Shown here piece after piece: positions 1 through 64,000 of a stretch of 64,000 nt of DNA. Made by a program: the position numbers and the translations under genes. Source of the stretch: Natrinema salinisoli (GTDB lineage Archaea; Halobacteriota; Halobacteria; Halobacteriales; Natrialbaceae); assembly GCF_020405205.1 (NCBI RefSeq), contig NZ_CP084469.1, forward strand, positions 1 through 64,000, written 5' to 3'. The notes beneath the pieces are model-generated. The model was not told the origin of the DNA and searched no databases. It worked only from the letters and a program-made list of their open reading frames with translations. Each line of letters opens with the position of its first letter. Position 1 is the first letter of the stretch.

Positions 1-190
1 ACTCGAGACGGTAGGTGACGGGACTGAGCGACGACGTTCCGTTAGACCGACAGGACCGGTCTGCAGTCCGCCGTGGATCGGAGTTCCGACTCCCGCCGTT
101 CGGCGGCTCGTCCGAACGCCCTCGAAACCGACTCTCGGTCGTGTTCGTCGGGAATTCGCCGTACGTCACAGTGCTGCACCTACCCGAAGT

Positions 191-199
191 CTCTTAAGA
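191..199 (+). promoter_or_regulatory. TATA element of pan
   Basis: The AT-rich element TCTTAAGAA lies about 25 nt before the ATG at 222 in GC-rich DNA. That spacing fits a haloarchaeal TATA box giving a leaderless or near-leaderless transcript. Positions 1-190 hold nothing else I can support. Confidence 0.55.
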
Positions 200-221
200 A
201 CCAACACCCAAGGGACGGGTG

Positions 222-1439
222 ATGAGCGACACCGTGGACGACGTCGACCTCCCATACGACGAGGACGAGGCGTCCCAACAGGAGAAGATCCAGTCGCTCG
301 AGGAACGGCTGGAGATCCTCGAGGCGCAAAACGAGGAGATGCGCGACAGGCTCCTCGACGCCAACGCCGAGAACAACAAGTACCAGCAGAAACTCGAGCG
401 ACTCACACACGAGAACAAGAAACTCAAGCAGTCCCCGCTGTTCGTCGCCACCGTCCAGGAAGTCACGGACGAGGGCGTCATCATCAAACAGCACGGGAAC
501 AATCAGGAGGCGCTGACGGAAGTCACCGACGAGATGCGCGAGGACATCGAGCCCGACGCCCGGGTCGCGGTCAACAACTCGCTATCTATCGTCAAGCCCC
601 TCTCGAACGAAACCGACGTTCGCGCTCGCGTGATGGAAGTCACCGAGAGCCCGGACGTCAGCTACGAGGACATCGGCGGACTCGAGGAGCAGATGCAGGA
701 AGTCCGCGAAACCGTCGAGATGCCCCTCGAGAAGCCCGAGATGTTCGACGACGTCGGGATCGACCCGCCGAGCGGCGTCCTGCTCTACGGGCCGCCTGGG
801 ACCGGGAAGACGATGCTCGCCAAAGCCGTCGCCAACCAGACCGACGCCACCTTCATCAAGATGGCCGGCTCGGAGCTGGTCCACAAGTTCATCGGCGAGG
901 GTGCCAAGCTCGTTCGCGACCTCTTCGACGTCGCACGTGAGCACGAACCCGCCGTCATCTTCATCGACGAGATCGACGCCATCGCCGCCAAGCGGACCGA
1001 GTCCAAGACCTCCGGCGACGCCGAGGTCCAGCGGACGATGATGCAGCTTCTGAGCGAGATGGACGGCTTCGAGGAGCGCGGTGAGATCCGCATCATCGCC
1101 GCAACCAACCGCTTCGACATGCTCGACCGCGCCATCCTCCGCCCCGGCCGGTTCGACCGCCTGATCGAGGTGCCCAAGCCGAACGCGGAAGGTCGCGAGA
1201 TCATCTTCGAGATCCACACCCGCGGGATGAACGTCGCCGACGACGTCGACTTCGCCGAACTGGCGGTCGACGCCGAGGAGGCGTCGGGTGCCGACATCAA
1301 GGCCGTCTGTACCGAGGCCGGCATGTTCGCCATCCGCGACGACCGCACCGAGATCCGGATGGAGGACTTCCGCAGCGCCTGGGACAAAGTCCAGGCCGAG
1401 TCCGACGAGGGCGAAGAAGTCTCGAAGACCTTCGCCTGA
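222..1439 (+). CDS. pan: Proteasome-activating nucleotidase (PAN), AAA ATPase
   Basis: This is the ATP-dependent unfoldase that feeds proteins into the archaeal 20S proteasome. The 405-residue product shows the family order: acidic N-terminus, coiled coil (about 15-70), OB-like segment (about 75-150) and one AAA+ module with Walker A GPPGTGKT (about 190-197), Walker B VIFIDEID (about 245) and the arginine-rich RPGRFDR second-region motif. An in-frame GTG at 219 is directly followed by ATG at 222; ATG is preferred because it fits the TATA spacing. The protein ends in TFA, whereas canonical PAN ends in a hydrophobic-Tyr-X motif that opens the proteasome gate, so docking may differ. It is monocistronic. 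The family call is very secure; which PAN paralogue it is cannot be told from the window. Confidence 0.96.
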   Translation: MSDTVDDVDLPYDEDEASQQEKIQSLEERLEILEAQNEEMRDRLLDANAENNKYQQKLERLTHENKKLKQSPLFVATVQEVTDEGVIIKQHGNNQEALTEVTDEMREDIEPDARVAVNNSLSIVKPLSNETDVRARVMEVTESPDVSYEDIGGLEEQMQEVRETVEMPLEKPEMFDDVGIDPPSGVLLYGPPGTGKTMLAKAVANQTDATFIKMAGSELVHKFIGEGAKLVRDLFDVAREHEPAVIFIDEIDAIAAKRTESKTSGDAEVQRTMMQLLSEMDGFEERGEIRIIAATNRFDMLDRAILRPGRFDRLIEVPKPNAEGREIIFEIHTRGMNVADDVDFAELAVDAEEASGADIKAVCTEAGMFAIRDDRTEIRMEDFRSAWDKVQAESDEGEEVSKTFA

Positions 1440-1614
1440 AGGAGTCGCTCGAGGTCGACGTCGATCTTTTGCTTCGGTTTCACTGCGACGGGCGACAGCA
1501 TTTGGCGTACCCATTGACTGACGGATGCGACACTATTCGAGAGACGCCGCGAGGGTGACATGTGCAAACTGAACGGGTATCCGACTCGATTCTCTCTACT
1601 GACGTGGGCCGACT

Positions 1615-1938
1615 ATGGCCACTGAGAAATCACCACCCTCCCGAAACGATATCGAGAACCGAATCGAACAGGTCGGAACGTACTCTCGCGCGGTCCGGAT
1701 CGGCTTTCTGATCATCCTGGGCGCCTTTGTCTTGACGGTCGTCGGCGTCCTTCCGGCGAACCTCGAGAGCGCCGCAGCGGCGATCGAAGCGATACAACTC
1801 CCGCTGATCTTCGTCGGACTGGGGCTGATCCTGTACGGGATCGGGATGCACCTCCATCTCATGCACCTGAACCTGGTTCGCCAGCTACAGCCCGAACCCG
1901 GCGACGGCGCTCACTCGAGCGATAGCGCTGCCGACTGA
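1615..1938 (+). CDS. Small two-helix membrane protein, unknown function
   Basis: I do not recognise a family. The 107-residue product has a polar N-terminus (about 1-28), a hydrophobic helix at about 30-50 (GFLIILGAFVLTVVGVL), an amphipathic Ala-rich linker, a second helix at about 65-82 (LIFVGLGLILYGIGMHL) and an acidic tail. Acidic composition and third-position GC match neighbouring genes, which supports coding. It stands alone between pan and a minus-strand gene, in a cytoplasmic-membrane context. No catalytic residues are visible. Confidence 0.7.
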   Translation: MATEKSPPSRNDIENRIEQVGTYSRAVRIGFLIILGAFVLTVVGVLPANLESAAAAIEAIQLPLIFVGLGLILYGIGMHLHLMHLNLVRQLQPEPGDGAHSSDSAAD

Positions 1939-2030
1939 TTCGATCGAGGGGACTGTGTACGTGGAACCTCCGTCGTCCCTCGTTTCGAGACCGATCAAAA
2001 CGAGACGACGACGCGGAGCGATTTTCCGCG

Positions 2031-2168
2031 TTACAGGACCGAGAAGACGAGCCACGGGACGATGAACATGGCCAGCGTCAACACTGCGAGGATCAGTGCG
2101 TACCCGATGCCCGTTCCCGCCGCAGTGAGCCACGAGGGATGGTCGAATTCGCTGAGATCGACTGGCAT
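2031..2168 (-). CDS. 45-residue single-helix membrane protein
   Basis: This short minus-strand ORF starts MPVDLSEFDHPSWLTAAG and continues into one long hydrophobic helix (about 18-44) that ends at the stop codon. A TATA element sits about 25 nt upstream of the ATG, as expected for a leaderless gene. The soluble Asp/Glu N-terminus followed by one membrane span resembles the many small membrane proteins of haloarchaea. Function is unknown. Support is the promoter spacing and composition; I claim no homologue. Confidence 0.6.
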   Translation of the reverse strand: MPVDLSEFDHPSWLTAAGTGIGYALILAVLTLAMFIVPWLVFSVL

Positions 2169-2190
2169 GTGTTCGTCATCCGGTGACGAA

Positions 2191-2200
2191 CGCATAAACG
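2191..2200 (-). promoter_or_regulatory. TATA element for the 45-residue membrane protein
   Basis: On the minus strand this reads CGTTTATGCG, centred about 27 nt upstream of the ATG at 2168. That is the usual distance for a leaderless haloarchaeal promoter. Confidence 0.5.
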
Positions 2201-2252
2201 TACCGGAACCCCGCCTCGGGAATAGCGGTTTACCGGCCGGTTCGGGCCGGGA

Positions 2253-2474
2253 CTAGCGATAGATGTTTCGATACCGCTCGCGATACTCTCGAAGGGCGAG
2301 TCGGGCCCTGCGCCGCGAGGTGAAGCCGAATCCGATCGCGTCGCACGCACCGTTGTCACACTCCCATCGGAAGGTCCCGGAGCCGGGGTCTCTCGAGACC
2401 GAGACGTCCGTCTCGCACAGCGGGCAGGTCCACCCCCACCGCATATCGCCTGTGTCCACATTCGGGCGACCCAT
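2253..2474 (-). CDS. Small zinc-finger protein
   Basis: The 73-residue product contains a CPLC pair (about 17-20) and a later CDNGAC pair (about 39-44), spaced as in a treble-clef or zinc-ribbon knuckle. A strongly basic helix follows ([18 protein letters not shown], about 53-70). Haloarchaea encode many such single zinc-finger microproteins of mostly unknown role; nucleic-acid or protein binding is plausible. It is transcribed alone on the minus strand. TATA-like sequence occurs on that strand near 2507-2514 and 2536-2544. No specific family name is assigned. Confidence 0.75.
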   Translation of the reverse strand: MGRPNVDTGDMRWGWTCPLCETDVSVSRDPGSGTFRWECDNGACDAIGFGFTSRRRARLALREYRERYRNIYR

Positions 2475-2596
2475 ACTGGTTCTACGGTCGGCTTGGAGCG
2501 GAGGGTGAAAAGCTCGGACCTGAATCCGTGCACCAGTTATAAGGAGCCGTCAGGTTCGACCGTCGCGACACTGCAATCGAAATCGGTTTTCGGACC

Positions 2597-2604
2597 GCTT
2601 TTAC
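2597..2604 (+). promoter_or_regulatory. TATA element of guaA amidotransferase gene
   Basis: GCTTTTAC is centred about 28 nt before the ATG at 2629. The spacing supports that downstream ATG over an in-frame GTG at 2608, which would overlap the promoter region. Confidence 0.5.
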
Positions 2605-2628
2605 CGGGTGGCCCGCTACGAGCACCCA

Positions 2629-3183
2629 ATGACGAAGATCGTCGTGGTGGACAATCATGGACAGTTCACCCACCTCGAGCGCCGGGCGCTTCGCGACCTC
2701 GGCGTCGATACGGAGCTGATCGACAACGACACACCGCCGGAAGACGTCGACGCCGACGGCGTCGTCCTCTCGGGCGGCCCGGACATGGACCGGATCGGGC
2801 GCTCCGCCGACTACCTCGAGGCGGACGTGCCAGTTCTCGGCATCTGTCTGGGAATGCAACTGATCGCGGACGAACTGGGCGGCCGCGTCGGGGGCGGCGA
2901 GTACGGCGGCTATGCGGACGTCACCGTCGATATCGTCGACGACGAAGACCCGCTGACCGGATCGCTCCATCCCGAGACCCGCGTCTGGGCGAGCCACGCC
3001 GACGAAGTGAAGGAACTCCCCGACGGATTCGAACTGACCGCGAAAAGCGACGTCTGCGACGTCGAGGCGATGAGCGATACCGATCGGGACCTCTACGGCG
3101 TCCAGTGGCACCCCGAGGTCGCCCACACCGAGGAAGGAGACGAGATTTTCGAGAACTTCCTGGCGGTCTGCGAATCCGAGTAG
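2629..3183 (+). CDS. guaAa: GMP synthase glutamine amidotransferase subunit A
   Basis: This class I glutamine amidotransferase supplies ammonia for converting XMP to GMP. In archaea it is a separate polypeptide from the ATP-pyrophosphatase subunit. The 184-residue length matches the split archaeal form. Visible motifs are the N-terminal IVVVDNHGQFTH, the oxyanion segment VVLSGGPDMDR, the catalytic Cys in GICLGMQL (about 82) and the His in GVQWHPE (about 162) with its partner Glu. The ATP-PPase subunit is not in this window. The start is chosen by TATA spacing. Other class I amidotransferases are possible, but the IVVVDN-like start and the length are typical of GuaA subunit A. Confidence 0.9.
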   Translation: MTKIVVVDNHGQFTHLERRALRDLGVDTELIDNDTPPEDVDADGVVLSGGPDMDRIGRSADYLEADVPVLGICLGMQLIADELGGRVGGGEYGGYADVTVDIVDDEDPLTGSLHPETRVWASHADEVKELPDGFELTAKSDVCDVEAMSDTDRDLYGVQWHPEVAHTEEGDEIFENFLAVCESE

Positions 3184-3303
3184 TCCCGCGAACTGCAGAC
3201 TCCCGAACTGCAGATTCTGCCGTCTGAGTCGCCTGAATACGCTCATCTCAACTGCAAGCCGCTTGCTTATTGAAATCACTGCTGTCCACTCGGACGAACG
3301 CCT

Positions 3304-3801
3304 ATGACCATAGATTCGACCGAAGACCTCTTCGTAGACGGACTGAAGCACGCGTACTACACCGAACAGCGCCTCGTCGACGCGCTCGAGGAACTCGAGC
3401 AGACCTCCACGAGCGAGGAACTCAAATCGGGATTCGCCGAGCACCGCGAGGAAACTAAAAACCAGATCGACCGCCTCGAGACGGTGTTCGAGCACGTCGA
3501 CGCCTCTCCAGAGGGAGAAGAGGACCCGGTCGTCGAGGGAATGATCGAGGCCCACGAGGAGTTCGTGGACAAGGACCCGAGCGACGAAGCGCTCGATCGG
3601 TTCAACATCGCCGCCGGACAGAAGTCCGAGCACTACGAGATCGCCGTCTACGGGAACCTCATCCCGATGGCCGATCAGCTCGGACTCGACGACGCCGCGG
3701 ACACCCTCGAGGAGACGTTGCGGGAGGAACAGGACGAACTCGAGACCCTCTCGGAGATGGGCGAGGAGTTCGATTACGGCGAACTCGAGGTTTCGGAGTA
3801 A
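3304..3801 (+). CDS. DUF892 (YciE/YciF-like) ferritin-like protein
   Basis: The 165-residue all-helical acidic protein begins with the family signature DLFVDGLKHAYYTEQRLVDAL and contains AEHREETKNQIDRLETVF and later KSEHYEIAVYGNL (about 103-115). This is the four-helix, di-metal-site fold of the DUF892 family. In bacteria these proteins are stress-associated, but the reaction is not established. The gene is monocistronic. A weak AT-rich patch at about 3262-3270 could be its TATA element. The family call is firm; a role in oxidative or desiccation stress is inference from the family. Confidence 0.9.
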   Translation: MTIDSTEDLFVDGLKHAYYTEQRLVDALEELEQTSTSEELKSGFAEHREETKNQIDRLETVFEHVDASPEGEEDPVVEGMIEAHEEFVDKDPSDEALDRFNIAAGQKSEHYEIAVYGNLIPMADQLGLDDAADTLEETLREEQDELETLSEMGEEFDYGELEVSE

Positions 3802-3901
3802 GTCGACCGGTCCGTACGCTCTTTTTCGAGACCGGTGATCGACAGGGACTGGCCGCTGTACTGGTCCGGGCTCGGATCGGGGCTCGTCGCTCCTCGAGCG
3901 A

Positions 3902-4342
3902 TCAGTCCCTTCGGCGCTGGACGACGAGGTCGGTTACCATCGTCATCACCGGCTCGCCGTCGACGCGGGCCGAGAGTTCGTAGTCGAGGTAGCCGTGGCT
4001 GTCGGTGTGCTCTGGGGTCGTTTTGTCCAGCACCTCGCCGCTGATGACGAGGGTGTCGCCGGGACGAACCGGTTCGTGCCAGGCGAGTTCGGAGAGATAC
4101 CGTGCGCCCATGTTCGCGACGTCGCGGAGGTATTCGTTGACCCAGATGCGCATCGCGACCGCGACCGTGTGGAAACCGCTGGCGATGAGGCCGCCGTGGA
4201 CCGACTCCGATGCGGCTTCGGGATCGACGTGGAATCGTTGTGGATCCCATTTCCTGGCGAACGACACGATTTCGTCTTCGGTCAGCGTTCGCTCTCCGAA
4301 GGTCGTCTCCGCACCGATCTCGATGTCTTCGAAGTACTGCAT
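3902..4342 (-). CDS. MaoC-family hot-dog hydratase/dehydratase
   Basis: The 146-residue product has the hydratase-2 signature WDPQRFHVDPEAA (catalytic Asp about 33, His about 38), followed by GGLIASGFHTVAVAMR. This is the single hot-dog fold of (R)-specific enoyl-CoA hydratases. Family members hydrate or dehydrate acyl-CoA thioesters in fatty-acid or polyhydroxyalkanoate metabolism. The natural substrate here is unknown, as no other pathway gene is adjacent. It is transcribed divergently from the NmrA-type gene. The length is normal for a stand-alone MaoC domain. Confidence 0.9.
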   Translation of the reverse strand: MQYFEDIEIGAETTFGERTLTEDEIVSFARKWDPQRFHVDPEAASESVHGGLIASGFHTVAVAMRIWVNEYLRDVANMGARYLSELAWHEPVRPGDTLVISGEVLDKTTPEHTDSHGYLDYELSARVDGEPVMTMVTDLVVQRRRD

Positions 4343-4510
4343 AGTTGATCGTTCGACGGCGATCCGGAAAGTTCCACAGACTGGGTACGGGCTCGTCGCC
4401 GGTTTCGCTTCCGTCTCCAGAATGAAACCATCCGGATATCCCGAACTCCGCTCCTATCGGAACTCGTGACGGTAACATCAGTGTTAGGTGGTATCCTTAA
4501 TGTCCAATAT

Positions 4511-4519
4511 GTTATATTT
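4511..4519 (+). promoter_or_regulatory. TATA element upstream of leader ORF and NmrA gene
   Basis: GTTATATTT is the strongest AT-rich element in the 285-bp divergent spacer. It lies about 31 nt before the ATG of a 26-codon leader ORF and about 113 nt before the NmrA-type start. The main transcript therefore probably begins near the leader ORF. Confidence 0.55.
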
Positions 4520-4545
4520 GTATTCGGCCCGTCTCCCGATACGTA

Positions 4546-4626
4546 ATGAACCCGGTCGACGCCGTCGTTCGGACAGCAATCGTATCGCACACCACTGACA
4601 ACCTGCGTGCTGGAGAGGTGAACTGA
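4546..4626 (+). CDS. Possible 26-codon leader ORF
   Basis: An ATG at 4546 opens 26 codons (MNPVDAVVRTAIVSHTTDNL...) that end in TGA one base before the next gene's ATG. Its start is positioned for leaderless translation from the TATA at 4511. The last codons contain a GGAGAGGTGA Shine-Dalgarno-like stretch at 4612-4621 that would serve the downstream gene. It could be a regulatory leader peptide, a small protein or chance. I see no homologue, so confidence is low. Confidence 0.3.
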   Translation: MNPVDAVVRTAIVSHTTDNLRAGEVN

Positions 4627-4627
4627 T

Positions 4628-5530
4628 ATGACGAGCGTACTCGTCACCGGTGCGACCGGCAACCAGGGCGGCGCGGTCGTCGCCCACTTGCTCGAGTCCG
4701 ACGCCGATTTCGACGTATACGGACTGACCCGCGACGCCTCCGGAGACCGCGCCCGGGAGTTGGCCGAGCAGGGCGTGACGATGGTCGAGGGAGATATGAA
4801 CGACAAGGAGTCGCTGGCGCCGCACGTCGCGGACGTCGACGCGGTCTTCGCCGTCACGAACTTCTGGACGCAGGGGTACGACGCGCAGGTTCAGCAAGGG
4901 AAAAACGTCGCCGAAGTCGCCGCCGAGGAGGGCGTCGACCAGTTCGTGCTGAGCGGCGTCGGCAGTCACGAGCGCGACACGGGTATCCCTCACTTCGATT
5001 CGGCGTGGGAGATCGACCAGCACGCGCAGGGACTCGACCTGCCGCTGACCGTCCTCCAGCCCGTGTTCTTCTTCCAGAACTTCGAGGCGTTCGCCGAGGA
5101 CGTCGTTGAGGACGGCCAGATCGCGCTGCCCCTCGAGGAGGGCGTCTCCCTCCAGATGATCGACGTCGACGACGTCGGTCGCGCTGCTGCGGTCGCGTTC
5201 GAACACCCTGACGAGTTCGTCGGGGAGCGCGTCGAACTCGCGGGAGACGAACTGACTCTGGCGGAAACCGCCGAGGTGCTCTCGACGGTCACTGGCCGAG
5301 AGGTCGACCCCGTTCACGTCCCCATCGAGGACGCCTACGACTCATTCGGCGAGGAGTTCACCGTCATGTGCGAGTGGTTCAACGAGGTCGGCTACGACGC
5401 CGACATCGGCGAGCTCGAGGACCGGTTCGGATTCGAGTTCACGCGGCTTCCCGAGTACCTCCGCGAAAACGGCTGGGAGGACAAAGAGGGAATGGCGTCG
5501 ACGCCCGGCTGGGTCAAGGCGATGCAGTAG
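4628..5530 (+). CDS. NmrA-like NAD(P)-binding (atypical SDR) protein
   Basis: The 300-residue product starts with the Rossmann glycine motif VLVTGATGNQGGAVV (about 4-18) and keeps typical NmrA/HSCARG features: LTRDASGDRARELAEQG, the VDAVFAVTNFW segment and QMIDVDDVGRAAAVAF. NmrA-family proteins are atypical short-chain dehydrogenases; many bind NAD(P) as redox sensors, others reduce quinones or isoflavones. No catalytic Tyr-X3-Lys pair is obvious, so a sensor role is possible. It is one of the few genes here with a clear Shine-Dalgarno (4612-4621), consistent with translation downstream of a leader. It diverges from the MaoC gene. Confidence 0.88.
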   Translation: MTSVLVTGATGNQGGAVVAHLLESDADFDVYGLTRDASGDRARELAEQGVTMVEGDMNDKESLAPHVADVDAVFAVTNFWTQGYDAQVQQGKNVAEVAAEEGVDQFVLSGVGSHERDTGIPHFDSAWEIDQHAQGLDLPLTVLQPVFFFQNFEAFAEDVVEDGQIALPLEEGVSLQMIDVDDVGRAAAVAFEHPDEFVGERVELAGDELTLAETAEVLSTVTGREVDPVHVPIEDAYDSFGEEFTVMCEWFNEVGYDADIGELEDRFGFEFTRLPEYLRENGWEDKEGMASTPGWVKAMQ

Positions 5531-5859
5531 TCACGTTGAGGCAGCGGCGATCGTCGGCCTCCGACGATGCTGGTCTCGTTATCGGCGTCGGAAGGGCGTC
5601 AATCGGCCGGTGACGCGCGGTTCAGACGACAGCGACTGGCACGCAACACCGATCGTTAGGCGACAGTTTTCGGTCCTATTTTCGCGCGATCGATCGCAAA
5701 TCGGGGCGTCGAGTCACATCCGAGATCCGTGCTGCCGACGAGTGCGAACGCGTCGGATCGGTCGTACGAGACGTGGTATCGTTGCATCCCGTGCGAAGAG
5801 CTACGAGCGTCGGTACCTGTGTTTCCCCGGAAGCAACGCGGCTCTCAGCTATATGTATG

Positions 5860-5867
5860 TTTAAAAG
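5860..5867 (+). promoter_or_regulatory. TATA element of the giant repeat-protein gene
   Basis: TTTAAAAG inside an AT-rich patch (5851-5871) is the only strong TATA candidate in the 381-bp spacer 5531-5911, which otherwise holds nothing recognisable. It would place the transcript start near 5890, roughly 20 nt before the ATG at 5912. Confidence 0.55.
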
Positions 5868-5911
5868 TTAAAGCCATATCCGGGAAAAAATACTATCGGA
5901 CTGTTGTTGAC

Positions 5912-8900
5912 ATGGCAGACGCTGTGAGAGTCATGAGAACGAGACAGATACGGGCAACGACACTCGCTGCCCTGGTCGTTTTGTCACTCGTTGCTGCACC
6001 GTTCGGAGTCGCAGGAATGAGTGATGCAGAACCGACCACAGAACGTATCGACGCACAGAACGACGATCTGAATCAGGTCGTCGAGACCGTTAACAACAAC
6101 GAAATCGCGACCGCAAACGACGCGATCACGTCGTTCAACAGCCAACTGCAGGAGAAAGCGTCTCTCCTCAGTGTCGACGTCGAGAACGTCAGTTCCGTCG
6201 ACGCGGTCGAGGCCACGACGGTTCCGGAAGCTCAGGGCGAGGCCGATCGCCTCCGAACCGACCTCGATGCTCGAGAGACGGCGATCTTCGACAAGATCGT
6301 GACCGTGATCAACGAGGGCGGCGTCGCTGACGTCAACCGCTCGGAGATCCAGTCGCCCGCTGACGCACGTGAGGTTGCCGACCGTCTCGAGGAGGAAGGG
6401 GGCCTCGCGACACAGGCAGCCGAGTCGCTGCGAGACGCGGCCGACCTGATCGAAAACGATCTCAGACCGCCCCTCAATGGCGCTGCCGATCAGCTGGATT
6501 CAGTTCAACCGGCCACCGGTGCGGTTGAGGGAACCATCACGGATACTGACGGCGAACCGATCGCCAATGCGACCGTTACCGCCGGCGACCAGCAGACGAC
6601 GACCGACGAGAACGGCTCCTACGGTCTCGACCTCGAGCCCGGTGAGTACTCACTCGCCATCTCGGCCGATGGGTACCAAGACGCCAGTCAGAACGTCTCG
6701 GTCGAGGCCGACGCAACGACGACGGTCGACGTTACCCTCCAGCAGGAGGACGACGGCGGCTCGGACGAGGTCGGTGAGGTCGTCGAGAGCGTCAACAACA
6801 ACGAGATCCCGACCGCGAACGACGCGATCATGTCGTTCAATAGCCAACTCCAGGAGAAGGCGTCTCTCCTCAGCGTCGACGTCGAGAACGTCAGTTCCGT
6901 CGACGCGGTCGAAGCCCAGAGCGTCCCGGAGGCTCAGGACGAAGCCGATCGCCTCCGGGCTGACCTCGATGCTCGAGAGACGGCGATCTTCGACAAGATC
7001 GTGACCGTGATCAACGAAGGCGGGGTCGCCGACGTCAACCGCTCGGAGATCCAATCGCCCGCTGACGCACGCGAAGTTGCCGACCGTCTCGAGGAGGAAG
7101 GGGGCCTCGCGACGCAGGCGGCCGAATCGCTGCGAGACGCGGCCGATCTGATCGAAAACGATCTCAGGCCGCCGCTGAACGGCGGTGCCGACAAGCTCGA
7201 CGCACTCGAAGGCGAAGAGCCGACTACCGGTACGGTCGAGGGAACCGTCACCGATGCTGACGGTGACCCGATTGCCGGTGCCACGGTCACCGTCGGCAAC
7301 GAAACGGTGACGACTGCTGCGGACGGCTCGTACGCCGTCGATCTCGAGACCGGCGACTACACGCTCACCGTCTCGGCCGACGCCTACGAGGAGACCAGCG
7401 AGGACGTGACTGTCGAAGCCGACACGACCACGACTGTCGACGTCACACTGGAACTCACGCCCACTGACGGGACCCTCGAAGGCACCGTCACTGACGCGGA
7501 CGGCGAGCCGATCGCGGGTGCGACCGTCGCCGTTGACGACCAGCAGACGACGACCGACGAGAACGGCTCCTACAGCCTCGAACTCGAGGCCGGCGACTAC
7601 ACGCTCGCGGTCTCGGCCGAGGGCTACGAGGACGCCAGCCAGAACGTCACGATCGAGGTCGAAACGACCACGACCGCTGACGTGACGCTCGAGGAACGTC
7701 CCGGATCCGTCGAAGGGACCGTCACTGACGCCGACGGCGAGCCGGTCGCCGGCGCCACCGTCACTGTCGGTGATCAGCAGACGACGACCGGCGAGAACGG
7801 CTCCTACGCCGTCGATATCGAGCCGGGCGAGTACACGCTCGAGATCAGTGCCGAGGGCTATCAGGATGCCAGCGAAGACGTGACGGTCGAGGCCGGCGGA
7901 ACCACGACCGCCGACGTGACGCTGGAGCCCGTGCCGACTGACGGCACCCTCGAAGGCACCGTCACTGACACGGACGGCGAACCGATCGCCGATGCGACCG
8001 TCAGTGCCGGCGATCTGGAGACGACGACCGACGAGAACGGCACCTACAGTCTCCAACTCGAGGCCGGCGACTACACCCTCGAGGTCAGTGCCGAGGGGTA
8101 CGAGGACGCTAGCGAGGACGTGACGGTCGAGGTCGAATCGACCACGACTGCCGACGTCACCCTCGAAGAACGTCCCGGATCCGTCGAAGGAACCGTCACC
8201 GACGCTGCCGGCGAGCCGATCGCCGACGCGACCGTTACCGCCGGTGACGAAACGGTGATGACCGGCGACGATGGTACGTACGCCCTCGAGCTCGAACCGG
8301 GCGAGTACGCGCTCGAAGTCAGTGCTGAGGGCTACGAGACTGTCAGTGAAGACGTGACGGTCGACGCCGACGCGACTACGACCGTCGACGTCACGCTAGA
8401 AGCGGTCGATGGCACGCTCGAAGGTACTGTAACCGACATGAGCGGTGACGCGATCGCCGATGCGACCGTCACCGTCGGTGACCAGCAGACGACGACCGAC
8501 GACAACGGTACCTACAGCCTCGATCTCGAGCCCGGCGAGTACACGCTCACCGCCTCGGCCGAGAGCTACGAAGACGCCAGCCAGACCGTCTCGGTCGAAG
8601 CCGACGCGACCACGACCGCCGACGTGACGCTGGAGCCCGTGCCGACTGACGGGACTCTCGAAGGCACCGTTACTGACACGGATGGCGAGTCGATCGCTGG
8701 CGCGACAGTTACCGCCGGGGACCAGCAGACGACGACCGACGACAACGGCACTTACAGCCTCGACCTCGAGGCCGGCGACTACACCCTCGAGGTCAGCGCC
8801 GAGGGCTACGAGGACGCCAGCCAGAACGTCTCGATCGAGGTCGAATCGACCACGACCGCAGACGTCACCCTCGAAGAAGCGACCGGAGCCGTCGAAGGAA

Positions 8901-10903
8901 CCGTTACTGACGCCGACGGTGAACCGGTCGCCGACGCGACCGTCACCGCCGGTGACGAGACGGTGACGACCGACGAGAACGGTACCTACGCGCTCGAGCT
9001 CGAGCCCGGTGAGTACACGCTCGCCGTCTCGGTCGAGGGCTACGAAGACGCCAGCCAGAACGTCACGGTCGACGCCGACGCGATCACGACCGCTGACGTG
9101 ACGCTGGAGCCCGTGCCGACTGACGGGACTCTCGAAGGCACGGTCACTGATACGGACGGCGACGCGATCGCCAACGCGACCGTTGCCGCCGGTGACCGGC
9201 AGACCACGACCGACGACAACGGCACCTACGACCTCGAACTCGAGGCCGGTGACTACGCGGTCACCGTCTCGGCCGAGGGCTACGAGGATGCCAGCGAGAA
9301 CGTCACGGTCGACGCCGACGCGACCACGACGCTCGACGTCGCCCTCCAGCGTGAGGAATCCGATCCGATCTCGGAGACCGTCGAGCGCGTTAACGAAAAC
9401 GAGATCGCCGAGACGAACGACGAACTCGAGGACTTCAACGAGAAGGTCGACAATCAGACGTCGGAGATCGATGACAAGTTCGACGACGTCGAATCGGTCG
9501 AGGAGGTCGAAGCCAGCGACGCCGAGGCGGCGTCCGCCGAGGCCGACCGCCTGCGCGCCGACGCTGACGACCGGCAGGCGACCGTCTTCGAGACGGTCGT
9601 CGCCGTAATCAACGCGCGAGCGCCGGACATCGTCTCCCCGATCGTCGACCCCGACGACGTCACCACGCCCGACGAGGCTCGGGAAGAGGGTGAACGCATC
9701 GAAGAGGAGTACGGCGACGTCTCCGACGACGCCGCACTCGCGAACGAGTCGCTGCACAACGCGGCCGACCTCGTCGAGTTCACCGTCCAGCCGAACCTGA
9801 ACGGCGCGGCCGACCAGCTCGAAAACGTGTCGCAGGGCACGGTCGAAGGCACCGTTACGGACGCCGACGGCGAACCGATCGCCGACGCGACCGTCGCCGC
9901 CGGTGACCAGCAGACGGCGACCGACGAGAACGGCACCTACAGCCTCGACCTCGAGCCGGGCGAGTACACGCTCGCGGTCAGTGCTGACGGCTACGAGGAC
10001 GCCAGCGAGAACGTCACGGTCGAGGCCGCTGCAACCACGACCGCCGACGTGACGCTGGAAGCCGAACCGACCGACGGAACGCTCGAAGGGACCGTCACTG
10101 ACGCCGACGGCGAACCGATCACCGGCGCGACCGTCACTGTCGGTGACCAGGAGACGACGACCGACGAGACCGGCTCCTACGCCCTCGACCTCGAGGCCGG
10201 CGAGTACACGCTCACCGTCTCGGCCGAAGGGTACGAGGACGCCAGCGAGGACGTCACGATCGAGGTCGACGAGACGACGACGGTCGATGTGACGCTCACC
10301 GAAACGGCACCCGAACCCGACGCCGACGTTATCGTCGACGCGGACGTCGACGAGGAGAACGTTACAGTCGGTGAGACGGTCACCGTCGACACGGACATCG
10401 AGTCCGCGACGGACGAGGAGATCGAGGTCGGCCAGTACACGCTCGTCATGCGCTACGATTCCGACGCCCTCGAGTTCACGGGCATCGACCGACCCGGTTG
10501 GCAGGTCGTCGACATCGAGAGCGCGGGCATTCTGGTCGTCGATCGAGCGTGGGTCCCGCCGGGACAGACCGACACGCCCGTCGACGCCTTCAGCGCCGAG
10601 TTCCAGGCCGTCGACGGTGCCGGTGAGGACACAGGCCTCGAATTCGATGCGAGAGCGTCCGGCGTCGAGGAACGCGTGTTCCTGTGGAAGACGCAGCCGC
10701 TCGACGCGGAATACGACGGCGCGACCGTCGGCATCGAGGAGTCCGAAGACGGCGAGGTCGAAGAGCCGCCATCGGACGCGCCCGAGTACTCGGACGAACT
10801 CCCCGTCATCTGGGACGGGCTGACCGGCTTCAGCGGCATGGCCGGAGTCGAGACCGACGCGACTCCGATAGACGATCGAGGGCCCGTGCCCGCTTCGTCC
10901 TGA
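5912..10903 (+). CDS. Giant secreted repeat protein: 12 CarboxypepD_reg-like domains, 3 helical modules, cohesin-like C-terminus
   Basis: The product is about 1,663 residues and probably extracellular. A Sec-type signal peptide (basic MRTRQIR then LAALVVLSLVAAPFGVAG) comes first; the start may be 5912 or the ATG at 5933. The order is: helical module A (about 52-199), beta domain 1, helical module A' (about 290-433), beta domains 2-10 in tandem, a diverged helical module (about 1150-1305), beta domains 11-12, a cohesin-like domain (about 1470-1605) and a short tail. Each beta domain of about 76 residues follows EGTVTDADGEPI..ATV..G...T..dG.Y.l.L..G.YtL.VsA.GYe, the carboxypeptidase-regulatory/prealbumin-like fold. 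No PGF-CTERM or LPXTG-type anchor is visible, nor any enzymatic domain. Adhesin or surface scaffold is inference. Confidence 0.88.
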   Translation: MADAVRVMRTRQIRATTLAALVVLSLVAAPFGVAGMSDAEPTTERIDAQNDDLNQVVETVNNNEIATANDAITSFNSQLQEKASLLSVDVENVSSVDAVEATTVPEAQGEADRLRTDLDARETAIFDKIVTVINEGGVADVNRSEIQSPADAREVADRLEEEGGLATQAAESLRDAADLIENDLRPPLNGAADQLDSVQPATGAVEGTITDTDGEPIANATVTAGDQQTTTDENGSYGLDLEPGEYSLAISADGYQDASQNVSVEADATTTVDVTLQQEDDGGSDEVGEVVESVNNNEIPTANDAIMSFNSQLQEKASLLSVDVENVSSVDAVEAQSVPEAQDEADRLRADLDARETAIFDKIVTVINEGGVADVNRSEIQSPADAREVADRLEEEGGLATQAAESLRDAADLIENDLRPPLNGGADKLDALEGEEPTTGTVEGTVTDADGDPIAGATVTVGNETVTTAADGSYAVDLETGDYTLTVSADAYEETSEDVTVEADTTTTVDVTLELTPTDGTLEGTVTDADGEPIAGATVAVDDQQTTTDENGSYSLELEAGDYTLAVSAEGYEDASQNVTIEVETTTTADVTLEERPGSVEGTVTDADGEPVAGATVTVGDQQTTTGENGSYAVDIEPGEYTLEISAEGYQDASEDVTVEAGGTTTADVTLEPVPTDGTLEGTVTDTDGEPIADATVSAGDLETTTDENGTYSLQLEAGDYTLEVSAEGYEDASEDVTVEVESTTTADVTLEERPGSVEGTVTDAAGEPIADATVTAGDETVMTGDDGTYALELEPGEYALEVSAEGYETVSEDVTVDADATTTVDVTLEAVDGTLEGTVTDMSGDAIADATVTVGDQQTTTDDNGTYSLDLEPGEYTLTASAESYEDASQTVSVEADATTTADVTLEPVPTDGTLEGTVTDTDGESIAGATVTAGDQQTTTDDNGTYSLDLEAGDYTLEVSAEGYEDASQNVSIEVESTTTADVTLEEATGAVEGTVTDADGEPVADATVTAGDETVTTDENGTYALELEPGEYTLAVSVEGYEDASQNVTVDADAITTADVTLEPVPTDGTLEGTVTDTDGDAIANATVAAGDRQTTTDDNGTYDLELEAGDYAVTVSAEGYEDASENVTVDADATTTLDVALQREESDPISETVERVNENEIAETNDELEDFNEKVDNQTSEIDDKFDDVESVEEVEASDAEAASAEADRLRADADDRQATVFETVVAVINARAPDIVSPIVDPDDVTTPDEAREEGERIEEEYGDVSDDAALANESLHNAADLVEFTVQPNLNGAADQLENVSQGTVEGTVTDADGEPIADATVAAGDQQTATDENGTYSLDLEPGEYTLAVSADGYEDASENVTVEAAATTTADVTLEAEPTDGTLEGTVTDADGEPITGATVTVGDQETTTDETGSYALDLEAGEYTLTVSAEGYEDASEDVTIEVDETTTVDVTLTETAPEPDADVIVDADVDEENVTVGETVTVDTDIESATDEEIEVGQYTLVMRYDSDALEFTGIDRPGWQVVDIESAGILVVDRAWVPPGQTDTPVDAFSAEFQAVDGAGEDTGLEFDARASGVEERVFLWKTQPLDAEYDGATVGIEESEDGEVEEPPSDAPEYSDELPVIWDGLTGFSGMAGVETDATPIDDRGPVPASS
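6092..7182 (+). repeat. Direct repeat encoding helical modules A and A' (period 702 bp)
   Basis: About 390 bp starting at 6092 recur from 6794 with near-identical sequence and a constant 702-bp offset (234 codons, in frame). For example, ATCGAAAACG occurs at 6449 and 7151. The high nucleotide identity, including third positions, indicates a recent in-frame duplication of one helical module plus one beta domain. The third, diverged helical copy is near 9362-9830. Confidence 0.85.
7229..9353 (+). repeat. Tandem array of nine ~230-bp beta-domain repeats (units 2-10)
   Basis: Nine consecutive in-frame units of about 228-240 bp each encode one CarboxypepD_reg-like domain. Two linker types alternate (an Arg-Pro-Gly type and a Val-Pro-Thr-Asp-Gly type), which suggests amplification as two-unit blocks. 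Unit 1 lies apart at 6518-6745, and units 11 and 12 at 9836-10303. The array should be prone to recombination and copy-number change. Confidence 0.85.
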
Positions 10904-10928
10904 TCGGAACCGAACGACGCTGACGCTC

Positions 10929-10946
10929 GAGGGTGGTGACACCCTC
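10929..10946 (+). terminator. Hairpin after the repeat-protein gene
   Basis: A perfect 7-bp inverted repeat GAGGGTG/CACCCTC with a GTGA loop lies 26 nt past the stop codon. It has no strong T-run, so it may be an RNA 3'-end stabiliser rather than a classical terminator. Confidence 0.35.
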
Positions 10947-11219
10947 CGTCACGGTCGTTTCGGTGGACTGAATCGGAACAACACGTATCGATCACACCGG
11001 CGCGATCGGCGTCGAGGTGTCGGTCGAATCGCGCGTATTTTTCGCAGTGTTGCAACTGACTCGACGAGTTCATCGCTACCGGTATCCGCAGCTCACGGGT
11101 AGCGGTGAGACGACGGTCGGTAAAGGGCTGCCGTCGACGCCCTCGAGTGCCCGTTTGCGGTGGATCAGTGACCGAGACGACGATCCGGCACGGGTAGCCG
11201 AGATCCGTTTTCGCTCCGG
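10947..11219. other. Intergenic stretch without a recognisable gene
   Basis: Together with the hairpin this makes a roughly 315-bp gap between the repeat protein and the DUF7331-type gene. Open frames here lack a promoter, a start context and protein-like composition. I see no structured RNA or mobile-element ends. Confidence 0.5.
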
Positions 11220-11357
11220 TCAGGTCTGCCAGACGATCGAAAGCGTCGTGTCGGATTCGATCCAGGCGGCGTCGTTCTCCGGATCGAAGATCCGAACGGT
11301 TCCGTCGTCCGTCTCTTGCTCGGCGTATCGGTCGGGTCCGGATGTCGTTTCTGACAT
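11220..11357 (-). CDS. DUF7331-type small acidic protein
   Basis: This 45-residue minus-strand ORF reads MSETTSGPDRYAEQETDDG then VRIFDPENDAAWIESD and ends in VWQT. The pattern of a polar N-terminus, a [VI]R.[FY]DPENPxAWI-like core and a short beta tail is the haloarchaeal DUF7331 microprotein type, whose function is unknown. A TATA element lies about 32-39 nt upstream of the ATG. The family name is given from memory of the motif; the ORF itself is well supported by promoter placement and composition. Confidence 0.7.
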   Translation of the reverse strand: MSETTSGPDRYAEQETDDGTVRIFDPENDAAWIESDTTLSIVWQT

Positions 11358-11388
11358 GGTGGGTGTTGGATGAGAACTAGACACACAT

Positions 11389-11396
11389 GATATAAG
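11389..11396 (-). promoter_or_regulatory. TATA element for the DUF7331-type gene
   Basis: The minus strand reads CTTATAT in an otherwise GC-rich context, about 32-39 nt upstream of the ATG at 11357. The transcript would begin only a few nucleotides before the start codon. Confidence 0.55.
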
Positions 11397-11539
11397 CTTT
11401 GTGTCTGGTGAACGGTACCGAGTCCGATCGAGACGCCAGGCGTACGGTCAACGGGCTGCGGCCGGCGGCAGAAAAGAACGGTACGAGCGTGGGACTCGAT
11501 TCGATCGGGACGACGAGTTCGATACCGACGTCGTCGGGC

Positions 11540-11869
11540 TCGAGGGCGTTCGGGAGCGCTTCCTCTCGATCACCAGCAACGGTCGCGAGGATCTCGCGGA
11601 TGGAAGCGTTGCACAGCTCGGGGTGTTCGCTCATCGGGAAATGGCGGATCTCGGCGAACTCGATCGGGGTCGCGCCCTCGCTTGTCCCGTCGGTCGTTCG
11701 ACGACCGTCTTCGGATGTCATCAGGTAATCGTACTCGCCGTTGGCGATGGAGAGGGGGGCACTCGTCGGCGTCGACCTGGAGTTCGTCGCGGTAGTCGTC
11801 GACGGAGTAGTAGAGGTCGCCCTCGAAGACCCCCGTCCACCCTGCATGGAGAGATACATCGGTTCGCAT
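11540..11869 (-). pseudogene. Frameshifted, N-truncated alpha/beta-hydrolase remnant
   Basis: Two overlapping minus-strand frames together spell the C-terminal part of an alpha/beta hydrolase. One frame gives GWTGVFEGDLYYSVDDYRDEL and ends in VDADEC; the other continues with SIANGEYDYLMTSEDGRRT, then EIRHFPMSEHPEL. These contain the usual acid (NGEYDY) and His (HFPMSE) of the triad. The frame changes at a run of six G on the plus strand (11754-11759), where five would restore the reading frame. The nucleophile-bearing N-terminal half is absent; upstream sequence is the lutC region in antisense. Either the gene is a relic, or a homopolymer error sits on an already truncated copy. The downstream boundary is approximate. 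Confidence 0.6.
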
Positions 11870-11975
11870 CCGGTCTACTCGGGACTCTGCGGGGCCATCA
11901 GCTTCCAACAAGATCCTCGAAGTGACACTGAAGCGACCATCAGTATCTTGACCGTCCGCCCGGATGTGGGAAACG

Positions 11976-12482
11976 ATGACAGTCGACACTCTCGGCCGGT
12001 TCGAACGCGCGCTCGAGGGACTCGAGGTGGGGTTCGAGCGCGTCGCGGCCGCCGAGGCGAGCGAGCGGATCGAAACGATCGTCGAACACCCGGCCGTCGG
12101 CGCGTCGCTCCCGTTCGAGGGGGCGTCGCTCCCGGACGGGGTGACGACCGAGCCGACGACGGCCGAGATCGAGGCGGCCCGGACGGGCGTCACTCCGGTG
12201 GCCTTCGCGATCGCGGAGTACGGAACGGTGGCCGTCGAGTCGACGGCAGACGGCGTGGAACCGATCAGCCTCTACCCGGACCGACACGTCGCGGTCGTCG
12301 CTGAGAGCGGCGTCGTTCCGAACCTCAGTGCCGGATTCAGCCGTCTCGCAGACGGCTTCGAAGCGGGTCGGGACAGCGTCGTCTTCGCAACGGGCCGGAG
12401 CGCGACGGCGGACATGGGCGACCTCGTCCACGGCGTGCACGGCCCCGGCAACGTCGACGTGATCGTCCTGGAGGACCGATAG
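11976..12482 (+). CDS. lutC: LUD-domain protein, LutC-like lactate utilisation subunit
   Basis: The 168-residue protein has the LUD (LutB/LutC) fold signature: VGITPVAFAIAEYGTVAVES-like sequence (about 69-83), the SLYPDRHVAVVAESGVVPNL stretch and a C-terminal VHGVHGPGNVDVIVLEDR. LutABC proteins oxidise L-lactate to pyruvate using iron-sulfur clusters; LutC is the non-Fe-S partner. It is followed after one base by the LutB-LutA fusion, so the two are surely co-translated. An in-frame ATG at 11964 exists; 11976 is chosen because MTVDTLGRF resembles family starts. No strong TATA is evident upstream. Confidence 0.88.
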   Translation: MTVDTLGRFERALEGLEVGFERVAAAEASERIETIVEHPAVGASLPFEGASLPDGVTTEPTTAEIEAARTGVTPVAFAIAEYGTVAVESTADGVEPISLYPDRHVAVVAESGVVPNLSAGFSRLADGFEAGRDSVVFATGRSATADMGDLVHGVHGPGNVDVIVLEDR

Positions 12483-12483
12483 G

Positions 12484-14820
12484 ATGGCACAGCGCACGCG
12501 AACCGAGCAGGCCGACCGGATCCGCCACCTGCTCGAGACCGAAGGGCCGGCGATCCACGCCCACGCGAGCGCCTCGAACGCCCGTCGAAAGGAAACCTAC
12601 GGCGGGACCGACGACCTCGAGTCTCTCCGAACCGACGCGCGAGCGATCAAGGAAGACGCCATCGACCGCCTTCCGGACTTGATCGAGACGGTCCGGGAGG
12701 CGGTCGAGGAAAACGGCGGCACCGTCTACGTCGCGGACGACGCCGCGGACGCTAACGCGTACGTGGCCGACGTAGTCGAGGGGAACGGGCCGGCGGACGA
12801 GGCGGCCGAGCCCTCGGTCGTCAAATCCAAGTCGATGACGACCGAGGAGATCGATCTCAACGACGCGCTCGAGGCCGAGGGGATCGACGTCACTGAAACC
12901 GATCTCGGCGAGTGGGTGTTGCAAGTAGCCGACGACACGCCCTCTCACATCGTCGGCCCGGCGATGCACATCTCTCGTCCGGAGATCGCTGACCTGTTCA
13001 ACGAGCGATTCGACCCCGACGACCCCTTCGAGACGGCGGAGGAACTCACGCGGTTCGCCCGGGATCACCTCGGCGAAATCATCACGGACGCCGACGTCGG
13101 GATCACCGGGGCGAACTTCGTCGTCGCCGACAGCGGGACGATCGCGCTCGTTACGAACGAGGGCAACGCCCGCAAGTGTGCGGTCACGCCCGACACACAC
13201 GTCGCGGTCGCGGGTATAGAGAAGCTGATCCCGACCCTGTCGGACCTCGAGCCGTTCGTCGATATCATCGCCAAGAGCGCGACCGGCCAGCCGATCTCCC
13301 AGTACGTGACGATGCTGTCCCCGCCGACCGACTCGCCGACGCTGGACTTCGACGCGCCGGACGAGCCGATCACGGCCGGTGGGGAAGGGGTAGCCGACGG
13401 GACGGAAGCCGCGGACGGAACGGGAGACGCGGACCGCGACTTCCACCTCGTCTTGCTGGACAACGGTCGTACGGACATGCGCGAGGACGACCAGCTCCGG
13501 GAAACCCTGTACTGCATCCGCTGTGGCGCGTGCTCGAACTCCTGTGCGAACTTCCAGTCCGTCGGCGGCCACGGCTTCGGCGGCGAGACGTATTCAGGGG
13601 GGATTGCCACCGGCTGGGAAGCCGGCGTCCACGGCCAGGAGTCCGCGGCCGAGTTCAACGACCTCTGTACCGGCTGTACGAACTGCGTCGACGCCTGTCC
13701 GGTGAAGATCGACATCCCGTGGATCAACACCGTCGTCAGGGATCGAGTGAATCGCAGCGCCGAGGCGGAGTCGTACGATTTCCTCGTCGACGGCCTGACC
13801 CCCGACGTCGAGGAGGGCGGTATGGACCTCGGGAAGCGCTTCTTCGGCAACATCGGAACTGTTGCGAAGACCGCCAGCGCGACCGCCCCCGTCTCGAACT
13901 GGCTGGCCGACGCGGGCCCCGTTCGCGCGGTCCTCGAGCGCACCCTCGGAATCGACCGTCGGCGCGATCTGCCGTCGTTCCAGCGGAAATCGCTGGTCGA
14001 CTGGTTCGAGAAGCGAGGTGGCGAAGCCGTCTCGAAAAAGCGAGCGGTGGGCTCGAGCAAGCGGACAGCGCAAGCCGATGCTCGAGACGGCGGGGCCGAC
14101 GTCGATCGCGAGGCCGTTCTCTACCCCGACGTCTACACGAACTACGTCGACGTCGACCGCGGGAAGGCCGCCGTCCGCACCCTCGAGGCGCTCGGCGTTC
14201 CCGTGCGAGTTCCCGACCTCCCCGAGAGCGGGCGCGCGGCGCTCTCCCAGGGAATGATCGCCACGGCGGACCGACAGGCGAGCCGACTCTACGCCGCGCT
14301 GGCCGAGGACCTCGACGCCGGGCGAGACGTGGTCGTCATCGAACCCTCCGATCTGGCCGCCATGCACCGCGAGTACGAGCGCCTGCTGCCCGAGGACTCC
14401 TACGAGCGGCTCCGGGACGGCAGTTACGAGATCTGCGAGTACGTCTACGGACTCCTCGAGAACGGTGCCGACCCCGACGCCCTGTCGACCGGCGACGGAA
14501 GCCAACCAGTCGCCTACCACTCTCACTGTCAGCAGCGGACGCTCGATCTCGAAGCGCCCACGGTGGCCGTCCTCGAGTCCTGTGGCTACGAGCCGGAGAC
14601 CTCGAACGCGGAGTGTTGCGGGATGGCCGGCTCCTTTGGCTACAAACAGGAGTACTACGAACTCAGTATGGACGTCGGTGAACGGCTGGCCGGACAGGTC
14701 GAAGACGCGGAGACCGTCGTCGCCTCCGGTACTTCCTGTGGCGATCAACTCGAGACGCTGCTCGAGCGAGACGTCCCGCATCCGGTTGAGTTGCTCGCGC
14801 CCGGCGGTCACCGATCGTAG
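12484..14820 (+). CDS. lutB: LutB-LutA-like fusion: LUD + two 4Fe-4S + cysteine-rich CCG domain
   Basis: The 778-residue protein joins what are often two lactate-oxidation subunits. Residues about 60-310 are the LUD domain (GITGANFVVADSGTIALVTNEGN). The ferredoxin-like cluster ligands are CIRCGACSNSC (about 344-354) and CTGCTNCVDAC (about 395-405). The C-terminal third corresponds to LutA/HdrB-type cysteine-rich domains: the last carries HCQQR and ECCGMAGSFG (about 710) with a late GTSCGDQ. In the preceding repeat the expected cysteines are missing (VPDLPESGRAAL, IEPSDL), so only one CCG site looks intact. It probably oxidises lactate with LutC, passing electrons to a membrane carrier. Glycolate or glycerol-3-phosphate oxidase subunits are related alternatives. 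The start directly follows lutC. Confidence 0.88.
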   Translation: MAQRTRTEQADRIRHLLETEGPAIHAHASASNARRKETYGGTDDLESLRTDARAIKEDAIDRLPDLIETVREAVEENGGTVYVADDAADANAYVADVVEGNGPADEAAEPSVVKSKSMTTEEIDLNDALEAEGIDVTETDLGEWVLQVADDTPSHIVGPAMHISRPEIADLFNERFDPDDPFETAEELTRFARDHLGEIITDADVGITGANFVVADSGTIALVTNEGNARKCAVTPDTHVAVAGIEKLIPTLSDLEPFVDIIAKSATGQPISQYVTMLSPPTDSPTLDFDAPDEPITAGGEGVADGTEAADGTGDADRDFHLVLLDNGRTDMREDDQLRETLYCIRCGACSNSCANFQSVGGHGFGGETYSGGIATGWEAGVHGQESAAEFNDLCTGCTNCVDACPVKIDIPWINTVVRDRVNRSAEAESYDFLVDGLTPDVEEGGMDLGKRFFGNIGTVAKTASATAPVSNWLADAGPVRAVLERTLGIDRRRDLPSFQRKSLVDWFEKRGGEAVSKKRAVGSSKRTAQADARDGGADVDREAVLYPDVYTNYVDVDRGKAAVRTLEALGVPVRVPDLPESGRAALSQGMIATADRQASRLYAALAEDLDAGRDVVVIEPSDLAAMHREYERLLPEDSYERLRDGSYEICEYVYGLLENGADPDALSTGDGSQPVAYHSHCQQRTLDLEAPTVAVLESCGYEPETSNAECCGMAGSFGYKQEYYELSMDVGERLAGQVEDAETVVASGTSCGDQLETLLERDVPHPVELLAPGGHRS

Positions 14821-14963
14821 CGGGCGCTCGGTGGTCTCCCGCAGCGGTCGCGGTCTCTTTCGTGGACACCGTCGGGAACTGACTTTCGAGTGCCGACCGC
14901 CGATCCGGGTGGGTCGTCGGAGAAAGACGTAAGTATGTGGTGTGATGTACCATAACGCGGTAA

Positions 14964-16262
14964 ATGTCCGCAATAGACAGGGGCGCTCTCCGCGACCGGA
15001 TCGAGGACAGGCGCGAGGATCTCATCGAACTCCTCGACGAACTCATCGCCCAGGAGTCCGTGACCGGCAACGAGAAACCCGCACAGGAGGTCGTCGTGTC
15101 GCGATTGGAATCCCGCGGGCTCGAGGTCGACACGTGGGTGCCCGACGCCGACGAACTGCGGGACCACCCCGGGTTCTTCGAGACCTCGTCCTACGCGGCA
15201 CACGGATACGAGGACCGTCCGAACGTCGCAGCGACGTGGACCGGCGCCGGCGACGGGCGGTCCCTGACCCTGAGCGGACACGTCGACGTCGTTCCAGTCG
15301 ACGAAGACGAGTGGCGGTACGATCCGTGGGACGCCACTATCGAGGACGGTCGCCTCTACGGACGCGGCAGCAACGATATGCTCGGCGGCGTGGCGTCCAT
15401 GCTCGTCGCCGTCGAGGCGCTCGACGACCTCGGCGTCGAACTGGCCGGCGACCTCACGCTGCAGACGACCATCGAAGAGGAAGACGGCGGTCCCGGCGGC
15501 GTCCTCTCCGCGCTCGAGCGCGGCTATCGACCCGACGCGGCGATCATTACCGAACCCTCCGGCCTGCCGAACATCGGAATGGCGAGCGCCGGGGTGATGT
15601 ACTTCCGCGTTCGCGTACTGGGGAAGTCGGCACACGCTGCCCAGGGCTATGCGGGCGTAAACGCCATCGGCAAGGCGACGACGCTCTATCGGGCGCTCGA
15701 CGAACTGGACCGGGAACGGAAAGCGCGTATTTCGTACGAGCCGGCCGTCCGGCAGAACCCGAAACTCGACGGGCACGAAACCAACCTGAACGTGGGCACG
15801 ATCGACGGCGGCGACTGGCCCTCGACGGTCCCCTCAGAGGCGGTCTTGGAGGGACGAATCGGTTGGCCGCCCGGCGAAACACGCGAGGAGGTCCGGGCCG
15901 AAGTCGAAGCGGCCGTGCGAGACGCCGCCGAGAGCGACGAGTGGCTGTCCGAACACCCACCCGAGTTCGAGTGGTTCGGCTGGAACGCCGCGCCGCACGA
16001 ACTCGATACCGACGCGGAGATCGTCCAGATCGCGCGGGAGAACGCGGAAACGGTCACCGGGAGGGAAACGACGTTCGGCGGCGGAAGCGCCGGCAACGAC
16101 GAGCGGTTTTACAACCGCTACTACGACATCCCCTGTCCGTCGGTCGGCCCGCGGGGCGACAACATCCACGGTGCCGACGAGTACGTGGAGATCGCCTCGC
16201 TGGTCGAGACGGCACAGACGCTCGCGCTGACGGCGGTCGACTGGTGCGGGACTGCGGATTGA
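14964..16262 (+). CDS. M20-family metallopeptidase/deacylase (ArgE/DapE type)
   Basis: The 432-residue product has the di-zinc M20 ligands in order: SGHVDVVP (His, Asp, about 97-104), GRGSNDMLGG (bridging Asp, about 134), TIEEEDGG (general base and ligand Glu, about 172), TEPSG (ligand) and NIHGADEYV near the C-terminus (last His). A dimerisation lid separates the ligand clusters. Relatives are acetylornithine deacetylase, succinyl-diaminopimelate desuccinylase and amidase/carboxypeptidase G2 enzymes; the substrate cannot be fixed from sequence. It lies downstream of the lut genes with a 143-bp gap, so it is probably separately transcribed. Confidence 0.9.
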   Translation: MSAIDRGALRDRIEDRREDLIELLDELIAQESVTGNEKPAQEVVVSRLESRGLEVDTWVPDADELRDHPGFFETSSYAAHGYEDRPNVAATWTGAGDGRSLTLSGHVDVVPVDEDEWRYDPWDATIEDGRLYGRGSNDMLGGVASMLVAVEALDDLGVELAGDLTLQTTIEEEDGGPGGVLSALERGYRPDAAIITEPSGLPNIGMASAGVMYFRVRVLGKSAHAAQGYAGVNAIGKATTLYRALDELDRERKARISYEPAVRQNPKLDGHETNLNVGTIDGGDWPSTVPSEAVLEGRIGWPPGETREEVRAEVEAAVRDAAESDEWLSEHPPEFEWFGWNAAPHELDTDAEIVQIARENAETVTGRETTFGGGSAGNDERFYNRYYDIPCPSVGPRGDNIHGADEYVEIASLVETAQTLALTAVDWCGTAD

Positions 16263-16289
16263 CATCGATCGACGACCGCGAGCCTCTAC

Positions 16290-16297
16290 GCTTATAT
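16290..16297 (+). promoter_or_regulatory. TATA element for the 70-residue gene
   Basis: GCTTATAT lies 26-33 nt before the ATG at 16323. This spacing favours 16323 over the in-frame ATG at 16305. Confidence 0.55.
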
Positions 16298-16322
16298 CGG
16301 ACCGGTGACTCCACATCGGCAC

Positions 16323-16535
16323 ATGGATTCCCTCGCCATGCGCGATCACTGCCGACCGATCGCCGGCGACTATCCCGATGGAATCTACCGCGTCGTCGGC
16401 ACGGGTGAGGACACCGTAACCCTATTTCGGGTCGGCGACGCCGAGGGCCGGCGGGTCAACACCGGCGAGATCGTCACGGTCCGCGACCGAGAATTCGAGG
16501 CCTTCGAACCAGCGGAAAACCCCGACGGGAACTGA
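16323..16535 (+). CDS. Small conserved-looking protein, unknown function
   Basis: The 70-residue product reads MDSLAMRDHCRPIAGDYPDG, then a short beta-rich stretch YRVVGTGEDTVTLFRVGD and a second hairpin VNTGEIVTVRDREFEAF. It looks like a compact all-beta microprotein. No family is recognised. Leaderless promoter placement and haloarchaeal composition support it. A second small gene follows after 33 bp and may be co-transcribed. Confidence 0.65.
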   Translation: MDSLAMRDHCRPIAGDYPDGIYRVVGTGEDTVTLFRVGDAEGRRVNTGEIVTVRDREFEAFEPAENPDGN

Positions 16536-16568
16536 CCGCTCGGTGCGACGCTGGCCTCGAACCTCGAG

Positions 16569-16766
16569 ATGGCATACTGGCGGTTTCAGGCCTTCGGTGA
16601 GCAACTGGTCGCACATCCGCTCCCGACAATAGTTGCAGCGATGCTCGTCGCAGTGGGGTACGTCGCTGACTCCGTCGGTCCCCTTTCGGAGCCCGTCGCG
16701 AGCGCGGTGCTGTTCGTCGGTGTTATCGGGATCGCGTTTGTCGGCAGCGGCTATCTGGATCGCTGA
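16569..16766 (+). CDS. Small two-helix membrane protein
   Basis: The 65-residue product has two hydrophobic segments: TIVAAMLVAVGYVADSVG (about 20-37) and SAVLFVGVIGIAFVGSGYL (about 45-63). The short connecting loop is polar. It resembles the orphan small membrane proteins common in haloarchaea and has no visible catalytic residues. It lies 33 bp after the 70-residue gene on the same strand. Function unknown. Confidence 0.6.
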   Translation: MAYWRFQAFGEQLVAHPLPTIVAAMLVAVGYVADSVGPLSEPVASAVLFVGVIGIAFVGSGYLDR

Positions 16767-16803
16767 GCCGAGAGAAGGGGCGATCCCGATCCCGCCGGGC
16801 TCG

Positions 16804-17058
16804 CTACGCCTCGAACAGCTCGTCGACCGCCTGTCGCGCCGCGAGCGCGGCGTCGTCGGCGACCCGTTCGGGGTCGGGCTCGTCTTCGCCCTCCGGCGCG
16901 TTGAGGTAGACGTCGACCTCGAGGACGCCGTCCTCGAAGATCGCGGTCACGTCGTAATCGCGCACGTCGGACTGTTTGTAGTGTGAGAAGATGACGCCTT
17001 CCGCGGCGTCCGAGGCCGTCTGGACGACGGTCTCGTCCGACGGTTCCTCAGTCGGCAT
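16804..17058 (-). CDS. DUF3194 family protein
   Basis: This 84-residue acidic protein shows the DUF3194 pattern: TASDAAEGVIFSHYKQSDVR followed by DVTAIFEDGVLEVDVYLNAP and a C-terminal helix RVADDAALAARQAVDELF. DUF3194 genes characteristically sit next to prefoldin beta in archaea, and here the start abuts the prefoldin stop codon with no gap, indicating translational coupling. The biochemical role is unknown; the coupling suggests a job related to protein folding or to the ribosome-linked operon. Confidence 0.9.
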   Translation of the reverse strand: MPTEEPSDETVVQTASDAAEGVIFSHYKQSDVRDYDVTAIFEDGVLEVDVYLNAPEGEDEPDPERVADDAALAARQAVDELFEA

Positions 17059-17454
17059 TTACGCGCCGCCGGCGCCCGGGCCGCCGGGGCCGGCCGGGCC
17101 GCCGCCCATGCCGCCACCGAGCAGGTCCTCGAGCTCCTCCTGGAGGCTCTCGAACTGGTCCTGAACGCGCTCTTCCTGCTTCTCGAGGGTCTCGAGACGG
17201 ATCTCGAGCGAGTCGACCTTGTCCTCGAGGTCCTCTTCGGCCTGGTCGTAGTCGGTCTCGACGAGGAGTTCGCCGACGTTTCGGTACATCGTCGTTCCCT
17301 CGTCGATGTTGTCGAGTTCCTCGAGGGCGTTCTGGGCCTCGGTGAGGCTCGATTCGGCTTCCTGCTTCTGGACGGCGACTTCCTGTGCCGTCTCCTGAAG
17401 GTCCTGTAGCTGCTCGATTTTCTCCTGTGCCTCGGGCGGCAGGTTTCCTTGCAT
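17059..17454 (-). CDS. pfdB: Prefoldin subunit beta
   Basis: The 131-residue product has two long coiled-coil helices flanking a beta hairpin, with the family markers [20 protein letters not shown], the hairpin region [20 protein letters not shown] and a C-terminal helix. It assembles with prefoldin alpha into the jellyfish-shaped hexamer that passes unfolded proteins to the thermosome. The Gly/Pro-rich tail after residue about 114 ([13 protein letters not shown]) extends past the usual coiled coil and is typical of halophilic versions. It is the fifth gene of the minus-strand informational operon starting at eL43. Confidence 0.95.
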
Positions 17455-17537
17455 GTCTCGACCGTCGCCCTCCGCACTGATAAAGACCAGCTTTGTCTTC
17501 CACGTCGGGTGCTCGAGAGAGAACGGCGAATCCGGGC

Positions 17538-18086
17538 TCAGTCCCGACCGCGTCCGTCCGCCGTGACCGTGTCGTCGCTGGCTCCCGGCGACGCGGCGCT
17601 ATCGGTCCGAATCACGAGGTAGCCGCCGCCGAGGAAGAGCGCCCCCCAGAGCAGGAAGAGCGCGTCCCAGAGGAGGAGCGGACCGGGACCGGCGGGCCAG
17701 ACGTGGTGAATCCCGAGCAGCTGGTGATCGACGAGTCCCTCGACGAGGTTGAACGCGCCCCAGCCCATGATCACCGCACCCAGCAGCGTCCGCCCGGACG
17801 TGGGCACCGAATGGAACCGCCACGCGCGAGAGAGCAACACGACGCCGATGATGGTGAACACGTAGGTTGCGAGGTGAAAGAGCCCGTCGGCCATCACGTT
17901 GAGCTCGAGGTCGGTCGCGATACTCGAGTCCGGGTAGGACGACAGCATGTGGTGGATCTGGAGGATCTGGTGGAAGACGATGCCGTCGAAGAAGCCGCCC
18001 AGCCCCACCCCGAGCGCGAGGCCGGCGATCACCAGCGGCTTCGCGTCCCGTCGCAGTCCGAGCCACGTTCCGTTCCGGTCGGCCAT
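17538..18086 (-). CDS. DUF2243 multi-pass membrane protein
   Basis: The 182-residue integral membrane protein has about four hydrophobic helices and the DUF2243 hallmark [20 protein letters not shown] (about 30-50) with conserved His and Asp. Further conserved His occur in [13 protein letters not shown]. The His-rich motif suggests metal or heme contacts, but no function is established for the family. It sits between Pcc1 and prefoldin beta on the same strand with 83-bp gaps. It is functionally unlike its neighbours and may be an insertion into an older operon. Confidence 0.88.
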
Positions 18087-18168
18087 AGAGCGGGTTCGGT
18101 GACGACGACGAAGACCGCGTTGCCTGCCGGTACAGGGATGGTTCGCCGTTCGCTGGTCGGACGATATC

Positions 18169-18435
18169 CTACCGGGACTCGAGAATATCGACCCCTGCGT
18201 CGGCGGTTCGCTCCGCGACGTCGATCAGGGAAAACCAGGTGTTCAGCGCCGCTCGCAGGGCGACGACGTCGTCGGCGTCGATCTCGATGAATACACGTGC
18301 CTCTTCCCGTTCGATAGTCGTCCGCGAGCGTTCGTCGTCGATCTCGCCGATTTCGCGAGCGACGGCTTCGGCAACGAGTTCGGCACGCGACCGCGTCTCG
18401 TAGTCGAACTCGAGAGTCGCGTCGTGAGAAGACAC
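18169..18435 (-). CDS. pcc1: KEOPS complex subunit Pcc1
   Basis: The 88-residue protein matches Pcc1, the small dimerisation subunit of KEOPS, which with Kae1, Bud32 and Cgi121 installs N6-threonylcarbamoyl on A37 of ANN-decoding tRNAs. Visible features are the N-terminal strand ATLEFDYETRSRAELVAEAV, the central FIEIDADDVVALRAALNTWF and the tail helix. It lies 5 bp after rpoP, so it is in the same operon. Other KEOPS genes are not in the window. Confidence 0.92.
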   Translation of the reverse strand: MSSHDATLEFDYETRSRAELVAEAVAREIGEIDDERSRTTIEREEARVFIEIDADDVVALRAALNTWFSLIDVAERTADAGVDILESR

Positions 18436-18440
18436 GGCGG

Positions 18441-18575
18441 TTACTGGACGTCGACTTCCTTGACGTCGCGGCTGCGTTCCTTCAGGAGCACGCGGTGGCC
18501 GCAGTAGGGACAGCGGACGCCGCCGTACTCGTCGAGCTGGACGTCGCGTTTACAGCGGGAGCATTTGTAACTCAT
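18441..18575 (-). CDS. rpoP: DNA-directed RNA polymerase subunit P
   Basis: This 44-residue zinc ribbon reads [20 protein letters not shown] then [19 protein letters not shown], with both CxxC pairs intact. RpoP (Rpb12 homologue) docks on the Rpo3/Rpo10 assembly platform of RNA polymerase. The length is exactly typical. It lies 15 bp after eL43 and 5 bp before pcc1 in the minus-strand operon. Confidence 0.97.
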
Positions 18576-18590
18576 ACTGGGTAGAGAGCG

Positions 18591-18857
18591 TTATTCGTCG
18601 TCGTCTTCCGCGAGGGCCGCGCGGATGGAGCGCGTGACGGTGCGGCCGGCGGGGGTTTCCGGGCGGTACGCGCCGCCGGTGAAGACCTCGCCGGTCTCTT
18701 CGTTCTTCCAGATGCCGGTGCCGACGCGAGTGACGTCGTCGCCGTCGACTTCGGCGTTTTCCATGTCGTCTTCGATCTCGCTGACGCGACGGCGTGCGAC
18801 GCGGCCGTAGCGGGCACCGAAGCGGCCAGCGCTACCGACCTGTCCTTTCTTGGCCAT
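18591..18857 (-). CDS. rpl37ae: 50S ribosomal protein eL43 (L37Ae), cysteine-free variant
   Basis: The 88-residue protein has the family N-terminus [20 protein letters not shown] (about 9-28) and the C-terminal [20 protein letters not shown], so it is clearly eL43. The canonical central zinc finger (two CxxC pairs) is absent: that region reads [19 protein letters not shown] then [13 protein letters not shown], with no cysteine in the whole protein. The fold may be held by acidic/polar packing instead of zinc. The ATG at 18857 is preferred over 18866 because MAKKG is the standard family start. It is the first gene of the operon with rpoP, pcc1 and pfdB. Confidence 0.95.
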
Positions 18858-18944
18858 AGTGGTCATCTCTATCGCCAGCGGATTCTTAAACCTGTTGAGT
18901 CGCGACGGTTTCTGCGGAGACGCCGTTCCGTGGACCGACCCCGT

Positions 18945-19151
18945 TTACGGCCTACCGAATCGCTCGGCGACCGGCCATGCGAGCAGTTCCAGGACGACGA
19001 CTGCGAGCGCGGCGAGGTATCCGACTACCGCGAGCGGTGCGGCGAGTAACCCGGTCCCGACACCCGTCGTCGCGATCACCGTGCGGACCAGGAGGCCGCT
19101 GACGGCCAACAGCGGGATCAGGGTGAGGACGGCGTCCGGTCGCTCGAGCAT
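18945..19151 (-). CDS. Small two-helix membrane protein
   Basis: The 68-residue product is almost entirely hydrophobic: helix one is VLTLIPLLAVSGLLVRTVI (about 8-26), and helix two spans LLAAPLAVVGYLAALAVVVL (about 35-54). A charged N-terminus (MLERPD) and a basic end (ERFGRP) flank them. A TATA candidate at 19180-19188 precedes it. It is probably an independent gene upstream of the ribosomal operon. No family recognised. Confidence 0.6.
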   Translation of the reverse strand: MLERPDAVLTLIPLLAVSGLLVRTVIATTGVGTGLLAAPLAVVGYLAALAVVVLELLAWPVAERFGRP

Positions 19152-19179
19152 GGCTAATTATATCTAATTACAGCCCGCG

Positions 19180-19188
19180 GGTTAAGCC
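19180..19188 (-). promoter_or_regulatory. TATA element for the 68-residue membrane protein
   Basis: The minus strand reads GCTTAAC about 29-37 nt before the ATG at 19151. The unusually AT-rich stretch 19155-19170 lies too close to the start to be the TATA box and would fall in the short leader. Confidence 0.4.
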
Positions 19189-19309
19189 TCGGACAACCAG
19201 CAGGAACTGACACTTCCATCGGGCCGGCACAATATTTGCTGCGAGATTCTCCCGACACGGAAATCGACATCAGCGGCTGGCAGTCCGCAGAGACGACCAG
19301 TGAGGCCGA

Positions 19310-20071
19310 CTACTGGAATTCCGCGTCCGTGAGCACGTCGTTGAGGTCCTCCCGGATCCGCTCGCCCATCTCCCGGTCGCGAGCGGTGGTCACGACGCGG
19401 TTTTCCTGCACGCTCGAGCCGTTTCGGAGGAGCATGCGAACGTTGCCGCCGTCGTCGGCGCGGGTCACTTTCGCGCGCATGCCGGACTGTGACCCCTTCC
19501 CGCCGGCGTCGATGGGTCCCGGAATGACCTTCTTGACGTGAGGGTGGCCCGCGACGGCCTGGATGGCCTGCATCCCCGTTCGGCCGCCGATGAGCGTCGA
19601 GTGGCTCCCGCCGATCTTTTCGGAAGGCGGTGTCTCGACGACGTCGAGCGCGCGGTTCCCGCGTCGCTCGAGCACCGCAGCGACCGGATCCTCGTCGTCG
19701 ACGCGGTAGAAGGGGTGGTGAACGTCCTCGCGAACGGCGCGGATCACCGTTCGCGCGCCGCCGGCGTAGACCTCTTCGGGACGTTTCCGGCGGATCTCGT
19801 CGCCGATCAGTCCCGCGAAGTTCCGGAGTTCGATCGGCTCGTTCTCGCCGTCTTCGGGCGTCGTCGTGATCGTCGTCTCGCCGAGTATCTTCCCCTCGGG
19901 ATCGGTATCGCGGTCTCGAGCCTCCGGGTCGTCCGGCTCGCCGGCCAGCATCGTGATGGTCGCCCTGTCGCGCGCCGCCTCGAGAACGATCGCCTCGGTG
20001 TTTTCCTCCCGACAGACCAGACAGAAGTCGCCGGGTTTCTCGAGCGGCGATGCACAGTGACGACACTCCAT
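19310..20071 (-). CDS. DUF2103 (COG4031-type) predicted metal-binding protein
   Basis: The 253-residue protein begins with a zinc-knuckle MECRHCASPLEKPGDFCLVC (two CxxC pairs) and continues with an alpha/beta region containing KIGGSHSTLIGGRTGMQAIQ (about 165-184) and HVKKVIPGPIDAGGKG. These match the archaeal DUF2103/COG4031 family, annotated as metal-binding but functionally uncharacterised. It is alone on the minus strand; the 264-bp spacer to surE holds nothing recognisable. The RNA-binding-like basic Gly motifs hint at nucleic-acid interaction, which is inference. Confidence 0.85.
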   Translation of the reverse strand: MECRHCASPLEKPGDFCLVCREENTEAIVLEAARDRATITMLAGEPDDPEARDRDTDPEGKILGETTITTTPEDGENEPIELRNFAGLIGDEIRRKRPEEVYAGGARTVIRAVREDVHHPFYRVDDEDPVAAVLERRGNRALDVVETPPSEKIGGSHSTLIGGRTGMQAIQAVAGHPHVKKVIPGPIDAGGKGSQSGMRAKVTRADDGGNVRMLLRNGSSVQENRVVTTARDREMGERIREDLNDVLTDAEFQ

Positions 20072-20335
20072 ATCGGTGGATGGGGAGGCGGATGTAAAAC
20101 AGGCCTGTTTTCGCCCCGATTCGGTCGTTCGACGGTGACTCGAGGCTCGACCGCTTCGAGACGTGCCCGTTCCCCGGACGGCGGCATCGGCGGCAGTCGG
20201 AATCAGGCTCCGCTGCCGCTCGCGATCGTTTCGCCCGGAGGGTTCCCGTCCGATATCGATAGGTTGGATACCCGTTGTGAGCCGACCGTGTAAATGTTAC
20301 TGGCATCTGAGGTGACGGGAAATCAATAGGTAGCG

Positions 20336-21175
20336 TTACACAATGTCGTCGAGGATGCGTCGAACCGGTTCCGCGTCGACGATCTCGTAGGGGACCCTGA
20401 GCGGAGAGATCGACACTTCTTCCTCGAGGACGGCGTGGCGGTCGGTGTCCTCCCCGTCGGGAATGTCCCGGTTGGCCATCTGCTGCCAGAGTCGGTTGGT
20501 CAGCTGAAACGCGCCGTCCTCGAACGTGGCGTCCATCTCGTAGATTTCGGTCGGTCGCGTCAGCGCGAAACCGTTCGGTTCGCGATCGGGCCGGGGAACG
20601 TTGACGTTCAGGTAATCGACGCGGTCGAACAGCCCGGTGCCGGGCGCGCCGGCGACGAGGTCTGCTGTGATTTCGCCCGCTCGCTCGAAATCCGCCGGCT
20701 CGAGTTCCTCGTCGTAGCCCAGCGTGTCCAGCGAGACGGCGATCGACGGCGTCCCGAGGAACGCGGCCTCCATGGCGGCGCTGACGGTTCCCGATCGGGA
20801 AAAGACGTACGCGCCGAGGTTCGCCCCGGAGTTACAGCCCGAGACCACGATGTCGGGTGCCGGCTCGAGGCCCTTCGTGCCGACGATGGCGCAGTCGCAG
20901 GGGGTTCCGTCGACGGCGTAGCCGAGTTCGTGGTCGGTGTGGGGGACCGGGACGGTGAAGGCGCTGTCGGCCAGATCCACCGAGAGGTCGTCGTCGTCCG
21001 ACGACTTCGTCCGACCGTAGGAGAGCGATCGGCCGACCGCGCTTCGGTTTCGGTCGGGCGCGACGACGGTGACCGTGCCGACCGCCGAAAGCGCGTCGTA
21101 CAGTCCCCGGATGCCGGGCGCGTCGATCCCGTCGTCGTTCGTCAGCAGAATGTGGGGGTCCGAGTCCAGTTCCAT
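20336..21175 (-). CDS. surE: 5'/3'-nucleotidase SurE
   Basis: The 279-residue protein has the SurE metal-binding start ILLTNDDGIDAPGIRGLYDA (Asp-Asp ligands about 14-15), the VVAPDRNRSAVGRSLS loop and DIVVSGCNSGANLG (Asn/Ser ligands about 103-112). SurE hydrolyses 5'- and 3'-ribonucleoside monophosphates in a divalent-metal-dependent way. The length is slightly over the bacterial average because of a C-terminal extension. It is followed upstream by the zinc-ribbon gene 26 bp away on the same strand, so co-transcription is possible. Confidence 0.94.
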   Translation of the reverse strand: MELDSDPHILLTNDDGIDAPGIRGLYDALSAVGTVTVVAPDRNRSAVGRSLSYGRTKSSDDDDLSVDLADSAFTVPVPHTDHELGYAVDGTPCDCAIVGTKGLEPAPDIVVSGCNSGANLGAYVFSRSGTVSAAMEAAFLGTPSIAVSLDTLGYDEELEPADFERAGEITADLVAGAPGTGLFDRVDYLNVNVPRPDREPNGFALTRPTEIYEMDATFEDGAFQLTNRLWQQMANRDIPDGEDTDRHAVLEEEVSISPLRVPYEIVDAEPVRRILDDIV

Positions 21176-21201
21176 TGCCTGGTCGTTGCGTAGCGAGCGA
21201 G

Positions 21202-21651
21202 CTACGTATCAGTTCGGTTCCCGGCGGACTCGCCGAACGTGCCCGCGAGTTTCGTCCCGCAGGCCGGACAGAACCGCGACCCCTCGGCCGCGACGGCGTC
21301 GCACTCCGGACAGGTTATCCCGCCGCTCGGCTCGGTGACCGACTCGAGGTCGTCGCCGCAGGTCGGACAGTAGTCGGCCGACTGCGGAACGTCCGCGCCA
21401 CACGACGGACAGTTGGTCGCGTCGTCCCAGAGGACGCGGCGTCGAGACTTGCTGATGTAATTGTAGGCACCCCAGACGAGGTTTCCGACTCCCATCGAGA
21501 ACCAGAACGTGAGGAGCGCGACGACGACGTGTGAGAGCACCGAACCGAACTCCCGATCGACCATCACGACCCGATCCGGCGTCTCCTCCTCGATCGTCCA
21601 GCCCTGAGCGACGAGCTCGTCGACCTCCCGCTGTAAGCGTTTGCTGTGCAC
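21202..21651 (-). CDS. Membrane-anchored double zinc-ribbon protein
   Basis: The 149-residue protein has an N-terminal alpha/beta segment (RLQREVDELVAQGWTIEEET), a hydrophobic span (about 38-66, VVVALLTFWFSMGVGNLVWG) and two rubredoxin-like zinc ribbons: CPSCGADVPQSADYCPTCG (about 80-98) and CPECDAVAAEGSRFCPACG (about 113-131). The cytosolic ribbons may bind partners or nucleic acid. The start is GTG at 21651, supported by a TATA about 25 nt upstream. It diverges from the membrane protein at 21745 and may run into surE. Confidence 0.78.
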   Translation of the reverse strand: MHSKRLQREVDELVAQGWTIEEETPDRVVMVDREFGSVLSHVVVALLTFWFSMGVGNLVWGAYNYISKSRRRVLWDDATNCPSCGADVPQSADYCPTCGDDLESVTEPSGGITCPECDAVAAEGSRFCPACGTKLAGTFGESAGNRTDT

Positions 21652-21673
21652 GGGTGTAGTAGGGCCCGAACGA

Positions 21674-21682
21674 GGAAAAAGC
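21674..21682 (-). promoter_or_regulatory. TATA element of the zinc-ribbon gene
   Basis: The minus strand reads GCTTTTTCC 23-31 nt before the GTG at 21651, fitting a leaderless transcript. It forms half of a divergent promoter pair with 21714-21722. Confidence 0.5.
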
Positions 21683-21713
21683 TATCAGCGAACCCGGGGG
21701 TCGCCACCACCAC

Positions 21714-21722
21714 AGTATATAG
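21714..21722 (+). promoter_or_regulatory. TATA element for the membrane protein at 21745
   Basis: AGTATATAG lies 23-31 nt before the ATG at 21745. The spacing argues against the long upstream extension that the open frame would allow. Confidence 0.55.
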
Positions 21723-21744
21723 CCTCGACGGTCAGTTACGGAAT

Positions 21745-22266
21745 ATGAGTGGACTCGAAAACGCGACTCTCGCGGTTGCAGGTATCGCACAGGCTGATCC
21801 CGGCGTCAACGTCGATATCGGAGCGACCGGCGGACTCCTCGGCGGCGCGATCGGCGCTTTTCTGACCACGCTGGTCGTCGGCGCGATCCTGATCGCGATC
21901 GTTCCCGAGTACACCGACCGGATGATGGGGGACGTGCTCGAGGACCCCGTGGGGACCTTCGCCTACGGGATCGTCTCTCTGATAGCGATCGTGCTGGTGA
22001 TCTTGCTCCTGTTCATCACCATCATCGGGGCCATCGTCGCAATTCCGCTCGCCCTGGCCGCGTATCTGATCTGGGCGGTCGGTGCTGCGATCGCCTACCT
22101 CGCGATCGCCGACCGACTCGTCGGGCGCAACGACGAGTGGTTCAAGCGGCTGCTGGTCGCCGCCGCTCTGAGCGGCGCGCTCGCACTGACCGGTGTCGGC
22201 GGCATCCTCGCGATCTGTATCGGTGCCGCCGGGTTCGGCGCCGTTCTCCGGGAGTACCTCGAGTGA
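21745..22266 (+). CDS. Polytopic membrane protein, unknown function
   Basis: The 173-residue product has four hydrophobic stretches: about 27-50 (GLLGGAIGAFLTTLVVGAIL), 68-97 (GIVSLIAIVLVILLLFITII), 98-120 and 139-168. The charged loop EYTDRMMGDVLEDPVGTFAY between helices one and two resembles haloarchaeal proteins of the DUF8173-like or bactofilin-associated type, but I cannot name it securely. It is divergent from the zinc-ribbon gene. The downstream gene converges 20 bp away. Confidence 0.7.
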   Translation: MSGLENATLAVAGIAQADPGVNVDIGATGGLLGGAIGAFLTTLVVGAILIAIVPEYTDRMMGDVLEDPVGTFAYGIVSLIAIVLVILLLFITIIGAIVAIPLALAAYLIWAVGAAIAYLAIADRLVGRNDEWFKRLLVAAALSGALALTGVGGILAICIGAAGFGAVLREYLE

Positions 22267-22286
22267 GCGCGTGAACGGTGGCTACG

Positions 22287-22610
22287 TCACCACGGGAGAT
22301 ATCGCCGGAGCCGAGCCACGACTGACGACCGGCGGCGCACTCGCAGCGTCGTCCCCTCGGCGTCGAACACCGCTTCCGACGCGGGGATCCGTTCACCGTC
22401 CGGCAGCTCGAAGTACTGATCGCCCGCCGGAACCGTCCCGCCGCTGCTCGCGCCGAACAGCGTCTTCGATCGCCCCGTCGGTTCCGGGACGGGTTCGCTG
22501 TACTCGATTTCGTACACCGTTTTCCCGTCCTCGGTCGTCTTCCGCCAGTCGACGATCTCGCGGGTCTCGCTCGTCCCGATCATTCTCGAACGACCCTCGT
22601 CGTCGGACAC
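22287..22610 (-). CDS. Small haloarchaeal protein, unknown function
   Basis: The 107-residue protein starts with GTG at 22610 (an ATG at 22583 is the alternative). The sequence is polar: IVDWRKTTEDGKTVYEIEYS in the first half, then a central YFELPDGERIPASEAVFDAE and a basic C-terminus VRRRSSVVARLRRYLPW. Two short beta-hairpin-like segments suggest a small globular fold. It is unlike any family I recognise. It lies between the convergent membrane protein and truD. Confidence 0.6.
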   Translation of the reverse strand: MSDDEGRSRMIGTSETREIVDWRKTTEDGKTVYEIEYSEPVPEPTGRSKTLFGASSGGTVPAGDQYFELPDGERIPASEAVFDAEGTTLRVRRRSSVVARLRRYLPW

Positions 22611-22708
22611 TGAGTCGCGGTGGCCATCACGCTCGTTGGGTACTCGCCATACCGACCTAAAACCCGCCGGCTGTCGCGTCGGGAGCGACGGTATCGAGTC
22701 GGTGCCGG

Positions 22709-24082
22709 TCAGCCGAGATCGACCGGATCGACCTTCAGGTACTCCCGCGAGACGACAGTCGCGTACGATCCCTTCGGAAGCGCGAACTCGAGGGTCAGCG
22801 GGTCCGTCTCGAGGCGCAGGTCCGTCCGGAGAAGCATCGCGCGGCGCGTCCCGCTGGAGTCGAACTCCCCTGGCAGATCGAAATCCGCCGTCCCGAGCCC
22901 CAGTTCGTCGAGGACCGCGCGTTCGATTTCCCCCTGCTCGCCGTCGGCGAGCTCCGTCTCGGTGCCGACCAGCGGCGCGGTGACGAACGCCCGGCCGCGC
23001 TCGCAGTGGCGGGTCACCGACTCGACCCGGCGCTCGTCGACGCGCTGGAGGCGGTCCGTGTCGGGGAGTTCGAGTCCGTCGGGGGCGTCGGTATCGGCGA
23101 AGCAGACGACGTCGCCAGCGACCGGCCGATCGAACGGCAGGCCGCGCTCGAGGCGCTCGCTCAGCATCAGGTTGAACGCGTAGGACTGTGCCGCGTGGAC
23201 GAACAGCCGCTGGAGGTTCGATGGGACCCGCTCGAGGGCCTCTCTGAACTGTTCGGGCCCGGGGTCGCCGTCGTACTCGGCCAGCGCGTGGATCATCGAG
23301 CGCTCGTAGCGGAGGCGGTGTGGCACCCGCTCGAGGGCCTCCTGCCAGTCGCGGGTTTCCTCGACAAAGGCTCTAGCTTCCTGCGTCCCCTCCGGTTCCG
23401 CCTCGGTCGGGTTGCCGAGATAGGCCATCACCGCACCCTCCCAGTCGTCGCGAGCGATCGCGAGCCCTACGTTGTGGGTAACCGGCCGACGGCTCCCGAA
23501 GCGCTGCTGGCCGAAGAAGTTGGGGACGCCGATGGACGCGTCGGCTTCGGCGTCCGAATCGCTGTCGTCACCGGCGGCGGCCTCGAGGCCGCCGAACTCG
23601 CTCAATTCGTCCGTGATTGTCGCGGCGCTTTCCGGCCGCTCGGGATCAGTGACGACGAGTTCGAACTCGTTGCCCGCGAGGTCGCCGAACTCGAGGTTCC
23701 GGCCGGCCCGCCCCAGGACCTCGATCTCGACCCCGTCGATTTCGGGGAGGTCCTCGGGGTCGGCGCCGTAGACCGAGAACAGCTGCGTCGTTATCGCGTA
23801 CTTGTCCTTCGTCCCCGCCCAGTTGACCTGCTCGCGGGAGATGCCGAGCGCGTCCGAGAGCCGCGAGGCGAAGTCGTTGGTGTCCCACCCCTGCAACGTC
23901 GCGCGGAAGACGAGATGCGGATAGGCGTCCGTCGGCGCGTCGACCGGCTCGGTGTCGAAGCGCTCGAGTTCGCGCACCTGAAAGTCCGCGTCGTCCTCGC
24001 GAAGGCGGCCGCCGACGCCGTCGGCGTCGCTGACGTAGTACTCCATACCGACAGCCTGCTCCGTGGGGTGGCCTGAGCGCAT
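22709..24082 (-). CDS. truD: tRNA pseudouridine(13) synthase TruD
   Basis: The 457-residue protein has the TruD catalytic motif [14 protein letters not shown] (catalytic Asp about 89) and the archaeal start [21 protein letters not shown]. Other TruD features are [20 protein letters not shown] (about 199-217) and a long insertion typical of archaeal members (about 230-330). TruD isomerises U13 in certain tRNAs. An in-frame ATG at 24046 is possible, but the upstream ATG keeps the conserved HPTE segment. It lies 68 bp downstream of the ABC permease gene. Confidence 0.95.
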
Positions 24083-24150
24083 ACTGATTGGCGACGATTC
24101 GAGTGCCGGGCGTAAATCGGTTCGTTCTCGCGGGCGAGCGCTCCCCTCTG

Positions 24151-24924
24151 TCAGTCCGTTTGGGGGATCGACCGCGCGCCCAGCGCGAACGCGAGGACGG
24201 CGAGGACGGCGAGAATACCGAGGTTCGCGAGCGCGGGATCGACGCCGGCCACCGCGGGCGTCTCCGACCCCGAATAGGTCGCCGCCCGCACGCCTCGAGC
24301 GAAGTGCGTCAGCGGCGAAAGGTTAACGAGCGGCTCGAACCAGCCGGGGAGCTGCTCGAGCGAGACGAAGGTCTCAGAGAGGAAGAGCAGCGGGAGCCCG
24401 ATCCCGTTACTGGCGGCGACCGCGCCGTCCTGTGAGTCGGTGTAGCTGCCGAGCATCGCGCCGACGCCGCAGAAGCAGACGACGCCGACGAGGACGTACG
24501 GCACCAGCAGCGGCGAGAAGACGATCTCGGCGCCGGTCAGCAGTATGACGAGTCCGAGGATGAGCAGGCTGGCGAGCCCGATGATCGCTGCGTTGACGGC
24601 CGTCTGGGCGAGCAACCACTCGCCGCGGGTCAGCGGTGTCGTCGCGAGCTTCTCGAAGCGGCTCCCCTCGCGGTGGCGCGCGACCTCGCTGCCCATCCGC
24701 GACAGCGGCGTGAAGAGGACGACCACCGCGAGGTAGCCCGGCACGTAGAACGCCGCCGGCTCGGTGAACAGGCCGCCGCCCGCGGGATCGGTGCGGATCA
24801 GCGCGCCGAAGATGACGATCAGGATCACCGGGAAGAAGAAGGTGAAGAAGACCGCCGTCCGCCGGCGGACGAACGAGCGCCAGCCGGCGCTGGTTTCGGC
24901 GCGAACGCGTCCCATCCGACTCAC
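24151..24924 (-). CDS. ABC-2 type transporter permease
   Basis: The 257-residue membrane protein has six hydrophobic segments, with [18 protein letters not shown] near the N-terminus (about 27-44) and the ABC-2 region [20 protein letters not shown] (about 97-116). It has the usual short cytosolic N-terminus RRRTAVFF before helix one. It is the export-type permease partner of the ATPase encoded immediately upstream, with a 4-bp ATGA overlap. The substrate is unknown; related systems export drugs, polysaccharides or copper. The full transporter would be a homodimer or heterodimer in the cytoplasmic membrane. Confidence 0.9.
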
Positions 24925-25910
24925 GCCGTCTCACCCGCCTGTGCGAGATCCGATTCGCCGGTTCCGCCGTCCCCGCCGCCCAGTCGCTCCGTCCGCGCTC
25001 GCTCGGTCGCGTCGGCCAGTTCGAGATAGACGTCCTCGAGGTCCGGTTCGGCCCACGAGAGCTCGGTGTACTCGATATCGCGCGCCTCGAGGTAGTCGAC
25101 CACCGTCCCGATCGCGGCGGGCTCGATGTCGCGGACGATAACGCCACTGTCCGGGTTTCGGCCCCGACCACCCGCCGCGCGTTCGACTGGGTACTCGAGG
25201 TCGGCGAAGGCGTCCGGATCGGCCGCCGTTTCGATCGTGAGTCGGCTCGAGCCGCCGTGGTCGCGGACGAGGGCCTCGGGTGTGCCCTGCGCGACGAGGC
25301 TCCCATCGGCGAGCAGGCCGATGCGGTCGGCGAGGCGTTCGGCTTCGGCCATGTCGTGGGTCGTGAGGACGACGGTCGTCCCGCCGGCGGCGAGATCCTC
25401 GATCAGCCCCCAGACGGTGCGACGACCGGCGGGGTCGATGCCGGTCGTCGGCTCGTCGAGAAAGAGGAGGTCGGGGTCGTTGACCAGCGCGGAGCCGACG
25501 CAGACGCGCCGTTGCTGCCCGCCCGAAAGGTCCTCGTACCAGGTTTCGCCGGCGTCGACCAGACCGACGTCGGCGAGGACGTCGTCGGGATCGCGCGGGT
25601 CGTCGTACAGTCCCGCGTAGTAAGACAGGAGTTCGCGGGCGCTGAGGCGGGCCGGCGGCGAGAACTCCTGTGGCAAGACGCCGAGCCGGTCGCGATCGAC
25701 GGCCGCCGGCGACTCGCCGAGGATCCGCGCCGTTCCCGTATCGGGCTCGGTCGTCCCCGTCAGCGCGCGGACGAGCGTCGTCTTGCCGGCCCCGTTCGGC
25801 CCGATCAGTCCGAACACCTCGCCGCTCTCGACGGACAGCGACGCCCCCGACAGCGCCACCGTCTCGCCGTAGCGCTTCTCGAGGTCCGTCGCATCGACTA
25901 CGGCTGTCAT
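24921..25910 (-). CDS. ABC-2 type transporter ATP-binding protein
   Basis: The 329-residue ATPase shows Walker A GPNGAGKTT (about 36-44), a Q-loop in VLPQEFSP, the ABC signature LSGGQQRRV (about 128-136), Walker B LLFLDEPTTGIDP and the switch His in LTTHDMAEAERLADRIG. The C-terminal extension (about 220-329) carries the domain seen in CcmA/DrrA-like exporters. It overlaps its permease by 4 bp and leads the operon. The exporter class is clear; cargo is not. Confidence 0.93.
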   Translation of the reverse strand: MTAVVDATDLEKRYGETVALSGASLSVESGEVFGLIGPNGAGKTTLVRALTGTTEPDTGTARILGESPAAVDRDRLGVLPQEFSPPARLSARELLSYYAGLYDDPRDPDDVLADVGLVDAGETWYEDLSGGQQRRVCVGSALVNDPDLLFLDEPTTGIDPAGRRTVWGLIEDLAAGGTTVVLTTHDMAEAERLADRIGLLADGSLVAQGTPEALVRDHGGSSRLTIETAADPDAFADLEYPVERAAGGRGRNPDSGVIVRDIEPAAIGTVVDYLEARDIEYTELSWAEPDLEDVYLELADATERARTERLGGGDGGTGESDLAQAGETA

Positions 25911-26111
25911 ACGGGTCGGTAGCTGCGGGTGCCGGGTAAGCGGTTCGATTCCGCCGATACCGATCCGACCCGCTTGCGCGGAAGTTTATCTATAGTTTTT
26001 CGGGGTACTTCGACTGGGACCGTCTCTCGGCTACGGACCGCACGAGGCCCGAGCGACGAGCATCGTCCACGACTCCACGAGCGCCCGATTTCGGTGCCGG
26101 ACTCGAGCCGA

Positions 26112-27482
26112 TCAGTCGGTCGCTTCCGGCGCGTGGACCGTCTCCGGTTCCGGATTCTCGACGACGTGGCGATCCGGCAGGTCGGGGACGGGCTCGCGGC
26201 CGACCGTGAAGAACCGCTCGGTGCGCGTCAGTTCCTCCGTCGCGGGGCTCGGTTTCGTGAACCGCTCGAACTCGACGGCGACGCCCGCGGCATCTGACGC
26301 GGTCTCGCTCTCTGACTCGGGCGCGATGCGAACGGCGGCCAGCTGGTACGACGGGTAGAACACCGGCGGGAGGATTCCGATGATCCCGTCGCGACGGTGG
26401 AGGCGCTTGAGCCACGTGCCCGTGTTGACCAGCACGCCGCCGTCGACTTCCTTCAACATCGGGCGGTGGGTGTGCCCGAAGCAGAAGATCGTCGTCTCCG
26501 GCTCCGCCGCGAAGACCTCGCGAGCGCGCTCCTCGTACGATTCGACCGGATCGACGGTGAGCTCCGTCTCGAACACGCCGAAGCGATCGATCGTCTTCCT
26601 GATGTCTCGACGGATGAAGTACAGCGGAATCCCGATGAGCAGGAGCAGCCCGGCGACGGCGACGTTGAGCGTGAGGAGGAACCAGGCCGCGGTGCCGGCC
26701 CTGCCGAACTGCTCGAGGAACGCCTCCGTCCAGGTAACCGGTAGCGACCAGATCCCCGTCAGATGCAGCCCCGCCAGTACCGAGAGGAGGGCGCTGATAT
26801 TGAACAGCAACAGGAACGGCACCAGCGAGTAGCGTATCAGCGGATTCATCTCCCGGTAGAAGTACTTCGAGAGGAGCCAGATCGGCATTCGCTCGGTCGG
26901 GGTGACCGCCTGCACGTCCTTCAGCCAGTTGTACCGGCCGCGGTCGGAGAGCTGACCCGCCCGGCTCGTCACGAGCGTGTTGTAGTAGTAGCCCAGCGGC
27001 GTCGCGTAGGGGTTCCCCCAGTCCTCGATCCGGTTGTTGGCGTCCTGCTGGTGGCCGTGCTCGAAGTGGATCGCCTGGTCGCCGACCGTTCGAACGATCG
27101 ACTGGTCCTGAACGAGGTCCACGTTGTACGCCGCGAACCGATCGACGTACTCGTCGTACGCCGCGAGCTCGTGGTCGTGATTCCCCGGCAGCAGCGTGAT
27201 AGGGATATTCTCCCCCGTCGCTCGAAGTTGCTCGAACAGCTCCGGATACGTCTCCTCCAGGACCTCGAACTTCTCGAGCCCGTCGACCGTCGTGAACTCC
27301 CAGAGCCCGAACGCGTCGCCGTTGATGATCAATTCCGCGTTCTCGTCGGTCCGCGCCAGCCGCTCGAGGAAGGCGCGCAGCTCGCCGAGAAACGCAGCGT
27401 CCTCGAGCTGTTCGTCGCCGCCGATGTGGAGATCGCTGATCACGTAGTAGACACGATCATCGCCGTCCGTCTCGGTGGCCAT
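26112..27482 (-). CDS. Metallophosphoesterase with a two-helix membrane insert
   Basis: The 456-residue enzyme has calcineurin-type motifs in order: SDLHIGG (about 17), IINGDAFG (about 53), LLPGNHDHE (about 97-102), FEHGHQ (about 140) and CFGHTHRPM (about 335). Unusually, two membrane helices (about 211-245 and 262-290) sit between the fourth and fifth metal motifs, so the active site would be completed after a membrane hairpin. The start ATETDGDDRVYYVISDLH at 27482 is preferred to the frame extending to 27671. The substrate is unknown; UDP-diacylglucosamine hydrolases and Mre11-like enzymes share the fold. It is monocistronic on the minus strand. Confidence 0.88.
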   Translation of the reverse strand: MATETDGDDRVYYVISDLHIGGDEQLEDAAFLGELRAFLERLARTDENAELIINGDAFGLWEFTTVDGLEKFEVLEETYPELFEQLRATGENIPITLLPGNHDHELAAYDEYVDRFAAYNVDLVQDQSIVRTVGDQAIHFEHGHQQDANNRIEDWGNPYATPLGYYYNTLVTSRAGQLSDRGRYNWLKDVQAVTPTERMPIWLLSKYFYREMNPLIRYSLVPFLLLFNISALLSVLAGLHLTGIWSLPVTWTEAFLEQFGRAGTAAWFLLTLNVAVAGLLLLIGIPLYFIRRDIRKTIDRFGVFETELTVDPVESYEERAREVFAAEPETTIFCFGHTHRPMLKEVDGGVLVNTGTWLKRLHRRDGIIGILPPVFYPSYQLAAVRIAPESESETASDAAGVAVEFERFTKPSPATEELTRTERFFTVGREPVPDLPDRHVVENPEPETVHAPEATD

Positions 27483-27585
27483 CGTTACCAGCCTGTGGCT
27501 CCACCTCGAAAGCTGTTGCCGTCCGCGTCTCGCAGCGTACCGCGGTCGAGTTCGCCCCCGGCTCGCGGCCCCGAACCGATCGGGA

Positions 27586-29484
27586 TCACTCGGTGCTCCG
27601 CCTACCGAGTGGCGGCAGGGCGGGGTCGTCGACATCGGACTGATCGACGCCCGAAATTTCGAATCGCGCACCGCCGTCGGCGGCGTCGGTCACTGCGATC
27701 GACCAGCCGTGGGCCGTGACGACGTCCCGGACGATCGCGAGCCCGAATCCGGTCCCGTCGGTAGCCGTCGTATATCCCTCTTCCAGCACCGATTCCTTTC
27801 GGTCGTCCGGAATCCCGGGGCCGTTGTCTTCGACGTAGAACCCAGTTCCATCGGCGAGACGACCGACACGAACGGTCGGACTCGCATGGTCGTCCTCCTC
27901 GTCGCTGGGCGTTCCGTGTTCCAGACTGTTTCGGAACAGGTTCTCGAAGACGTTCAGCAGTCGGTCCCGATCGGCGACGACCGAGCAGTCGTCGCCGAGT
28001 TCAAGCGTCGCCTTCCGCGTCTCGACGTTCGCCCACGCGTCCTTGGCAACGACCGAGAGAGTGACCGACTCGGTTTCCGTAATCGCCTTCCCCTGCCGGG
28101 CGAGCGCGAGCGCGTCCTCGATGATGTCGCCCATCCGGTCGTGTGAGCGCTCCACTTCCTCGAGGTACTCGACGCTGACGGAAACCTCCGCCGGCCCGTC
28201 GTCAGCGTCGGTGTCCTCGACCTCGCTCAGTATCGTCTCGAGATAGCCCTGTGCGACGTTGAGCGGGTTCCGGAGGTCGTGGGAGACGATTCCCGCGAAC
28301 CGGTCGAGCCGTTCGTTCTGATACTCGAGTTGCTCCTTCTGGAGTTCGAGTTCCTGTTCCCGCGCTCGGAGTTGGTCCTCGCGGCGTTTCTGTTCGGTGA
28401 TGTCGTGAATCAGGGCGACGTGTCCGACGGGGTCGTCATCGTCGCCGAGTGCCGAAACCCGAACGTCGTAACACCGCTCTCGGTCGTCGAGCCGGACCCA
28501 CAGTTCCTCCCGAAGTTCACGGACCGGCTCCGAGCCGTCGAGGACGGCCTCGAGGTCGCCGGCTCGGAGGACGATCTCGGACGGGACGAGCGCCGTCACG
28601 TGTTTGCCGACCGGCCGGCCACCCCCGGCCAGCCGCTTTGCAGTCGAGTTGACGTCGACGACGCGATCGTTCCGGTCGAAAACGATGATCCCGTTGTCGA
28701 CCGCTTCGACGACGAAGTCCCTGGCCAGCGGCACCACGGCTCCGCGTTGCGAGCCCAGTACCGAGAGCAGCCGATCGACGGGGACCTTCTTGGCGACCGT
28801 GATACTCGAGGTCCCGACGATGAGCAGCGTGCCGAACGCGAGATAGGCAAGCGGCAGCAGCATGAAGTGAGGAGGGGCCGGACTCACCTCTGCGAGCGAA
28901 AAGAGCGTCATCGACGTGGAGCCAACGGTGGTCACGATGATAACGAAGGCGATCCGCCGATAGACGTTTCGCGAGCGCAAGATCTTCAGCGAGAGCATCG
29001 TGCTGTGGACCACCACGAGCGCGTACGACAGTCCGAAGACCGCGTACGTCCCCCATTGCAAATCGTACTCGAGGAGAGAGACCGAGCCGTGCGCGACCCG
29101 CGGGTCGACGAACATGTACCCGTGAACGTGGTTCGTCGCGACGAGAACGAGCGTTGCGACGGGAAAGAGGAAGAGAGCGACGAGACGAGGGCGGGTGAGC
29201 CAGTCACCGCGACCGGTAAAGTGAAACACAAAACACAGGGTTGTAACGGTCAGTAACGGTGGTACTACCAGAAACGACCGAAACCAGAACAGCTTCAGCT
29301 CCAGCGGGACGCTCGAGACGGTGCACAGTGTCAGAAACGCCCACAGACCGACCGAGAGCTGAACGCTCGACCCCCAGGTTTCGACCGGCCCGGACCGGTG
29401 TCGCCACGTGACGATCGCACCGACGGTCGCGAGGAGTGTCGCGAGCAATAGCGGGACGGTGTACGGCGTCAGTTGCCACGTCAT
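27586..29484 (-). CDS. 7TM-PAS-HisKA-HATPase sensor histidine kinase
   Basis: The 632-residue kinase has an N-terminal seven-helix 7TM input domain (about 1-220), a PAS-like domain (about 255-370, ending in the IHDITEQKRREDQLRAREQE linker), a dimerisation domain with phospho-acceptor His in GIVSHDLRNPLN (about 397) and a HATPase with N box LFRNSLEHG, G1 DNGPGIPD and G2 GTGFGLAIV. No response regulator is adjacent, as is common in haloarchaea. The input ligand may be a lipid-phase or small hydrophobic signal. A TATA at 29525-29534 supports the start at 29484. Confidence 0.93.
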   Translation of the reverse strand: MTWQLTPYTVPLLLATLLATVGAIVTWRHRSGPVETWGSSVQLSVGLWAFLTLCTVSSVPLELKLFWFRSFLVVPPLLTVTTLCFVFHFTGRGDWLTRPRLVALFLFPVATLVLVATNHVHGYMFVDPRVAHGSVSLLEYDLQWGTYAVFGLSYALVVVHSTMLSLKILRSRNVYRRIAFVIIVTTVGSTSMTLFSLAEVSPAPPHFMLLPLAYLAFGTLLIVGTSSITVAKKVPVDRLLSVLGSQRGAVVPLARDFVVEAVDNGIIVFDRNDRVVDVNSTAKRLAGGGRPVGKHVTALVPSEIVLRAGDLEAVLDGSEPVRELREELWVRLDDRERCYDVRVSALGDDDDPVGHVALIHDITEQKRREDQLRAREQELELQKEQLEYQNERLDRFAGIVSHDLRNPLNVAQGYLETILSEVEDTDADDGPAEVSVSVEYLEEVERSHDRMGDIIEDALALARQGKAITETESVTLSVVAKDAWANVETRKATLELGDDCSVVADRDRLLNVFENLFRNSLEHGTPSDEEDDHASPTVRVGRLADGTGFYVEDNGPGIPDDRKESVLEEGYTTATDGTGFGLAIVRDVVTAHGWSIAVTDAADGGARFEISGVDQSDVDDPALPPLGRRSTE

Positions 29485-29524
29485 GGGGTGCGAAGAGACT
29501 GTTCTCCATACCTCTCTCCTAAGT

Positions 29525-29534
29525 GTGTATAAAG
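29525..29534 (-). promoter_or_regulatory. TATA element of the histidine kinase gene
   Basis: The minus strand reads CTTTATACAC about 41-50 nt before the ATG at 29484, leaving a leader of about 15-25 nt. The rest of the 178-bp divergent spacer to 29663 has no other clear element. Confidence 0.45.
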
Positions 29535-29662
29535 ACGGCGGCCGTCACCGAGGGAGAGATTTCGCTTACCGGTACTCACGGCACAGCAACCGGCGACCCG
29601 GCATCGGATCCTGCCCTCGCAGGCTCAACCGTTACCCCCCGATTCGTGGTAGAGGTTCGGGA

Positions 29663-30619
29663 ATGACACAGCTCGGATACACCCTCTCGAGCGAGGAACA
29701 CGGCCCGAACGAGCTCGTCGAGATCGCCCGCCGCGCCGAGGACGCCGGCTTCGACTTCCTCTCGATCTCGGATCACTTTCACCCGTGGGTCTCGGCGCAG
29801 GGGGAGTCGCCGTTCGTCTGGTCGACGCTCGGCGGCATCGCGACGGTGACCGACGACATCGAGGTCGGCGTGGGCGTCACCTGCCCGACGATCCGGATCC
29901 ACCCGGTCAACGTCGCCCACGCCGTTGCGACCGTCGACGAGATGCTCGGCGACCGGTTTACCTTCGGTGTCGGCACCGGCGAAAACCTGAACGAACACGT
30001 CACCGGCGAGCACTGGCCCGAACACGGCGTGCGCCTCGAGATGTTAGACGAGGCGATGGACGTCATGCGCTCCCTCTGGACCGGCCAGACAACGAGCCAC
30101 CACGGCGAGTACTATACGGTAGAGAACGCGCGGCTCTACACCGTGCCCGACGAGCAGCCGACGACGATCGGGAGCGCCTTCGGCCCGCAGACGGCCGAAT
30201 GGGTCGCGGAGACAGCGGACGGGCTGTGGTGTTCGGGCCCGAAATCGGAGCCGGTCGAGGCCTACGAGGGCGCCGGCGGTGACGGGCCGAAATACACCCA
30301 GCTACACGGCTGCTACGCCGACAGCGAGGACGAAGCGATCGAAACCGTCTACGAACAGTGGCCCAACGGCTCGATCCCCGGCGAACTCGGTCAGGAGCTC
30401 CCGACGCCGGCCCACTTCGAGCAGGCGGCGGAGATGGTCGAAAAAGAAGATATCGCTGAAGCAGGCACGACTACCGAGCCCGACCCGCAGGCCCACATCG
30501 ACAGCATTGAGCAGGCAATCGACGCCGGCTACGATCACGTCTATTTCCACCAGATCGGACCCGACCAGGAGAAAGCGATCGAGTTCTACGCGGCGGACGT
30601 GTTGCCGTCGTTCGAGTGA
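29663..30619 (+). CDS. F420-dependent LLM-class oxidoreductase (TIGR03557-type)
   Basis: The 318-residue TIM-barrel enzyme starts MTQLGYTLSSEEHGPNELVE and contains SISDHFHPW (about 35-43), VEVGVGVTCPTIRIHP-like sequence, FTFGVGTGENLNEHV (about 103-117) and YYTVENARLYT. This is the F420-dependent glucose-6-phosphate dehydrogenase-like branch of the luciferase superfamily. Members oxidise hydroxy substrates with coenzyme F420; the substrate here is undetermined. The open frame extends 255 nt upstream, but those residues are not family-like, so the ATG at 29663 is chosen. The gene stands alone. Confidence 0.92.
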   Translation: MTQLGYTLSSEEHGPNELVEIARRAEDAGFDFLSISDHFHPWVSAQGESPFVWSTLGGIATVTDDIEVGVGVTCPTIRIHPVNVAHAVATVDEMLGDRFTFGVGTGENLNEHVTGEHWPEHGVRLEMLDEAMDVMRSLWTGQTTSHHGEYYTVENARLYTVPDEQPTTIGSAFGPQTAEWVAETADGLWCSGPKSEPVEAYEGAGGDGPKYTQLHGCYADSEDEAIETVYEQWPNGSIPGELGQELPTPAHFEQAAEMVEKEDIAEAGTTTEPDPQAHIDSIEQAIDAGYDHVYFHQIGPDQEKAIEFYAADVLPSFE

Positions 30620-30738
30620 GGCAGTCCCGGTGGTTTTGCTAGTGGCCAAGTGAGGTGTACCAGAACTGCAACCGCCGACGGACGTTGGGTTCCGTTCGGA
30701 TGGTAGGATTCAAGTGTCAGACACGTGTCCGCGAAACA

Positions 30739-31308
30739 ATGGTCAATGCGAACGACGATCCGATCGAACTCGTTCCGGCCAGACACGACACGTGGCGCGA
30801 GTGCTTCGTCGCCGAACGTGACCGCGTGTCCGACGTGTTGACCAGCGAATCTCTCGAGGCTACCGTAGAGCAAATCGAACACGTCGGATCGACCGCTGTC
30901 CCCAACCTCGCCTCGAAAGATATTGTCGACCTCGATATCGTCGTCGCGGACGATGCGGTGAGCGACGTCTCCCGGACGCTCAAGTCCGAACTCGGCGGGG
31001 ACCGCATCGAGAACAGCGATCAGTGGCATCCCGTCTTTCGCTGCGACGGTGGTCAGCGGTTCAACGATCACGTCTTCGCGACCTCGAGCGACGGCTGGAA
31101 GATCAGCGTCGTCACGCGCGACGTCCTTCGCGCGTACCCCGCGCTCCGTACGGAGTACGAAACGCTGAAGCGCGATCTGGCAGCCGACCACGACGACCTC
31201 GTCGCCTACTCCGAGGGGAAGACCGCGTTCATCGAGCACATCCTCAACGTCGCGCGCTCGGACGACGATCTGACGGTCGCGTTCGATATCCCGACGATCG
31301 AGTCGTAG
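30739..31308 (+). CDS. GrpB family (UPF0157) protein
   Basis: The 189-residue protein has the GrpB/UPF0157 nucleotidyltransferase-like signature QIEHVGSTAVPNLASKDIVDL (about 46-66), with the Asp residues expected for metal binding (DIVDLDIVV), and a later RNDHVFATSSDGWK-like stretch. GrpB proteins resemble minimal nucleotidyltransferases, but their targets are largely unknown. An upstream in-frame ATG at 30700 exists; MVNANDDPIELVPARHDTW is the better start. It is independent of its neighbours. Confidence 0.9.
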   Translation: MVNANDDPIELVPARHDTWRECFVAERDRVSDVLTSESLEATVEQIEHVGSTAVPNLASKDIVDLDIVVADDAVSDVSRTLKSELGGDRIENSDQWHPVFRCDGGQRFNDHVFATSSDGWKISVVTRDVLRAYPALRTEYETLKRDLAADHDDLVAYSEGKTAFIEHILNVARSDDDLTVAFDIPTIES

Positions 31309-31371
31309 CTGGATGGAACCGGCGACCGATCGCTCGCGACGGACCGTTCCGTTTCCCCACCGTTCCGAGGA

Positions 31372-33000
31372 TCAGCACGCGAACGCGACGAACCGATTGA
31401 CTGCGTCGTCGCTTCCCGCGACGATCAGCATGTCGTCCTCGCGGACGACGAACTCCGGCCCGAGGTCGGTCAGCAGTTCGTCGCCGCGCTCGACCGCGAC
31501 GATGGTACACCCGGTTCGCGCCCGCAGGTCCACCTCGCCCAGGCTCCGGCCGACGATCCTCGGGGCGGTCGTCCGAACGAGTTCGAACTGGGTTTCGGGC
31601 GTGAGGATCTCCTCGCCCTCGATCAGGATGGAGTCGAGCATCCGACCGGTCACCGTCGACAGCGACAGGACGTACTCGGCCCCCGCGCGGTAGAACTTCG
31701 GAACGTTCTCGGTCTCGTTCGCTCGCGCGATGATCTCGATATCGGGGGCGACCTGCTTGAGAACCAGCGTCGCGTAGATCGTCGTCGCGTCGTCGTTGAG
31801 CGTAAGAATGACCGCCCTCGAGTCGGCGACGTCGGCAGTCTCGAGAATCGCTTCGTCGGTAACGCTGCCGACGATGTCGACTCCCGGTTTGTCCTCGAGA
31901 TCGACGACAGATGTCGAGACACCGCCAGATGCCAGGGTTTCGACCGCGGTTCGTCCGACGACACCGTACCCGCCGACGACGACCCGATCCGGGTTGTGGG
32001 GCAGCGACGATACCGTCCGCGATTTCAGCTCGGTGAGGTCGTCGCGGCGACCGGCGACGAGCAGGATCGTGTTGCCGTCGATCACGTTTTCCGAGCCGGG
32101 GACGGGGACGAACTCGCCGTTGAACCAGGCACCGATGACGGTGATTCCCATGCGGTCCCGGATCCCCGATTCAGGGATCGTCTGTCCGACGAGGTCGCTG
32201 TGATCCTGGACCAGCAGTTCGGTCACCGCGAGGTCCTCGCTGAGCTCGATCGTGTCCCGGAGTTCGGCCGAAACCGTCGTCGTCGCCTTCGCCGCGAGGC
32301 TCTGGCCGAGCACCCGCCGCGGGCGGACGACCTCGTCGGCCCCGGCGTAGCGGTGGTAACTCGCGACGTCGCCGTTCTCGACGACGCTGACGATCTCGAG
32401 ATCGCTCGAGAGCTCTCGCGCCGTGAGGATCACCATCGCGTTGGTCTCGTCGTCGATGTCGGTGACGAGTGCGCTGGCATCGCCGGCGTTCGCCGCACGC
32501 AGCGTTTCCTCCTGATCGAGTTCGCCGTAGATGGCGTTGGTCCCCTCATTGTTGAGATCGACGACGAGCTCGGCGTCGTCGTCGACGAAGACGTAGGGCT
32601 CGTTCGCCGCCTCGAGCTCCTGTGCGAGCACGTCGGATCGTGGTGTGTACGAGCAGATGACGACGTGATCGGTGAGGTCGGTCGTCTCCGGCGGCCGATC
32701 CTCGAGGGCCTGCCGGAACAGCGGCACGACGATCAGCGGTAATGCGAGGAAGACGAGCAGGACGCCCGTGAGATTCATTACGACCACGAACAGGTTCATG
32801 ACGGTGCTCTCCCAGGGGGCATCACCGCCGAAGCCGGCCGTCGTCAGCGTCTCGATGACGGTCTGGATCGACTGCGCGTACGTCTTCGTTTCCCCTTCGA
32901 AGGCGGCCATCCCCAGCTGATAGAGCCCGGCGTAGACGAGCACGAGGACGAGAACGGCGACCAGCGAGAGGACGATACGCCGCCACCAGTAATTCATCAT
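31372..33000 (-). CDS. Two-helix potassium channel with tandem RCK (TrkA-N/C) domains
   Basis: The 542-residue protein has TM1 (about 8-28), a pore loop with the filter-like TLTTAGFGGDAPW (TAGFG at 54-58), TM2 (about 68-95) and two cytosolic RCK units: the first with HVVICSYTPRSDVLAQELEA (about 111) and the second with VVVGGYGVVGRTAVETLASGG (about 340). Each is followed by a TrkA-C-like module. Four such chains would form a ligand-gated K+ channel regulated by nucleotides or Ca2+. The filter TAGFG deviates from TVGYG, but Phe at that position occurs in RCK channels. Starts are adjacent ATGs at 33000 and 32997. Confidence 0.92.
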   Translation of the reverse strand: MMNYWWRRIVLSLVAVLVLVLVYAGLYQLGMAAFEGETKTYAQSIQTVIETLTTAGFGGDAPWESTVMNLFVVVMNLTGVLLVFLALPLIVVPLFRQALEDRPPETTDLTDHVVICSYTPRSDVLAQELEAANEPYVFVDDDAELVVDLNNEGTNAIYGELDQEETLRAANAGDASALVTDIDDETNAMVILTARELSSDLEIVSVVENGDVASYHRYAGADEVVRPRRVLGQSLAAKATTTVSAELRDTIELSEDLAVTELLVQDHSDLVGQTIPESGIRDRMGITVIGAWFNGEFVPVPGSENVIDGNTILLVAGRRDDLTELKSRTVSSLPHNPDRVVVGGYGVVGRTAVETLASGGVSTSVVDLEDKPGVDIVGSVTDEAILETADVADSRAVILTLNDDATTIYATLVLKQVAPDIEIIARANETENVPKFYRAGAEYVLSLSTVTGRMLDSILIEGEEILTPETQFELVRTTAPRIVGRSLGEVDLRARTGCTIVAVERGDELLTDLGPEFVVREDDMLIVAGSDDAVNRFVAFAC

Positions 33001-33158
33001 CGGGAGGTGACTGTCGAGTGGTTTGTAGCTTCGGGACTCGGCCAACGACCGTCCCGGAGTCGGATCTTTGAGAAGGCCCCTATCGGTCTCGGCGGAGAGA
33101 GGGTCTTCGTTCCGCCTCGAGGTAGATTTTTGTGATGGAGGTAGTACACTCACAGAAC

Positions 33159-33392
33159 GTGAAAACGATCTCATTGACAGACGATGCGTCCGATCGTCTC
33201 AGAGCCGAAAAACTCGAAGAGGAGAGTTTCAGTGATGTCGTCCGACGATCGACGGAAGGTGTGTCACTCGAGCAGTACTACGGTGCCCCGAGTGACGAAA
33301 CGGCGGACGAACTCGAGACGATCATCGACTGCCTATCGCAGGCAGTCGCCGCTTCCCCACTCGTTTTGACCCTCGCTACTGAACCACCTTCC
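33159..33392 (+). pseudogene. VapB-like antitoxin remnant fused in frame upstream of an aldo/keto reductase
   Basis: The sequence VKTISLTDDASDRLRAEKLE followed by EESFSDVVRR, GVSLEQYYG and DETADELE matches archaeal VapB antitoxins of the DUF217 type, including the ribbon-helix-helix start. No VapC toxin follows; instead the frame runs without a stop into the reductase. An AT-rich TATA candidate at 33124-33131 lies about 28-35 nt before the GTG at 33159. An in-frame GTG/ATG pair at 33132/33135 is an alternative start. The C-terminal part expected to hold the toxin-binding tail is degraded (LSQAVAASPLVLTLAT). It is a remnant unless the fusion is translated. Confidence 0.65.
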
Positions 33393-34409
33393 ATGGAGTA
33401 CACGACGCTCGGCAACACGGGCACGACGGTATCGAAGCTCTGTTTCGGCACGTGGCGTTTCGGAAAGGAGAGCGACGGGACCGTCGAGACGAACCGCGAG
33501 GAGGCCCACGACCTCCTCGACGCCTGCTGGGAGCACGGCATCAACTTCATCGACACCGCGAACGTCTACGGCGATCCCAACGGCAAAAGTGAACGCTGGA
33601 TCGGCGAGTGGCTCGAGGATCGGGGCCACCACCGCGAGGACGTCGTCCTCGCCTCGAAGGTCTACTTCCCGTACGATGGCCGGGGCGAACCCGGACCGAA
33701 CGACTCCGGCCTCGGGCGCAAGCACATCCGCGCCCAGATCGAGGGCACCCTCGAGCGGCTGGGCACGGACTACCTCGATCTCTACTACATCCACCGCTGG
33801 GACGACGACACGCCGATCCGGGAGACGATGCGGACGCTCACCGAACTCGTCCGCGAAGGCAAGGTGCACTATCTGGGAGCCTCGAGCATGGCCGCCTGGA
33901 AGCTCACGAAGGCGCTGTGGACTAGCGACGTCGAGGGCCTCGAGCGGTTCGACGTCACCCAGCCGATGTTCAACGCCGCGAATACGGACGACGTGGGCGA
34001 CTATCTCGACGTCTGTGCGGATCAGGACATCGCCGTCTGTCCGTACTCGCCGCTGGCCGGCGGGTTTTTAACCGGAAAGTACGAGCGTGCCGAGGACGGA
34101 GCCGTCGTCGCGCCCGACGGTGCCCGCGGTAGCCTCACCGATCTCTTCGAGGATCGATACACCAGCGAGACCGCGTGGGAAGTCCTCGAGGCCGTCGAAT
34201 CCGTCGCCGACGAGGTCGACGCGACGCCCGCGCAGGTCTCGCTGCGCTGGCTGATGGACCAGGATCGGTTTACCTGCGTGCCGATCGTCGGCGCGCGGAC
34301 GCCCGACCAGCTCGAGGAGAACGTCGGCGCGGTTTCGCTCGAGTTGAGCGACGATCAGTTCGAGCGGATCGACGCGGCGCGGGGCGCGGACGAGAGCGGG
34401 TATCGCTGA
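33393..34409 (+). CDS. Aldo/keto reductase
   Basis: The 338-residue TIM-barrel enzyme begins MEYTTLGNTGTTVSKLCFGT and has the catalytic tetrad: Asp and Tyr in DTANVYGD (about 52-59), Lys in VVLASKVY (about 87) and His in YYIHRWDDD (about 131). The C-terminal cofactor-binding segment is TCVPIVGARTPDQLEENVG. Members reduce aldehydes and ketones with NADPH. The frame is open upstream through a VapB-like remnant, so a fused product starting at 33132-33159 is possible; internal starts with TATA-like CGTTTTGAC at 33362-33370 favour the separate enzyme. Confidence 0.92.
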   Translation: MEYTTLGNTGTTVSKLCFGTWRFGKESDGTVETNREEAHDLLDACWEHGINFIDTANVYGDPNGKSERWIGEWLEDRGHHREDVVLASKVYFPYDGRGEPGPNDSGLGRKHIRAQIEGTLERLGTDYLDLYYIHRWDDDTPIRETMRTLTELVREGKVHYLGASSMAAWKLTKALWTSDVEGLERFDVTQPMFNAANTDDVGDYLDVCADQDIAVCPYSPLAGGFLTGKYERAEDGAVVAPDGARGSLTDLFEDRYTSETAWEVLEAVESVADEVDATPAQVSLRWLMDQDRFTCVPIVGARTPDQLEENVGAVSLELSDDQFERIDAARGADESGYR

Positions 34410-34414
34410 GGCAA

Positions 34415-34498
34415 CTATAGTAGCTACTGCAAGTCACTGCACACCGGATCGCACGAAGCTGTGCGATCAGTTATGAATAGTTGTAATGACTACTATAG
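34415..34498. mobile_element. 84-bp palindromic MITE-like element
   Basis: Perfect 9-bp terminal inverted repeats CTATAGTAG/CTACTATAG bound an imperfect palindrome. At its centre is a perfect stem GATCGCAC-GAAGCT-GTGCGATC (34447-34468). It has no coding capacity. The arms also match each other imperfectly over about 30 bp. Size and structure fit a miniature inverted-repeat element mobilised by an IS transposase. I recall similar CTATAGTAG-ended elements in haloarchaea but claim no database match, and no clear target duplication is visible. The remaining 34499-34639 shows nothing. Confidence 0.6.
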
Positions 34499-34639
34499 CG
34501 TCCTGCTATCGTGGCAACAGGGAACCGCCACGCCCTCCCCAGCCGATTCGCTCGTTCCACTCGCTCATCCCTCGCACGTCTTCGTCCCGTGGTTCGCTGT
34601 CGGCTCACCACGGGACAGCGCGCGCCAACCCACTTTCCT

Positions 34640-35836
34640 CTACTGTCTATCGCCGGCCGTCGGCTCGAGCCCGATCCGATAGTCGGTCAGGTTCTCGTAG
34701 CCGTCTTCGGTAACGACGACCAGATCCTCGATGCGGACGCCGCCGACGGCGGGGTCGTAGATGCCAGGTTCGATCGAGATGACGTGACCGGGTTCGAGTT
34801 CGTCGCCGGCCGGTGAGACGCTGGGCTCCTCGTGGATGTCGAGGCCAACGCCGTGGCCGGTGCTGTGGATGAATCCCGTCTCGGTGTTGGGATCGCTCCG
34901 GAGGGTTGCGTAGCCCGCATCTTCGATCACGTCGCAGGCCACGTCGTGAACCTCGGCGCCGGTGACGCCGGCCGCGACGGTCTCGAGGGCCGCCTCGTAC
35001 GCCTTACGGGTAACTTCGTACCGACGTCGGGCCTCTTCGCCGGGGTCGCCGCGGGCGAACGTCCGGGTCATGTCCGCGAAGTAGCCCGTCTCCTTGTCCC
35101 GTGGGAAGATGTCGATCACGATCAGCTCGTCGGGCTCGAGCGGCCCGCTGCCGCGATCGTGGGGATCCGCGCCGTCGGCCCCGCAGGCGACGATGGTCTC
35201 GTCGAGCGCACAGCCGTGGCGGAGCAAGGTGACCTCGATCTCCTCTTTAACGTCCTCGCTGGTGAGGGGGTCGCCGTCGCGGACGAGGATCCCGTCTTCG
35301 ACGTCCGCGGTGGCAATCAGCTCCTCCGCGGTCGCCATCGCGGCTTCGTTGGCCCGCTGGCTCGCCCGGATCTGGTCGACTTCCCAGTCCGTTTTCGTCG
35401 CGCGGATGTCCGTCACGATCCCCTCGCGTTCGACCGTCACCGCGAGCCCGTGCTCGCGGAGTCCGTCCGCGGTCCCCGTCGGGAAGTTCCGTGGGACGGC
35501 GACGGACGCTACCTCGTGGTCCTCGAGAAAGGCCGACAGCATCCGGTTCTTCCCCTCGTATCGGCCGTGTTCCGCTACCAGTTGCTGGTAGTCGTACGCG
35601 GCCCGCCGGGTGACCGAGTCCGCGCTGGCCTCGGTGCTCGCGCGCCCGTACTCGAGGCCGGAGACGAGCAGGTGGACGCCCGTTTGGGTGACGAGCGTCT
35701 GGTAGGGATCCGGCGCGGTGAAGCCGGAGACGTACCGCTGGTCCGAGTCCGACGCGTCGTCATCGATCAGATAGCCGTCCAGTTCCTCGACCGAGAGGGA
35801 CTCCCGTAGCGGGGAGAGGTCGACGTCCACGTTCAT
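34640..35836 (-). CDS. M24 family metallopeptidase (Xaa-Pro dipeptidase-like)
   Basis: The 398-residue protein has a creatinase-type N-terminal domain (about 1-150) and a pita-bread catalytic domain with the five metal ligands: Asp in VIDIFPRD, Asp in FADMTRTF, His in STGHGVGLDIHEEP, Glu in SIEPGIYD and Glu in RIEDLVVV. It probably cleaves Xaa-Pro or related dipeptides. The start at 35836 is supported by a TATA-like GATTATGTG at 35860-35868 (minus strand). It diverges from the lipoprotein gene. Confidence 0.93.
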   Translation of the reverse strand: MNVDVDLSPLRESLSVEELDGYLIDDDASDSDQRYVSGFTAPDPYQTLVTQTGVHLLVSGLEYGRASTEASADSVTRRAAYDYQQLVAEHGRYEGKNRMLSAFLEDHEVASVAVPRNFPTGTADGLREHGLAVTVEREGIVTDIRATKTDWEVDQIRASQRANEAAMATAEELIATADVEDGILVRDGDPLTSEDVKEEIEVTLLRHGCALDETIVACGADGADPHDRGSGPLEPDELIVIDIFPRDKETGYFADMTRTFARGDPGEEARRRYEVTRKAYEAALETVAAGVTGAEVHDVACDVIEDAGYATLRSDPNTETGFIHSTGHGVGLDIHEEPSVSPAGDELEPGHVISIEPGIYDPAVGGVRIEDLVVVTEDGYENLTDYRIGLEPTAGDRQ

Positions 35837-35859
35837 GAACGGATGTGTGAGTGCAGTGC

Positions 35860-35868
35860 ACATAATCC
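35860..35868 (-). promoter_or_regulatory. TATA element of the M24 peptidase gene
   Basis: The minus strand reads GATTATGTG about 24-32 nt before the ATG at 35836. It is one side of the 101-bp divergent promoter region. Confidence 0.45.
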
Positions 35869-35904
35869 CGGGGATCCGACCGTCGCGGATCGACCCGAAT
35901 CCAC

Positions 35905-35914
35905 ACTCTTATCA
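35905..35914 (+). promoter_or_regulatory. TATA element of the LolA-like lipoprotein gene
   Basis: ACTCTTATCA is 24-33 nt before the ATG at 35938. AT-rich sequence continues to 35930, so the exact element could be slightly downstream. Confidence 0.45.
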
Positions 35915-35937
35915 ATTGATATATCTATCAGTCCCGT

Positions 35938-37083
35938 ATGAAACGTCGCGGGTTCCTGACGGCGGGGGCTGTAGTCGCGCTCGCGGGGTGTGTTGGGTAT
36001 ACGGGCGAGGACGACGAACCACCCTCGAGCGAGGACCTCGTCCGAAATGCGATCGAAACGCGTCGTCACATGTCCTCCCTCGAAGCCCGTCGGGTCATGA
36101 CGGTCGAAACCCCGGACGAAACCGTCGAACGGGTCGAACGCGTCGCTCGTCGGCCGCCCGCGAAACAGCGCATCGAGGTCCTCGAGTCGACGGACCCGGA
36201 CGTCCCGGCCGGCTCCGTTACCGTGACGAACCGGGCGACGACGTGGGAGTACAACCCGCCGGCCGAGACGGTCGACAAGCAGTACCACCCGAACAAGGTC
36301 GATACAGACAGTACGCGACTCGTCCTCGAGACGCTCCTCGAGGACCACCGTCTCAGTCACGACGGGACCGAAACCATCGACGGGCGCGAGACACACGTCA
36401 TCGAGACGCAACCGCCGGTCGAGGATATCGGGCCGACGATCGATCTCGTCGTCGGGGATACGACGTACGTCGTTCCGCTGCGAGCGACGGGCGACCTCGA
36501 GGAATTGGACGTATCCCGAACCGTCTGGATCGACGACGCGTACGGGTATCCGGTCAAAGAGCAGAACACGATCAGCGACGACGGCGAGACGCGTCACGAA
36601 CTGACCGTCACGTACGAGAACCTCTCGATCAACGAGCCACTCGAGTCGGGAACGTTCACGTACGAGCCGCCGTCGGGTGCGACCGTCGTCACCGACGGTC
36701 CCGAGCCCAAGGGGGTCTTCGACTCCCTGGCGGCCGCCGACGACGCCGTCCCGTATACGCTCCCCCAGCCGGACGTACCCGAACCCTACGTTCTCGATCG
36801 GGTCACCGTCGTCGAAAAAGCCGATCGGTTCGGGACGACCACGACGCTGTGGTACAACGATCCGAACGTGATCGCGAAAGAGCTCTTTATCGCCGTTCGG
36901 GAGGTCCAACGGTTCAGACCCGACGCGCTCGAGGAGACCGAGTTCGACGGTCGGACGGCCTACCGCCGCGACGGGCGCATACAGAGCGTCTTCTGGGCCT
37001 GCGACGACCTGAATTACGAGATCTCGAGTCTCATCGACGGGGAACCGCTGCTCGGGATCGCGTCGTCGATCGGCTGTCCCTGA
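35938..37083 (+). CDS. LolA-like secreted lipoprotein
   Basis: The 381-residue protein begins MKRRGFLTAGAVVALAGCVG, a Tat-like twin-arginine signal ending in a lipobox with Cys at about 18. Residues about 30-240 form an incomplete beta-barrel with repeated WEYNPP, IDGRETHVIE and VWIDDAYGYPVKEQ motifs, as in LolA/outer-membrane-lipoprotein-sorting folds; the last about 120 residues resemble DUF4367 domains. Haloarchaea have no outer membrane, so the fold likely binds lipid or polymer at the cell surface. A paralogue is encoded at 51113-51922. Function unknown. Confidence 0.82.
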   Translation: MKRRGFLTAGAVVALAGCVGYTGEDDEPPSSEDLVRNAIETRRHMSSLEARRVMTVETPDETVERVERVARRPPAKQRIEVLESTDPDVPAGSVTVTNRATTWEYNPPAETVDKQYHPNKVDTDSTRLVLETLLEDHRLSHDGTETIDGRETHVIETQPPVEDIGPTIDLVVGDTTYVVPLRATGDLEELDVSRTVWIDDAYGYPVKEQNTISDDGETRHELTVTYENLSINEPLESGTFTYEPPSGATVVTDGPEPKGVFDSLAAADDAVPYTLPQPDVPEPYVLDRVTVVEKADRFGTTTTLWYNDPNVIAKELFIAVREVQRFRPDALEETEFDGRTAYRRDGRIQSVFWACDDLNYEISSLIDGEPLLGIASSIGCP

Positions 37084-37176
37084 GCTGCCACCACCACCGG
37101 ACGCTCGAGCGGACACTGGCGCTCGAAAACGTCCACAATCGGTACCGTCATAGGCGGACCGTGCGACACGTCGAGC

Positions 37177-38469
37177 ATGAACGTCACGATCACACCCTCG
37201 AGCGTCGCGGGGACGGCGCGGGCACCGCCATCGAAGAGCTACACGCATCGGGCGATCCTCGCGGCCGGCTACGCCGATGAGGCGATCGTCCGCGACGCGC
37301 TCTGGAGCGCGGACACGCAGGCGACCGCCCGCGCGGTCGACCTGTTCGGCGGTGACGTCGAGCGGGGTGAAGACGGAACCCTCGAGATCGCCGGCTTCGA
37401 CGGCCGCCCCGAGGTCCCGGCGGACGTCATCGACTGCGCGAACAGCGGGACGACGATGCGGCTCGTCACCGCGGCGGCGGCCCTGGCCGACGGCACCTCG
37501 GTGCTCACCGGCGACGGATCGCTGCGCTCGCGGCCACAGGGGCCGCTGCTCGAGGCGCTCGGCGATCTCGGCGCGACCGCATACAGCACCCGCGGGAACG
37601 GGCAGGCACCGTTGGTCGTCACCGGCCCGCTCGCGGGCGGCGAGGTGTCGATCCCCGGCGACGTCTCCTCACAGTACATCACTGCCCTGCTGATGGCCGG
37701 TGCGGTCACCGAGGACGGGCTGGAAATCGACCTCGAGACCGAACTCAAATCGGCGCCGTACGTCGACATCACGCTCGAGGTGCTCGCGGACTTCGGCGTC
37801 GAGGCGCGGAAGACGGACGTGGGATTCGCAGTCGACGGTGGCCAGTCCTACGACCCTGCGGGCGGCGAGTACGCGGTGCCCGGCGATTTCTCCTCGATCT
37901 CGTACCCGCTGGCGGCGGGTGCGATCGCCGGCGAGGAGGGCGTCCGCATCGAGGGCGCACAGCCCAGCGCGCAGGGCGATAGCGCCATCGTCGACGTCGT
38001 CGAGCGCATGGGCACCGACGTCGACTGGGACCGGGATGCAGGGACGATCGACGTCTCTCGGGCCTCACTTTCCGGAATCGAGGTCGACGTGGAGGACACG
38101 CCCGACCTCCTCCCGACGATCGCGACCCTCGGTGCGGTCGCGGACGGCGACACTCACATCACGAACGCCGAGCACGTTCGCTACAAGGAGACCGACCGGG
38201 TGAGCGCGATGGCCGAGGAACTCGGCAAGATGGGCGTCGCAACGACCGAAGAACGGGATTCGCTGACCATCCACGGCGGTTCGTCGGAACTCGAGGGCGC
38301 GACCGTACAGGGGCGAGCGGACCACCGTATCATCATGGCGCTCGCGCTCGCTGGACTGGTCGCCGACGGCGAGACGACGATCGAGGGTGCCGACCACGTC
38401 GACGTCTCCTTCCCCGGATTCTTCGGCCTACTCGAGGAACTGGGTGCGGAACTCGAGCGACGAGAATAG
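37177..38469 (+). CDS. aroA: 3-phosphoshikimate 1-carboxyvinyltransferase (EPSP synthase)
   Basis: The 430-residue enzyme shows the EPSP synthase landmarks: [16 protein letters not shown] (about 17-32), [15 protein letters not shown] (about 87-101), [16 protein letters not shown] and [17 protein letters not shown] (about 333). It transfers enolpyruvate from PEP to shikimate-3-phosphate in aromatic amino-acid synthesis. The length is normal. No other shikimate gene is in the window. The 93-bp gap after the lipoprotein gene suggests its own promoter. Confidence 0.96.
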
Positions 38470-38543
38470 CTGCCGGCGCTGGGCTGTTATCCGCCAATTT
38501 CCAATCGATGCCGATATCCCCTGTTACTTTCCGAAGCAAATAG

Positions 38544-38551
38544 ATATTTAC
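38544..38551 (+). promoter_or_regulatory. TATA element of the thiolase gene
   Basis: GATATTTA is 25-32 nt before the ATG at 38576 in an AT-rich spacer, the best-placed TATA candidate in this area. Confidence 0.55.
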
Positions 38552-38575
38552 GCCTTCGAAAGATTATGATATACA

Positions 38576-39718
38576 ATGGCAGACAATACGCCGGTAATCG
38601 TTAGCGCTGTTAGAACTGCACAGGGGAAAGAAGACGGTGCCCTCGCGGACATCCGCAGCGAGGACCTCTCGATTCCGCTGGTCGACGAGATGCTCGCCGA
38701 GACGGGCGTCGAGGGCGACGACGTCGACGACCTGATGTGGGGCTGTGCACAGCAGCGCTCGGAGCAGCGAACGAACATCGCACGTCAGATCGCGCTCTTC
38801 TCGGAGCTCGGCGAGTCGGTGCCGGCGACGACCATCGACCGCCAGTGTGCTTCCTCCGCGCAGGCGATCATCAGCGCCGCGGACTCGATCGCCGCGGGCC
38901 GCCATCAGGCGGTCATCGCCGGCGGCGTCGAGAGCATGAGCCGCGTCAAGATGGGCGGCGGTGACGCCGGCGACATGTACCCCAAACTCGACGAAGAGTA
39001 CGGGATGCGGAACCTCCAGATGGGGATGACCGCCGAGAAGGTCGCCGAGGAGTTCGACATCAGTCGGGAGGAGCAGGACGAATACGGCGCTCGGAGCCAG
39101 CAGCGCGCGGTCGAGGCGACCGAAGAAGGCAAGTTCGACGACGAGATCGTCCCGATCGAGACCGAGGACGGCGTTCACGACGAAGACGAGGGACTGCGCC
39201 CCGGCACGACTCCCGAAACGCTTGCCGACCTCCCCACTGTCTTCAAGGAGGACGGGACGGTCACACCCGGTAACGCCTCGCAGATCGCCGACGGCGCTGC
39301 CGGCGTCATGCTCACCAGCCGCGACTTCGCCGACGAGAACGACCTCGAGGTCCTCGCGGAAGTCGGCACCAGCTACGTCGCCGGCGTCGACCCGACGATC
39401 ATGGGCGTCGGCCCGGTTCCGGCGACGGAGGGGCTACTCGAGCGCGCCGGTCGCGATATCGACGACTACGGACTCGTCGAGATCAACGAGGCCTTCGCCA
39501 GCCAGACGCTGTACTCCCAGCGCGAACTCGGCATTCCGGACGATCAGCTCAACGTCAACGGCGGCGCGATCGCGATCGGTCACCCGCTGGGCTGCTCCGG
39601 CGCGCGACTGCCGGTGACGCTGGTCCACGAAATGAATCGCCAGGGCGTCGACCGCGGCATCGCGACCGAGTGCGTCGGCTTCGGTCAGGGTGCGGCGATC
39701 GAGTTCGAGCTGCCCTGA
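38576..39718 (+). CDS. Thiolase family acetyl-CoA acetyltransferase
   Basis: The 380-residue enzyme has the nucleophile Cys in TIDRQCASSAQAII (about 87), the His and Cys of the active site in GGAIAIGHPLGCSGARL (about 340) and CVGFGQGAAIEFEL at the end. The length is typical. Thiolases condense or cleave acyl-CoAs in beta-oxidation, ketone-body or polyhydroxyalkanoate metabolism; no partner gene is adjacent to choose between them. A T-run at 39735-39739 shortly after the stop may terminate transcription. The 3' end is duplicated downstream. Confidence 0.95.
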   Translation: MADNTPVIVSAVRTAQGKEDGALADIRSEDLSIPLVDEMLAETGVEGDDVDDLMWGCAQQRSEQRTNIARQIALFSELGESVPATTIDRQCASSAQAIISAADSIAAGRHQAVIAGGVESMSRVKMGGGDAGDMYPKLDEEYGMRNLQMGMTAEKVAEEFDISREEQDEYGARSQQRAVEATEEGKFDDEIVPIETEDGVHDEDEGLRPGTTPETLADLPTVFKEDGTVTPGNASQIADGAAGVMLTSRDFADENDLEVLAEVGTSYVAGVDPTIMGVGPVPATEGLLERAGRDIDDYGLVEINEAFASQTLYSQRELGIPDDQLNVNGGAIAIGHPLGCSGARLPVTLVHEMNRQGVDRGIATECVGFGQGAAIEFELP

Positions 39719-39857
39719 GACGGTCGGATTAGGTATTTTTGGTCCAGATTTTGCGAGGGAGACCGCGAACGATGTGAGCGCGTCGACCGAGACAAAAGGT
39801 GGTCGCGTCAGGGTGCGGCGATCGAGTTCGAAATGCCCTGAAACGGTCGGTCTAGGT
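39684..39857 (+). repeat. Direct repeat of the thiolase 3' end (122-bp offset)
   Basis: About 52 bp covering the last codons, the stop and the following T-run of the thiolase gene (39684-39735) recur at 39806-39857 with a few mismatches; for example GTGCGGCGATCGAGTTCGA occurs in both. The second copy is not attached to a gene and ends the same way (CCCTGAAACGGTCGG). It looks like a decayed tandem duplication of the gene's tail. The rest of 39858-39973 holds nothing recognisable. Confidence 0.75.
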
Positions 39858-39973
39858 GTTTTCTGTGGCCTGGCGAGAGATGTGACGGCTATTTTGCTCG
39901 CGAGGGAACGGAAGCCAGTCTCGAACACTGGTTGAAAACGAGTACAGCGACGGCAGGGGTGAAAAAAGATCGT

Positions 39974-40549
39974 CTACCCGAGGACGTACTCGAGTCGGGG
40001 ATAGCGTTCGAGGCGCGTCTGTCCGCCGAGGTCGTAGGTTTCGATGGAGGCGTCGAGGCCGAGGATCCGGCCGGCACCGAAGGCGGCGACGGCGAGGAAC
40101 ACGAGCATGTACGCGAAGTCGCCGTTGATGACGCCGTGGGCGATGTCCCAGTTCCCGAAGTAGAACATGAGCATCATGAGCGCGCCGAAGAACGCCGCGA
40201 GGCGGACCAGCGCGCCGACGAGGAGTCCGAGGCCGATCAGGAGTTCGCCCCACGGGACGGCGGCGTTCGCGAACTCGACGAACCACGGCGTCGTCGCCAT
40301 CCAGCCGAAGAGACCGGCGAGGGGGTTTCCGTTGGTCGCTGCGACGTTGCCCAGGTAGCCGCCGGCGCTGAACGGTTCGGCCGCGACGATCTTCGTGAAC
40401 CCGGAGTAGGCGAACGCCCAGCCCATCATGAGCCGGAGCGAGAGGACGAACCAGGCCGAGAGGCTGTGGGCGCGGCCGCCGACCGTGTAGCCGCCGATGG
40501 TGCTTTCGAACGTGTTTCGCGCGTCTTGGGAGATCGTGGATGTAGTCAT
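39974..40549 (-). CDS. DoxX family membrane protein
   Basis: The 191-residue protein has four membrane helices and the DoxX-like start WFVLSLRLMMGWAFAYSGFT (about 33-52), with later GELLIGLGLLVGALVRLAAF and the Gly-rich MLMFYFGNW. DoxX proteins are associated with thiosulfate:quinone oxidoreductase or with redox homeostasis. No DoxD or sulfur gene is nearby, so the role is open. The ATG at 40549 is chosen over the longer frame because the upstream residues are not family-like. It is divergent from the MFS gene. Confidence 0.9.
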   Translation of the reverse strand: MTTSTISQDARNTFESTIGGYTVGGRAHSLSAWFVLSLRLMMGWAFAYSGFTKIVAAEPFSAGGYLGNVAATNGNPLAGLFGWMATTPWFVEFANAAVPWGELLIGLGLLVGALVRLAAFFGALMMLMFYFGNWDIAHGVINGDFAYMLVFLAVAAFGAGRILGLDASIETYDLGGQTRLERYPRLEYVLG

Positions 40550-40590
40550 GATATGGGAAGATTCCTTCCTACTTCCTAGAACGACGACAT

Positions 40591-40600
40591 AGTATATAAG
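40591..40600 (-). promoter_or_regulatory. TATA element of the doxX gene
   Basis: The minus strand reads CTTATATACT within an AT-rich spacer, 42-51 nt before the ATG at 40549, giving a short untranslated leader. Confidence 0.5.
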
Positions 40601-40714
40601 TATATTCAGAAACTCTATGTAATGGCTATGCATAAGTTATGAGTATGTATACTCGATCGGGCGACCACCATGCGACCGAACGTCCGACGCCACGCCCGAC
40701 CGTGACGAATCAGA

Positions 40715-41935
40715 ATGTTTTCGACGCCGTGGGGTCGACGCGGTTACGTGAGTACTGGTCACGGAGAGACGGCCGACAGCCGCCGCAGTTGGGTCGTGGC
40801 GTTCGTCGGCGCGATCGCGATGGTGTTCACCTTCGGAACCCCCTTCTCGTACGGTGTATTCGGACGGCCGTTCAGTGAGGCCTTCGGGATCCCACAGGTG
40901 ACGCTGTCGACCGTCTTCGCGGTCATGCTGTTTACCTTCTTTATCGGGTCCGGAGCGGTGGGCGTGTTCGCCGCACGCCTGCCAGCCCGAGCCGTGCTAC
41001 TGACCTGTGCGGTGGCCACCGGACTGATCGCTCCGTCCCTGTACGTGACGGGATCGTACCTCGGCCTGACGCTCGTGTTCGCGGTTCTCGGACTCGCCCT
41101 CGGAACGGTGTTCGTCCTGCTCGCGTCGATCGTCCCGCGCTGGTTCGAAGAGCGCCGCGGTGCTGCGACCGGGCTCATTTTCGTCGGCAACGGACTGGGT
41201 CTGTTTTTGCTGCCACCGATCTGGCAGTTCGTCCTCGCTCGGTTCGGCGTCCGGCAGGGCTTTCTCGTCGTTATGTCGGTGACCGCGTTCGCGTTCGCGC
41301 TCGCCGGCGTCACGTGTCGACGACCGCGATGGGCGGATACGTCGGCGGCGTCGGCTAGAGCGGTCATCGATTGGGTCGGCCAGTTAGCCGGAACACGAAC
41401 GTTCCAACTGCTGTTCGTCGGTATCGGGCTCGCGTTCGCCTGGTACCAGCTCCTCGCGGCGTACGCGATCGATCTGTTCACCCACCGGGGCTTGACCGAG
41501 GCGAACGCGTCCGCCGCCTTCGGTTTGATCGGCGGTGTCAGTATCATTTCGCGAGTCGGAAGCGGGTACGCCACGGATATCGTCGGCTCGAGACGGGCGT
41601 TTCTCGCGTCACTAACGTGTTCGGCCGCCGGAATCGGCCTGCTGTTCGCGCCCCAGGTGCCGGTGCTCGCGGTTTCGATCTTCCTGATCGGCATCGGACT
41701 GGGCGGGTGTGCGACGCTGTACGTCCCCCTCCTGATGAACGTGTACGACCCCGAGAGGGACACCGCCATCGTCGGCGTCTTCAATATCGCGATCGGGACC
41801 AGCGCGTTGATCATGCCGCTACTCGGAACTGCGAGCATCTCCTATACGGGAGGGTACACTGCCGCTATCCTGCTCACCTTCGTCGTGACCGTCGTCTCGC
41901 TGTGGGCGACGGTTGTCGGAACTACCGGTTCGTAG
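40715..41935 (+). CDS. MFS transporter (monocarboxylate/oxalate-like)
   Basis: The 406-residue protein has twelve hydrophobic segments in two bundles, beginning VVAFVGAIAMVFTFGTPFSY (about 27). The loop between helices 2 and 3 and the RRPRWADTSAASAR central loop are typical of the major facilitator superfamily; the PFSEAFGIP segment resembles oxalate/formate-type members. Substrate unknown. The start is uncertain because the first 25 residues are basic and not MFS-like; an in-frame internal start is possible. It diverges from doxX. Confidence 0.88.
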   Translation: MFSTPWGRRGYVSTGHGETADSRRSWVVAFVGAIAMVFTFGTPFSYGVFGRPFSEAFGIPQVTLSTVFAVMLFTFFIGSGAVGVFAARLPARAVLLTCAVATGLIAPSLYVTGSYLGLTLVFAVLGLALGTVFVLLASIVPRWFEERRGAATGLIFVGNGLGLFLLPPIWQFVLARFGVRQGFLVVMSVTAFAFALAGVTCRRPRWADTSAASARAVIDWVGQLAGTRTFQLLFVGIGLAFAWYQLLAAYAIDLFTHRGLTEANASAAFGLIGGVSIISRVGSGYATDIVGSRRAFLASLTCSAAGIGLLFAPQVPVLAVSIFLIGIGLGGCATLYVPLLMNVYDPERDTAIVGVFNIAIGTSALIMPLLGTASISYTGGYTAAILLTFVVTVVSLWATVVGTTGS

Positions 41936-41986
41936 CACACATGACCACCCCTGAACTATTTTCCCACCGCGTCCGTGGGCCGAAAT

Positions 41987-43270
41987 ATGCGTCCCGACCT
42001 CGAGTCCCGCCTCCGAAACCGACTGTCCGAGGACGGCTACCTCGTCCCGGATTACGGCGGCTACTGTTTCGCCGGCGTCCCCGAGACGGCCGTCTCCGTT
42101 CTCGACGTCGACGGGCCGTCACCGTCAGCCGCCGGTCGGCCGCTTCCGGACGACGTCCTCGAGGGCGTCGAGGACGAGTACGACCGCGTCATCGTCGTGC
42201 TGATCGACGGCTTCGGCCTCGCCTTCTGGCAGCGCCACGATCATCCGCTGCTCGACCGCGTCGAGGCCGACGGACGCGTCTCGCCGCTGACGTCGACCTA
42301 CCCCTCGGAAACGGCGGCGGCGCTCACGACGTTCCACACCGGCCGACTGCCCGCGTCCCACGGCGTCCTCGGCTGGGACGTCTACGATCCGGTCGACGAC
42401 GCCTCCTACGAGGCGTTCACCGGCGAGGTCAAAGCCGGCGACGAGTCGGTCGATCGCGACCTGCACGACGTCTTCGAGGGCGACCCGATCTATCCGGCCC
42501 TCACCGCGGCGGGGATCGACTGCCATCACGTCGTTCCGTTCCCGGAAACCTACGACGGCGCGGCCGTCCACTCCTACGGCGGCGACGTGACGGAGTCACC
42601 GGGATACGAGCTCGAGGGGTTCGAGGCCGCGCTCCGAGAGGCCGTCGCCGCCGCCGAGGAGCCGTCTTACCTGTACGCGTATCTCCCGCACGTGGACGCC
42701 GCCGCCCACGCCGCCGGGACCGATAGCGACCAGTATCACGCGACTGTCGACGAGACGCTCCGAACAGTTCAGCGGGCGCTTTCGGGAGTCGCGAAGGGCG
42801 ACGCGGCGGCGGACACCGGTGAGACGCTCGTCCTCGTAACGGCCGATCACGGCCACGTCGACACCGATCGAACCGTCGACCTCGAGTCGTCGGATGCCGT
42901 AATGGGGAACCTGCAGCGCCACGCGAACGGTGACCCGGTCAGGTACGCCGGCAGTCCGCGAAACGTCCACCTCCACCTGCATGGCGGCACGGACGTCCGC
43001 GAGGCGGTACGAACCGAACTGATCGACGATCTCGAAGCTCGCGTCTTCACGGACCAGGAGGCCCGAAAACGCGATCTCTTCGGGGATCGCGAGGAAAGCC
43101 ACACCTTCCGGCGCCGGCTCGGCGATCTCGTGATCTGTCACCGCGACCAGGGGGTCTGGTACGGGAGCGATTCCGCGAAGCTCGAACTAATCGGCATGCA
43201 CGGCGGGCTCCATCCCGAGGAGATGCTCGTCCCGTTCGCGGCGATCGACCTCGCAGACATTCCCGAGTAG
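41987..43270 (+). CDS. Alkaline-phosphatase-superfamily phosphodiesterase/pyrophosphatase
   Basis: The 427-residue enzyme has the superfamily metal ligands: Asp in VVLIDGFGLAFW (about 69), nucleophile Thr in TYPSETAAALTTFHTG (about 108), Asp/His in AYLPHVDAAAHAAG and Asp-His in LVTADHGHVDTD. It resembles nucleotide pyrophosphatase/phosphodiesterase I and PgtP-like hydrolases. No signal peptide is visible, so it is probably cytosolic. The ATG at 41987 follows the family start MRPDLESRLRNRLSEDGYLV. Confidence 0.9.
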   Translation: MRPDLESRLRNRLSEDGYLVPDYGGYCFAGVPETAVSVLDVDGPSPSAAGRPLPDDVLEGVEDEYDRVIVVLIDGFGLAFWQRHDHPLLDRVEADGRVSPLTSTYPSETAAALTTFHTGRLPASHGVLGWDVYDPVDDASYEAFTGEVKAGDESVDRDLHDVFEGDPIYPALTAAGIDCHHVVPFPETYDGAAVHSYGGDVTESPGYELEGFEAALREAVAAAEEPSYLYAYLPHVDAAAHAAGTDSDQYHATVDETLRTVQRALSGVAKGDAAADTGETLVLVTADHGHVDTDRTVDLESSDAVMGNLQRHANGDPVRYAGSPRNVHLHLHGGTDVREAVRTELIDDLEARVFTDQEARKRDLFGDREESHTFRRRLGDLVICHRDQGVWYGSDSAKLELIGMHGGLHPEEMLVPFAAIDLADIPE

Positions 43271-43310
43271 GGGGCGTCTCGACTGGATCTGTTATCGAAA
43301 CCGTCGTCGA

Positions 43311-43982
43311 TCAGTCCCCGACGTACTCGAGTTTGGTATCGCCCGTCTCACCCCACGCCGTTCGGGTTTCGGCATCGGTACGATAGTCGATACTGTACGG
43401 CGTTTCTCGCCGCCACTCGGTCGCGGAGAGGTGCGATCGAACCCGTTGCGTGGCAGCGTCGTAGTGAGCGCCGCGGTGGTAATACTCGAACTCTCGGTCG
43501 AGAACGTCGAGATGCGCGTGAACCGCGACGCGATCCGCATCGACGCGCCAGGCGTGGACGTGCGTCCACTCGTCACCGAGCCGCGGGCGCCGAACCGAGT
43601 AATCCGGTGCGACGAGGGCCCGGCTGTCGCTGTCCCACGCCCTGACAGCCGTGTCCGGGAACACCTGCGTCCAGCGAGGGTTCTCGAGGCCGGCGAACTC
43701 GGCTTCGATCGCAGCCACCGCGTCCCGATCGCCCGGAACGGTGACGTGCATATTGATCGGCATCGTGACCGTCCACCGTCCCTCGTCGTCCGGCTGATAG
43801 ACGCAGCTCGGGAAGTCGGTCTCCCGGTCTCCGCCCGGATCGGTCGCCGAGTTCGTCGTTTCAGCCACGGCCCCGATCCTGCCCGGTATCGACAGCGTCA
43901 CACCACTTCGAGCGATCGCGTCTCGTCTCGGAAGCCGGCTCATCCGTCTTCGAGTTCCCGAATCGATCCCGTTCGAGGCCAC
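43311..43982 (-). CDS. Haloarchaeal protein with a conserved YHRGAHYD-type core, unknown function
   Basis: The 223-residue product has a variable basic N-terminus and a structured core: GRWTVTMPINMHVTVPGDRD, then WTQVFPDTAVRAWDSDSRAL, TVHVHAWRVDADRVAVHAHLD-like sequence and EFEYYHRGAHYDAATQRVR near the end. No known family is recognised; the His-rich strands could bind metal. The start may be 43982, the ATG at 43943 or the GTG at 43868, since the first 40 residues are low in the acidic bias of real haloarchaeal proteins. A TATA-like element at 44037-44044 favours an early start. It is convergent with the phosphodiesterase gene. Confidence 0.6.
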   Translation of the reverse strand: MASNGIDSGTRRRMSRLPRRDAIARSGVTLSIPGRIGAVAETTNSATDPGGDRETDFPSCVYQPDDEGRWTVTMPINMHVTVPGDRDAVAAIEAEFAGLENPRWTQVFPDTAVRAWDSDSRALVAPDYSVRRPRLGDEWTHVHAWRVDADRVAVHAHLDVLDREFEYYHRGAHYDAATQRVRSHLSATEWRRETPYSIDYRTDAETRTAWGETGDTKLEYVGD

Positions 43983-44210
43983 CGCCGTCGTATCCCGTTG
44001 TCCATACTGACTGGATTACGCTCCTTTCGGGGACAGCTATAACAATCGTTTGGCCTACATAGTCGGGTGTAAGCGTCCCGATACGAAGCGACGAATTCGT
44101 CGGTCGCGACTGGTCGCATTCGCCAGTACGGCGCTCGGCAGATACGGGGAGTCCACGCTCCCATCTGAAATATGGCAACCCTTTTCCCCGACGCAAGAGA
44201 ATCCGATTGT

Positions 44211-44594
44211 ATGACGGACGAAAACGAATCCCCAGACGGAGACGCAGGCGACGAGGGTGAGGAGAAATCCTTCCGCGAACGAGTCGAGGAAATCCGCGAG
44301 AAGCGAGCCGAAGAGGGCGAGGGTGAGGGCGAACCGCCCGAGAGCCCGTTCGGTGGCGGCGGTGGCGGCCCCGGCGGTCCCGGCGGCATGGGCGGCAACC
44401 CGTTCGCTCAGATGATGGGTGGCATGATGGGCGGCGGTGGCGGCCCCGGCGGTCCCGGTCCCGGCGGCCCGGGCGCTGGCGGTCAAGACGAAAGCAACGA
44501 GGAACTCGTTCGCGAAGTCCGACAGATGCGTGACGAACTGCGCGACCAGACCCGTGCGCTGAAGCGCATCGCCGACGCACTCGAGGACGAGTAA
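44211..44594 (+). CDS. Gly/Pro-rich acidic protein with C-terminal coiled coil
   Basis: The 127-residue protein has an acidic N-terminal helix (MTDENESPDGDAGDEGEEKS, then RERVEEIREKRAEE), a central low-complexity run of GGPGG and MGG repeats (about 43-88) and a C-terminal coiled coil ELVREVRQMRDELRDQTRAL. The layout resembles a linker-tethered oligomerisation helix. No family is recognised. The downstream ATG is preferred over 44172 because the acidic start is haloarchaeal in style. The 228-bp upstream spacer has a TATA-like patch near 44037 for the opposite strand and nothing else. Confidence 0.65.
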   Translation: MTDENESPDGDAGDEGEEKSFRERVEEIREKRAEEGEGEGEPPESPFGGGGGGPGGPGGMGGNPFAQMMGGMMGGGGGPGGPGPGGPGAGGQDESNEELVREVRQMRDELRDQTRALKRIADALEDE

Positions 44595-44735
44595 CGGTCT
44601 TCCTCTCGTTTTTGCCGCCGTCGACTCGTCGAACGTGAGAGACATCTCGGTCCCGACAGGGCGATTTCGACGAGTACGATCCACCCCGGCCGGATCGGGG
44701 ACGCCGACAGTGACGTCGCCGCTGCTCGACAGCGT

Positions 44736-46514
44736 TCAGTGTCTCACTCGAAGTCGTCCCCGGTCGTCGTATCTGAACCCGGCGTTTTCGAACGCGGCCC
44801 GTACCGCGTCGACGTCGAGTTCACCGTCCGATCCGAGAAACGGCGTCTCGGGGTCGTTCCCGGTCCACTCGAGGCGTTCCGGGATCCACTCCTCGGTAAC
44901 GGGAGTCGCGACGGGTCGTGCATACCCGTGGAATATCTCGTCGCAGACCCACTGTTTGTCGATCAGACCGGCGATAACGCGCCGGAACCGATAGTTGTTG
45001 AACGGTGCGCGACGCGCGTTGAAACCGAGGAAATAAAACGACCACGACGCCGATTCGATCCGCTCGACGCTGCCTGACTCCTCGACATCGCCGATCGCGT
45101 TGGCCTCGAGCGGGAGACTCGTCACGTCTCGGGCGTCGTTTGCGACGGCCTGAGCCGCTGAAACGCTGCCCGGATCGATGAAGAACGTACAGTCGTCGAC
45201 CGCCGGTTCCGACAGATCGACGGCCGTCCGGGTCGTGAAGTGGTCCTCGAACCGCTCGAGAACGACCTGATCGCCCTCGGTTCGATTGACGAACTGGAAT
45301 GGGCCGCTTCCGATTGCCGGGACGTTGTTCGTGACGACCGTTTCCGTCGTTCCCTGCGCGATGCTTGCATCACCCGTACCCAGAACTTCGGCCGCCCGTT
45401 CGCGCCAGCGGTGGGCCGGGAGTATCGGCACGAGCAGTGCACGTTCGCCGACCGTCTCGTTCGTCCCGACCGTGAACTCGAGGTGGTGGTCGTGCTGGAT
45501 GTCGATCGATTCGACAGCAGCGACCTGTCCCCGAAACCGGGGGGCGGGCGAGGGCGCTTCGAGGGCTCCGAGCGAGATATCCTTGAACAGTCGATACGAA
45601 AACGCGACGTCCTCGGCAGTCACCGGCTCACCGTCGTGAAATTCACATCCCTCTCGGAGGGACACATCGACGGTTCGACCGGCCCAGTCCCACGACTCGG
45701 CGAGCCACGGCTGGATCTCGTCGGTCCCGTTCTGCGTAGCGAGCGAATCGTACAACAGATTCGTGACCGTTCCCTCGCGGCGGTAGTCTGCCGCCAGCGG
45801 ATTGAGGTTTTCCGTCGGTCTGGCGTCGGCGTGACTGACCCGAAGCTCCTCGACGTCCGTGGCGGGCTCGAGACCGAGATAGCCGTGGCGCGTCGCAAGG
45901 TGACCGTTCTCCCAGCCGTCGAACCGATCGGTCCTGACGACGCGGTGTTCCTCGGGGACACAGATCGGCACGAACGGCTGTTCGGTCGCGATCGACTCGA
46001 GTATCTCCGTGATGACGGTACTGCGGTCATCACCACTGACGCGGCGTTGCTTCTCGAGGAGTTGATCCAGGTCCTGATCGGCGTATCCGAACGGGTTTTG
46101 CCATCCCGATTCGTCAGCGTATCGCGAGTACAACGCTTCGTAGAGGAAATCCGGGTCGGTTCCGGCCGGATGACGACCGATGCAGATGTCGAAATTGTGA
46201 TCGTACAGGACCGTTCGCAGGAAGTCGATGTCGGACCTGATATCGAGCGACACGTCGATGCCGGCGGCTTCGAAGTGCTTCTCGAGACGACGAGCGATCC
46301 GGACGTTCTGTCTGGCGGAGTCCGCCGGAATCGTGGTAATCGAGACGGAGAGCTGTCCGATGTTGTCGGGCGTGACGATGTTCCGGACTCCTCGAAGACA
46401 ACCGCTACTCGAGACCGTCAGTCCGGCCGTTGCTGCCAGCATCGCACGACGACTGCGGGTCCCGCCGTCACCGCCGCGGCCGTCCTGATTCTGGGCGGTT
46501 CGTCTCCTGTTCAT
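44736..46514 (-). CDS. Family-5 ABC solute-binding lipoprotein, circularly permuted (copy 1)
   Basis: The 592-residue protein has a twin-arginine signal (SRRAMLAATAG) and lipobox Cys at about 39. Its segments are in the reverse of the usual SBP_bac_5 order. Residues about 52-222 (RIARRLEKHFEAAGIDVSLD, GTDPDFLYEALYSRYADESG, then PFVPICVPEEHRVV) correspond to the normally C-terminal lobe. Residues about 238-592 (NPLAADYRREG, LLYDSL, PWLAESWDW, REGCEFHDGEPVTAEDVAFS, FYFLGFNARRAPF) are normally N-terminal to central and end in a helix that would normally lead into the first segment. It would bind a peptide or oligosaccharide at the membrane surface. A paralogue is at 47539-49335; no permease or ATPase is nearby. 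Confidence 0.9.
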   Translation of the reverse strand: MNRRRTAQNQDGRGGDGGTRSRRAMLAATAGLTVSSSGCLRGVRNIVTPDNIGQLSVSITTIPADSARQNVRIARRLEKHFEAAGIDVSLDIRSDIDFLRTVLYDHNFDICIGRHPAGTDPDFLYEALYSRYADESGWQNPFGYADQDLDQLLEKQRRVSGDDRSTVITEILESIATEQPFVPICVPEEHRVVRTDRFDGWENGHLATRHGYLGLEPATDVEELRVSHADARPTENLNPLAADYRREGTVTNLLYDSLATQNGTDEIQPWLAESWDWAGRTVDVSLREGCEFHDGEPVTAEDVAFSYRLFKDISLGALEAPSPAPRFRGQVAAVESIDIQHDHHLEFTVGTNETVGERALLVPILPAHRWRERAAEVLGTGDASIAQGTTETVVTNNVPAIGSGPFQFVNRTEGDQVVLERFEDHFTTRTAVDLSEPAVDDCTFFIDPGSVSAAQAVANDARDVTSLPLEANAIGDVEESGSVERIESASWSFYFLGFNARRAPFNNYRFRRVIAGLIDKQWVCDEIFHGYARPVATPVTEEWIPERLEWTGNDPETPFLGSDGELDVDAVRAAFENAGFRYDDRGRLRVRH

Positions 46515-46546
46515 TTCGTTCGTTTATTACAGTTGAAGAGCCACGC

Positions 46547-46561
46547 TATAACAGTATTGCG
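46547..46561 (-). promoter_or_regulatory. Promoter core shared with the second binding-protein gene (copy 1)
   Basis: On the minus strand this reads CGCAATACTGTTATA, 33-47 nt before the ATG at 46514. It combines an upstream CGCAATAC element with a TTATA box. The identical 15-mer stands before the paralogous gene at 49369-49383. Confidence 0.7.
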
Positions 46562-46672
46562 CTCTCCGTTACCCCGATTGCGTGGGTCGATCGTCGGGGA
46601 CTGCAGCGGTTTGCGGCTGGGTCGTGACCGGCGCTGGTCCGCCACCGGGCACGATTGACAATGCGTGCCCAG

Positions 46673-47533
46673 TCAATCGCTCCGTTCCCACGGTAACTGC
46701 TCTTCGTACTGTTGCAATCGGTCTTCGAAGAGGTCGGAGAGTGACCAGCGATCGACGAGCCGATCCGAGAGTTCGACGCAAAGCGCTGCGAGCAGTAATC
46801 CCGCGGCGACGTCGATCCCCCAGTGGATCCCGAGGTACATCGTCGAGATCGCGACGCTGGCTGCCAGTACGACCGCGACGGGGAACCACCGCGGAAACTC
46901 CGAGCGAGTTATCGCTGCGAACGCCGCGACGGTCGCCGAAAGCGACGTGTGAAGCGACGGAAAGACGTTGGTGTTGCTGTTGACCTCACTGGTGATATAC
47001 CGGTACTGGTAGTTGATGTCGAACAGCATGGTTTCCGCGACTTCGGCTGGCATCAGGTTCCGGGGACCGTACGCGATTACGAAGACGTACAGCACGAGCC
47101 CGATCGCGTAATTGAGCGCGTATGCTGTCAACAGTCGACGAAAAATCCGTGTGTCGGGGAGTGTGAAATAGGCGATCACCGGAAAGATCAGGAGGAACGT
47201 ATAGCCGTAGATGTAGATCAACGAGAAGTACGTGTTCAGCTCGGGCGTTGCGATCGACTGGAAGACCAGGATAAACTCCCCCTCGATATTGTAAAACCAG
47301 GAGGTGAGATGGAGCCCGATCTCCCGGGAGAGCCGCGGTGCTCGTTGCCTGGCGAATCGATTGATCAGCAAGATGAAGAGCAAGACGCCGACGGTCGGCC
47401 CGGCAGTTCTGAGCCGGGATCGCCACTCCGAGCGCGTTCGTGCGAGGCGCTCGCGGCCGACGAAGACGGCTATCGAAAGCGGGAGGAGAATCCCGATTAC
47501 GACGACGAGTTGTATCAGCACCTCAACGAGCAT
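46673..47533 (-). CDS. PAP2-family membrane phosphatase (AUR1/inositolphosphotransferase-like)
   Basis: The 286-residue protein has about six hydrophobic helices and the PAP2 signature: FPSLHTSLSATVAAFAAITR (about 189-208) with the catalytic His, and MYLGIHWGIDVAAGLLLAAL (about 231-250) with the second His and Asp. The first motif (K..RP) is weak, and YGPRNLMPAEV takes its place, as in AUR1/inositol-phosphorylceramide-synthase-like members. It acts on lipid or isoprenoid phosphates at the outer face of the membrane. It starts 5 bp after the stop of binding protein copy 2, so it is in its operon. An enzymatic link with the binding proteins is inference. Confidence 0.88.
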   Translation of the reverse strand: MLVEVLIQLVVVIGILLPLSIAVFVGRERLARTRSEWRSRLRTAGPTVGVLLFILLINRFARQRAPRLSREIGLHLTSWFYNIEGEFILVFQSIATPELNTYFSLIYIYGYTFLLIFPVIAYFTLPDTRIFRRLLTAYALNYAIGLVLYVFVIAYGPRNLMPAEVAETMLFDINYQYRYITSEVNSNTNVFPSLHTSLSATVAAFAAITRSEFPRWFPVAVVLAASVAISTMYLGIHWGIDVAAGLLLAALCVELSDRLVDRWSLSDLFEDRLQQYEEQLPWERSD

Positions 47534-47538
47534 CGGTC

Positions 47539-49335
47539 CTAGTACCCCCCAAGGAGTCGCCCGTTATCATCGTATCGGAACCCGGCTCGCTCGAACGCCG
47601 CTTTCGCAGCGTCGACGTTGAGGGTGCCGTCGGTACCGACGAACGGCGTCTCCGGATCCTCGCCGTCCCACTCGAGGGCCTGCGGAACCCACTCGTCGGT
47701 CACCGGTGTTGCGACGGGCGATGCGTTCTCGTCGAACACGTCCGCCACGATCGTTTCCTTGTCCAGTAACTGTGCGACCGCTCTCCGGAAGTGCGGGTTG
47801 CTACAGGGTGCGTTCCGGACGTTGAATCCGAGATGATAAAACATCCGTGAGGGGTACTGCAGGCGTCTAATCTCCGACGAATCAGGGATCGCCGGCAGCG
47901 AATGCGCGCTCAGCATCGACGCTGTCACGTCAGCACCGCCGTCCTCGACCCGACGGATCGAGGAGACGCTTCCGGGGTCGACGGTGAACCGCAACTCGTC
48001 GACCGTCGCTTCGGGGAGTCCGACGTCTTCCCGGCGGGTGAAGTGGTTCCGGTATCGCGCCAAGACGAGCGACTCCGCTTCCGTCCGACTATCGACCCGG
48101 AACGGACCGCTTCCGACAGGCGACACCTCGTTCGTGTTGACGACGTCCCATCGGCCCTGTGATGCGGTGAAATCGCCGTCTGAGGCCCGCTGGTCGACCT
48201 GCTCGCGCCACACGTGCTCGGGCAAGATCGGAACGGTAAGCGCTCGTTCGCCGGTCTCCTGCCCGCCCACGACGGTGATCGTCAGCTGATACTCGTCCTC
48301 GATCGTCACGTCGTCGATCAGGTCGACGTGACCCTGATACCGCGGTGCCGGCGATTTGACGGAGGCTCGTCCCAGCGACGTATCCTCGAGAAACCGGTAC
48401 GTGAAAGCGACGTCGTCGGCGGTCACCGGTTCGCCATCGTGGAACTCACAGTCCTCGCGTAGGGTGACCGTCGCGGTCAGCGTCGACTCCTCGCTCTGCG
48501 AGCCGGTGTTGGAATCCGCCGGCTCGTCCCACTCCCACGACTGCGCGAGCCACGGCCGGATCTCGCCGTCGTGTTCGGTTCCGAGCGAGTCGTACAGGAG
48601 ATCGATCGTCGTCCCGCGCTTCCGAAGCGTCGCCGAGAGCGGATTCAGGTTCTCCGTCATCCGGCTGCCGGTTACCAGCGCCCGGAGCTCGTCTACGCCC
48701 TCGGCCGGGTCGAGACCCAGATACCCGTGTCGCGTCGCGAGGTGGCCGTCTTCCCACCCGGTGAACCGATCGGGGTTGGCGACGTGGTACTCGTCGGGGA
48801 TACAGATCGGCACGAAGGGTTTCTCCCGCGCCAGCGCTTTCAAGACCGTTTCGATGCGTTCCTCGCGTTTCTCGCCGTCGACTCGCCGCTGTTTCTCCAG
48901 GAGGGTGTCGAAGTAGATGTTGGCGAACCCGAAGGGGTTCTGCCACCCGGCTTCGCCGGCGAACGTGGAGTGGAGGGCTTCGTAGAGGAAGTCGGGATCG
49001 TAGTCGGCGGGGTGAAGGCCGACGTAGCAATCGAATTCGTGTTCGATCAGCACTGCCTCCAGCAGCTCCGAGCGCGACCGCATGTCGAGTGAGACGTCGA
49101 TTCCGACCCGCTCGAGGTTCGCTTCGAGCCGGCGGGCGATCCGGATGTTCTGGCGGTCCGAGTCGGCGGGCATCGTCATGATCGACAGCGAGACCTGTTC
49201 GTCGTCCACCGTGTTGACGACGCTTTGGACGCGGTCGATGCAACCGCTCGTCGCGACCGTACCGGCGGTCGCACTCGCAGCGAGGAAGGAACGTCTGCTG
49301 ACGCCATCGTCAGCGGGGGAGGGGGTCCAATTCAT
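47539..49335 (-). CDS. Family-5 ABC solute-binding lipoprotein, circularly permuted (copy 2)
   Basis: The 598-residue protein begins MNWTPSPADDGVSRRSFLAA, a Tat signal with lipobox Cys at about 32. As in copy 1, the lobe order is permuted: RIARRLEANLERVGIDVSLD and YDPDFLYEALHSTFAGEAGW come first, then NPLSATLRKRGTT, LLYDSLGTE, PWLAQSWEW, REDCEFHDGEPVTADDVAF and FYHLGFNVRNAP, ending in FERAGFRYDDNGRL. It is followed by PAP2 after 5 bp. The two copies diverged well after duplication, which implies an established permuted family. No ATPase or permease accompanies them, so they must use a distant transporter or act as receptors. Confidence 0.9.
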   Translation of the reverse strand: MNWTPSPADDGVSRRSFLAASATAGTVATSGCIDRVQSVVNTVDDEQVSLSIMTMPADSDRQNIRIARRLEANLERVGIDVSLDMRSRSELLEAVLIEHEFDCYVGLHPADYDPDFLYEALHSTFAGEAGWQNPFGFANIYFDTLLEKQRRVDGEKREERIETVLKALAREKPFVPICIPDEYHVANPDRFTGWEDGHLATRHGYLGLDPAEGVDELRALVTGSRMTENLNPLSATLRKRGTTIDLLYDSLGTEHDGEIRPWLAQSWEWDEPADSNTGSQSEESTLTATVTLREDCEFHDGEPVTADDVAFTYRFLEDTSLGRASVKSPAPRYQGHVDLIDDVTIEDEYQLTITVVGGQETGERALTVPILPEHVWREQVDQRASDGDFTASQGRWDVVNTNEVSPVGSGPFRVDSRTEAESLVLARYRNHFTRREDVGLPEATVDELRFTVDPGSVSSIRRVEDGGADVTASMLSAHSLPAIPDSSEIRRLQYPSRMFYHLGFNVRNAPCSNPHFRRAVAQLLDKETIVADVFDENASPVATPVTDEWVPQALEWDGEDPETPFVGTDGTLNVDAAKAAFERAGFRYDDNGRLLGGY

Positions 49336-49368
49336 TCCGGTTACCTAACACCCAATACTCATTTGATA

Positions 49369-49383
49369 TATAACAGTATTGCG
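49369..49383 (-). promoter_or_regulatory. Promoter core shared with the first binding-protein gene (copy 2)
   Basis: On the minus strand the 15-mer CGCAATACTGTTATA stands 34-48 nt before the ATG at 49335, followed by TATCAAATG. The TTATA portion is the TATA box; the CGCAATAC part may be a BRE or activator site. It is identical to 46547-46561. Confidence 0.7.
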
Positions 49384-49544
49384 TACTACGACCGAGTCAC
49401 AAGCGGAGTGAAAAGTGTTTTCAAACGGTAGTAAACTCGTCGTAATCACCAATCCCCCGAGAGTACCGGGGATCGACGAACGCGGGGACGGCGACCCCGT
49501 CGCTGGAACGCAACATCAATAGGTCGACCGCCGAAACGACGCGT

Positions 49545-49823
49545 ATGGACGTCGCGGCCGAGCGGATCGAGCGCCTGCACGAGCTCGCTCGAGCGGCGGC
49601 AGCCGACGGTGCGGACGATCGGGCTCGCTACTACGTCCGCCTCGCGCGGCGAGTCGCGGAACGAAACCGACTGACGCTCCCGCGCGAGTTTCGCCGGTTC
49701 AGCTGCGATCGCTGTGATGCGTACCTTCGGCCGGGGAAGAACGCACGCGTCAGATTACAGGACGGTCACGTCGTAATCACCTGTGACTGCGGTGCACACG
49801 CCAGGTATCCCTACGAGTCGTGA
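49545..49823 (+). CDS. rnp4: RNase P protein component 4 (Rpp21/Rpr2)
   Basis: The 92-residue protein has the Rpp21 pattern: an N-terminal helix-turn-helix (RIERLHELARAAAADGADDR) followed by a zinc ribbon with CDRC (about 55-58) and CDCG (about 82-85), with AYLRPGKNARVRLQDGHVVI between. It is a subunit of the archaeal RNase P, which removes tRNA 5' leaders, and binds the specificity side with Rpp29. It is followed by a YhbY protein and an MscS channel. The start is the ATG at 49545. Confidence 0.93.
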   Translation: MDVAAERIERLHELARAAAADGADDRARYYVRLARRVAERNRLTLPREFRRFSCDRCDAYLRPGKNARVRLQDGHVVITCDCGAHARYPYES

Positions 49824-49916
49824 TCGCCGCTCCGTTCCCAGTTCACCATCGCACACCCTCTATCGTCCCCGTCCGAATCGCGAAGATTGAAGCCGCTCGA
49901 TTCGTTAATCGGGGCC

Positions 49917-50165
49917 ATGGATAAACAGGAACTCAAGCGACGAGCCCACGATCTCGATGTCACGGTCTGGGTCGGCAAGAGTGGCATCGACTCGGTCGTC
50001 GACGAGCTCGACGACCAGCTCTCGGATCGAGACCTCGTGAAAGTGAAGCTCCTCCGCGCGTCGCGGGCGGGGAGTTCGACCGAGGAAAAGGCGGCCGACC
50101 TCGCTGATCGCGTCGACGCGGAACTGATCGAGACACGGGGCCATACGGCAGTGGTCCACCGATGA
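49917..50165 (+). CDS. YhbY/CRM-domain RNA-binding protein
   Basis: The 82-residue protein is a single CRM domain: KQELKRRAHDLDVTVWVGKS with the conserved VWVGKSG loop, DQLSDRDLVKVKLLR and ETRGHTAVVHR at the end. YhbY associates with pre-50S particles in bacteria, and CRM domains bind structured RNA. The start at 49917 is preferred to the GTG/ATG frame at 49887. It overlaps the MscS start by 4 bp (ATGA), so the two are co-translated. Confidence 0.93.
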   Translation: MDKQELKRRAHDLDVTVWVGKSGIDSVVDELDDQLSDRDLVKVKLLRASRAGSSTEEKAADLADRVDAELIETRGHTAVVHR

Positions 50166-51085
50166 CGATCGGGGCTGTTCCGTCGCCGTTACAGGCCACC
50201 GGACTCGGTCCGATCGGGAACGCGCTCGACGATGCCGGGCTCACGGCGACCCAGGCCGGAACGGCCGAAGGGGCGATCAAATTCGTCGTCGCGCTCGTCG
50301 CGATCTGGCTGGTCGGACGGCTCCTCGTGTTACCGCTGATCACCCGGGCGATGAACAGGCGCGAACTGGACAAACACGCGCAGAACCCGCTGTTGATGCT
50401 CTCGAGGTTCGGCATCGCGTTTGTCGGCTTCGCCATCGCGTTCGGCTTCGCCGGCTACGGGAACTTTCTGGTGTCGATGGCGGGCATCGCAGCGGCCGGC
50501 GCGCTCGCGATCGGGTTCGCGATGCAGGACGTGATCGCCAACTTCGTCGCGGGCGTGTTCATCTACACCGACAAGCCGTTCCGCATCGGCGACTGGATCG
50601 AGTGGGACGACGGCACGTACTCGGGCACCGTCGAGGACATCAGCCTCCGCGTGACCCGGGTCCGAACGTTCGACAACGAACTGCTCACCGTGCCGAACTC
50701 GTCGCTCACCGACGGCGTTCTCAAGAACCCCGTCGACGCGAACAAGCTCCGGCTGAAGTTCGTCTTCGGGATCGGCTACGACGACGACATCGAACGAGCG
50801 ACCGAGATCATCGTCGACGAGGCCGAGCGCCACCCCGACATCATGGACGATCCCGCGCCGTCCGTCCGACTGACGGAACTCGGCGACTCCGACGTCGGCC
50901 TCCAGTCGCGGTTCTGGATCTCGAACCCCTCCCGCGCCGACTTCGTTCGAACCCGCGGCGAGTACGTCACCGCGGTCAAACGTCGCTTCGACGAGGAGGG
51001 GATCGACATCCCCTACCCCGTCCGCACCCTCGAGGGCGGACTCGACCTCAAGAGCGGACAAAGCGTCGTGCAGCCGGCCGAATAG
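50162..51085 (+). CDS. MscS-family mechanosensitive ion channel
   Basis: The 307-residue protein has three N-terminal membrane helices, a pore-lining TM3 with the Gly/Ala pattern AGIAAAGALAIGFAMQDVIA (about 114-133) and the beta domain FIYTDKPFRIGDWIEWDDGT with the DISLRVTRVRTFDNELLTVPNS stretch. It opens upon hypo-osmotic shock to release solutes. It ends with an acidic C-terminal alpha/beta domain. Translationally coupled to the YhbY gene. Confidence 0.94.
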   Translation: MTIGAVPSPLQATGLGPIGNALDDAGLTATQAGTAEGAIKFVVALVAIWLVGRLLVLPLITRAMNRRELDKHAQNPLLMLSRFGIAFVGFAIAFGFAGYGNFLVSMAGIAAAGALAIGFAMQDVIANFVAGVFIYTDKPFRIGDWIEWDDGTYSGTVEDISLRVTRVRTFDNELLTVPNSSLTDGVLKNPVDANKLRLKFVFGIGYDDDIERATEIIVDEAERHPDIMDDPAPSVRLTELGDSDVGLQSRFWISNPSRADFVRTRGEYVTAVKRRFDEEGIDIPYPVRTLEGGLDLKSGQSVVQPAE

Positions 51086-51112
51086 CGCACCTCGAAGAAA
51101 CGACCTGTCTCA

Positions 51113-51922
51113 TTATCTGACGGCAGTCGAATTTTCGGTCGTTGCGTTTTCCGGCGGATCGAACCGTTCGTCCTCGAGTCCGACGTTGAACGCGACCGAG
51201 TCGAAGCGCTCGGTCATGACGATGCGCTCGCCGTCGGGTTCCTCGAAGACGACCCGCTCCTTGAGCGGGTAGTCGTACTCCGTATCGATCCACAGCGTCT
51301 GCTCGACGGCCTCGAGGTCGTCGCTCGGATCGCTCGTCTCGATCGCGTAGACGTACTCGGTATCGCCGACGATCGCCGAAATACCCCGTTCGACGGTCTC
51401 GTTTTTCGCCTCGACCGCGAGGACGTGAGCCTCGCGGTCCGCGATCCGTTCGGTGCCGCGATACTCGAGGTCGTACAGCTCGAGTTGCCGCTCGGCCTCG
51501 TCGGCCCGCGCCGATCGGACGTCGTCGTTGTCGAACCGTTCCTCGGCCTCGTAGTAGCTCGCCGTCTCCGAAGCCGCGTCGTACCACCACGACCCGGAGG
51601 CGTTCGAGCCGTAGATATCCCCCACTTGATCGGGCTCGGAGGACTCGAGCACCCCGCTCCGGTAATCGACGTAGGGCCGCTCGGCAACTCGAACAACTTC
51701 CGTAATCGTCTCGCTTCCGTTCGTTACCTCGGTCGTTTCCTTGCCCCGGACGTCCTCGAGATCCTCGGCGTGGACGAACGCCCCCTCGAACACCACCTCT
51801 GGATCGGGGTTGGATTGATTCGGGTCGGGATCGGTTACGGACGGCTCGAGCACTGCACAGCCGCTCAGAAGGACGCATACGACGAGTGCGATGAGAACGG
51901 CTGTGGATCCTCGAAATGTCAT
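51113..51922 (-). CDS. LolA-like secreted lipoprotein (paralogue of 35938)
   Basis: The 269-residue protein starts MTFRGSTAVLIALVVCVLLS with lipobox SGC (Cys about 22). The mature part has the same repeated elements as the lipoprotein at 35938: an EVVRVAERPYVDYRSGVLES opening, then DREAHVLAVEAKNETVERGI and the WIDTEYDYPLKERVVFEE segment. This is the LolA/LppX-type half-barrel. Probably anchored by lipid to the outer face of the cytoplasmic membrane; ligand unknown. It converges with mscS. Confidence 0.82.
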   Translation of the reverse strand: MTFRGSTAVLIALVVCVLLSGCAVLEPSVTDPDPNQSNPDPEVVFEGAFVHAEDLEDVRGKETTEVTNGSETITEVVRVAERPYVDYRSGVLESSEPDQVGDIYGSNASGSWWYDAASETASYYEAEERFDNDDVRSARADEAERQLELYDLEYRGTERIADREAHVLAVEAKNETVERGISAIVGDTEYVYAIETSDPSDDLEAVEQTLWIDTEYDYPLKERVVFEEPDGERIVMTERFDSVAFNVGLEDERFDPPENATTENSTAVR

Positions 51923-52128
51923 CAGAAATCTAATTTTGAGCAGCGATAGTAATAGTTTCTATTCTGACGTCTGCGGTCAGATTCGAAGGTCGGGTTTCTC
52001 AAACTCTGGCCGGGAGCACGGCTCGAACGACAGTGAGAGCAGTGCGACCCGGGGAAGGGCAGGCGGTTACCCGCCACGACCGCGAGCGAACCCGTAGGGT
52101 GAGCGAGCGGGCCGACGACTGATGTGGA

Positions 52129-52145
52129 GTGACGCGGAGCGTCAC
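52129..52145. repeat. Small hairpin GTGACGC-GGA-GCGTCAC
   Basis: A perfect 7-bp inverted repeat with a 3-nt loop sits in the GC-rich, gene-free stretch 51930-52171 between the lipoprotein gene and the SRP RNA. The surroundings contain further short palindromes (GGCGG/CCGCC) of the sort seen in interspersed intergenic repeats. Confidence 0.5.
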
Positions 52146-52171
52146 GGAACGGAAGGAGGAGTGCTTTTGAT

Positions 52172-52220
52172 CGAAATTTTACCGAGGGCCGCCGTAGGCG
52201 GCCCGCAGAGTAAAATTTCG
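52172..52220. repeat. Long two-stage hairpin downstream of the SRP RNA
   Basis: The outer stem is CGAAATTTTAC (52172-52182) with GTAAAATTTCG (52210-52220). The inner stem is GGGCCGCC (52186-52193) with GGCGGCCC (52197-52204), loop GTA. This dyad lies just past the 3' end of the 7S RNA and may stop or process the transcript. I recall very similar hairpins elsewhere in haloarchaeal intergenic DNA, so it may be an interspersed repeat. Confidence 0.7.
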
Positions 52221-52227
52221 TTGTGTA

Positions 52228-52543
52228 TGAATGCGGACGGCCGCAGTTGCCCGGCGTTCCGGACGGGGGAATCTCGGTTGCCTTCTCCACCCCGCGACCC
52301 GTCGAGCGACAGGTGTTCGGCGGTCCACTGCTCGCTTCCGCGCCTGATGGGCTGTCGCCGACTAACCACGATGGGTCGTCCCTGCGGACGGCCATCGTGG
52401 ACCGCTGTCCCCGACGGACGAGGCTTCTCTGTTGGCTCCCGAGGCCCCGGCCGGTCTGACCGGACGCCTGCGGCGTTCGGTCCCCGCTAAAGACCATAGC
52501 GCGGGTAATGAGCAGGGCCTAACTGCCCGACCTAGTCCATCCC
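52228..52543 (-). ncRNA. ffs: Signal recognition particle 7S RNA
   Basis: The minus strand folds as an archaeal SRP RNA. The Alu domain contains GGTCGGGCAG...CCTGC and CCCGC...GCGGGGACC pairings. In the S domain, GCGGTCCA pairs with TGGACCGC (8 bp). Helix 6 is CCACGATGG/CCATCGTGG with a GCAG tetraloop (GNAR type, SRP19 site). Helix 8 has the hallmark CAGGCGC-GGAA-GCGAGCAG apical loop and asymmetric loop that bind SRP54. Length of about 315 nt is right for the family. Exact 5' and 3' ends are estimated; a CTTAAG TATA lies upstream. Confidence 0.87.
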
Positions 52544-52560
52544 GATCTACGCGGGTTACG

Positions 52561-52567
52561 CTTAAGG
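52561..52567 (-). promoter_or_regulatory. TATA element of the SRP RNA gene
   Basis: The minus strand reads CCTTAAG, about 18-25 nt before the estimated RNA 5' end near 52540. Confidence 0.5.
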
Positions 52568-52883
52568 ACCTTTCGTCTCCCGAATCGCTCGAGGGCGAGG
52601 TACCGCCCGATCGGATGATTGGCACGACCACCGCCGCTCGAGTCACGCTGGTGGGGACGAGACGAAGTCGACGCAAACGGGCTATCAAGGGAGTGACCCA
52701 AATACGGCCCGTATCGGGACTGGGTATTGAAAACGGCAGTTCAGGCCGCGGTTTCAGGCGCGATCCGTCACGCCGAGTCGACGAACGGCGTGTACATCCC
52801 GTGAGTGTCCGGACAGCCGCCGGGCCATGCGGTGCCGGATCGAACGTCGTCCCGCAGCGACGACTCGGTGCTCGAGGGCGCCG
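52568..52883. other. Gene-free stretch before cdc48
   Basis: These 316 bp between the SRP RNA promoter and the cdc48 stop codon contain no ORF with haloarchaeal composition, no promoter that I can place confidently and no structured RNA signature. Short GC-rich palindromes only. Confidence 0.4.
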
Positions 52884-55130
52884 TTAGGCTTCACCACCGG
52901 CACCCTCGAGCACGTCGTCGAACTCGCCCGCCGCGAACTCACTGGCGACGTCGGACGAGACCTCCTCGAGCGCTCGCTCGAAGTGTTCGCTCGTCAGTTC
53001 GATCGCCTCGACGTCACGCTCGTCCCCGGTCGCTTCCGCGCGGACGTGCTCGCGGACGGCGATCGTCGCGGCCTCGCGGCAGACGGCCTCGATGTCCGCG
53101 CCGGTGTGACCCTCAGTTTCGGCCGCGAGGGCGTCGAGATCGACGTCGTCGGCCAGCGGCCGGTCGGCGGTGTGGATCGCGAAGATCTCGCGACGGGCCT
53201 CCTCGTCGGGCTCGTCGACCGAGACGTGACGGTCGAGCCGGCCCGGTCGGAGGAGCGCTTCGTCGATCAGTTCCGGGCGGTTCGTGGCTGCGATGACGAC
53301 GACGTCCTCGAGTTCCTCGAGCCCGTCGAGTTCGGTCAGGAGCTGCGACACGACGCGTTCGCCGACGGTGGAGTCGCCGACGCCGGTGCCCCGCTCGCTC
53401 GCGATGGCGTCGATCTCGTCGAAGAACACGATCGTCGGGGCGTTCTCGCGGGCCTTGCTGAAGATCTCGCGGACGCCCTTCTCGGACTCGCCGACGTACT
53501 TGTCGAAGAGCTCGGGCCCCTTGACCGAGATGAAGTTCGACTGGGACTCGTTGGCGACCGCCTTGGCGAGCAGCGTCTTGCCGGTTCCCGGCGGCCCGTA
53601 CAGCAGGACGCCTTTGGCGGGCTCGAGGGCCACTCGCCGGTAGGCGTCGGCGTGCTCCATGGGCCACTGGACTGTCTCGCGCAGCCGTTCCTTGGCCGGC
53701 TCGAGGCCGCCGACGTCGTCCCAGCTGACGTCGGGGACTTCGACGAAGACCTCGCGCATCGCCGAGGGTTCGATCCCCCGCAGGGCGCTCTTGAAGTCGT
53801 CTTCCCTGATCTCGATGGCCTCGAGCGCCTCGGCGTCGATCTCGTCTTCCTCGAGATCGAGTTCGGGCCGCACGCGGCGCATCGCGGTCATCGCGGCCTC
53901 CTTCGCGAGGTTCTCGAGGTCGGCCCCGACGAAGCCGTGCGTGTTCTCGGCGTAACGCTCGAGATCGACGTCCTCGGCCAGCGGCATGCCGCGGGTGTGG
54001 ATCTGCAGGATCTCCTCGCGGCCCGCGGCGTCGGGGACGCCGATCTCGATCTCGCGGTCGAACCGGCCGGGACGGCGCAGCGCGGGGTCGATCGCGTCGA
54101 CGCGGTTGGTCGTCCCGATGACGGTGATTTCGCCACGCTGCTCCAAGCCGTCCATCAGGCTGAGCAGCTGCGCGACGACGCGGCGCTCGACGTCGCCCTG
54201 AACGTCCTCGCGCTTGGGCGCGATGGAGTCGAGTTCGTCGATGAAGACGATCGCCGGCTCGTTCTCGGCGGCGTCCTCGAAGACGTCGCGGAGTTGCTCC
54301 TCGCTCTCGCCGTAGTACTTCGACATGATCTCCGGCCCGGAGATCGTCTGGAAGTGGGCGTCGATCTCGTTCGCGACTGCCCGCGCGATCAGCGTCTTGC
54401 CAGTACCCGGCGGGCCGTGCAGCAGGACGCCTTTCGGCGGCTCGATACCGAGCGCTCTGAAGAGTTCGGGGTGGCGCATCGGCAGCTCGATCATCTCGCG
54501 GACCTGCTCGAGTTCGTCGTCAAGACCGCCGACGTCCTCGTACGTGACGTCCGGCGGCTGGCCGTCGGGTTCGCCTTCGGCCTCGAGCGGGCCGGTCGCT
54601 TCGACCGAGAGTTCGTCGCCACCGCGTTCGGTCACGTCAACCTCAGTCTCGCCGCTGACGACGACGGAGCCGCTCGGTTCGGTGTCGACGACCGTGACCG
54701 GCAGCCGCCGACCGGAGCGCGTCGAGAGGAGGCCAAAGCCCAGCGACAGCGAGAACGTGTCGCCCGAACTGACGGCTCGTTCGGAAAGCTTGTCCTTCAG
54801 GTACGAGCCGACGTCGCCCTGAATGCGAACGTTTTCGGGCAGCGCGAGCGTGACTCGCTCGGCCGGTTCCACGTCGGCCGCCTCGACGCTAACTGGATCG
54901 TCGATCCGAACGCCGGCGGCCTGCCGGAGCTGGCCGTCGATGCGGACGATACCCCGACCCGTGTCCTCGCTCCGGCCCGGCCAGACGCGCGCGACGACGC
55001 GACCGTCGGGGCCCTCGATGGCGACGAACTCGCCGCTCGAGACCCCGAGCTCGGCCATCGTCTCGCGGTCGATTGCGGCCAGGCCGCTGCCTGCGTCCTT
55101 CCGTTTGAGCGGTTTCACTCGAAGTCGCAT
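52884..55130 (-). CDS. cdc48: CDC48/VCP-type tandem AAA ATPase
   Basis: The 748-residue protein has the CDC48 N-domain ([20 protein letters not shown], double-psi barrel plus four-stranded barrel, about 1-185), AAA domain D1 with HGPPGTGKT (about 238) and [12 protein letters not shown], and D2 with YGPPGTGKT (about 510) and [11 protein letters not shown], each with arginine fingers ([18 protein letters not shown]). Archaeal CDC48 unfolds substrates upstream of the proteasome. In halophilic species there are several copies. The ATG at 55130 is preferred to an in-frame GTG at 55136. Hsp20 lies upstream on the same strand after 209 bp. PAN lies elsewhere in the window. Confidence 0.96.
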
Positions 55131-55339
55131 GGCCACTGCGTTGTGCGTCGGTAGATTCGTGATCGATACCGTTCGTCGACGCGTTCGAACGCACGAACGA
55201 CGAACTCAGGACAGGAGTCGACCGGTCGACGCACGCGAGTCGAACGGTCAACGGGGAGGTAGTTCACCGGGCGGAGCCGGGGACCGATACCCCTACGGCG
55301 ACGATGCCGAAGATCCGCGAGTACCGCATCAGGGATAGG

Positions 55340-55708
55340 TTATCCCTCGAGCGGGATCTCCTTGCCCTGCGCGGTCGAGTCGGACGTCGGCAGCCGGACT
55401 TCGAGGACGCCGTTCGTGTACTCGGCGGCGATCTCCTCGTCGTCGATCAGCTTGGGGAAGCGGAACCGACGGTGGTAGGTCTTCTTCCGGCCGCGACTCT
55501 CGTCGGAGTGCTCGGCGGCGACGTTCAGGATGCCGTCGTCCCACGCCAGGTCGATTTCGTCGGTTTCGAAGCCCGGCATGTCGATCGTGAGGACGAACTC
55601 GTCGTCCTCTTCGTACAGTTCGTAGTCGCTGCCACCAGCGTCACCGAAGAGTTGGGACGGGAGGTCGAGGCCTTGCATCCATGTGCTCGGTGGACTTGCT
55701 CGCACCAT
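55340..55708 (-). CDS. Hsp20/alpha-crystallin family small heat-shock protein
   Basis: The 122-residue protein has the alpha-crystallin core from EDDEFVLTIDMPGFETDEID (about 34-53) through GILNVAAEHS, RFRFPKLID and the terminal strand EYTNGVLEVRLP with the I/V-x-I/V-like IPLEG tail. It oligomerises and holds unfolding proteins for refolding or degradation, fitting its place before cdc48. A Shine-Dalgarno CGAGGTGATC at 55713-55722 stands 4-8 nt before ATG 55708, and a TATA at 55751-55759 supports the start. Confidence 0.92.
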   Translation of the reverse strand: MVRASPPSTWMQGLDLPSQLFGDAGGSDYELYEEDDEFVLTIDMPGFETDEIDLAWDDGILNVAAEHSDESRGRKKTYHRRFRFPKLIDDEEIAAEYTNGVLEVRLPTSDSTAQGKEIPLEG

Positions 55709-55712
55709 GGCT

Positions 55713-55722
55713 GATCACCTCG
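55713..55722 (-). promoter_or_regulatory. Shine-Dalgarno sequence of the Hsp20 gene
   Basis: The minus strand reads CGAGGTGATC directly before the ATG, a near-perfect complement of the 16S rRNA 3' end. This is unusual in a region where most genes are leaderless, and it decides the start at 55708. Confidence 0.65.
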
Positions 55723-55750
55723 AATTCAGCAGATGATTGTCCATGGTTCG

Positions 55751-55759
55751 TAATAAATC
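55751..55759 (-). promoter_or_regulatory. TATA element of the Hsp20 gene
   Basis: The minus strand reads GATTTATTA about 43-51 nt before the ATG at 55708, placing the start of the transcript near 55727 and leaving a leader that contains the Shine-Dalgarno. Confidence 0.5.
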
Positions 55760-55853
55760 TGTCGTATTATGTTATTTGTTAGCATGGCGTATCCAACCAG
55801 TCCGACCGCAGTGGAGGAAAAGGCCCATTAGTACGCCGACACATCGTTCGCGT

Positions 55854-56192
55854 ATGGGACTCGGCAGCACTGCAAAGAAGATTCAGACCCTCTCGGATCG
55901 GGCCGAGGCGATGTACAAGCAGGTCAAGAAACTCCAGCAACGAGTCACGGGGCTGGAAGAGAAGGCCGACGAAACTCACGAGACCGTTACGCGCCTGGAC
56001 CACCAGCTCACCGAGCAGCGGGCGCTCCTGCTCGCGATCGCCGACGAGCAGGGGATCGACGGCGAAGAGATCCTGGCGGAGGCGGCGATCGACGAGGCCG
56101 AACTCGAGGACGGAGCGGACGGCGAGGACACCGACGCGACGACGGCGGAATCCGAACCGGCGACCGAGGCGAGCGAGACGACCGCCGAGTGA
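55854..56192 (+). CDS. DUF5798 family coiled-coil protein
   Basis: The 112-residue protein begins MGLGSTAKKIQTLSDRAEAM, the DUF5798 start, and is a long coiled coil (KLQQRVTGLEEKADETHETV) with an acidic tail (ESEPATEASETTAE). The family is haloarchaeal and of unknown function. ATG at 55854 is chosen over the frame opening at 55737. It is divergent from Hsp20; the 264-bp gap after it holds only a TATA-like CTAAC near 56427 for the next gene. Confidence 0.85.
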   Translation: MGLGSTAKKIQTLSDRAEAMYKQVKKLQQRVTGLEEKADETHETVTRLDHQLTEQRALLLAIADEQGIDGEEILAEAAIDEAELEDGADGEDTDATTAESEPATEASETTAE

Positions 56193-56456
56193 CGGAGCAG
56201 TTCTGCATTTAGTCACGATCGTTCGGCCATCACCCCGTGAGCATCCGTTCCGTGGACCACGGCGGCTGCTGGTCATCCAAGCGGGATACCAGACCTTCCC
56301 CCCCTCAGTTCCAGCGTGAATGCGCGTTACTGACTCGTCACCACACACTCGCGCCGATAGCAACGGTCCGATAACACGCCTGTGCCTACTGCTATCACCG
56401 GTCGTTCGGAATCGAGAGGGCAAAGGCTAACAACCGAGGCAACATTTGCCAGCACG

Positions 56457-57437
56457 ATGACGACTCACGAGGAGCCGGTGGATTCGGTACTGGAGACGAT
56501 CGGTCGAACGCCGCTCGTTCGGCTCCAGGACGGCCCCGACGCGGTCCCCGTCTACGCGAAACTCGAGTCGTTCAATCCCGGCGCCAGCGTCAAGGATCGA
56601 ATCGGCCGGTACATGCTCGAGCGAATGCTCGAGCGCGGTGACGTGCCGCCGAGCGGGACGATCATCGAGCCGACGGCGGGGAACACGGGAATCGGATTAG
56701 CTATCGCGGCGGAACAGCTCGGATTGGACGCCGTCTTCGTCGTCCCCGAGCGGTTCAGCGTCGAGAAACAGCAGTTGATGGCGGCACTTGGCGGCGAGGT
56801 CATCAACACACCGACGGACGAGGGCATGGAGCGGGCGATCGATCGCGCTCACGAACTCGCCGCGGAACTCGACGACGCGGCCGTCCCCCAGCAGTTCTCG
56901 AACCCGCTCAACACCGAGGCCCACTACGAGACGACCGCACCCGAGATTTTCGAGGCGCTCGACGGGCGCGTCGGCGCGGTCGTCGCCGGCTGCGGGACCG
57001 CCGGTACGCTCATGGGAATCGCCCGGTACGCTCTCGAGCAGGACCCCGACACGCACATCGTCGCCGTCGAACCCGAGGGATCGGTCTACGGGGATCTCGT
57101 CGGCGAGGATCGGGACGAAGACGAGTACAAGATCGAGGGGATCGGCACTCACGACACCGCGACGAACGAACTGTTCGAACCGGAACTGGTCGACGCCGTC
57201 GACGCCATTGCCGATCGCGACGCCCACGCGGAACTCGAACGCCTCGCTCGCGAAGAAGGCCATCTGGTCGCCTCGAGTGCGGGCGCTGCGAGCGTGGCCG
57301 CGAAACGAGTCGCCCGGGAAATCGCCGCCGGCGATCTTAACGTCCCCCACGAGACGGTCGTAACGATCTTCCCCGACTCGAGCGAGCGCTATCTCTCGAA
57401 GGGCATCTACCGCTCGTTCGAGGAGTGGGCGTCGTAG
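56457..57437 (+). CDS. cysK: PLP-dependent cysteine synthase family protein
   Basis: The 326-residue enzyme has the PLP lysine in NPGASVKDRIGRYM (about 42), the phosphate-cup PTAGNTGIGLAIAA (about 71-84) and the GCGTAGTLMG loop (about 180). These belong to the O-acetylserine sulfhydrylase/cystathionine beta-synthase type. No CBS regulatory domain follows. It likely makes cysteine from O-acetylserine or O-phosphoserine and sulfide; which donor it uses cannot be told. Start ATG at 56457 keeps the family-like TTHEEPVDSVLETIGRTPLV. Confidence 0.92.
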   Translation: MTTHEEPVDSVLETIGRTPLVRLQDGPDAVPVYAKLESFNPGASVKDRIGRYMLERMLERGDVPPSGTIIEPTAGNTGIGLAIAAEQLGLDAVFVVPERFSVEKQQLMAALGGEVINTPTDEGMERAIDRAHELAAELDDAAVPQQFSNPLNTEAHYETTAPEIFEALDGRVGAVVAGCGTAGTLMGIARYALEQDPDTHIVAVEPEGSVYGDLVGEDRDEDEYKIEGIGTHDTATNELFEPELVDAVDAIADRDAHAELERLAREEGHLVASSAGAASVAAKRVAREIAAGDLNVPHETVVTIFPDSSERYLSKGIYRSFEEWAS

Positions 57438-57487
57438 TCACCGCCGGCGTCTCGAATCACCCTCGGATCCGTCGTCGCAGCCCGTTT

Positions 57488-57898
57488 TCAGGCGACGAGC
57501 TGTCGGTGCTGGACCTTCATACATTTGTCTTGGACGACGTCTCGACCCGCGTCTTCCGCGCGGGCTGCCGCCTCGTCGTCGCGGATGCCTTGTTGGGTCC
57601 AGATGACTTTCACGTCGTCGCGCTCGAGGGCCGCGTCGACGATCTCGGCGACCTCGTCGCTGGGGCGGAAGATACAGACGACGTCGATCTCTTCCTCGAC
57701 ATCCCCGATGGAGTCGTAGACCTCGCGGCCGAAGATCTCGTCCGCGAAGGGATTGACCGGAATCACGTCGTAGCCGTGATCGAGCAGGTACTTCGGCACG
57801 TCGTGGGCCGCCTTGCCGGGCGTGCTCGAACAGCCGACGACCGCGATCGTCTCGTAGCCGAGGATCGCCTCGAGCTCTGCCGTAGTTTCGACTGGCAT
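57488..57898 (-). CDS. CoA-binding (Rossmann-like) protein
   Basis: The 136-residue protein has the CoA-binding domain start IAVVGCSSTPGKAAHDVPKY (about 18-37), with the conserved GYDVIPVNPFADEIFG (about 42-57) and DVVCIFRPSDEVAEIVD. It is like the N-terminal domain of acetyl-CoA synthetase (ADP-forming) alone. Single-domain members are common; they bind CoA, and function is unknown. It is 50 bp convergent with cysK. Confidence 0.92.
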   Translation of the reverse strand: MPVETTAELEAILGYETIAVVGCSSTPGKAAHDVPKYLLDHGYDVIPVNPFADEIFGREVYDSIGDVEEEIDVVCIFRPSDEVAEIVDAALERDDVKVIWTQQGIRDDEAAARAEDAGRDVVQDKCMKVQHRQLVA

Positions 57899-57997
57899 AT
57901 GCGAGCGTACGTGCTCGAAAAGTATACGTCTCGGGGTCGCGGCGCGATCGCATTCAGTCGTGTAGTCGCCTCGAGAGCGGCGACTACCGGGGCCAGC

Positions 57998-58630
57998 TCA
58001 GGGCGAGAGCCCGGCCGTCCGGATCTCGGGGTCCTCGCCGTCGACGGACTCCTCGAGTTCGATGACGGCGTCGAAGAGCTGTTTGAGCGTGTTCATCGTC
58101 TGGTCGTCGTGGGCCGTCGAGTCGATGACGTAGACGCCCAGGGCGTCGGCGCTCTGGATCCGGCCGGTGAAGACGTGGAGGAACCGGAAGACCGTCTGGA
58201 GGTCGGAGTACATCAGGAGCGTCGAGACCGAGTGGAGGAGGACGCGGTTCTCGCTGAGCCCGCGGGTCTCGTAGAACTCCTGGAGGAACTCCGAGAGCTT
58301 GATTCCGATCCCGGTCATGTCGACTGGCGACGAGGCGTACTTGATCCGCGGATCGTCGTCGATCGTCCCGATGCCGCGCTGTTTGGTCACGCAGTCGACG
58401 ACGCCGATGTCCGGCTCGACGCCCTCGGCGACGTGGTCGTCGAAGCTCTCGAGGACCTTGTCCGCGCTGTCTTTCGTGGTGACGACGATCGATCCGTCCC
58501 CGCGATTCGCACCGCTGGCGAGAATATCGAAAGCGATCCGTCGCTTTCCCGTCAGGGGCGGGCCCGAGACGAGTACGTTCGTCCCCGGATCGAGTTCGGC
58601 GTCCGGAAGGACGTCTGCGAGGTCATACAT
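57998..58630 (-). CDS. RecA-superfamily (RAD55-type) ATPase with non-canonical P-loop
   Basis: The 210-residue protein has the RAD55/KaiC-like core: P-loop VLVSGPPLTGKRRIAF (about 19-34), the strand GSIVVTTKDSADKVL, and the Walker B-like NRVLLHSVSTLLMYSD. The P-loop ends GKR; the Ser/Thr that normally coordinates Mg2+ is Arg, so ATP may be bound but hydrolysed poorly or not at all. Such haloarchaeal RecA-like proteins often sit near signalling genes, role unknown. It is isolated on the minus strand. Confidence 0.8.
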   Translation of the reverse strand: MYDLADVLPDAELDPGTNVLVSGPPLTGKRRIAFDILASGANRGDGSIVVTTKDSADKVLESFDDHVAEGVEPDIGVVDCVTKQRGIGTIDDDPRIKYASSPVDMTGIGIKLSEFLQEFYETRGLSENRVLLHSVSTLLMYSDLQTVFRFLHVFTGRIQSADALGVYVIDSTAHDDQTMNTLKQLFDAVIELEESVDGEDPEIRTAGLSP

Positions 58631-58941
58631 ACGGGATACTCACATCCATCGCCGTGGCGACTCTATTGGTCGTATCACAGGCCACTCCGGCGTCCGGCGT
58701 GTTGTATGGAAATACGCGAAGCGGCTTATAGTACTTTTGATTACAAAACTCGGTTACGGAAGTGACCGAAACCAACTGTCGTCGGTACTCAGTGGTCTAC
58801 GACTGGACGTACTGGTGGGGGCGAGCACGACGGCCTCGTTTAGTCGTAGTGCGTTCGGCGTCGGTTTACGAACGGACGGCCCGATTTACTCTCGGATGAG
58901 TGTACGACGCCGAAGCGCATCATCCCGTCTTCTCGGGGTCG
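58631..58941. other. Gene-free stretch before the GH15 gene
   Basis: The 311-bp spacer contains AT-richer patches (58720-58755, CTTATAG...TTTTGATTAC) but no ORF longer than 20 codons with a plausible start and no structured RNA that I can recognise. Confidence 0.4.
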
Positions 58942-61900
58942 TCACGAACCGTCCGTGAGCGTTACCGTTCTCGACGCGCTGTCGTCCGGCGTCGCGATCG
59001 TCACAGAGTGCTCGCCCGTCGCCATCCCCGCGGTGTCGAGATCGAACTGCAACCACCGCTGGGAGTTCTCGTGCAGTTCTATTGCCGTCTCGTCCCGGTG
59101 GGTTCCGTCGACGAGGAACTCCACGGTCTTCGTCGTCAGTTCGTCGCCAGTGTTCACGATATCAGCACTCGTATAGATCCGGTCACCGACCGCGGCCGAC
59201 GACGGACTATCGAGGTTCCGAACCTCGAACCGGTTCTCCGATTCGGACCCGGTGGAGAGCTCGATCGAACCGGACACGGTGTCGGTGCCTGATCCGACGG
59301 TGATCGTGTGGGACCCGTCGCTCAGCCCGCTCGTGTCGTACTCGAACGAGACGGACCAACTCGAGTCCGGCGATAGCGTCACGTCCGTCGATTCCGCGAC
59401 CGTTCCGTCCACACCGAACTCGATCGTCGCGGTCCCTTCGGCGTCGCCGGTATTCGTCACGGTCGCAGAGACCGTAATTTCATCACCGATCGTCGCCGCC
59501 GAGGGGTGCTCGAGGCTCGAGACGTCGAAGGCCGCCGGGTCGCCGCTCCCCTCGGACACCGGGCGGAGCGGAATCGACGCTCGGGACTCGTTCGTGTACG
59601 CCAGTGCGGCCGACTGCGAAACGTCCGGCGGGGTGATGACGTCGAGCACCTGCGGCGCGTTGTCGTTGGCCGCGCCGCCGAAGGCCCACTCGCTCCGCTC
59701 GGACCGAACCGCGCGGGTGTAATCGGGGTTCGTCCCGTCGTAGCCGACCACGAGCGCGGCGATCGACGCCGACGCGAGGTCACCGATCGCATCTTTCGGG
59801 ACTTCGATGCCGATCTCCGAGCCGTCGACCGTCGCGCGCCCCGTCGCGAGTCGGTCGCCCGTCGAATCCTGTACGCGGACGCCGTTCTCGCCGTCTGTGA
59901 GAATCCGGACGTGATATGGACTCGCGAGCGCCGCGTTGACGCCGGGTGCGGCATCGGTCGAGCCGCCGGCGGCCGACGGGTCGCGGACGTAGAACTGCAG
60001 GTACTGCTTGGCGAACCCGGCGTCGAACTCCCACGGGTTCGTCGGCTCGGTGGCCATCGTGACCGCGAATCGGTAGCTCGAGCCCCGATCCCGAACCGTG
60101 AGCTCGACGATGTCGAAATCGCCGTCGGTGAAGACCGATCCGGTCGGATAGGTGTAGTCGCCGGGGCCGACGTCGTCGCCCACCGGATCACGCCACCGGA
60201 GGAGGCGCTCGCGCCGTTCGATGGTGATCGCTTCCTCGCAGCGACCGTCGCCCTCTGTCTCCGGAACGGAGACGGTGACGGTGTTGTCACCGATCGCGAG
60301 GGGAACGTCGACCGAAAAGGAGCCGTCCGCTGCGATCGGCGGCTCGAAGACGTCACCGACGGACGTCTCGATCCGGACAGCGTCCGCCTCGGTCGTGCCG
60401 GTGATCGTCGCGCTGTCGGCGTCGACGTCGTCCGGTGCGTCCACGGAGAGCGCCGGACAGCTTCCGGGCGACGTGTCGAAATGCTCCGCGACCGCCGACG
60501 GCGTCTCCACGGGTCGCCCGGCGTCGATGCAATGGGCCAGGCGGACGAACTGCGCCGAGCACCACAGGAGCGGCGTCGCAGCGCCGGTTCCCTCGCCGAA
60601 GGCCCAGTCGTATTCCGTTGCGTCCGACCGATCCCAGACCTGTTCGGATATCATTCGGCCCTCGTTCGCGAAGTTCGCCATCGTCTCCAGGAGGGTCGTC
60701 GGCGAGAGATCGCCGGTTCCGCCCGCGAGGAGTTCGTACTCCGCCCGCTCGCCGGTGAGGAACGGCCACAGCCGACCGACGCCGGTTCCGTCCCACGGAC
60801 TCCCGTCGGCCTGCTGCCCGTAGCCGTCGTGGCTGTACCTGTACCACCCCGGGCCGTTCGGCGTGTCGACCCGGATGCGATCGTCCACCACCTGTAGACT
60901 CTCCCGAACGAGCGGATCGTCCGTCGATCGAACGCCGAACCGAACCAGCTCGAGGAAGCTCGGGTCCACGACCTCGTTGGTGGGATGGGTCCCGCCGCCG
61001 TTCGCGAGGGTGATGCTCGAGCCGTCCGGGTCGTCGGTCGGGCTCACCCGAACGAAGTACCGGTCGCCGAACGGGCCGTCCTCCGAGACGGTCACCGACT
61101 CGAGCCGGCTCGCGAAATCGTCGACGACACCCCGCCAGCGGTCGGCGTCCGCGGCGTGGCCCTCGTGATCGGCGAGTTCGGCCGCACAGATCAGCCCGGC
61201 GATCTGGGCGGCCATGCTCTGCGGCGAGAAGCCGCCGTTTTCCTCCCACCGTTCCTGTGGCGACCGCGGTCCGTTATCGGCCACGTAGTCGGCCCCGAGC
61301 CTGAGGTTCCGGTAGTCGTACGAGACGTCGCCGTCGCTCGGCGCGATATCGTGACGCTCGAAGAGCTGGTAGGCCATGATGAGCGGGGATGCGACCTGGT
61401 CCATCTGGACGGTCCCCCACCGCTCCGTCCCGTCGAACGTCGTGTTCTGCTTGACCGAGCCGTCGGGTTTCTGCTGGTACTCGAAGAGGTACTCCGTCGC
61501 GTGCGTCGCGCCTTCGACGTCGCCGACGGCCTCCAGTGCCGTGAACACGTGGTAGAGATCCCGCGGCCAGCAGTGAGCGTAGCCCGACCGTGCGGCCGAG
61601 TCCGCCGCTTTGATCTGCCCCCACGGGATCGTCGGCGCGGCGACCGACGCCCCGCGGAACTGCTCGTGTTTGCTCTCGCCGGCCTTCAGCGACATGAGAC
61701 TCGCGTTGTACTGGGCGCGGAGAGCCGCATCGCTCGCGACCGACGCCGGTGTCTCGGTGGCTTCCAGATACGATTGCCACCCGGACACGTACGTCTCCCG
61801 CACCGACTCGTAGCCTCGAGAGAGGGCGTCCCGGGCCGCCGCCGTCGCGGCGTCGGTGTCTCCATCCTCGGCGAAGCCCATCGCCAGCGTCGTCTCCCCG

Positions 61901-62703
61901 CCGCCGGAGCACAGCCGTCCCGCGACCTGGACGTTCCCGCTCGCGCTGGAGTTCGTCTGTGGTATGGTTCCCCTCAACAGGGACGCGATCTCGCCGCCGG
62001 CTGTGTCGGCCGTCGCCCAGTCGAACCCGCCGGCGGCGGTCAGCGCCGTCGCGATGTCGTAGGCACTCCCGTCCGGTTTCGTGATCCACTCGTCGCTCGA
62101 CCCGGTAGCGACGACGTGCTTCGACTCGCCCGATCCCGCGACGCTCGCTCGATCGGCGTTCGTCCCGTGACCGAGGGCGAGGTCCGCCGCCACGTAGAGG
62201 TCGTACTCGCTCGAGGCGTCGAACGTGACGTCCGCGAGGAGGGCCTCACCGGCTCGATCGGCGATGTATTCGACGGTGAGCGTCCAGTCGTGGTCCGGAT
62301 TGACGCCGTCCGTGATCGTCCCTTCGAACACGAGCGCATCGTCCTCGACCATCGTCGCTCGCCGGTCGACCGGGTCCGTGCCGGTTCCGTCGTCCGTTCC
62401 GTCGACGTCGTACGTCCGGGCCGCGTATCCGTCGCCGTCGGTGACGACGAACTCTATCGCGGTCGTGTTGACCAGATCGAGCCGCGGGAATCTGATCTCG
62501 GTGATCGCCCCCGCCGTGATCGTGTACCAGACCCGCGGGAGGTCCGACATCGCGACGTCGTGGTCGTATGCCGTTACGAATCCCTTTCTTCGTCCGTGCG
62601 GCCAGTACGACGACTCCGCTGCCGTGAGAGCCCCCTCCGCAACGCCGGTGAGCGACAGCCCGCCGGCGGCGGTGAGTCCCGTCATGAATTTTCGTCGTTG
62701 CAT
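58942..62703 (-). CDS. Secreted GH15 glucodextranase/glucoamylase-like enzyme with CARDB tail
   Basis: The 1,253-residue protein has a Tat signal (MQRRKFMTGLTAAGGLSLTG). It continues with a GH15 N-terminal beta sandwich (about 30-320) and an (alpha/alpha)6 barrel with CWPRDLYHVFTAL (about 378), the general-acid region ERWEENGGFSP (about 486) and the general-base region GEGTGAATPLLW (about 704). A Glucodextran_B-like beta domain (about 745-825), a DOMON-like glucodextranase C domain (about 834-1050) and two CARDB-type domains (about 1068-1155 and 1163-1253) follow. It cleaves alpha-1,4 or alpha-1,6 glucans outside the cell, releasing glucose. The last domains probably mediate surface or substrate binding. 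No dockerin seen. Confidence 0.92.
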   Translation of the reverse strand: MQRRKFMTGLTAAGGLSLTGVAEGALTAAESSYWPHGRRKGFVTAYDHDVAMSDLPRVWYTITAGAITEIRFPRLDLVNTTAIEFVVTDGDGYAARTYDVDGTDDGTGTDPVDRRATMVEDDALVFEGTITDGVNPDHDWTLTVEYIADRAGEALLADVTFDASSEYDLYVAADLALGHGTNADRASVAGSGESKHVVATGSSDEWITKPDGSAYDIATALTAAGGFDWATADTAGGEIASLLRGTIPQTNSSASGNVQVAGRLCSGGGETTLAMGFAEDGDTDAATAAARDALSRGYESVRETYVSGWQSYLEATETPASVASDAALRAQYNASLMSLKAGESKHEQFRGASVAAPTIPWGQIKAADSAARSGYAHCWPRDLYHVFTALEAVGDVEGATHATEYLFEYQQKPDGSVKQNTTFDGTERWGTVQMDQVASPLIMAYQLFERHDIAPSDGDVSYDYRNLRLGADYVADNGPRSPQERWEENGGFSPQSMAAQIAGLICAAELADHEGHAADADRWRGVVDDFASRLESVTVSEDGPFGDRYFVRVSPTDDPDGSSITLANGGGTHPTNEVVDPSFLELVRFGVRSTDDPLVRESLQVVDDRIRVDTPNGPGWYRYSHDGYGQQADGSPWDGTGVGRLWPFLTGERAEYELLAGGTGDLSPTTLLETMANFANEGRMISEQVWDRSDATEYDWAFGEGTGAATPLLWCSAQFVRLAHCIDAGRPVETPSAVAEHFDTSPGSCPALSVDAPDDVDADSATITGTTEADAVRIETSVGDVFEPPIAADGSFSVDVPLAIGDNTVTVSVPETEGDGRCEEAITIERRERLLRWRDPVGDDVGPGDYTYPTGSVFTDGDFDIVELTVRDRGSSYRFAVTMATEPTNPWEFDAGFAKQYLQFYVRDPSAAGGSTDAAPGVNAALASPYHVRILTDGENGVRVQDSTGDRLATGRATVDGSEIGIEVPKDAIGDLASASIAALVVGYDGTNPDYTRAVRSERSEWAFGGAANDNAPQVLDVITPPDVSQSAALAYTNESRASIPLRPVSEGSGDPAAFDVSSLEHPSAATIGDEITVSATVTNTGDAEGTATIEFGVDGTVAESTDVTLSPDSSWSVSFEYDTSGLSDGSHTITVGSGTDTVSGSIELSTGSESENRFEVRNLDSPSSAAVGDRIYTSADIVNTGDELTTKTVEFLVDGTHRDETAIELHENSQRWLQFDLDTAGMATGEHSVTIATPDDSASRTVTLTDGS

Positions 62704-62725
62704 CCGAACGGATCTGCCAGACGCG

Positions 62726-62739
62726 TTTTATTATATATG
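62726..62739 (-). promoter_or_regulatory. TATA element of the GH15 gene
   Basis: The minus strand reads CATATATAATAAAA 23-36 nt before the ATG at 62703, an unusually extended and strong TATA box for this GC-rich genome, consistent with efficient or inducible expression. The rest of 62740-62898 shows nothing clear. Confidence 0.6.
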
Positions 62740-62898
62740 CTGAACGTTTTCATCAAATTTTATCCGCCGAATAAGTTAACTTCTTTGACCGCGTTGCTCG
62801 GGTGCATATATGTCCAGAGAAGTCGCTCAGGATAGTGGGACCGGTCGGAAGCCGACGAATAGGCGATCGCGCTCGGACGAGGACGAACGAACGAGGTC

Positions 62899-63750
62899 TC
62901 AGAGCCCGGGCATCTCGAGCGCGCCGCGTCCGACGATGAACGCCAGCGCGGCGAGAAACATCCCGTACTTGAGACGCGACTGACTGGCGGTCGGATCGTC
63001 GAAGCTCTCGTAGGCGGCGAAAAGCATGACGGCGTCAGCGGGGGCGACGATCAGCAGATACGGGACGCCGAAGTAGCCCCGGAGGAACGGAACGGGGCTC
63101 GCGAGGACGGCTATCACGAGCAGGACGGCGGCGACGACCAGCGCCCGGCGTTCGCCGATCGCGATCGGGAGCGTGTTTAATCCCTCCTCGCGATCGCCCT
63201 CGATGTCCTCGACGTCCTTGATGATCTCCCGCGTCAGGGTCGCAACCGCCGCGAGGACGAAGAGCACGACCGCGGGGCCGATCTCCTCGACCGCGGCAGC
63301 CCCGAAGAGGAACGTGCTGCCGACGAGGTAGGCGACGAGCGCGTTGCCGAGCCCGGGGAGTCCCTTGAAGAACTCCGTGTAGGCGATCAGCGCCAGGAGG
63401 TTCACCGTCGCGATGGCGATCGCCAGCGGGGGCAGCGTGAGCGCCAGGACGACCGCACCGGCGAAGAGAACGATACTGAACGCGAGCGCACCGCGCGGGC
63501 TCACCGCCCCGCGGGGAATCGCCCGCTCGGGTTGGTTGATCCGGTCGATCTCCCGATCGAAGTAGTCGTTGATCGCGTTCCCCGCACCGACCGCCAGCGC
63601 CGTGGCCCCGACCGCTGCAGCGACTGCGACGGGCGCCTCGGTCACGCCACCCGCGACGAACGCGCCGATAAACGTCAGCACGCTCGCCGCGACCACGTTC
63701 ACCGGCCGCGTCAACTCGAGCAACCCGCGACCCGTCTCCCCGGCTGTCAT
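62899..63750 (-). CDS. Digeranylgeranylglyceryl phosphate synthase (UbiA family)
   Basis: The 283-residue membrane enzyme has about eight helices and two prenyl-binding motifs: NAINDYFDREIDRINQPERA (about 58-77) and EIIKDVEDIEGDREEG (about 174-189). It adds the second geranylgeranyl chain to geranylgeranylglyceryl phosphate, the third-from-last step of archaeal ether-lipid backbone synthesis. The archaeal-style PERAIPRGAVSPRGAL follows the first motif. TATA and start spacing support 63750. Other UbiA enzymes are alternatives but fit less well. Confidence 0.93.
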   Translation of the reverse strand: MTAGETGRGLLELTRPVNVVAASVLTFIGAFVAGGVTEAPVAVAAAVGATALAVGAGNAINDYFDREIDRINQPERAIPRGAVSPRGALAFSIVLFAGAVVLALTLPPLAIAIATVNLLALIAYTEFFKGLPGLGNALVAYLVGSTFLFGAAAVEEIGPAVVLFVLAAVATLTREIIKDVEDIEGDREEGLNTLPIAIGERRALVVAAVLLVIAVLASPVPFLRGYFGVPYLLIVAPADAVMLFAAYESFDDPTASQSRLKYGMFLAALAFIVGRGALEMPGL

Positions 63751-63773
63751 ACGCGGGAGTGCTCATGCGGGCT

Positions 63774-63783
63774 GGTTAAACGG
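63774..63783 (-). promoter_or_regulatory. TATA element of the UbiA gene
   Basis: The minus strand reads CCGTTTAACC 24-33 nt before the ATG at 63750, fitting a leaderless mRNA. Confidence 0.5.
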
Positions 63784-63874
63784 TACGGTCCACCGCCGAT
63801 CGGGCGGGGATCACCGAGAATCGCAGGGCGTCGAGGCACGGACCGACGCCGTCACTGTCACATCGGCCGCGGTT

Positions 63875-64000
63875 TCAGCGCCACTCCTCGAGATCACAGA
63901 GGACGTCGTCCTCGATCTCGAGCCACTTGCTCACCCGGTCGTCACCGCTCGCATCCACCGGCACGGCGGTCCAGCTCCGATCGTCCTCGGAGAGTAACTC
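63875..64000 (-). CDS. Small haloarchaeal protein, partial (DUF7511-like), 5' end outside window
   Basis: The 41 visible C-terminal residues read ELLSEDDRSWTAVPVDASGD and continue DRVSKWLEIEDDVLCDLEEW. The alternation of a WTAVP strand, an Asp-rich turn and a KWL helix resembles the haloarchaeal DUF7511 microprotein type; the name is tentative. The reading frame is open to the window edge and ends in TGA. Confidence 0.55.
   Translation of the reverse strand, partial: ELLSEDDRSWTAVPVDASGDDRVSKWLEIEDDVLCDLEEWR

Follow-up and report, generated by a model that had tools for sequence, protein, structure and literature searches.

The catalytic domain of Pseudomonas LpxH is made up of residues 1–118 and 174–240, with a helical insertion (residues 119–173) lying between His114 and His195 (PMC5016852). 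As described there, the insertion binds lipid X beside the metals and is proposed to touch the membrane with its outer surface, and an LpxH-specific arginine (Arg80) replaces the usual catalytic histidine and grips the beta-phosphate. PlcP, a further metallophosphoesterase, has been placed in one tree with LpxH as the outgroup (PMC9239053), and PlcP (PA3219) is described as yielding diacylglycerol for glycolipids (PMC8528852). LpxG of Chlamydia is a membrane-associated calcineurin-like phosphoesterase with a GHxH motif, whose predicted membrane helix is described as N-terminal (PMC4807358). A survey of titles and abstract openings in the open-access literature returned no paper on a metallophosphoesterase family interrupted by a membrane hairpin.

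The window analyzed here, a 64,000-nucleotide stretch of the haloarchaeon Natrinema salinisoli (NZ_CP084469.1, positions 1 to 64,000), encodes such a protein on its minus strand (Table 1). The Pfam domain PF00149 matches residues 13–189 (45.4 bits, cut-off 21.5), which places the protein in the calcineurin-like superfamily, and PF12850 matches residues 315–364 (35.2 bits, cut-off 27), with a gap of 125 residues between the two matches. Five motifs are present in the order SDLH (residues 16–19), NGDAFG (54–59), GNHD (100–103), HGH (142–144), and GHTH (336–339), and the seven ligands of the dinuclear metal centre, as listed in PMC5016852, are intact (D17, H19, D56, N101, H142, H337, and H339).

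Table 1 Features of the membrane-hairpin metallophosphoesterase gene in the window.
Feature	Coordinates	Strand	Basis
Metallophosphoesterase gene with membrane-hairpin insert, 456 aa	26112..27482	minus	ORF (ATG at 27482, stop at 26112); Pfam PF00149 and PF12850
N-terminal catalytic half (residues 11–149): ligands D17, H19, D56, N101, H142; H102 of GNHD	27036..27452	minus	Pfam, AlphaFold2, alignment
Conserved membrane-proximal lid (residues 150–214): 16/65 invariant, including W186, Q191, W202, Y207, Y209, E211	26841..27035	minus	Alignment; low model confidence at 166–200
Predicted transmembrane helix 1 (residues 214–241)	26760..26843	minus	AlphaFold2, hydropathy, alignment
Inter-helix loop (residues 242–260), predicted outside; 0 invariant residues	26703..26759	minus	Alignment
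Predicted transmembrane helix 2 and cytosolic extension (residues 261–301); invariant D293, T297, R300, F301	26580..26702	minus	AlphaFold2, alignment
C-terminal catalytic half (residues 313–410): GHTH 336–339 and N353, G355, W357	26253..26546	minus	Pfam, AlphaFold2, structure comparison, alignment

A homologue set was assembled from 163 loci, all with a match, by picking the best stretch of each with phmmer alone and then aligning. After identical stretches were merged, 131 rows remained, including the window protein; many of these are close relatives and hence do not amount to 131 independent tests, and the lowest identity to the window protein is 41%, in the 23-row alignment A1. Nine residues are invariant in 131/131 rows (D17, H19, D56, N101, H102, D103, H142, H337, and H339), among them all seven metal ligands (D, H, D, N, H, H, and H), as is characteristic of the superfamily. 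An initial sequence-only reading had counted HGH as a metal motif, which holds for H142 but not for the second histidine, H144, since this position is variable (H in 100 of the 131 rows, N in 13, Q in 11, and M in 7); H142 alone therefore counts as the motif residue.

Two strongly hydrophobic segments lie between HGH and GHTH. In a Kyte-Doolittle profile with a 19-residue window the protein peaks at 2.19 and 2.36 within residues 215–292 and reaches 1.23 elsewhere, and only 1 of 2000 shuffles of the protein contains two windows of at least 2.19 that are at least 25 residues apart. Both segments recur in 131/131 rows (window maxima 2.09–2.78 and 1.94–3.13), and the span from H142 to H337 is 194–198 residues in every row. 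The enzyme resembles LpxG as a membrane-associated calcineurin-like phosphoesterase with a GHxH motif, but unlike LpxG it has no N-terminal helix, as no window in residues 12–200 or 305–430 exceeds 1.47 in any of the 131 rows. The mean number of lysine and arginine residues per row is 2.78 in residues 196–216, 0.80 in 243–262, and 4.59 in 289–309. By the positive-inside rule, positively charged flanks stay cytosolic. These flank charges, along with the lack of any other strongly hydrophobic segment, predict cytosolic catalytic halves and an external short loop. A normal calcineurin-like domain on the cytosolic face is thus supported by the family match, the structure prediction, and the charge pattern.

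An AlphaFold2 model built from 61 sequences, mostly close relatives (pLDDT 74.8, pTM 0.69), renders the hydrophobic segments as two long helices, residues 214–241 and 261–301, and not as a buried cytosolic subdomain. When pLDDT is averaged over ten-residue blocks, the catalytic halves are mostly at or above 83, with dips at residues 21–30 (59), 141–150 (77), 361–380 (51 and 63), and 391–400 (66). The hairpin scores 70–84, falling to 53 at 291–300, and residues 166–200 of the lid fall below 50. Residues 145–325 folded alone (70 sequences; overall pLDDT 65.7, pTM 0.45) yield the same two helices, mostly at 83–90 with ends at 68 and 62; the lid and hairpin alone had no Foldseek match in the PDB, which is a weak guide to fold novelty. 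The order proposed by the sequence-only reading, in which metal motifs are followed by two membrane helices and then by GHTH, is thus borne out by the ligands, hydropathy, AlphaFold2, and the homologues, in 131/131 of which the insert is kept and the histidine pair of GHTH is invariant.

As modelled, the protein is a single continuous metallophosphoesterase fold. Structure comparison with VIA-align returned LpxH at ranks 1–23 (Z 17.0–18.5, 202–216 residues aligned, rmsd 2.7–4.6), and the next family was Vps29 at Z 13.8, with YfcE, MJ0936, and Vps29 spanning Z 13.1–13.8. Foldseek also placed LpxH first (E 2.5e-5), although less clearly, as a purple acid phosphatase (5.8e-5) is found among the LpxH chains (2.5e-5 to 8.7e-5). 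At its best, the overlay of the single-chain model and LpxH extends from residue 10 to 429 and, with the same order of motifs, places the insert at the position of the LpxH insertion. In both enzymes a helical insertion therefore splits the catalytic domain after the fourth metal motif and before GHTH, and the seven metal ligands are identical. It had been supposed that normal calcineurin-like enzymes keep their motifs uninterrupted, which does not hold for LpxH, where residues 119–173 intervene between His114 and His195 (PMC5016852); the lipid-binding insertion of LpxH is a precedent for interruption at this place. The two enzymes differ in that LpxH is a peripheral membrane protein, while the haloarchaeal insert is predicted to span the membrane and is longer by about 114 residues, as judged from the H142–H337 span against the 81 residues between His114 and His195 of the Pseudomonas enzyme. 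The unusual part of the haloarchaeal enzyme is this membrane-spanning lid, of which the passages on LpxH in PMC5016852 describe no counterpart.

The same superposition bears on two further proposals. The active site had been suggested to be completed by a dimer, which is not needed, as one chain carrying both halves superposes on LpxH. A degenerate or non-functional insertion product, or a dimer-completed site, is in our judgement highly improbable: second copies are decaying in some genomes (in G058, in G064, and as a Haloferax lucentense remnant), but the ligands are invariant in 131/131 rows. We conclude that the protein is a genuine and conserved version of an established enzyme type, distinguished by its lid.

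The likeness to LpxH lies in the fold and in the position of the insert, more than in the sequence. The top NCBIfam model is the LpxH equivalog, whose 28.2 bits fall short of the cut-off of 134, followed by the models for the DNA polymerase II small subunit (27.1 bits, cut-off 445) and YfcE (20.9 bits, cut-off 56.25). Among solved structures the DNA polymerase II small subunit is closest in sequence: it was the sole match of a protein search (E 3.6e-4) and the first match of a profile search (E 1.1e-4), with LpxH second at 0.003. A profile comparison with E. coli LpxH aligned residues 13–145 (24% identity, probability 84%). E. coli LpxH has GNRD in place of GNHD, and H102 is a histidine in 131/131 rows. 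The sub-cut-off score and the histidine in place of Arg80 rule out an LpxH ortholog. To our knowledge, lipid A is not expected in an archaeal host.

These sequence matches, along with the purple acid phosphatase among the Foldseek LpxH chains, count against a lipid hydrolase. The sequence matches would fit a membrane-tethered phosphodiesterase, nuclease, or nucleotidase for soluble substrates, in which the hairpin is a mere anchor. Hydrophobic anchors can also tether enzymes of soluble substrates. The core likewise matches the generic YfcE, MJ0936, and Vps29 structures, and the polymerase subunit model scores close to the LpxH model. We nevertheless consider a soluble substrate unlikely, as the hairpin is found at the lipid-binding site of LpxH and a mere anchor would not require the density of invariant residues in the adjoining lid. 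This density (16/65) is comparable to that of the N-terminal catalytic half (30/139), while the inter-helix loop contains none (0/19). Such dense invariance beside helix 1 fits a substrate-binding face close to the membrane, where residues 150–217 may form a lipid-binding crevice.

We therefore lean, by a modest degree, towards an integral-membrane hydrolase of the LpxH/PlcP kind that acts on a phosphate or pyrophosphate lipid of the inner leaflet as its candidate class of substrate. In the proposed mechanism, a normal calcineurin-like catalytic domain would sit on the cytosolic face of the membrane. The lid, which in LpxH grips the lipid between itself and the metals, would be enlarged to a conserved surface segment (residues ~150–214) and a transmembrane hairpin (214–301), and the hairpin would press the catalytic site to the inner leaflet. 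From the bilayer, a lipid with a phosphoester or pyrophosphate group could then approach the metals sideways, and there H102, which takes the position of the customary catalytic histidine, and the two metals would hydrolyse the bond, as in other members of the superfamily. The likeliest substrates would be archaeal membrane lipids or their activated precursors, cleaved either as phospholipids in the manner of PlcP or at the pyrophosphate of a CDP-archaeol-type lipid in the manner of LpxH. The suggestions that the insertion would tether the active site at the bilayer and that the substrate might be a lipid-linked phosphate are both supported, the latter as the likeliest kind of substrate. Since the hairpin stands where the distantly similar bacterial LpxH has its lipid-gripping lid, the haloarchaeal family may act on phosphate-bearing membrane lipids.

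Because H102 stands where LpxH has arginine, a nucleotide-lipid pyrophosphate is no likelier than another phosphoester substrate or the substrate of a PlcP-like phospholipase C. PlcP resembles the haloarchaeal enzyme, by published descriptions alone, as an LpxH-related metallophosphoesterase acting on membrane lipids, and it differs in that the descriptions cited above contain no membrane hairpin. A narrower form of the lipid-hydrolase reading would make the enzyme a phospholipase C of the PlcP kind that remodels lipids when phosphate is short, and not a nucleotide-lipid pyrophosphatase. The histidine at position 102 in 131/131 rows agrees with a substrate that is not a UDP-type pyrophosphate, and PlcP is both related to LpxH (PMC9239053) and a source of diacylglycerol for glycolipids (PMC8528852). 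A PlcP would be expected in an operon with a glycosyltransferase and under Pho regulation. Against this form, which we regard as doubtful, no glycosyltransferase was found among the four neighbours in the window or among the 25 of 61 Pfam families listed for 38 adjacent same-strand genes.

A broader proposal is that the lid has turned into a transmembrane hairpin that makes the membrane part of the substrate path, so that inner-leaflet lipids slide between hairpin and metals and never leave the bilayer. The family would then consist of haloarchaeal phospho- or pyrophosphohydrolases of lipids, with one clade recruited to membrane-stress islands of the DUF389 type. We regard this as plausible while stopping short of calling it probable. 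If it is true, growth of the lid through the membrane can turn a peripheral LpxH-type lipid enzyme into an integral one. Lipid-turnover enzymes of haloarchaea are still being assigned, and a metallophosphoesterase fixed at the inner leaflet would add a tangible candidate.

The distribution of the gene narrows the possible roles. Of 145 halobacterial genomes searched, 86 contain a match at E 1e-3 and 75 a strong one (E <1e-100); the remaining 11 have weak matches only (E 2e-5 or worse), ten of them generic and one a 54-residue piece in genome G060 that is 46% identical and may be a remnant. When 294 genomes of the phylum were searched with a profile, 23 genomes from the order of the window were recovered, along with three weak N-terminal matches whose ORFs resemble, by eye, DNA polymerase II small subunits and contain no hydrophobic stretch. 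Scanning genome contigs, bacteria included, with two peptide patterns yielded 267 stretches, 236 of them relatives, and the best 80 of these 236 are in archaeal records that are haloarchaeal by name, bar a few with no fuller title than 'Euryarchaeota archaeon' or 'uncultured archaeon'. Most of the protein is also carried by 18 plasmid records, all haloarchaeal, where it is annotated only as 'metallophosphoesterase' in 17 and not at all in one, and a plasmid search with the insert alone again returned 18 records, haloarchaeal without exception. Haloarcula hispanica is one carrier, with a copy on pHH400. Within the class Halobacteria the gene is therefore common, and its presence in about half of the sampled genomes, often on plasmids, suggests that it is dispensable.

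A review of archaeal lipid synthesis notes that an inositol-lipid phosphatase is still to be identified (PMC9385802). Patchy occurrence speaks against such a role at the core of lipid biosynthesis, as do the 70 of 145 genomes in which a strong match is lacking.

The window protein is 98% identical to a protein of Natrinema salsiterrestre, and its own genome contains no second copy of the gene among a total of ten PF00149 matches, the hairpin enzyme included. Several other genomes have two or three matches, some of them decayed, such as pieces interrupted by 2 TGA codons in G058 and a split copy in G064. On a Haloferax lucentense plasmid, an unannotated remnant of residues 45–110 (L177:4001-4198) lies between DUF1269 and MFS genes; the same genes flank an intact copy in Haloferax gibbonsii (L171), which indicates a gene in decay. 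A metallophosphoesterase on viral contig L137 (L137:4001-4366) is 26% identical over residues 14–147 and has GNHD, HGHEED, and GHTH...GSW with a lid between them, but this lid is short and contains no hydrophobic stretch, so that the viral protein is a soluble-lid cousin.

Identity to the window protein among the genome matches falls into three bands, termed clades A (~65–84%), B (~50–56%), and C (~43–46%); in alignment A1 the last two are 49–54% and 41–44%, and for the B-clade comparison the clades were set by score. To look for a conserved operon in the window's clade, a simple codon-bias script, liable to overlook genes, supplied the ORFs of 101 neighbourhoods from mixed clades, and none emerged: the commonest neighbour cluster occurs in 9/101 under strict and in 13/101, at scattered positions, under loose clustering. 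The script listed 55 adjacent same-strand genes, of which 17 that were short, near-duplicate, overlapping, or the window's own were left out and the other 38 compared with Pfam; among the 25 of 61 families listed, only the ABC ATPase and the overlapping AAA_21 occur in more than two of the 38 genes (5 each). Across the 101 neighbourhoods, the neighbours of the window's clade point to no substrate. In the window itself, an ABC exporter is encoded downstream on the minus strand (24151-25910; best NCBIfam models drrA and drrB, both below cut-off), and its permease is common to the window and eight other loci. Upstream on the same strand is a histidine kinase with 7TM and PAS domains (27586-29484), whose ORF stops some 100 bases short of the enzyme's start codon.

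The B clade differs from this pattern. Its 17 rows were merged to 13 distinct places (L041 with L176; L043 with L054 and L138; L044 with L171), and at 8 of the 13 a DUF389/TIGR00341 gene lies within the fetched stretch, one of them (L040) a fragment only. DUF389 occurs in all 141 halobacterial genomes searched for it (1–8 matches each), and even at 8 per 3.9 Mb the chance of finding it within an 11-kb stretch is estimated at ~2%, an upper bound per place. An adjacency above this chance level suggests a link of the B clade to membrane stress, one that does not reach the window's own clade, and the neighbourhood is possibly an envelope-stress island. On this evidence the enzyme might belong to an envelope-stress or ion-homeostasis module and not to lipid metabolism proper, and DUF1269, AI-2E, DUF5518, HdeD, TIGR00266, or LURP-one genes at some B places point the same way. 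We think this rather improbable, because DUF389 is absent by the 144 A-clade rows and 11 C-clade rows (duplicates kept, many with short flanks), and the association may mark stress islands and not a common function.

Within the B clade, DUF389/TIGR00341 genes are found near the metallophosphoesterase at L171, L173, L175, L176, L040, L042, L044, L045, and L158, of which L171 to L176 are plasmids. Counted over the 17 B rows, DUF5518 occurs in 5, DUF1269 and AI-2E in 4 each, HdeD in 2, and LURP-one, TIGR00266, formylglycine-generating enzyme, and arylsulfatase in 3 each. Close to the B-clade gene, the annotation of L172 and L175 includes arylsulfatase, formylglycine-generating enzyme, and LURP-one; that of L174 has only the formylglycine-generating enzyme, and arylsulfatase and LURP-one there are script matches.

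Follow-up and report, generated by a model that had tools for sequence, protein, structure and literature searches.

Exact circular permutation of the SBP_5 fold in two haloarchaeal lipoproteins encoded with a PAP2-family membrane enzyme

Both solute-binding proteins (SBPs) encoded between positions 44736 and 49335 of the window, the 64,000-nucleotide stretch of Natrinema salinisoli DNA analysed here, are exact circular permutations of the SBP_5 fold in which the Tat/lipobox signal still stands in front. The two Tat-exported lipoproteins are operonic with a PAP2_3 protein, and we consider it about an even bet (probability roughly 0.5) that they capture a ligand, likely not a peptide, for PAP2 and do not serve an importer. 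The open reading frames match the coordinates and strands initially annotated for both SBPs and for PAP2, with all three on the minus strand, and the locus is laid out as follows.

49369..49383, minus strand: conserved element CGCAATACTGTTATA upstream of SBP1
47539..49335, minus strand: circularly permuted SBP_5 lipoprotein 1 (SBP1), 598 aa, from Pfam, solved-chain matches, profile and AlphaFold
49240..49335, minus strand: Tat signal and lipobox of SBP1, residues 1–32 (SRRSFLAA..TSGC; TIGR01409), residues 9–34 matching profile positions 5–30
48784..49206, minus strand: SBP1 residues 44–184, canonical C-terminal part (profile 376–525; shuffle test)
47581..48672, minus strand: SBP1 residues 222–585, canonical N-terminal and middle part (profile 58–373)
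46673..47533, minus strand: PAP2_3 integral membrane phosphatase/phosphotransferase, 286 aa, motifs GPRN, FPSLHTS and GIHWxxDV
46547..46561, minus strand: the same element CGCAATACTGTTATA upstream of SBP2
44736..46514, minus strand: circularly permuted SBP_5 lipoprotein 2 (SBP2), paralogue of SBP1, 592 aa, from the open reading frame, Pfam and profile
45930..46349, minus strand: SBP2 residues 56–195, canonical C-terminal part (profile 381–529; shuffle test)
44847..45824, minus strand: SBP2 residues 231–556, canonical N-terminal part (profile 59–363)

The initial annotation had proposed that the two chains, which are 53% identical to each other, are circularly permuted and not truncated or fused, and this is borne out by profile, solved-chain alignments and the AlphaFold model. 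Against a canonical SBP_5 profile of 552 positions, made from 31 canonical-order haloarchaeal SBP_5 proteins, both SBPs come out in reversed order: a signal peptide, then profile positions 376–529, then 58–373. The block ends are complementary in both proteins, with no part duplicated and almost nothing lost, and a short stretch links the former C terminus to the former N terminus. Against the C-terminal part of the profile, the opening 186 residues of the mature chains reach 55.2 and 40.2 bits, where shuffled sequences (1000 each) give at most 6.2. Pfam assigns SBP_bac_5 (PF00496) to both SBPs with 154.8 and 155 bits (cut-off 32.4), but its best stretch starts only at residue 258–266 and ends near the C-terminus. 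Solved chains aligned with phmmer give the same reversal, query residues 37–195 matching 349–503 of 1xoc_A, while in 4pft_A query 230–544 matches 22–302 and query 128–195 matches 439–508. Both proteins share with SBP_bac_5/Cluster C receptors (OppA, DppA, AppA, NikA) the same fold parts, the motifs FHDGxPVTAxDV, GSGPF and DPD, and an export signal with lipobox, the twin-arginine motif being present in each; they differ from them in that the order of the parts is swapped and that the chain ends and anchor would lie in domain III. The canonical linear domain order is found in neither SBP by profile or by solved chains.

AlphaFold2, given 44 permuted relatives as input, predicts the whole chain with pLDDT 87 and pTM 0.86, low confidence being confined mainly to the signal region, and the predicted structure is a single, complete, two-lobed protein. 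The best structural matches of this model in Foldseek are all SBP_5 proteins with TM-scores of ∼0.4, which neither prove nor refute permutation because Foldseek follows chain order. An assembly artefact is ruled out because two paralogues occur here and the same order recurs in nearly all relatives examined. Among the 60 best listed of 118 PDB matches to a permuted profile there is no permuted-order chain; in these 60 the top-scoring stretch is limited to the N-terminal block, and a second, separate stretch is usually present. A named family of permuted SBPs was not found in NCBIfam, nor a description of a circularly permuted SBP_5 protein in the open-licence literature.

The position of the cut bears on how the permuted proteins are anchored. 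On 1xoc (AppA) the blocks meet at about 346/349, which by the domain boundaries of OppA/DppA is inside domain III (about residues 271–486 in OppA). The cut lies in the domain III loop past the 'AKAAFERAGF' ('AKxLLxxAGY') helix and ahead of the next strand, and not at a lobe boundary. The segment behind the lipobox, initially read as the normal C-terminal lobe, is indeed canonical C-terminal sequence, but it is not the whole lobe: this front block (about residues 44–195) holds the final stretch of domain III together with the tail of the canonical chain. With the cut placed there, the two new termini are both part of domain III, and the lipid anchor would have shifted from domain I in the canonical form to domain III in the permuted form. 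An altered hinge geometry, also raised initially, is not expected because the cut sits in a domain III loop. All permuted forms are cut within about 20 residues near one helix, the C1:3882565 group before the helix and the others after it. One permuted SBP, L115 (6733–8496, minus strand), ends in a C-terminal membrane anchor attached past the cut helix, so that both of its chain ends lie on domain III. A natural, lipid-tethered, circularly permuted binding protein has been described in TpMglB-2 (Tp0684), a Type I permutant classed as Type Ic/Cluster Bc; the authors consider that its topology could be an adaptation to anchoring (PMC4990184). In contrast to the proteins described here, TpMglB-2 has the Type I/Cluster B sugar-binding fold, is cut elsewhere in an unrelated event and has no PAP2 partner; all sequence and fold matches of the window SBPs are to SBP_5.

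The gene neighbourhood separates the branch of SBP1 and SBP2 (the PAP2 branch) from its relatives. The initial annotation had pointed to the PAP2 gene between the two SBP genes and to the lack of a nearby permease; the former arrangement is real and conserved across the order, and the latter holds for both SBPs and throughout the branch. Counting within 3 kb across the 67 branch members that have 900 bp or more of flank to each side, a set that includes close relatives and therefore does not represent independent draws, PAP2 is found in 65/67 (immediately downstream and co-oriented in 62) and a permease in 0/67, whereas canonical SBPs have PAP2 in 0/67 and a permease in 64/67, and operonic permuted SBPs have PAP2 in 0/20 and a permease in 19/20. 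Two branch members, L078 and L082, show no PAP2 within the available flank. The co-encoded OppB/OppC permease and ATPase of Opp/Dpp importers are thus missing from the PAP2 branch. Permutation and transporter loss are separate events, since close permuted relatives occupy complete ABC operons. The SBP–PAP2 pair occurs in many families of the order, and where relatives were searched for both genes, genomes without the branch PAP2 also lack the PAP2-type SBP; the one exception, G050, is explained by an SBP that runs off its contig. Haloferax gibbonsii has a single SBP–PAP2 pair, located on pHGLR2.

At the locus itself, the PAP2 reading frame begins 5 nt past the SBP1 stop codon. Natronorubrum bangense carries a tandem SBP–PAP2–SBP–PAP2 with 1-nt overlaps, and this unit is also found at other loci, from which it follows that the SBP–PAP2–SBP of the window has probably lost one PAP2. 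Genes for RNase P component 4, YhbY and MscS (window 49545–51085) adjoin the locus here and likewise in N. bangense (L220); with these neighbours common to both genomes, the cluster appears stably placed. The element CGCAATAYTGTTATA lies ∼44 nt 5′ of both SBP start codons (window 46547–46561 and 49369–49383, minus strand), has a self-complementary core, CARTAYTG, and is kept throughout the genus and in some other genera. The whole genome holds two exact copies, both at the SBP locus, and two copies with two mismatches; the element looks like a candidate for a dedicated operator or promoter.

The enzyme of the pair has intact catalytic residues. It scores 63.2 bits against the PAP2_3 profile (cut-off 27), the catalytic residues H195, H237 and D241 are invariant in 24 sequences, and the GPRN, PSLH, H and D motifs vary little or not at all. 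Among solved structures it is closest to PgpB, YodM, LpxE and Aur1 by sequence, with Aur1 first by fold, and for that reason it may transfer a phospho-head-group and not only hydrolyse. The window PAP2 shares its fold and catalytic motifs with Aur1, LpxE and PgpB, and differs from them in being archaeal and operonic with an SBP. A search of the open-licence literature for haloarchaeal PAP2 returned nothing relevant.

The SBPs of the branch carry their own pattern of conserved residues. Profile column 442 presumably corresponds to the Asp that in OppA and DppA (OppA D419/DppA D408) binds the amino terminus of the peptide. It is Asp in 56/68 canonical proteins, whereas Ala or Gly predominates in the PAP2 branch, where the alignment is gappy and the difference therefore a lead; the remaining permuted groups of haloarchaea do not conserve the Asp either. 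The branch has near-invariant residues of its own, for example Q472-N473-P474 (WQNP), Y299, G302 and D392, which suggests that its SBPs share one conserved ligand.

These features can be assembled into a mechanism, in which we infer the class of ligand, the direct cooperation of SBP and PAP2 and its direction, and the reaction. The chain would have been opened in the domain III loop and its old N and C ends fused, leaving the signal peptide and lipobox in front. The SBP would then be exported by Tat, lipidated and held at the membrane via domain III, where it would still fold as a two-lobed flytrap whose cleft takes up, on the outer side of the membrane, a conserved ligand that is probably not a peptide. 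No longer serving an ABC importer, the SBP of the PAP2 branch would hand this ligand, or signal its presence, to an outward-facing PAP2 active site. More tentatively, and on somewhat longer odds, the pair may form a two-component surface system conserved across the haloarchaea, in which the SBP, as a subunit, presents substrate to or regulates an outward-facing Aur1-like phosphotransferase/phosphatase and has its anchor repositioned so that the cleft faces the new partner, alongside a recurrent SBP_5 topology switch that always falls in the same domain III neighbourhood. The SBP–PAP2 operon is in either form a pointer to an uncharacterised cell-surface function in haloarchaea.

It is conceivable, though we think it rather doubtful, that the SBP is a ligand sensor that, with its flytrap closed, switches the activity of PAP2 or sends a signal by way of PAP2, with no delivery. 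SBPs are described as stimulating membrane receptors besides transporters, which gives such a role a precedent (PMC9602780). The tight two-gene operon, with an enzyme in the place of the transporter, would fit a sensor; against it, no signalling domain is known in PAP2_3 proteins, and the present data fit sensing and delivery alike. It is unlikely that the SBPs act as conventional receptors of an importer whose OppBC permease is unlinked, their link to PAP2 being incidental or a matter of shared regulation. Orphan SBPs that share a permease are generally known, the genome has several Opp operons, and operon structure pairs permuted SBPs with permeases in related operons, but the presence of PAP2 near 65 of 67 branch members across many families, with a permease near none, and the loss and gain of SBP and PAP2 together, argue against this reading and for capture on behalf of PAP2. 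Although circular permutations usually arise through a tandem duplication that is then trimmed, we reject as very improbable that the order seen here is an artefact of fusion or of tandem duplication in which copies have decayed, as each part is single, the block ends are complementary with a short linker, the model is one complete fold, and dozens of genomes show the same order.

Permuted SBP_5 proteins are distributed well beyond the window. The host genome encodes seven SBP_5 proteins, four permuted (SBP1, SBP2, C1:3882565 and C2:334233) and three canonical, and C1:3882565 and C2:334233 each lie in a complete OppB–OppC–ATPase operon. Permuted forms in complete Opp-type ABC operons occur in haloarchaea and alphaproteobacteria. 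In a phylum survey with domain-order checks, permuted SBPs were found across Halobacteria and elsewhere in only one further family, L112–L115. Plasmids of Nitratireductor, Maritalea, Microvirga, Neorhizobium, Roseomonas and Ketogulonicigenium carry contiguous permuted matches, six of which were verified by profile order, with an ABC operon wherever annotation exists. A contig scan with the L112–L115 proteins, which joins matching blocks whatever their order and was followed by a separate check of domain order, returned 82 SBPs, of which 80 are canonical and 2 permuted, both labelled Archaeoglobus/Archaeoglobi. The idea that permuted SBPs occur throughout archaea and bacteria was rejected, since whole-query matches proved canonical in 80/82. 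SBP_5 is among the largest receptor families of bacteria and archaea and is treated as having a single topology; the permuted forms are currently annotated as 'ABC transporter substrate-binding protein', and both annotation and profile searches hide their topology. Two alphaproteobacterial permuted-SBP operons, L219 and L223, adjoin genes for an M28 peptidase and a hydantoinase/oxoprolinase, a hint at the substrate of these operons. A draft genome, G048, has 29 SBP_5 matches, far above the other sampled genomes of the order.

The closest view of the permutation comes from a pair of Archaeoglobus-type proteins.

6827–8443, minus strand: L112, permuted SBP
7878–9476, plus strand: L133, canonical-order relative

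L112 and L133 are 84.7% identical over residues 213–539 of the former and 42–368 of the latter, and 87.1% identical over 49–211 and 368–530; judged by this identity they represent one protein arranged in two ways, through a recent natural permutation. The L112 gene lies on the strand opposite to its own permease operon, whereas in canonical relatives, L137 and L139 among them, gene and permease operon run in the same direction. Circular permutation inside the flytrap superfamily was reported with CPSARST between glycine-betaine binders and molybdate binders/CysB (PMC2395249). That set is very divergent (<24% identity), unlike the present case, in which both orders exist within one family at up to 85–87% identity. 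A permuted subfamily that spans two domains of life and arose independently at least three times, with nearly the same cut and a pair ∼85% identical, offers a natural experiment on the permutation of transport receptors.

The number of origins was estimated on trees of 63 and 128 proteins, for which permuted sequences were first rotated to canonical order. The topology label requires five changes on these trees, at least four of them forced by well-supported branches. A single origin of all permuted forms was rejected (AU p = 2e-81), whereas an origin shared by just the haloarchaeal and alphaproteobacterial groups was not (p = 0.056); that these groups are cut at different sites, before or after the helix, is therefore no proof of two separate events. 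By these tests at least three origins are needed, one for the haloarchaeal and alphaproteobacterial set, one for L112 and one for L115. Within the tree, the operonic permuted forms of alphaproteobacteria and haloarchaea interleave, which suggests transfer between domains of life.
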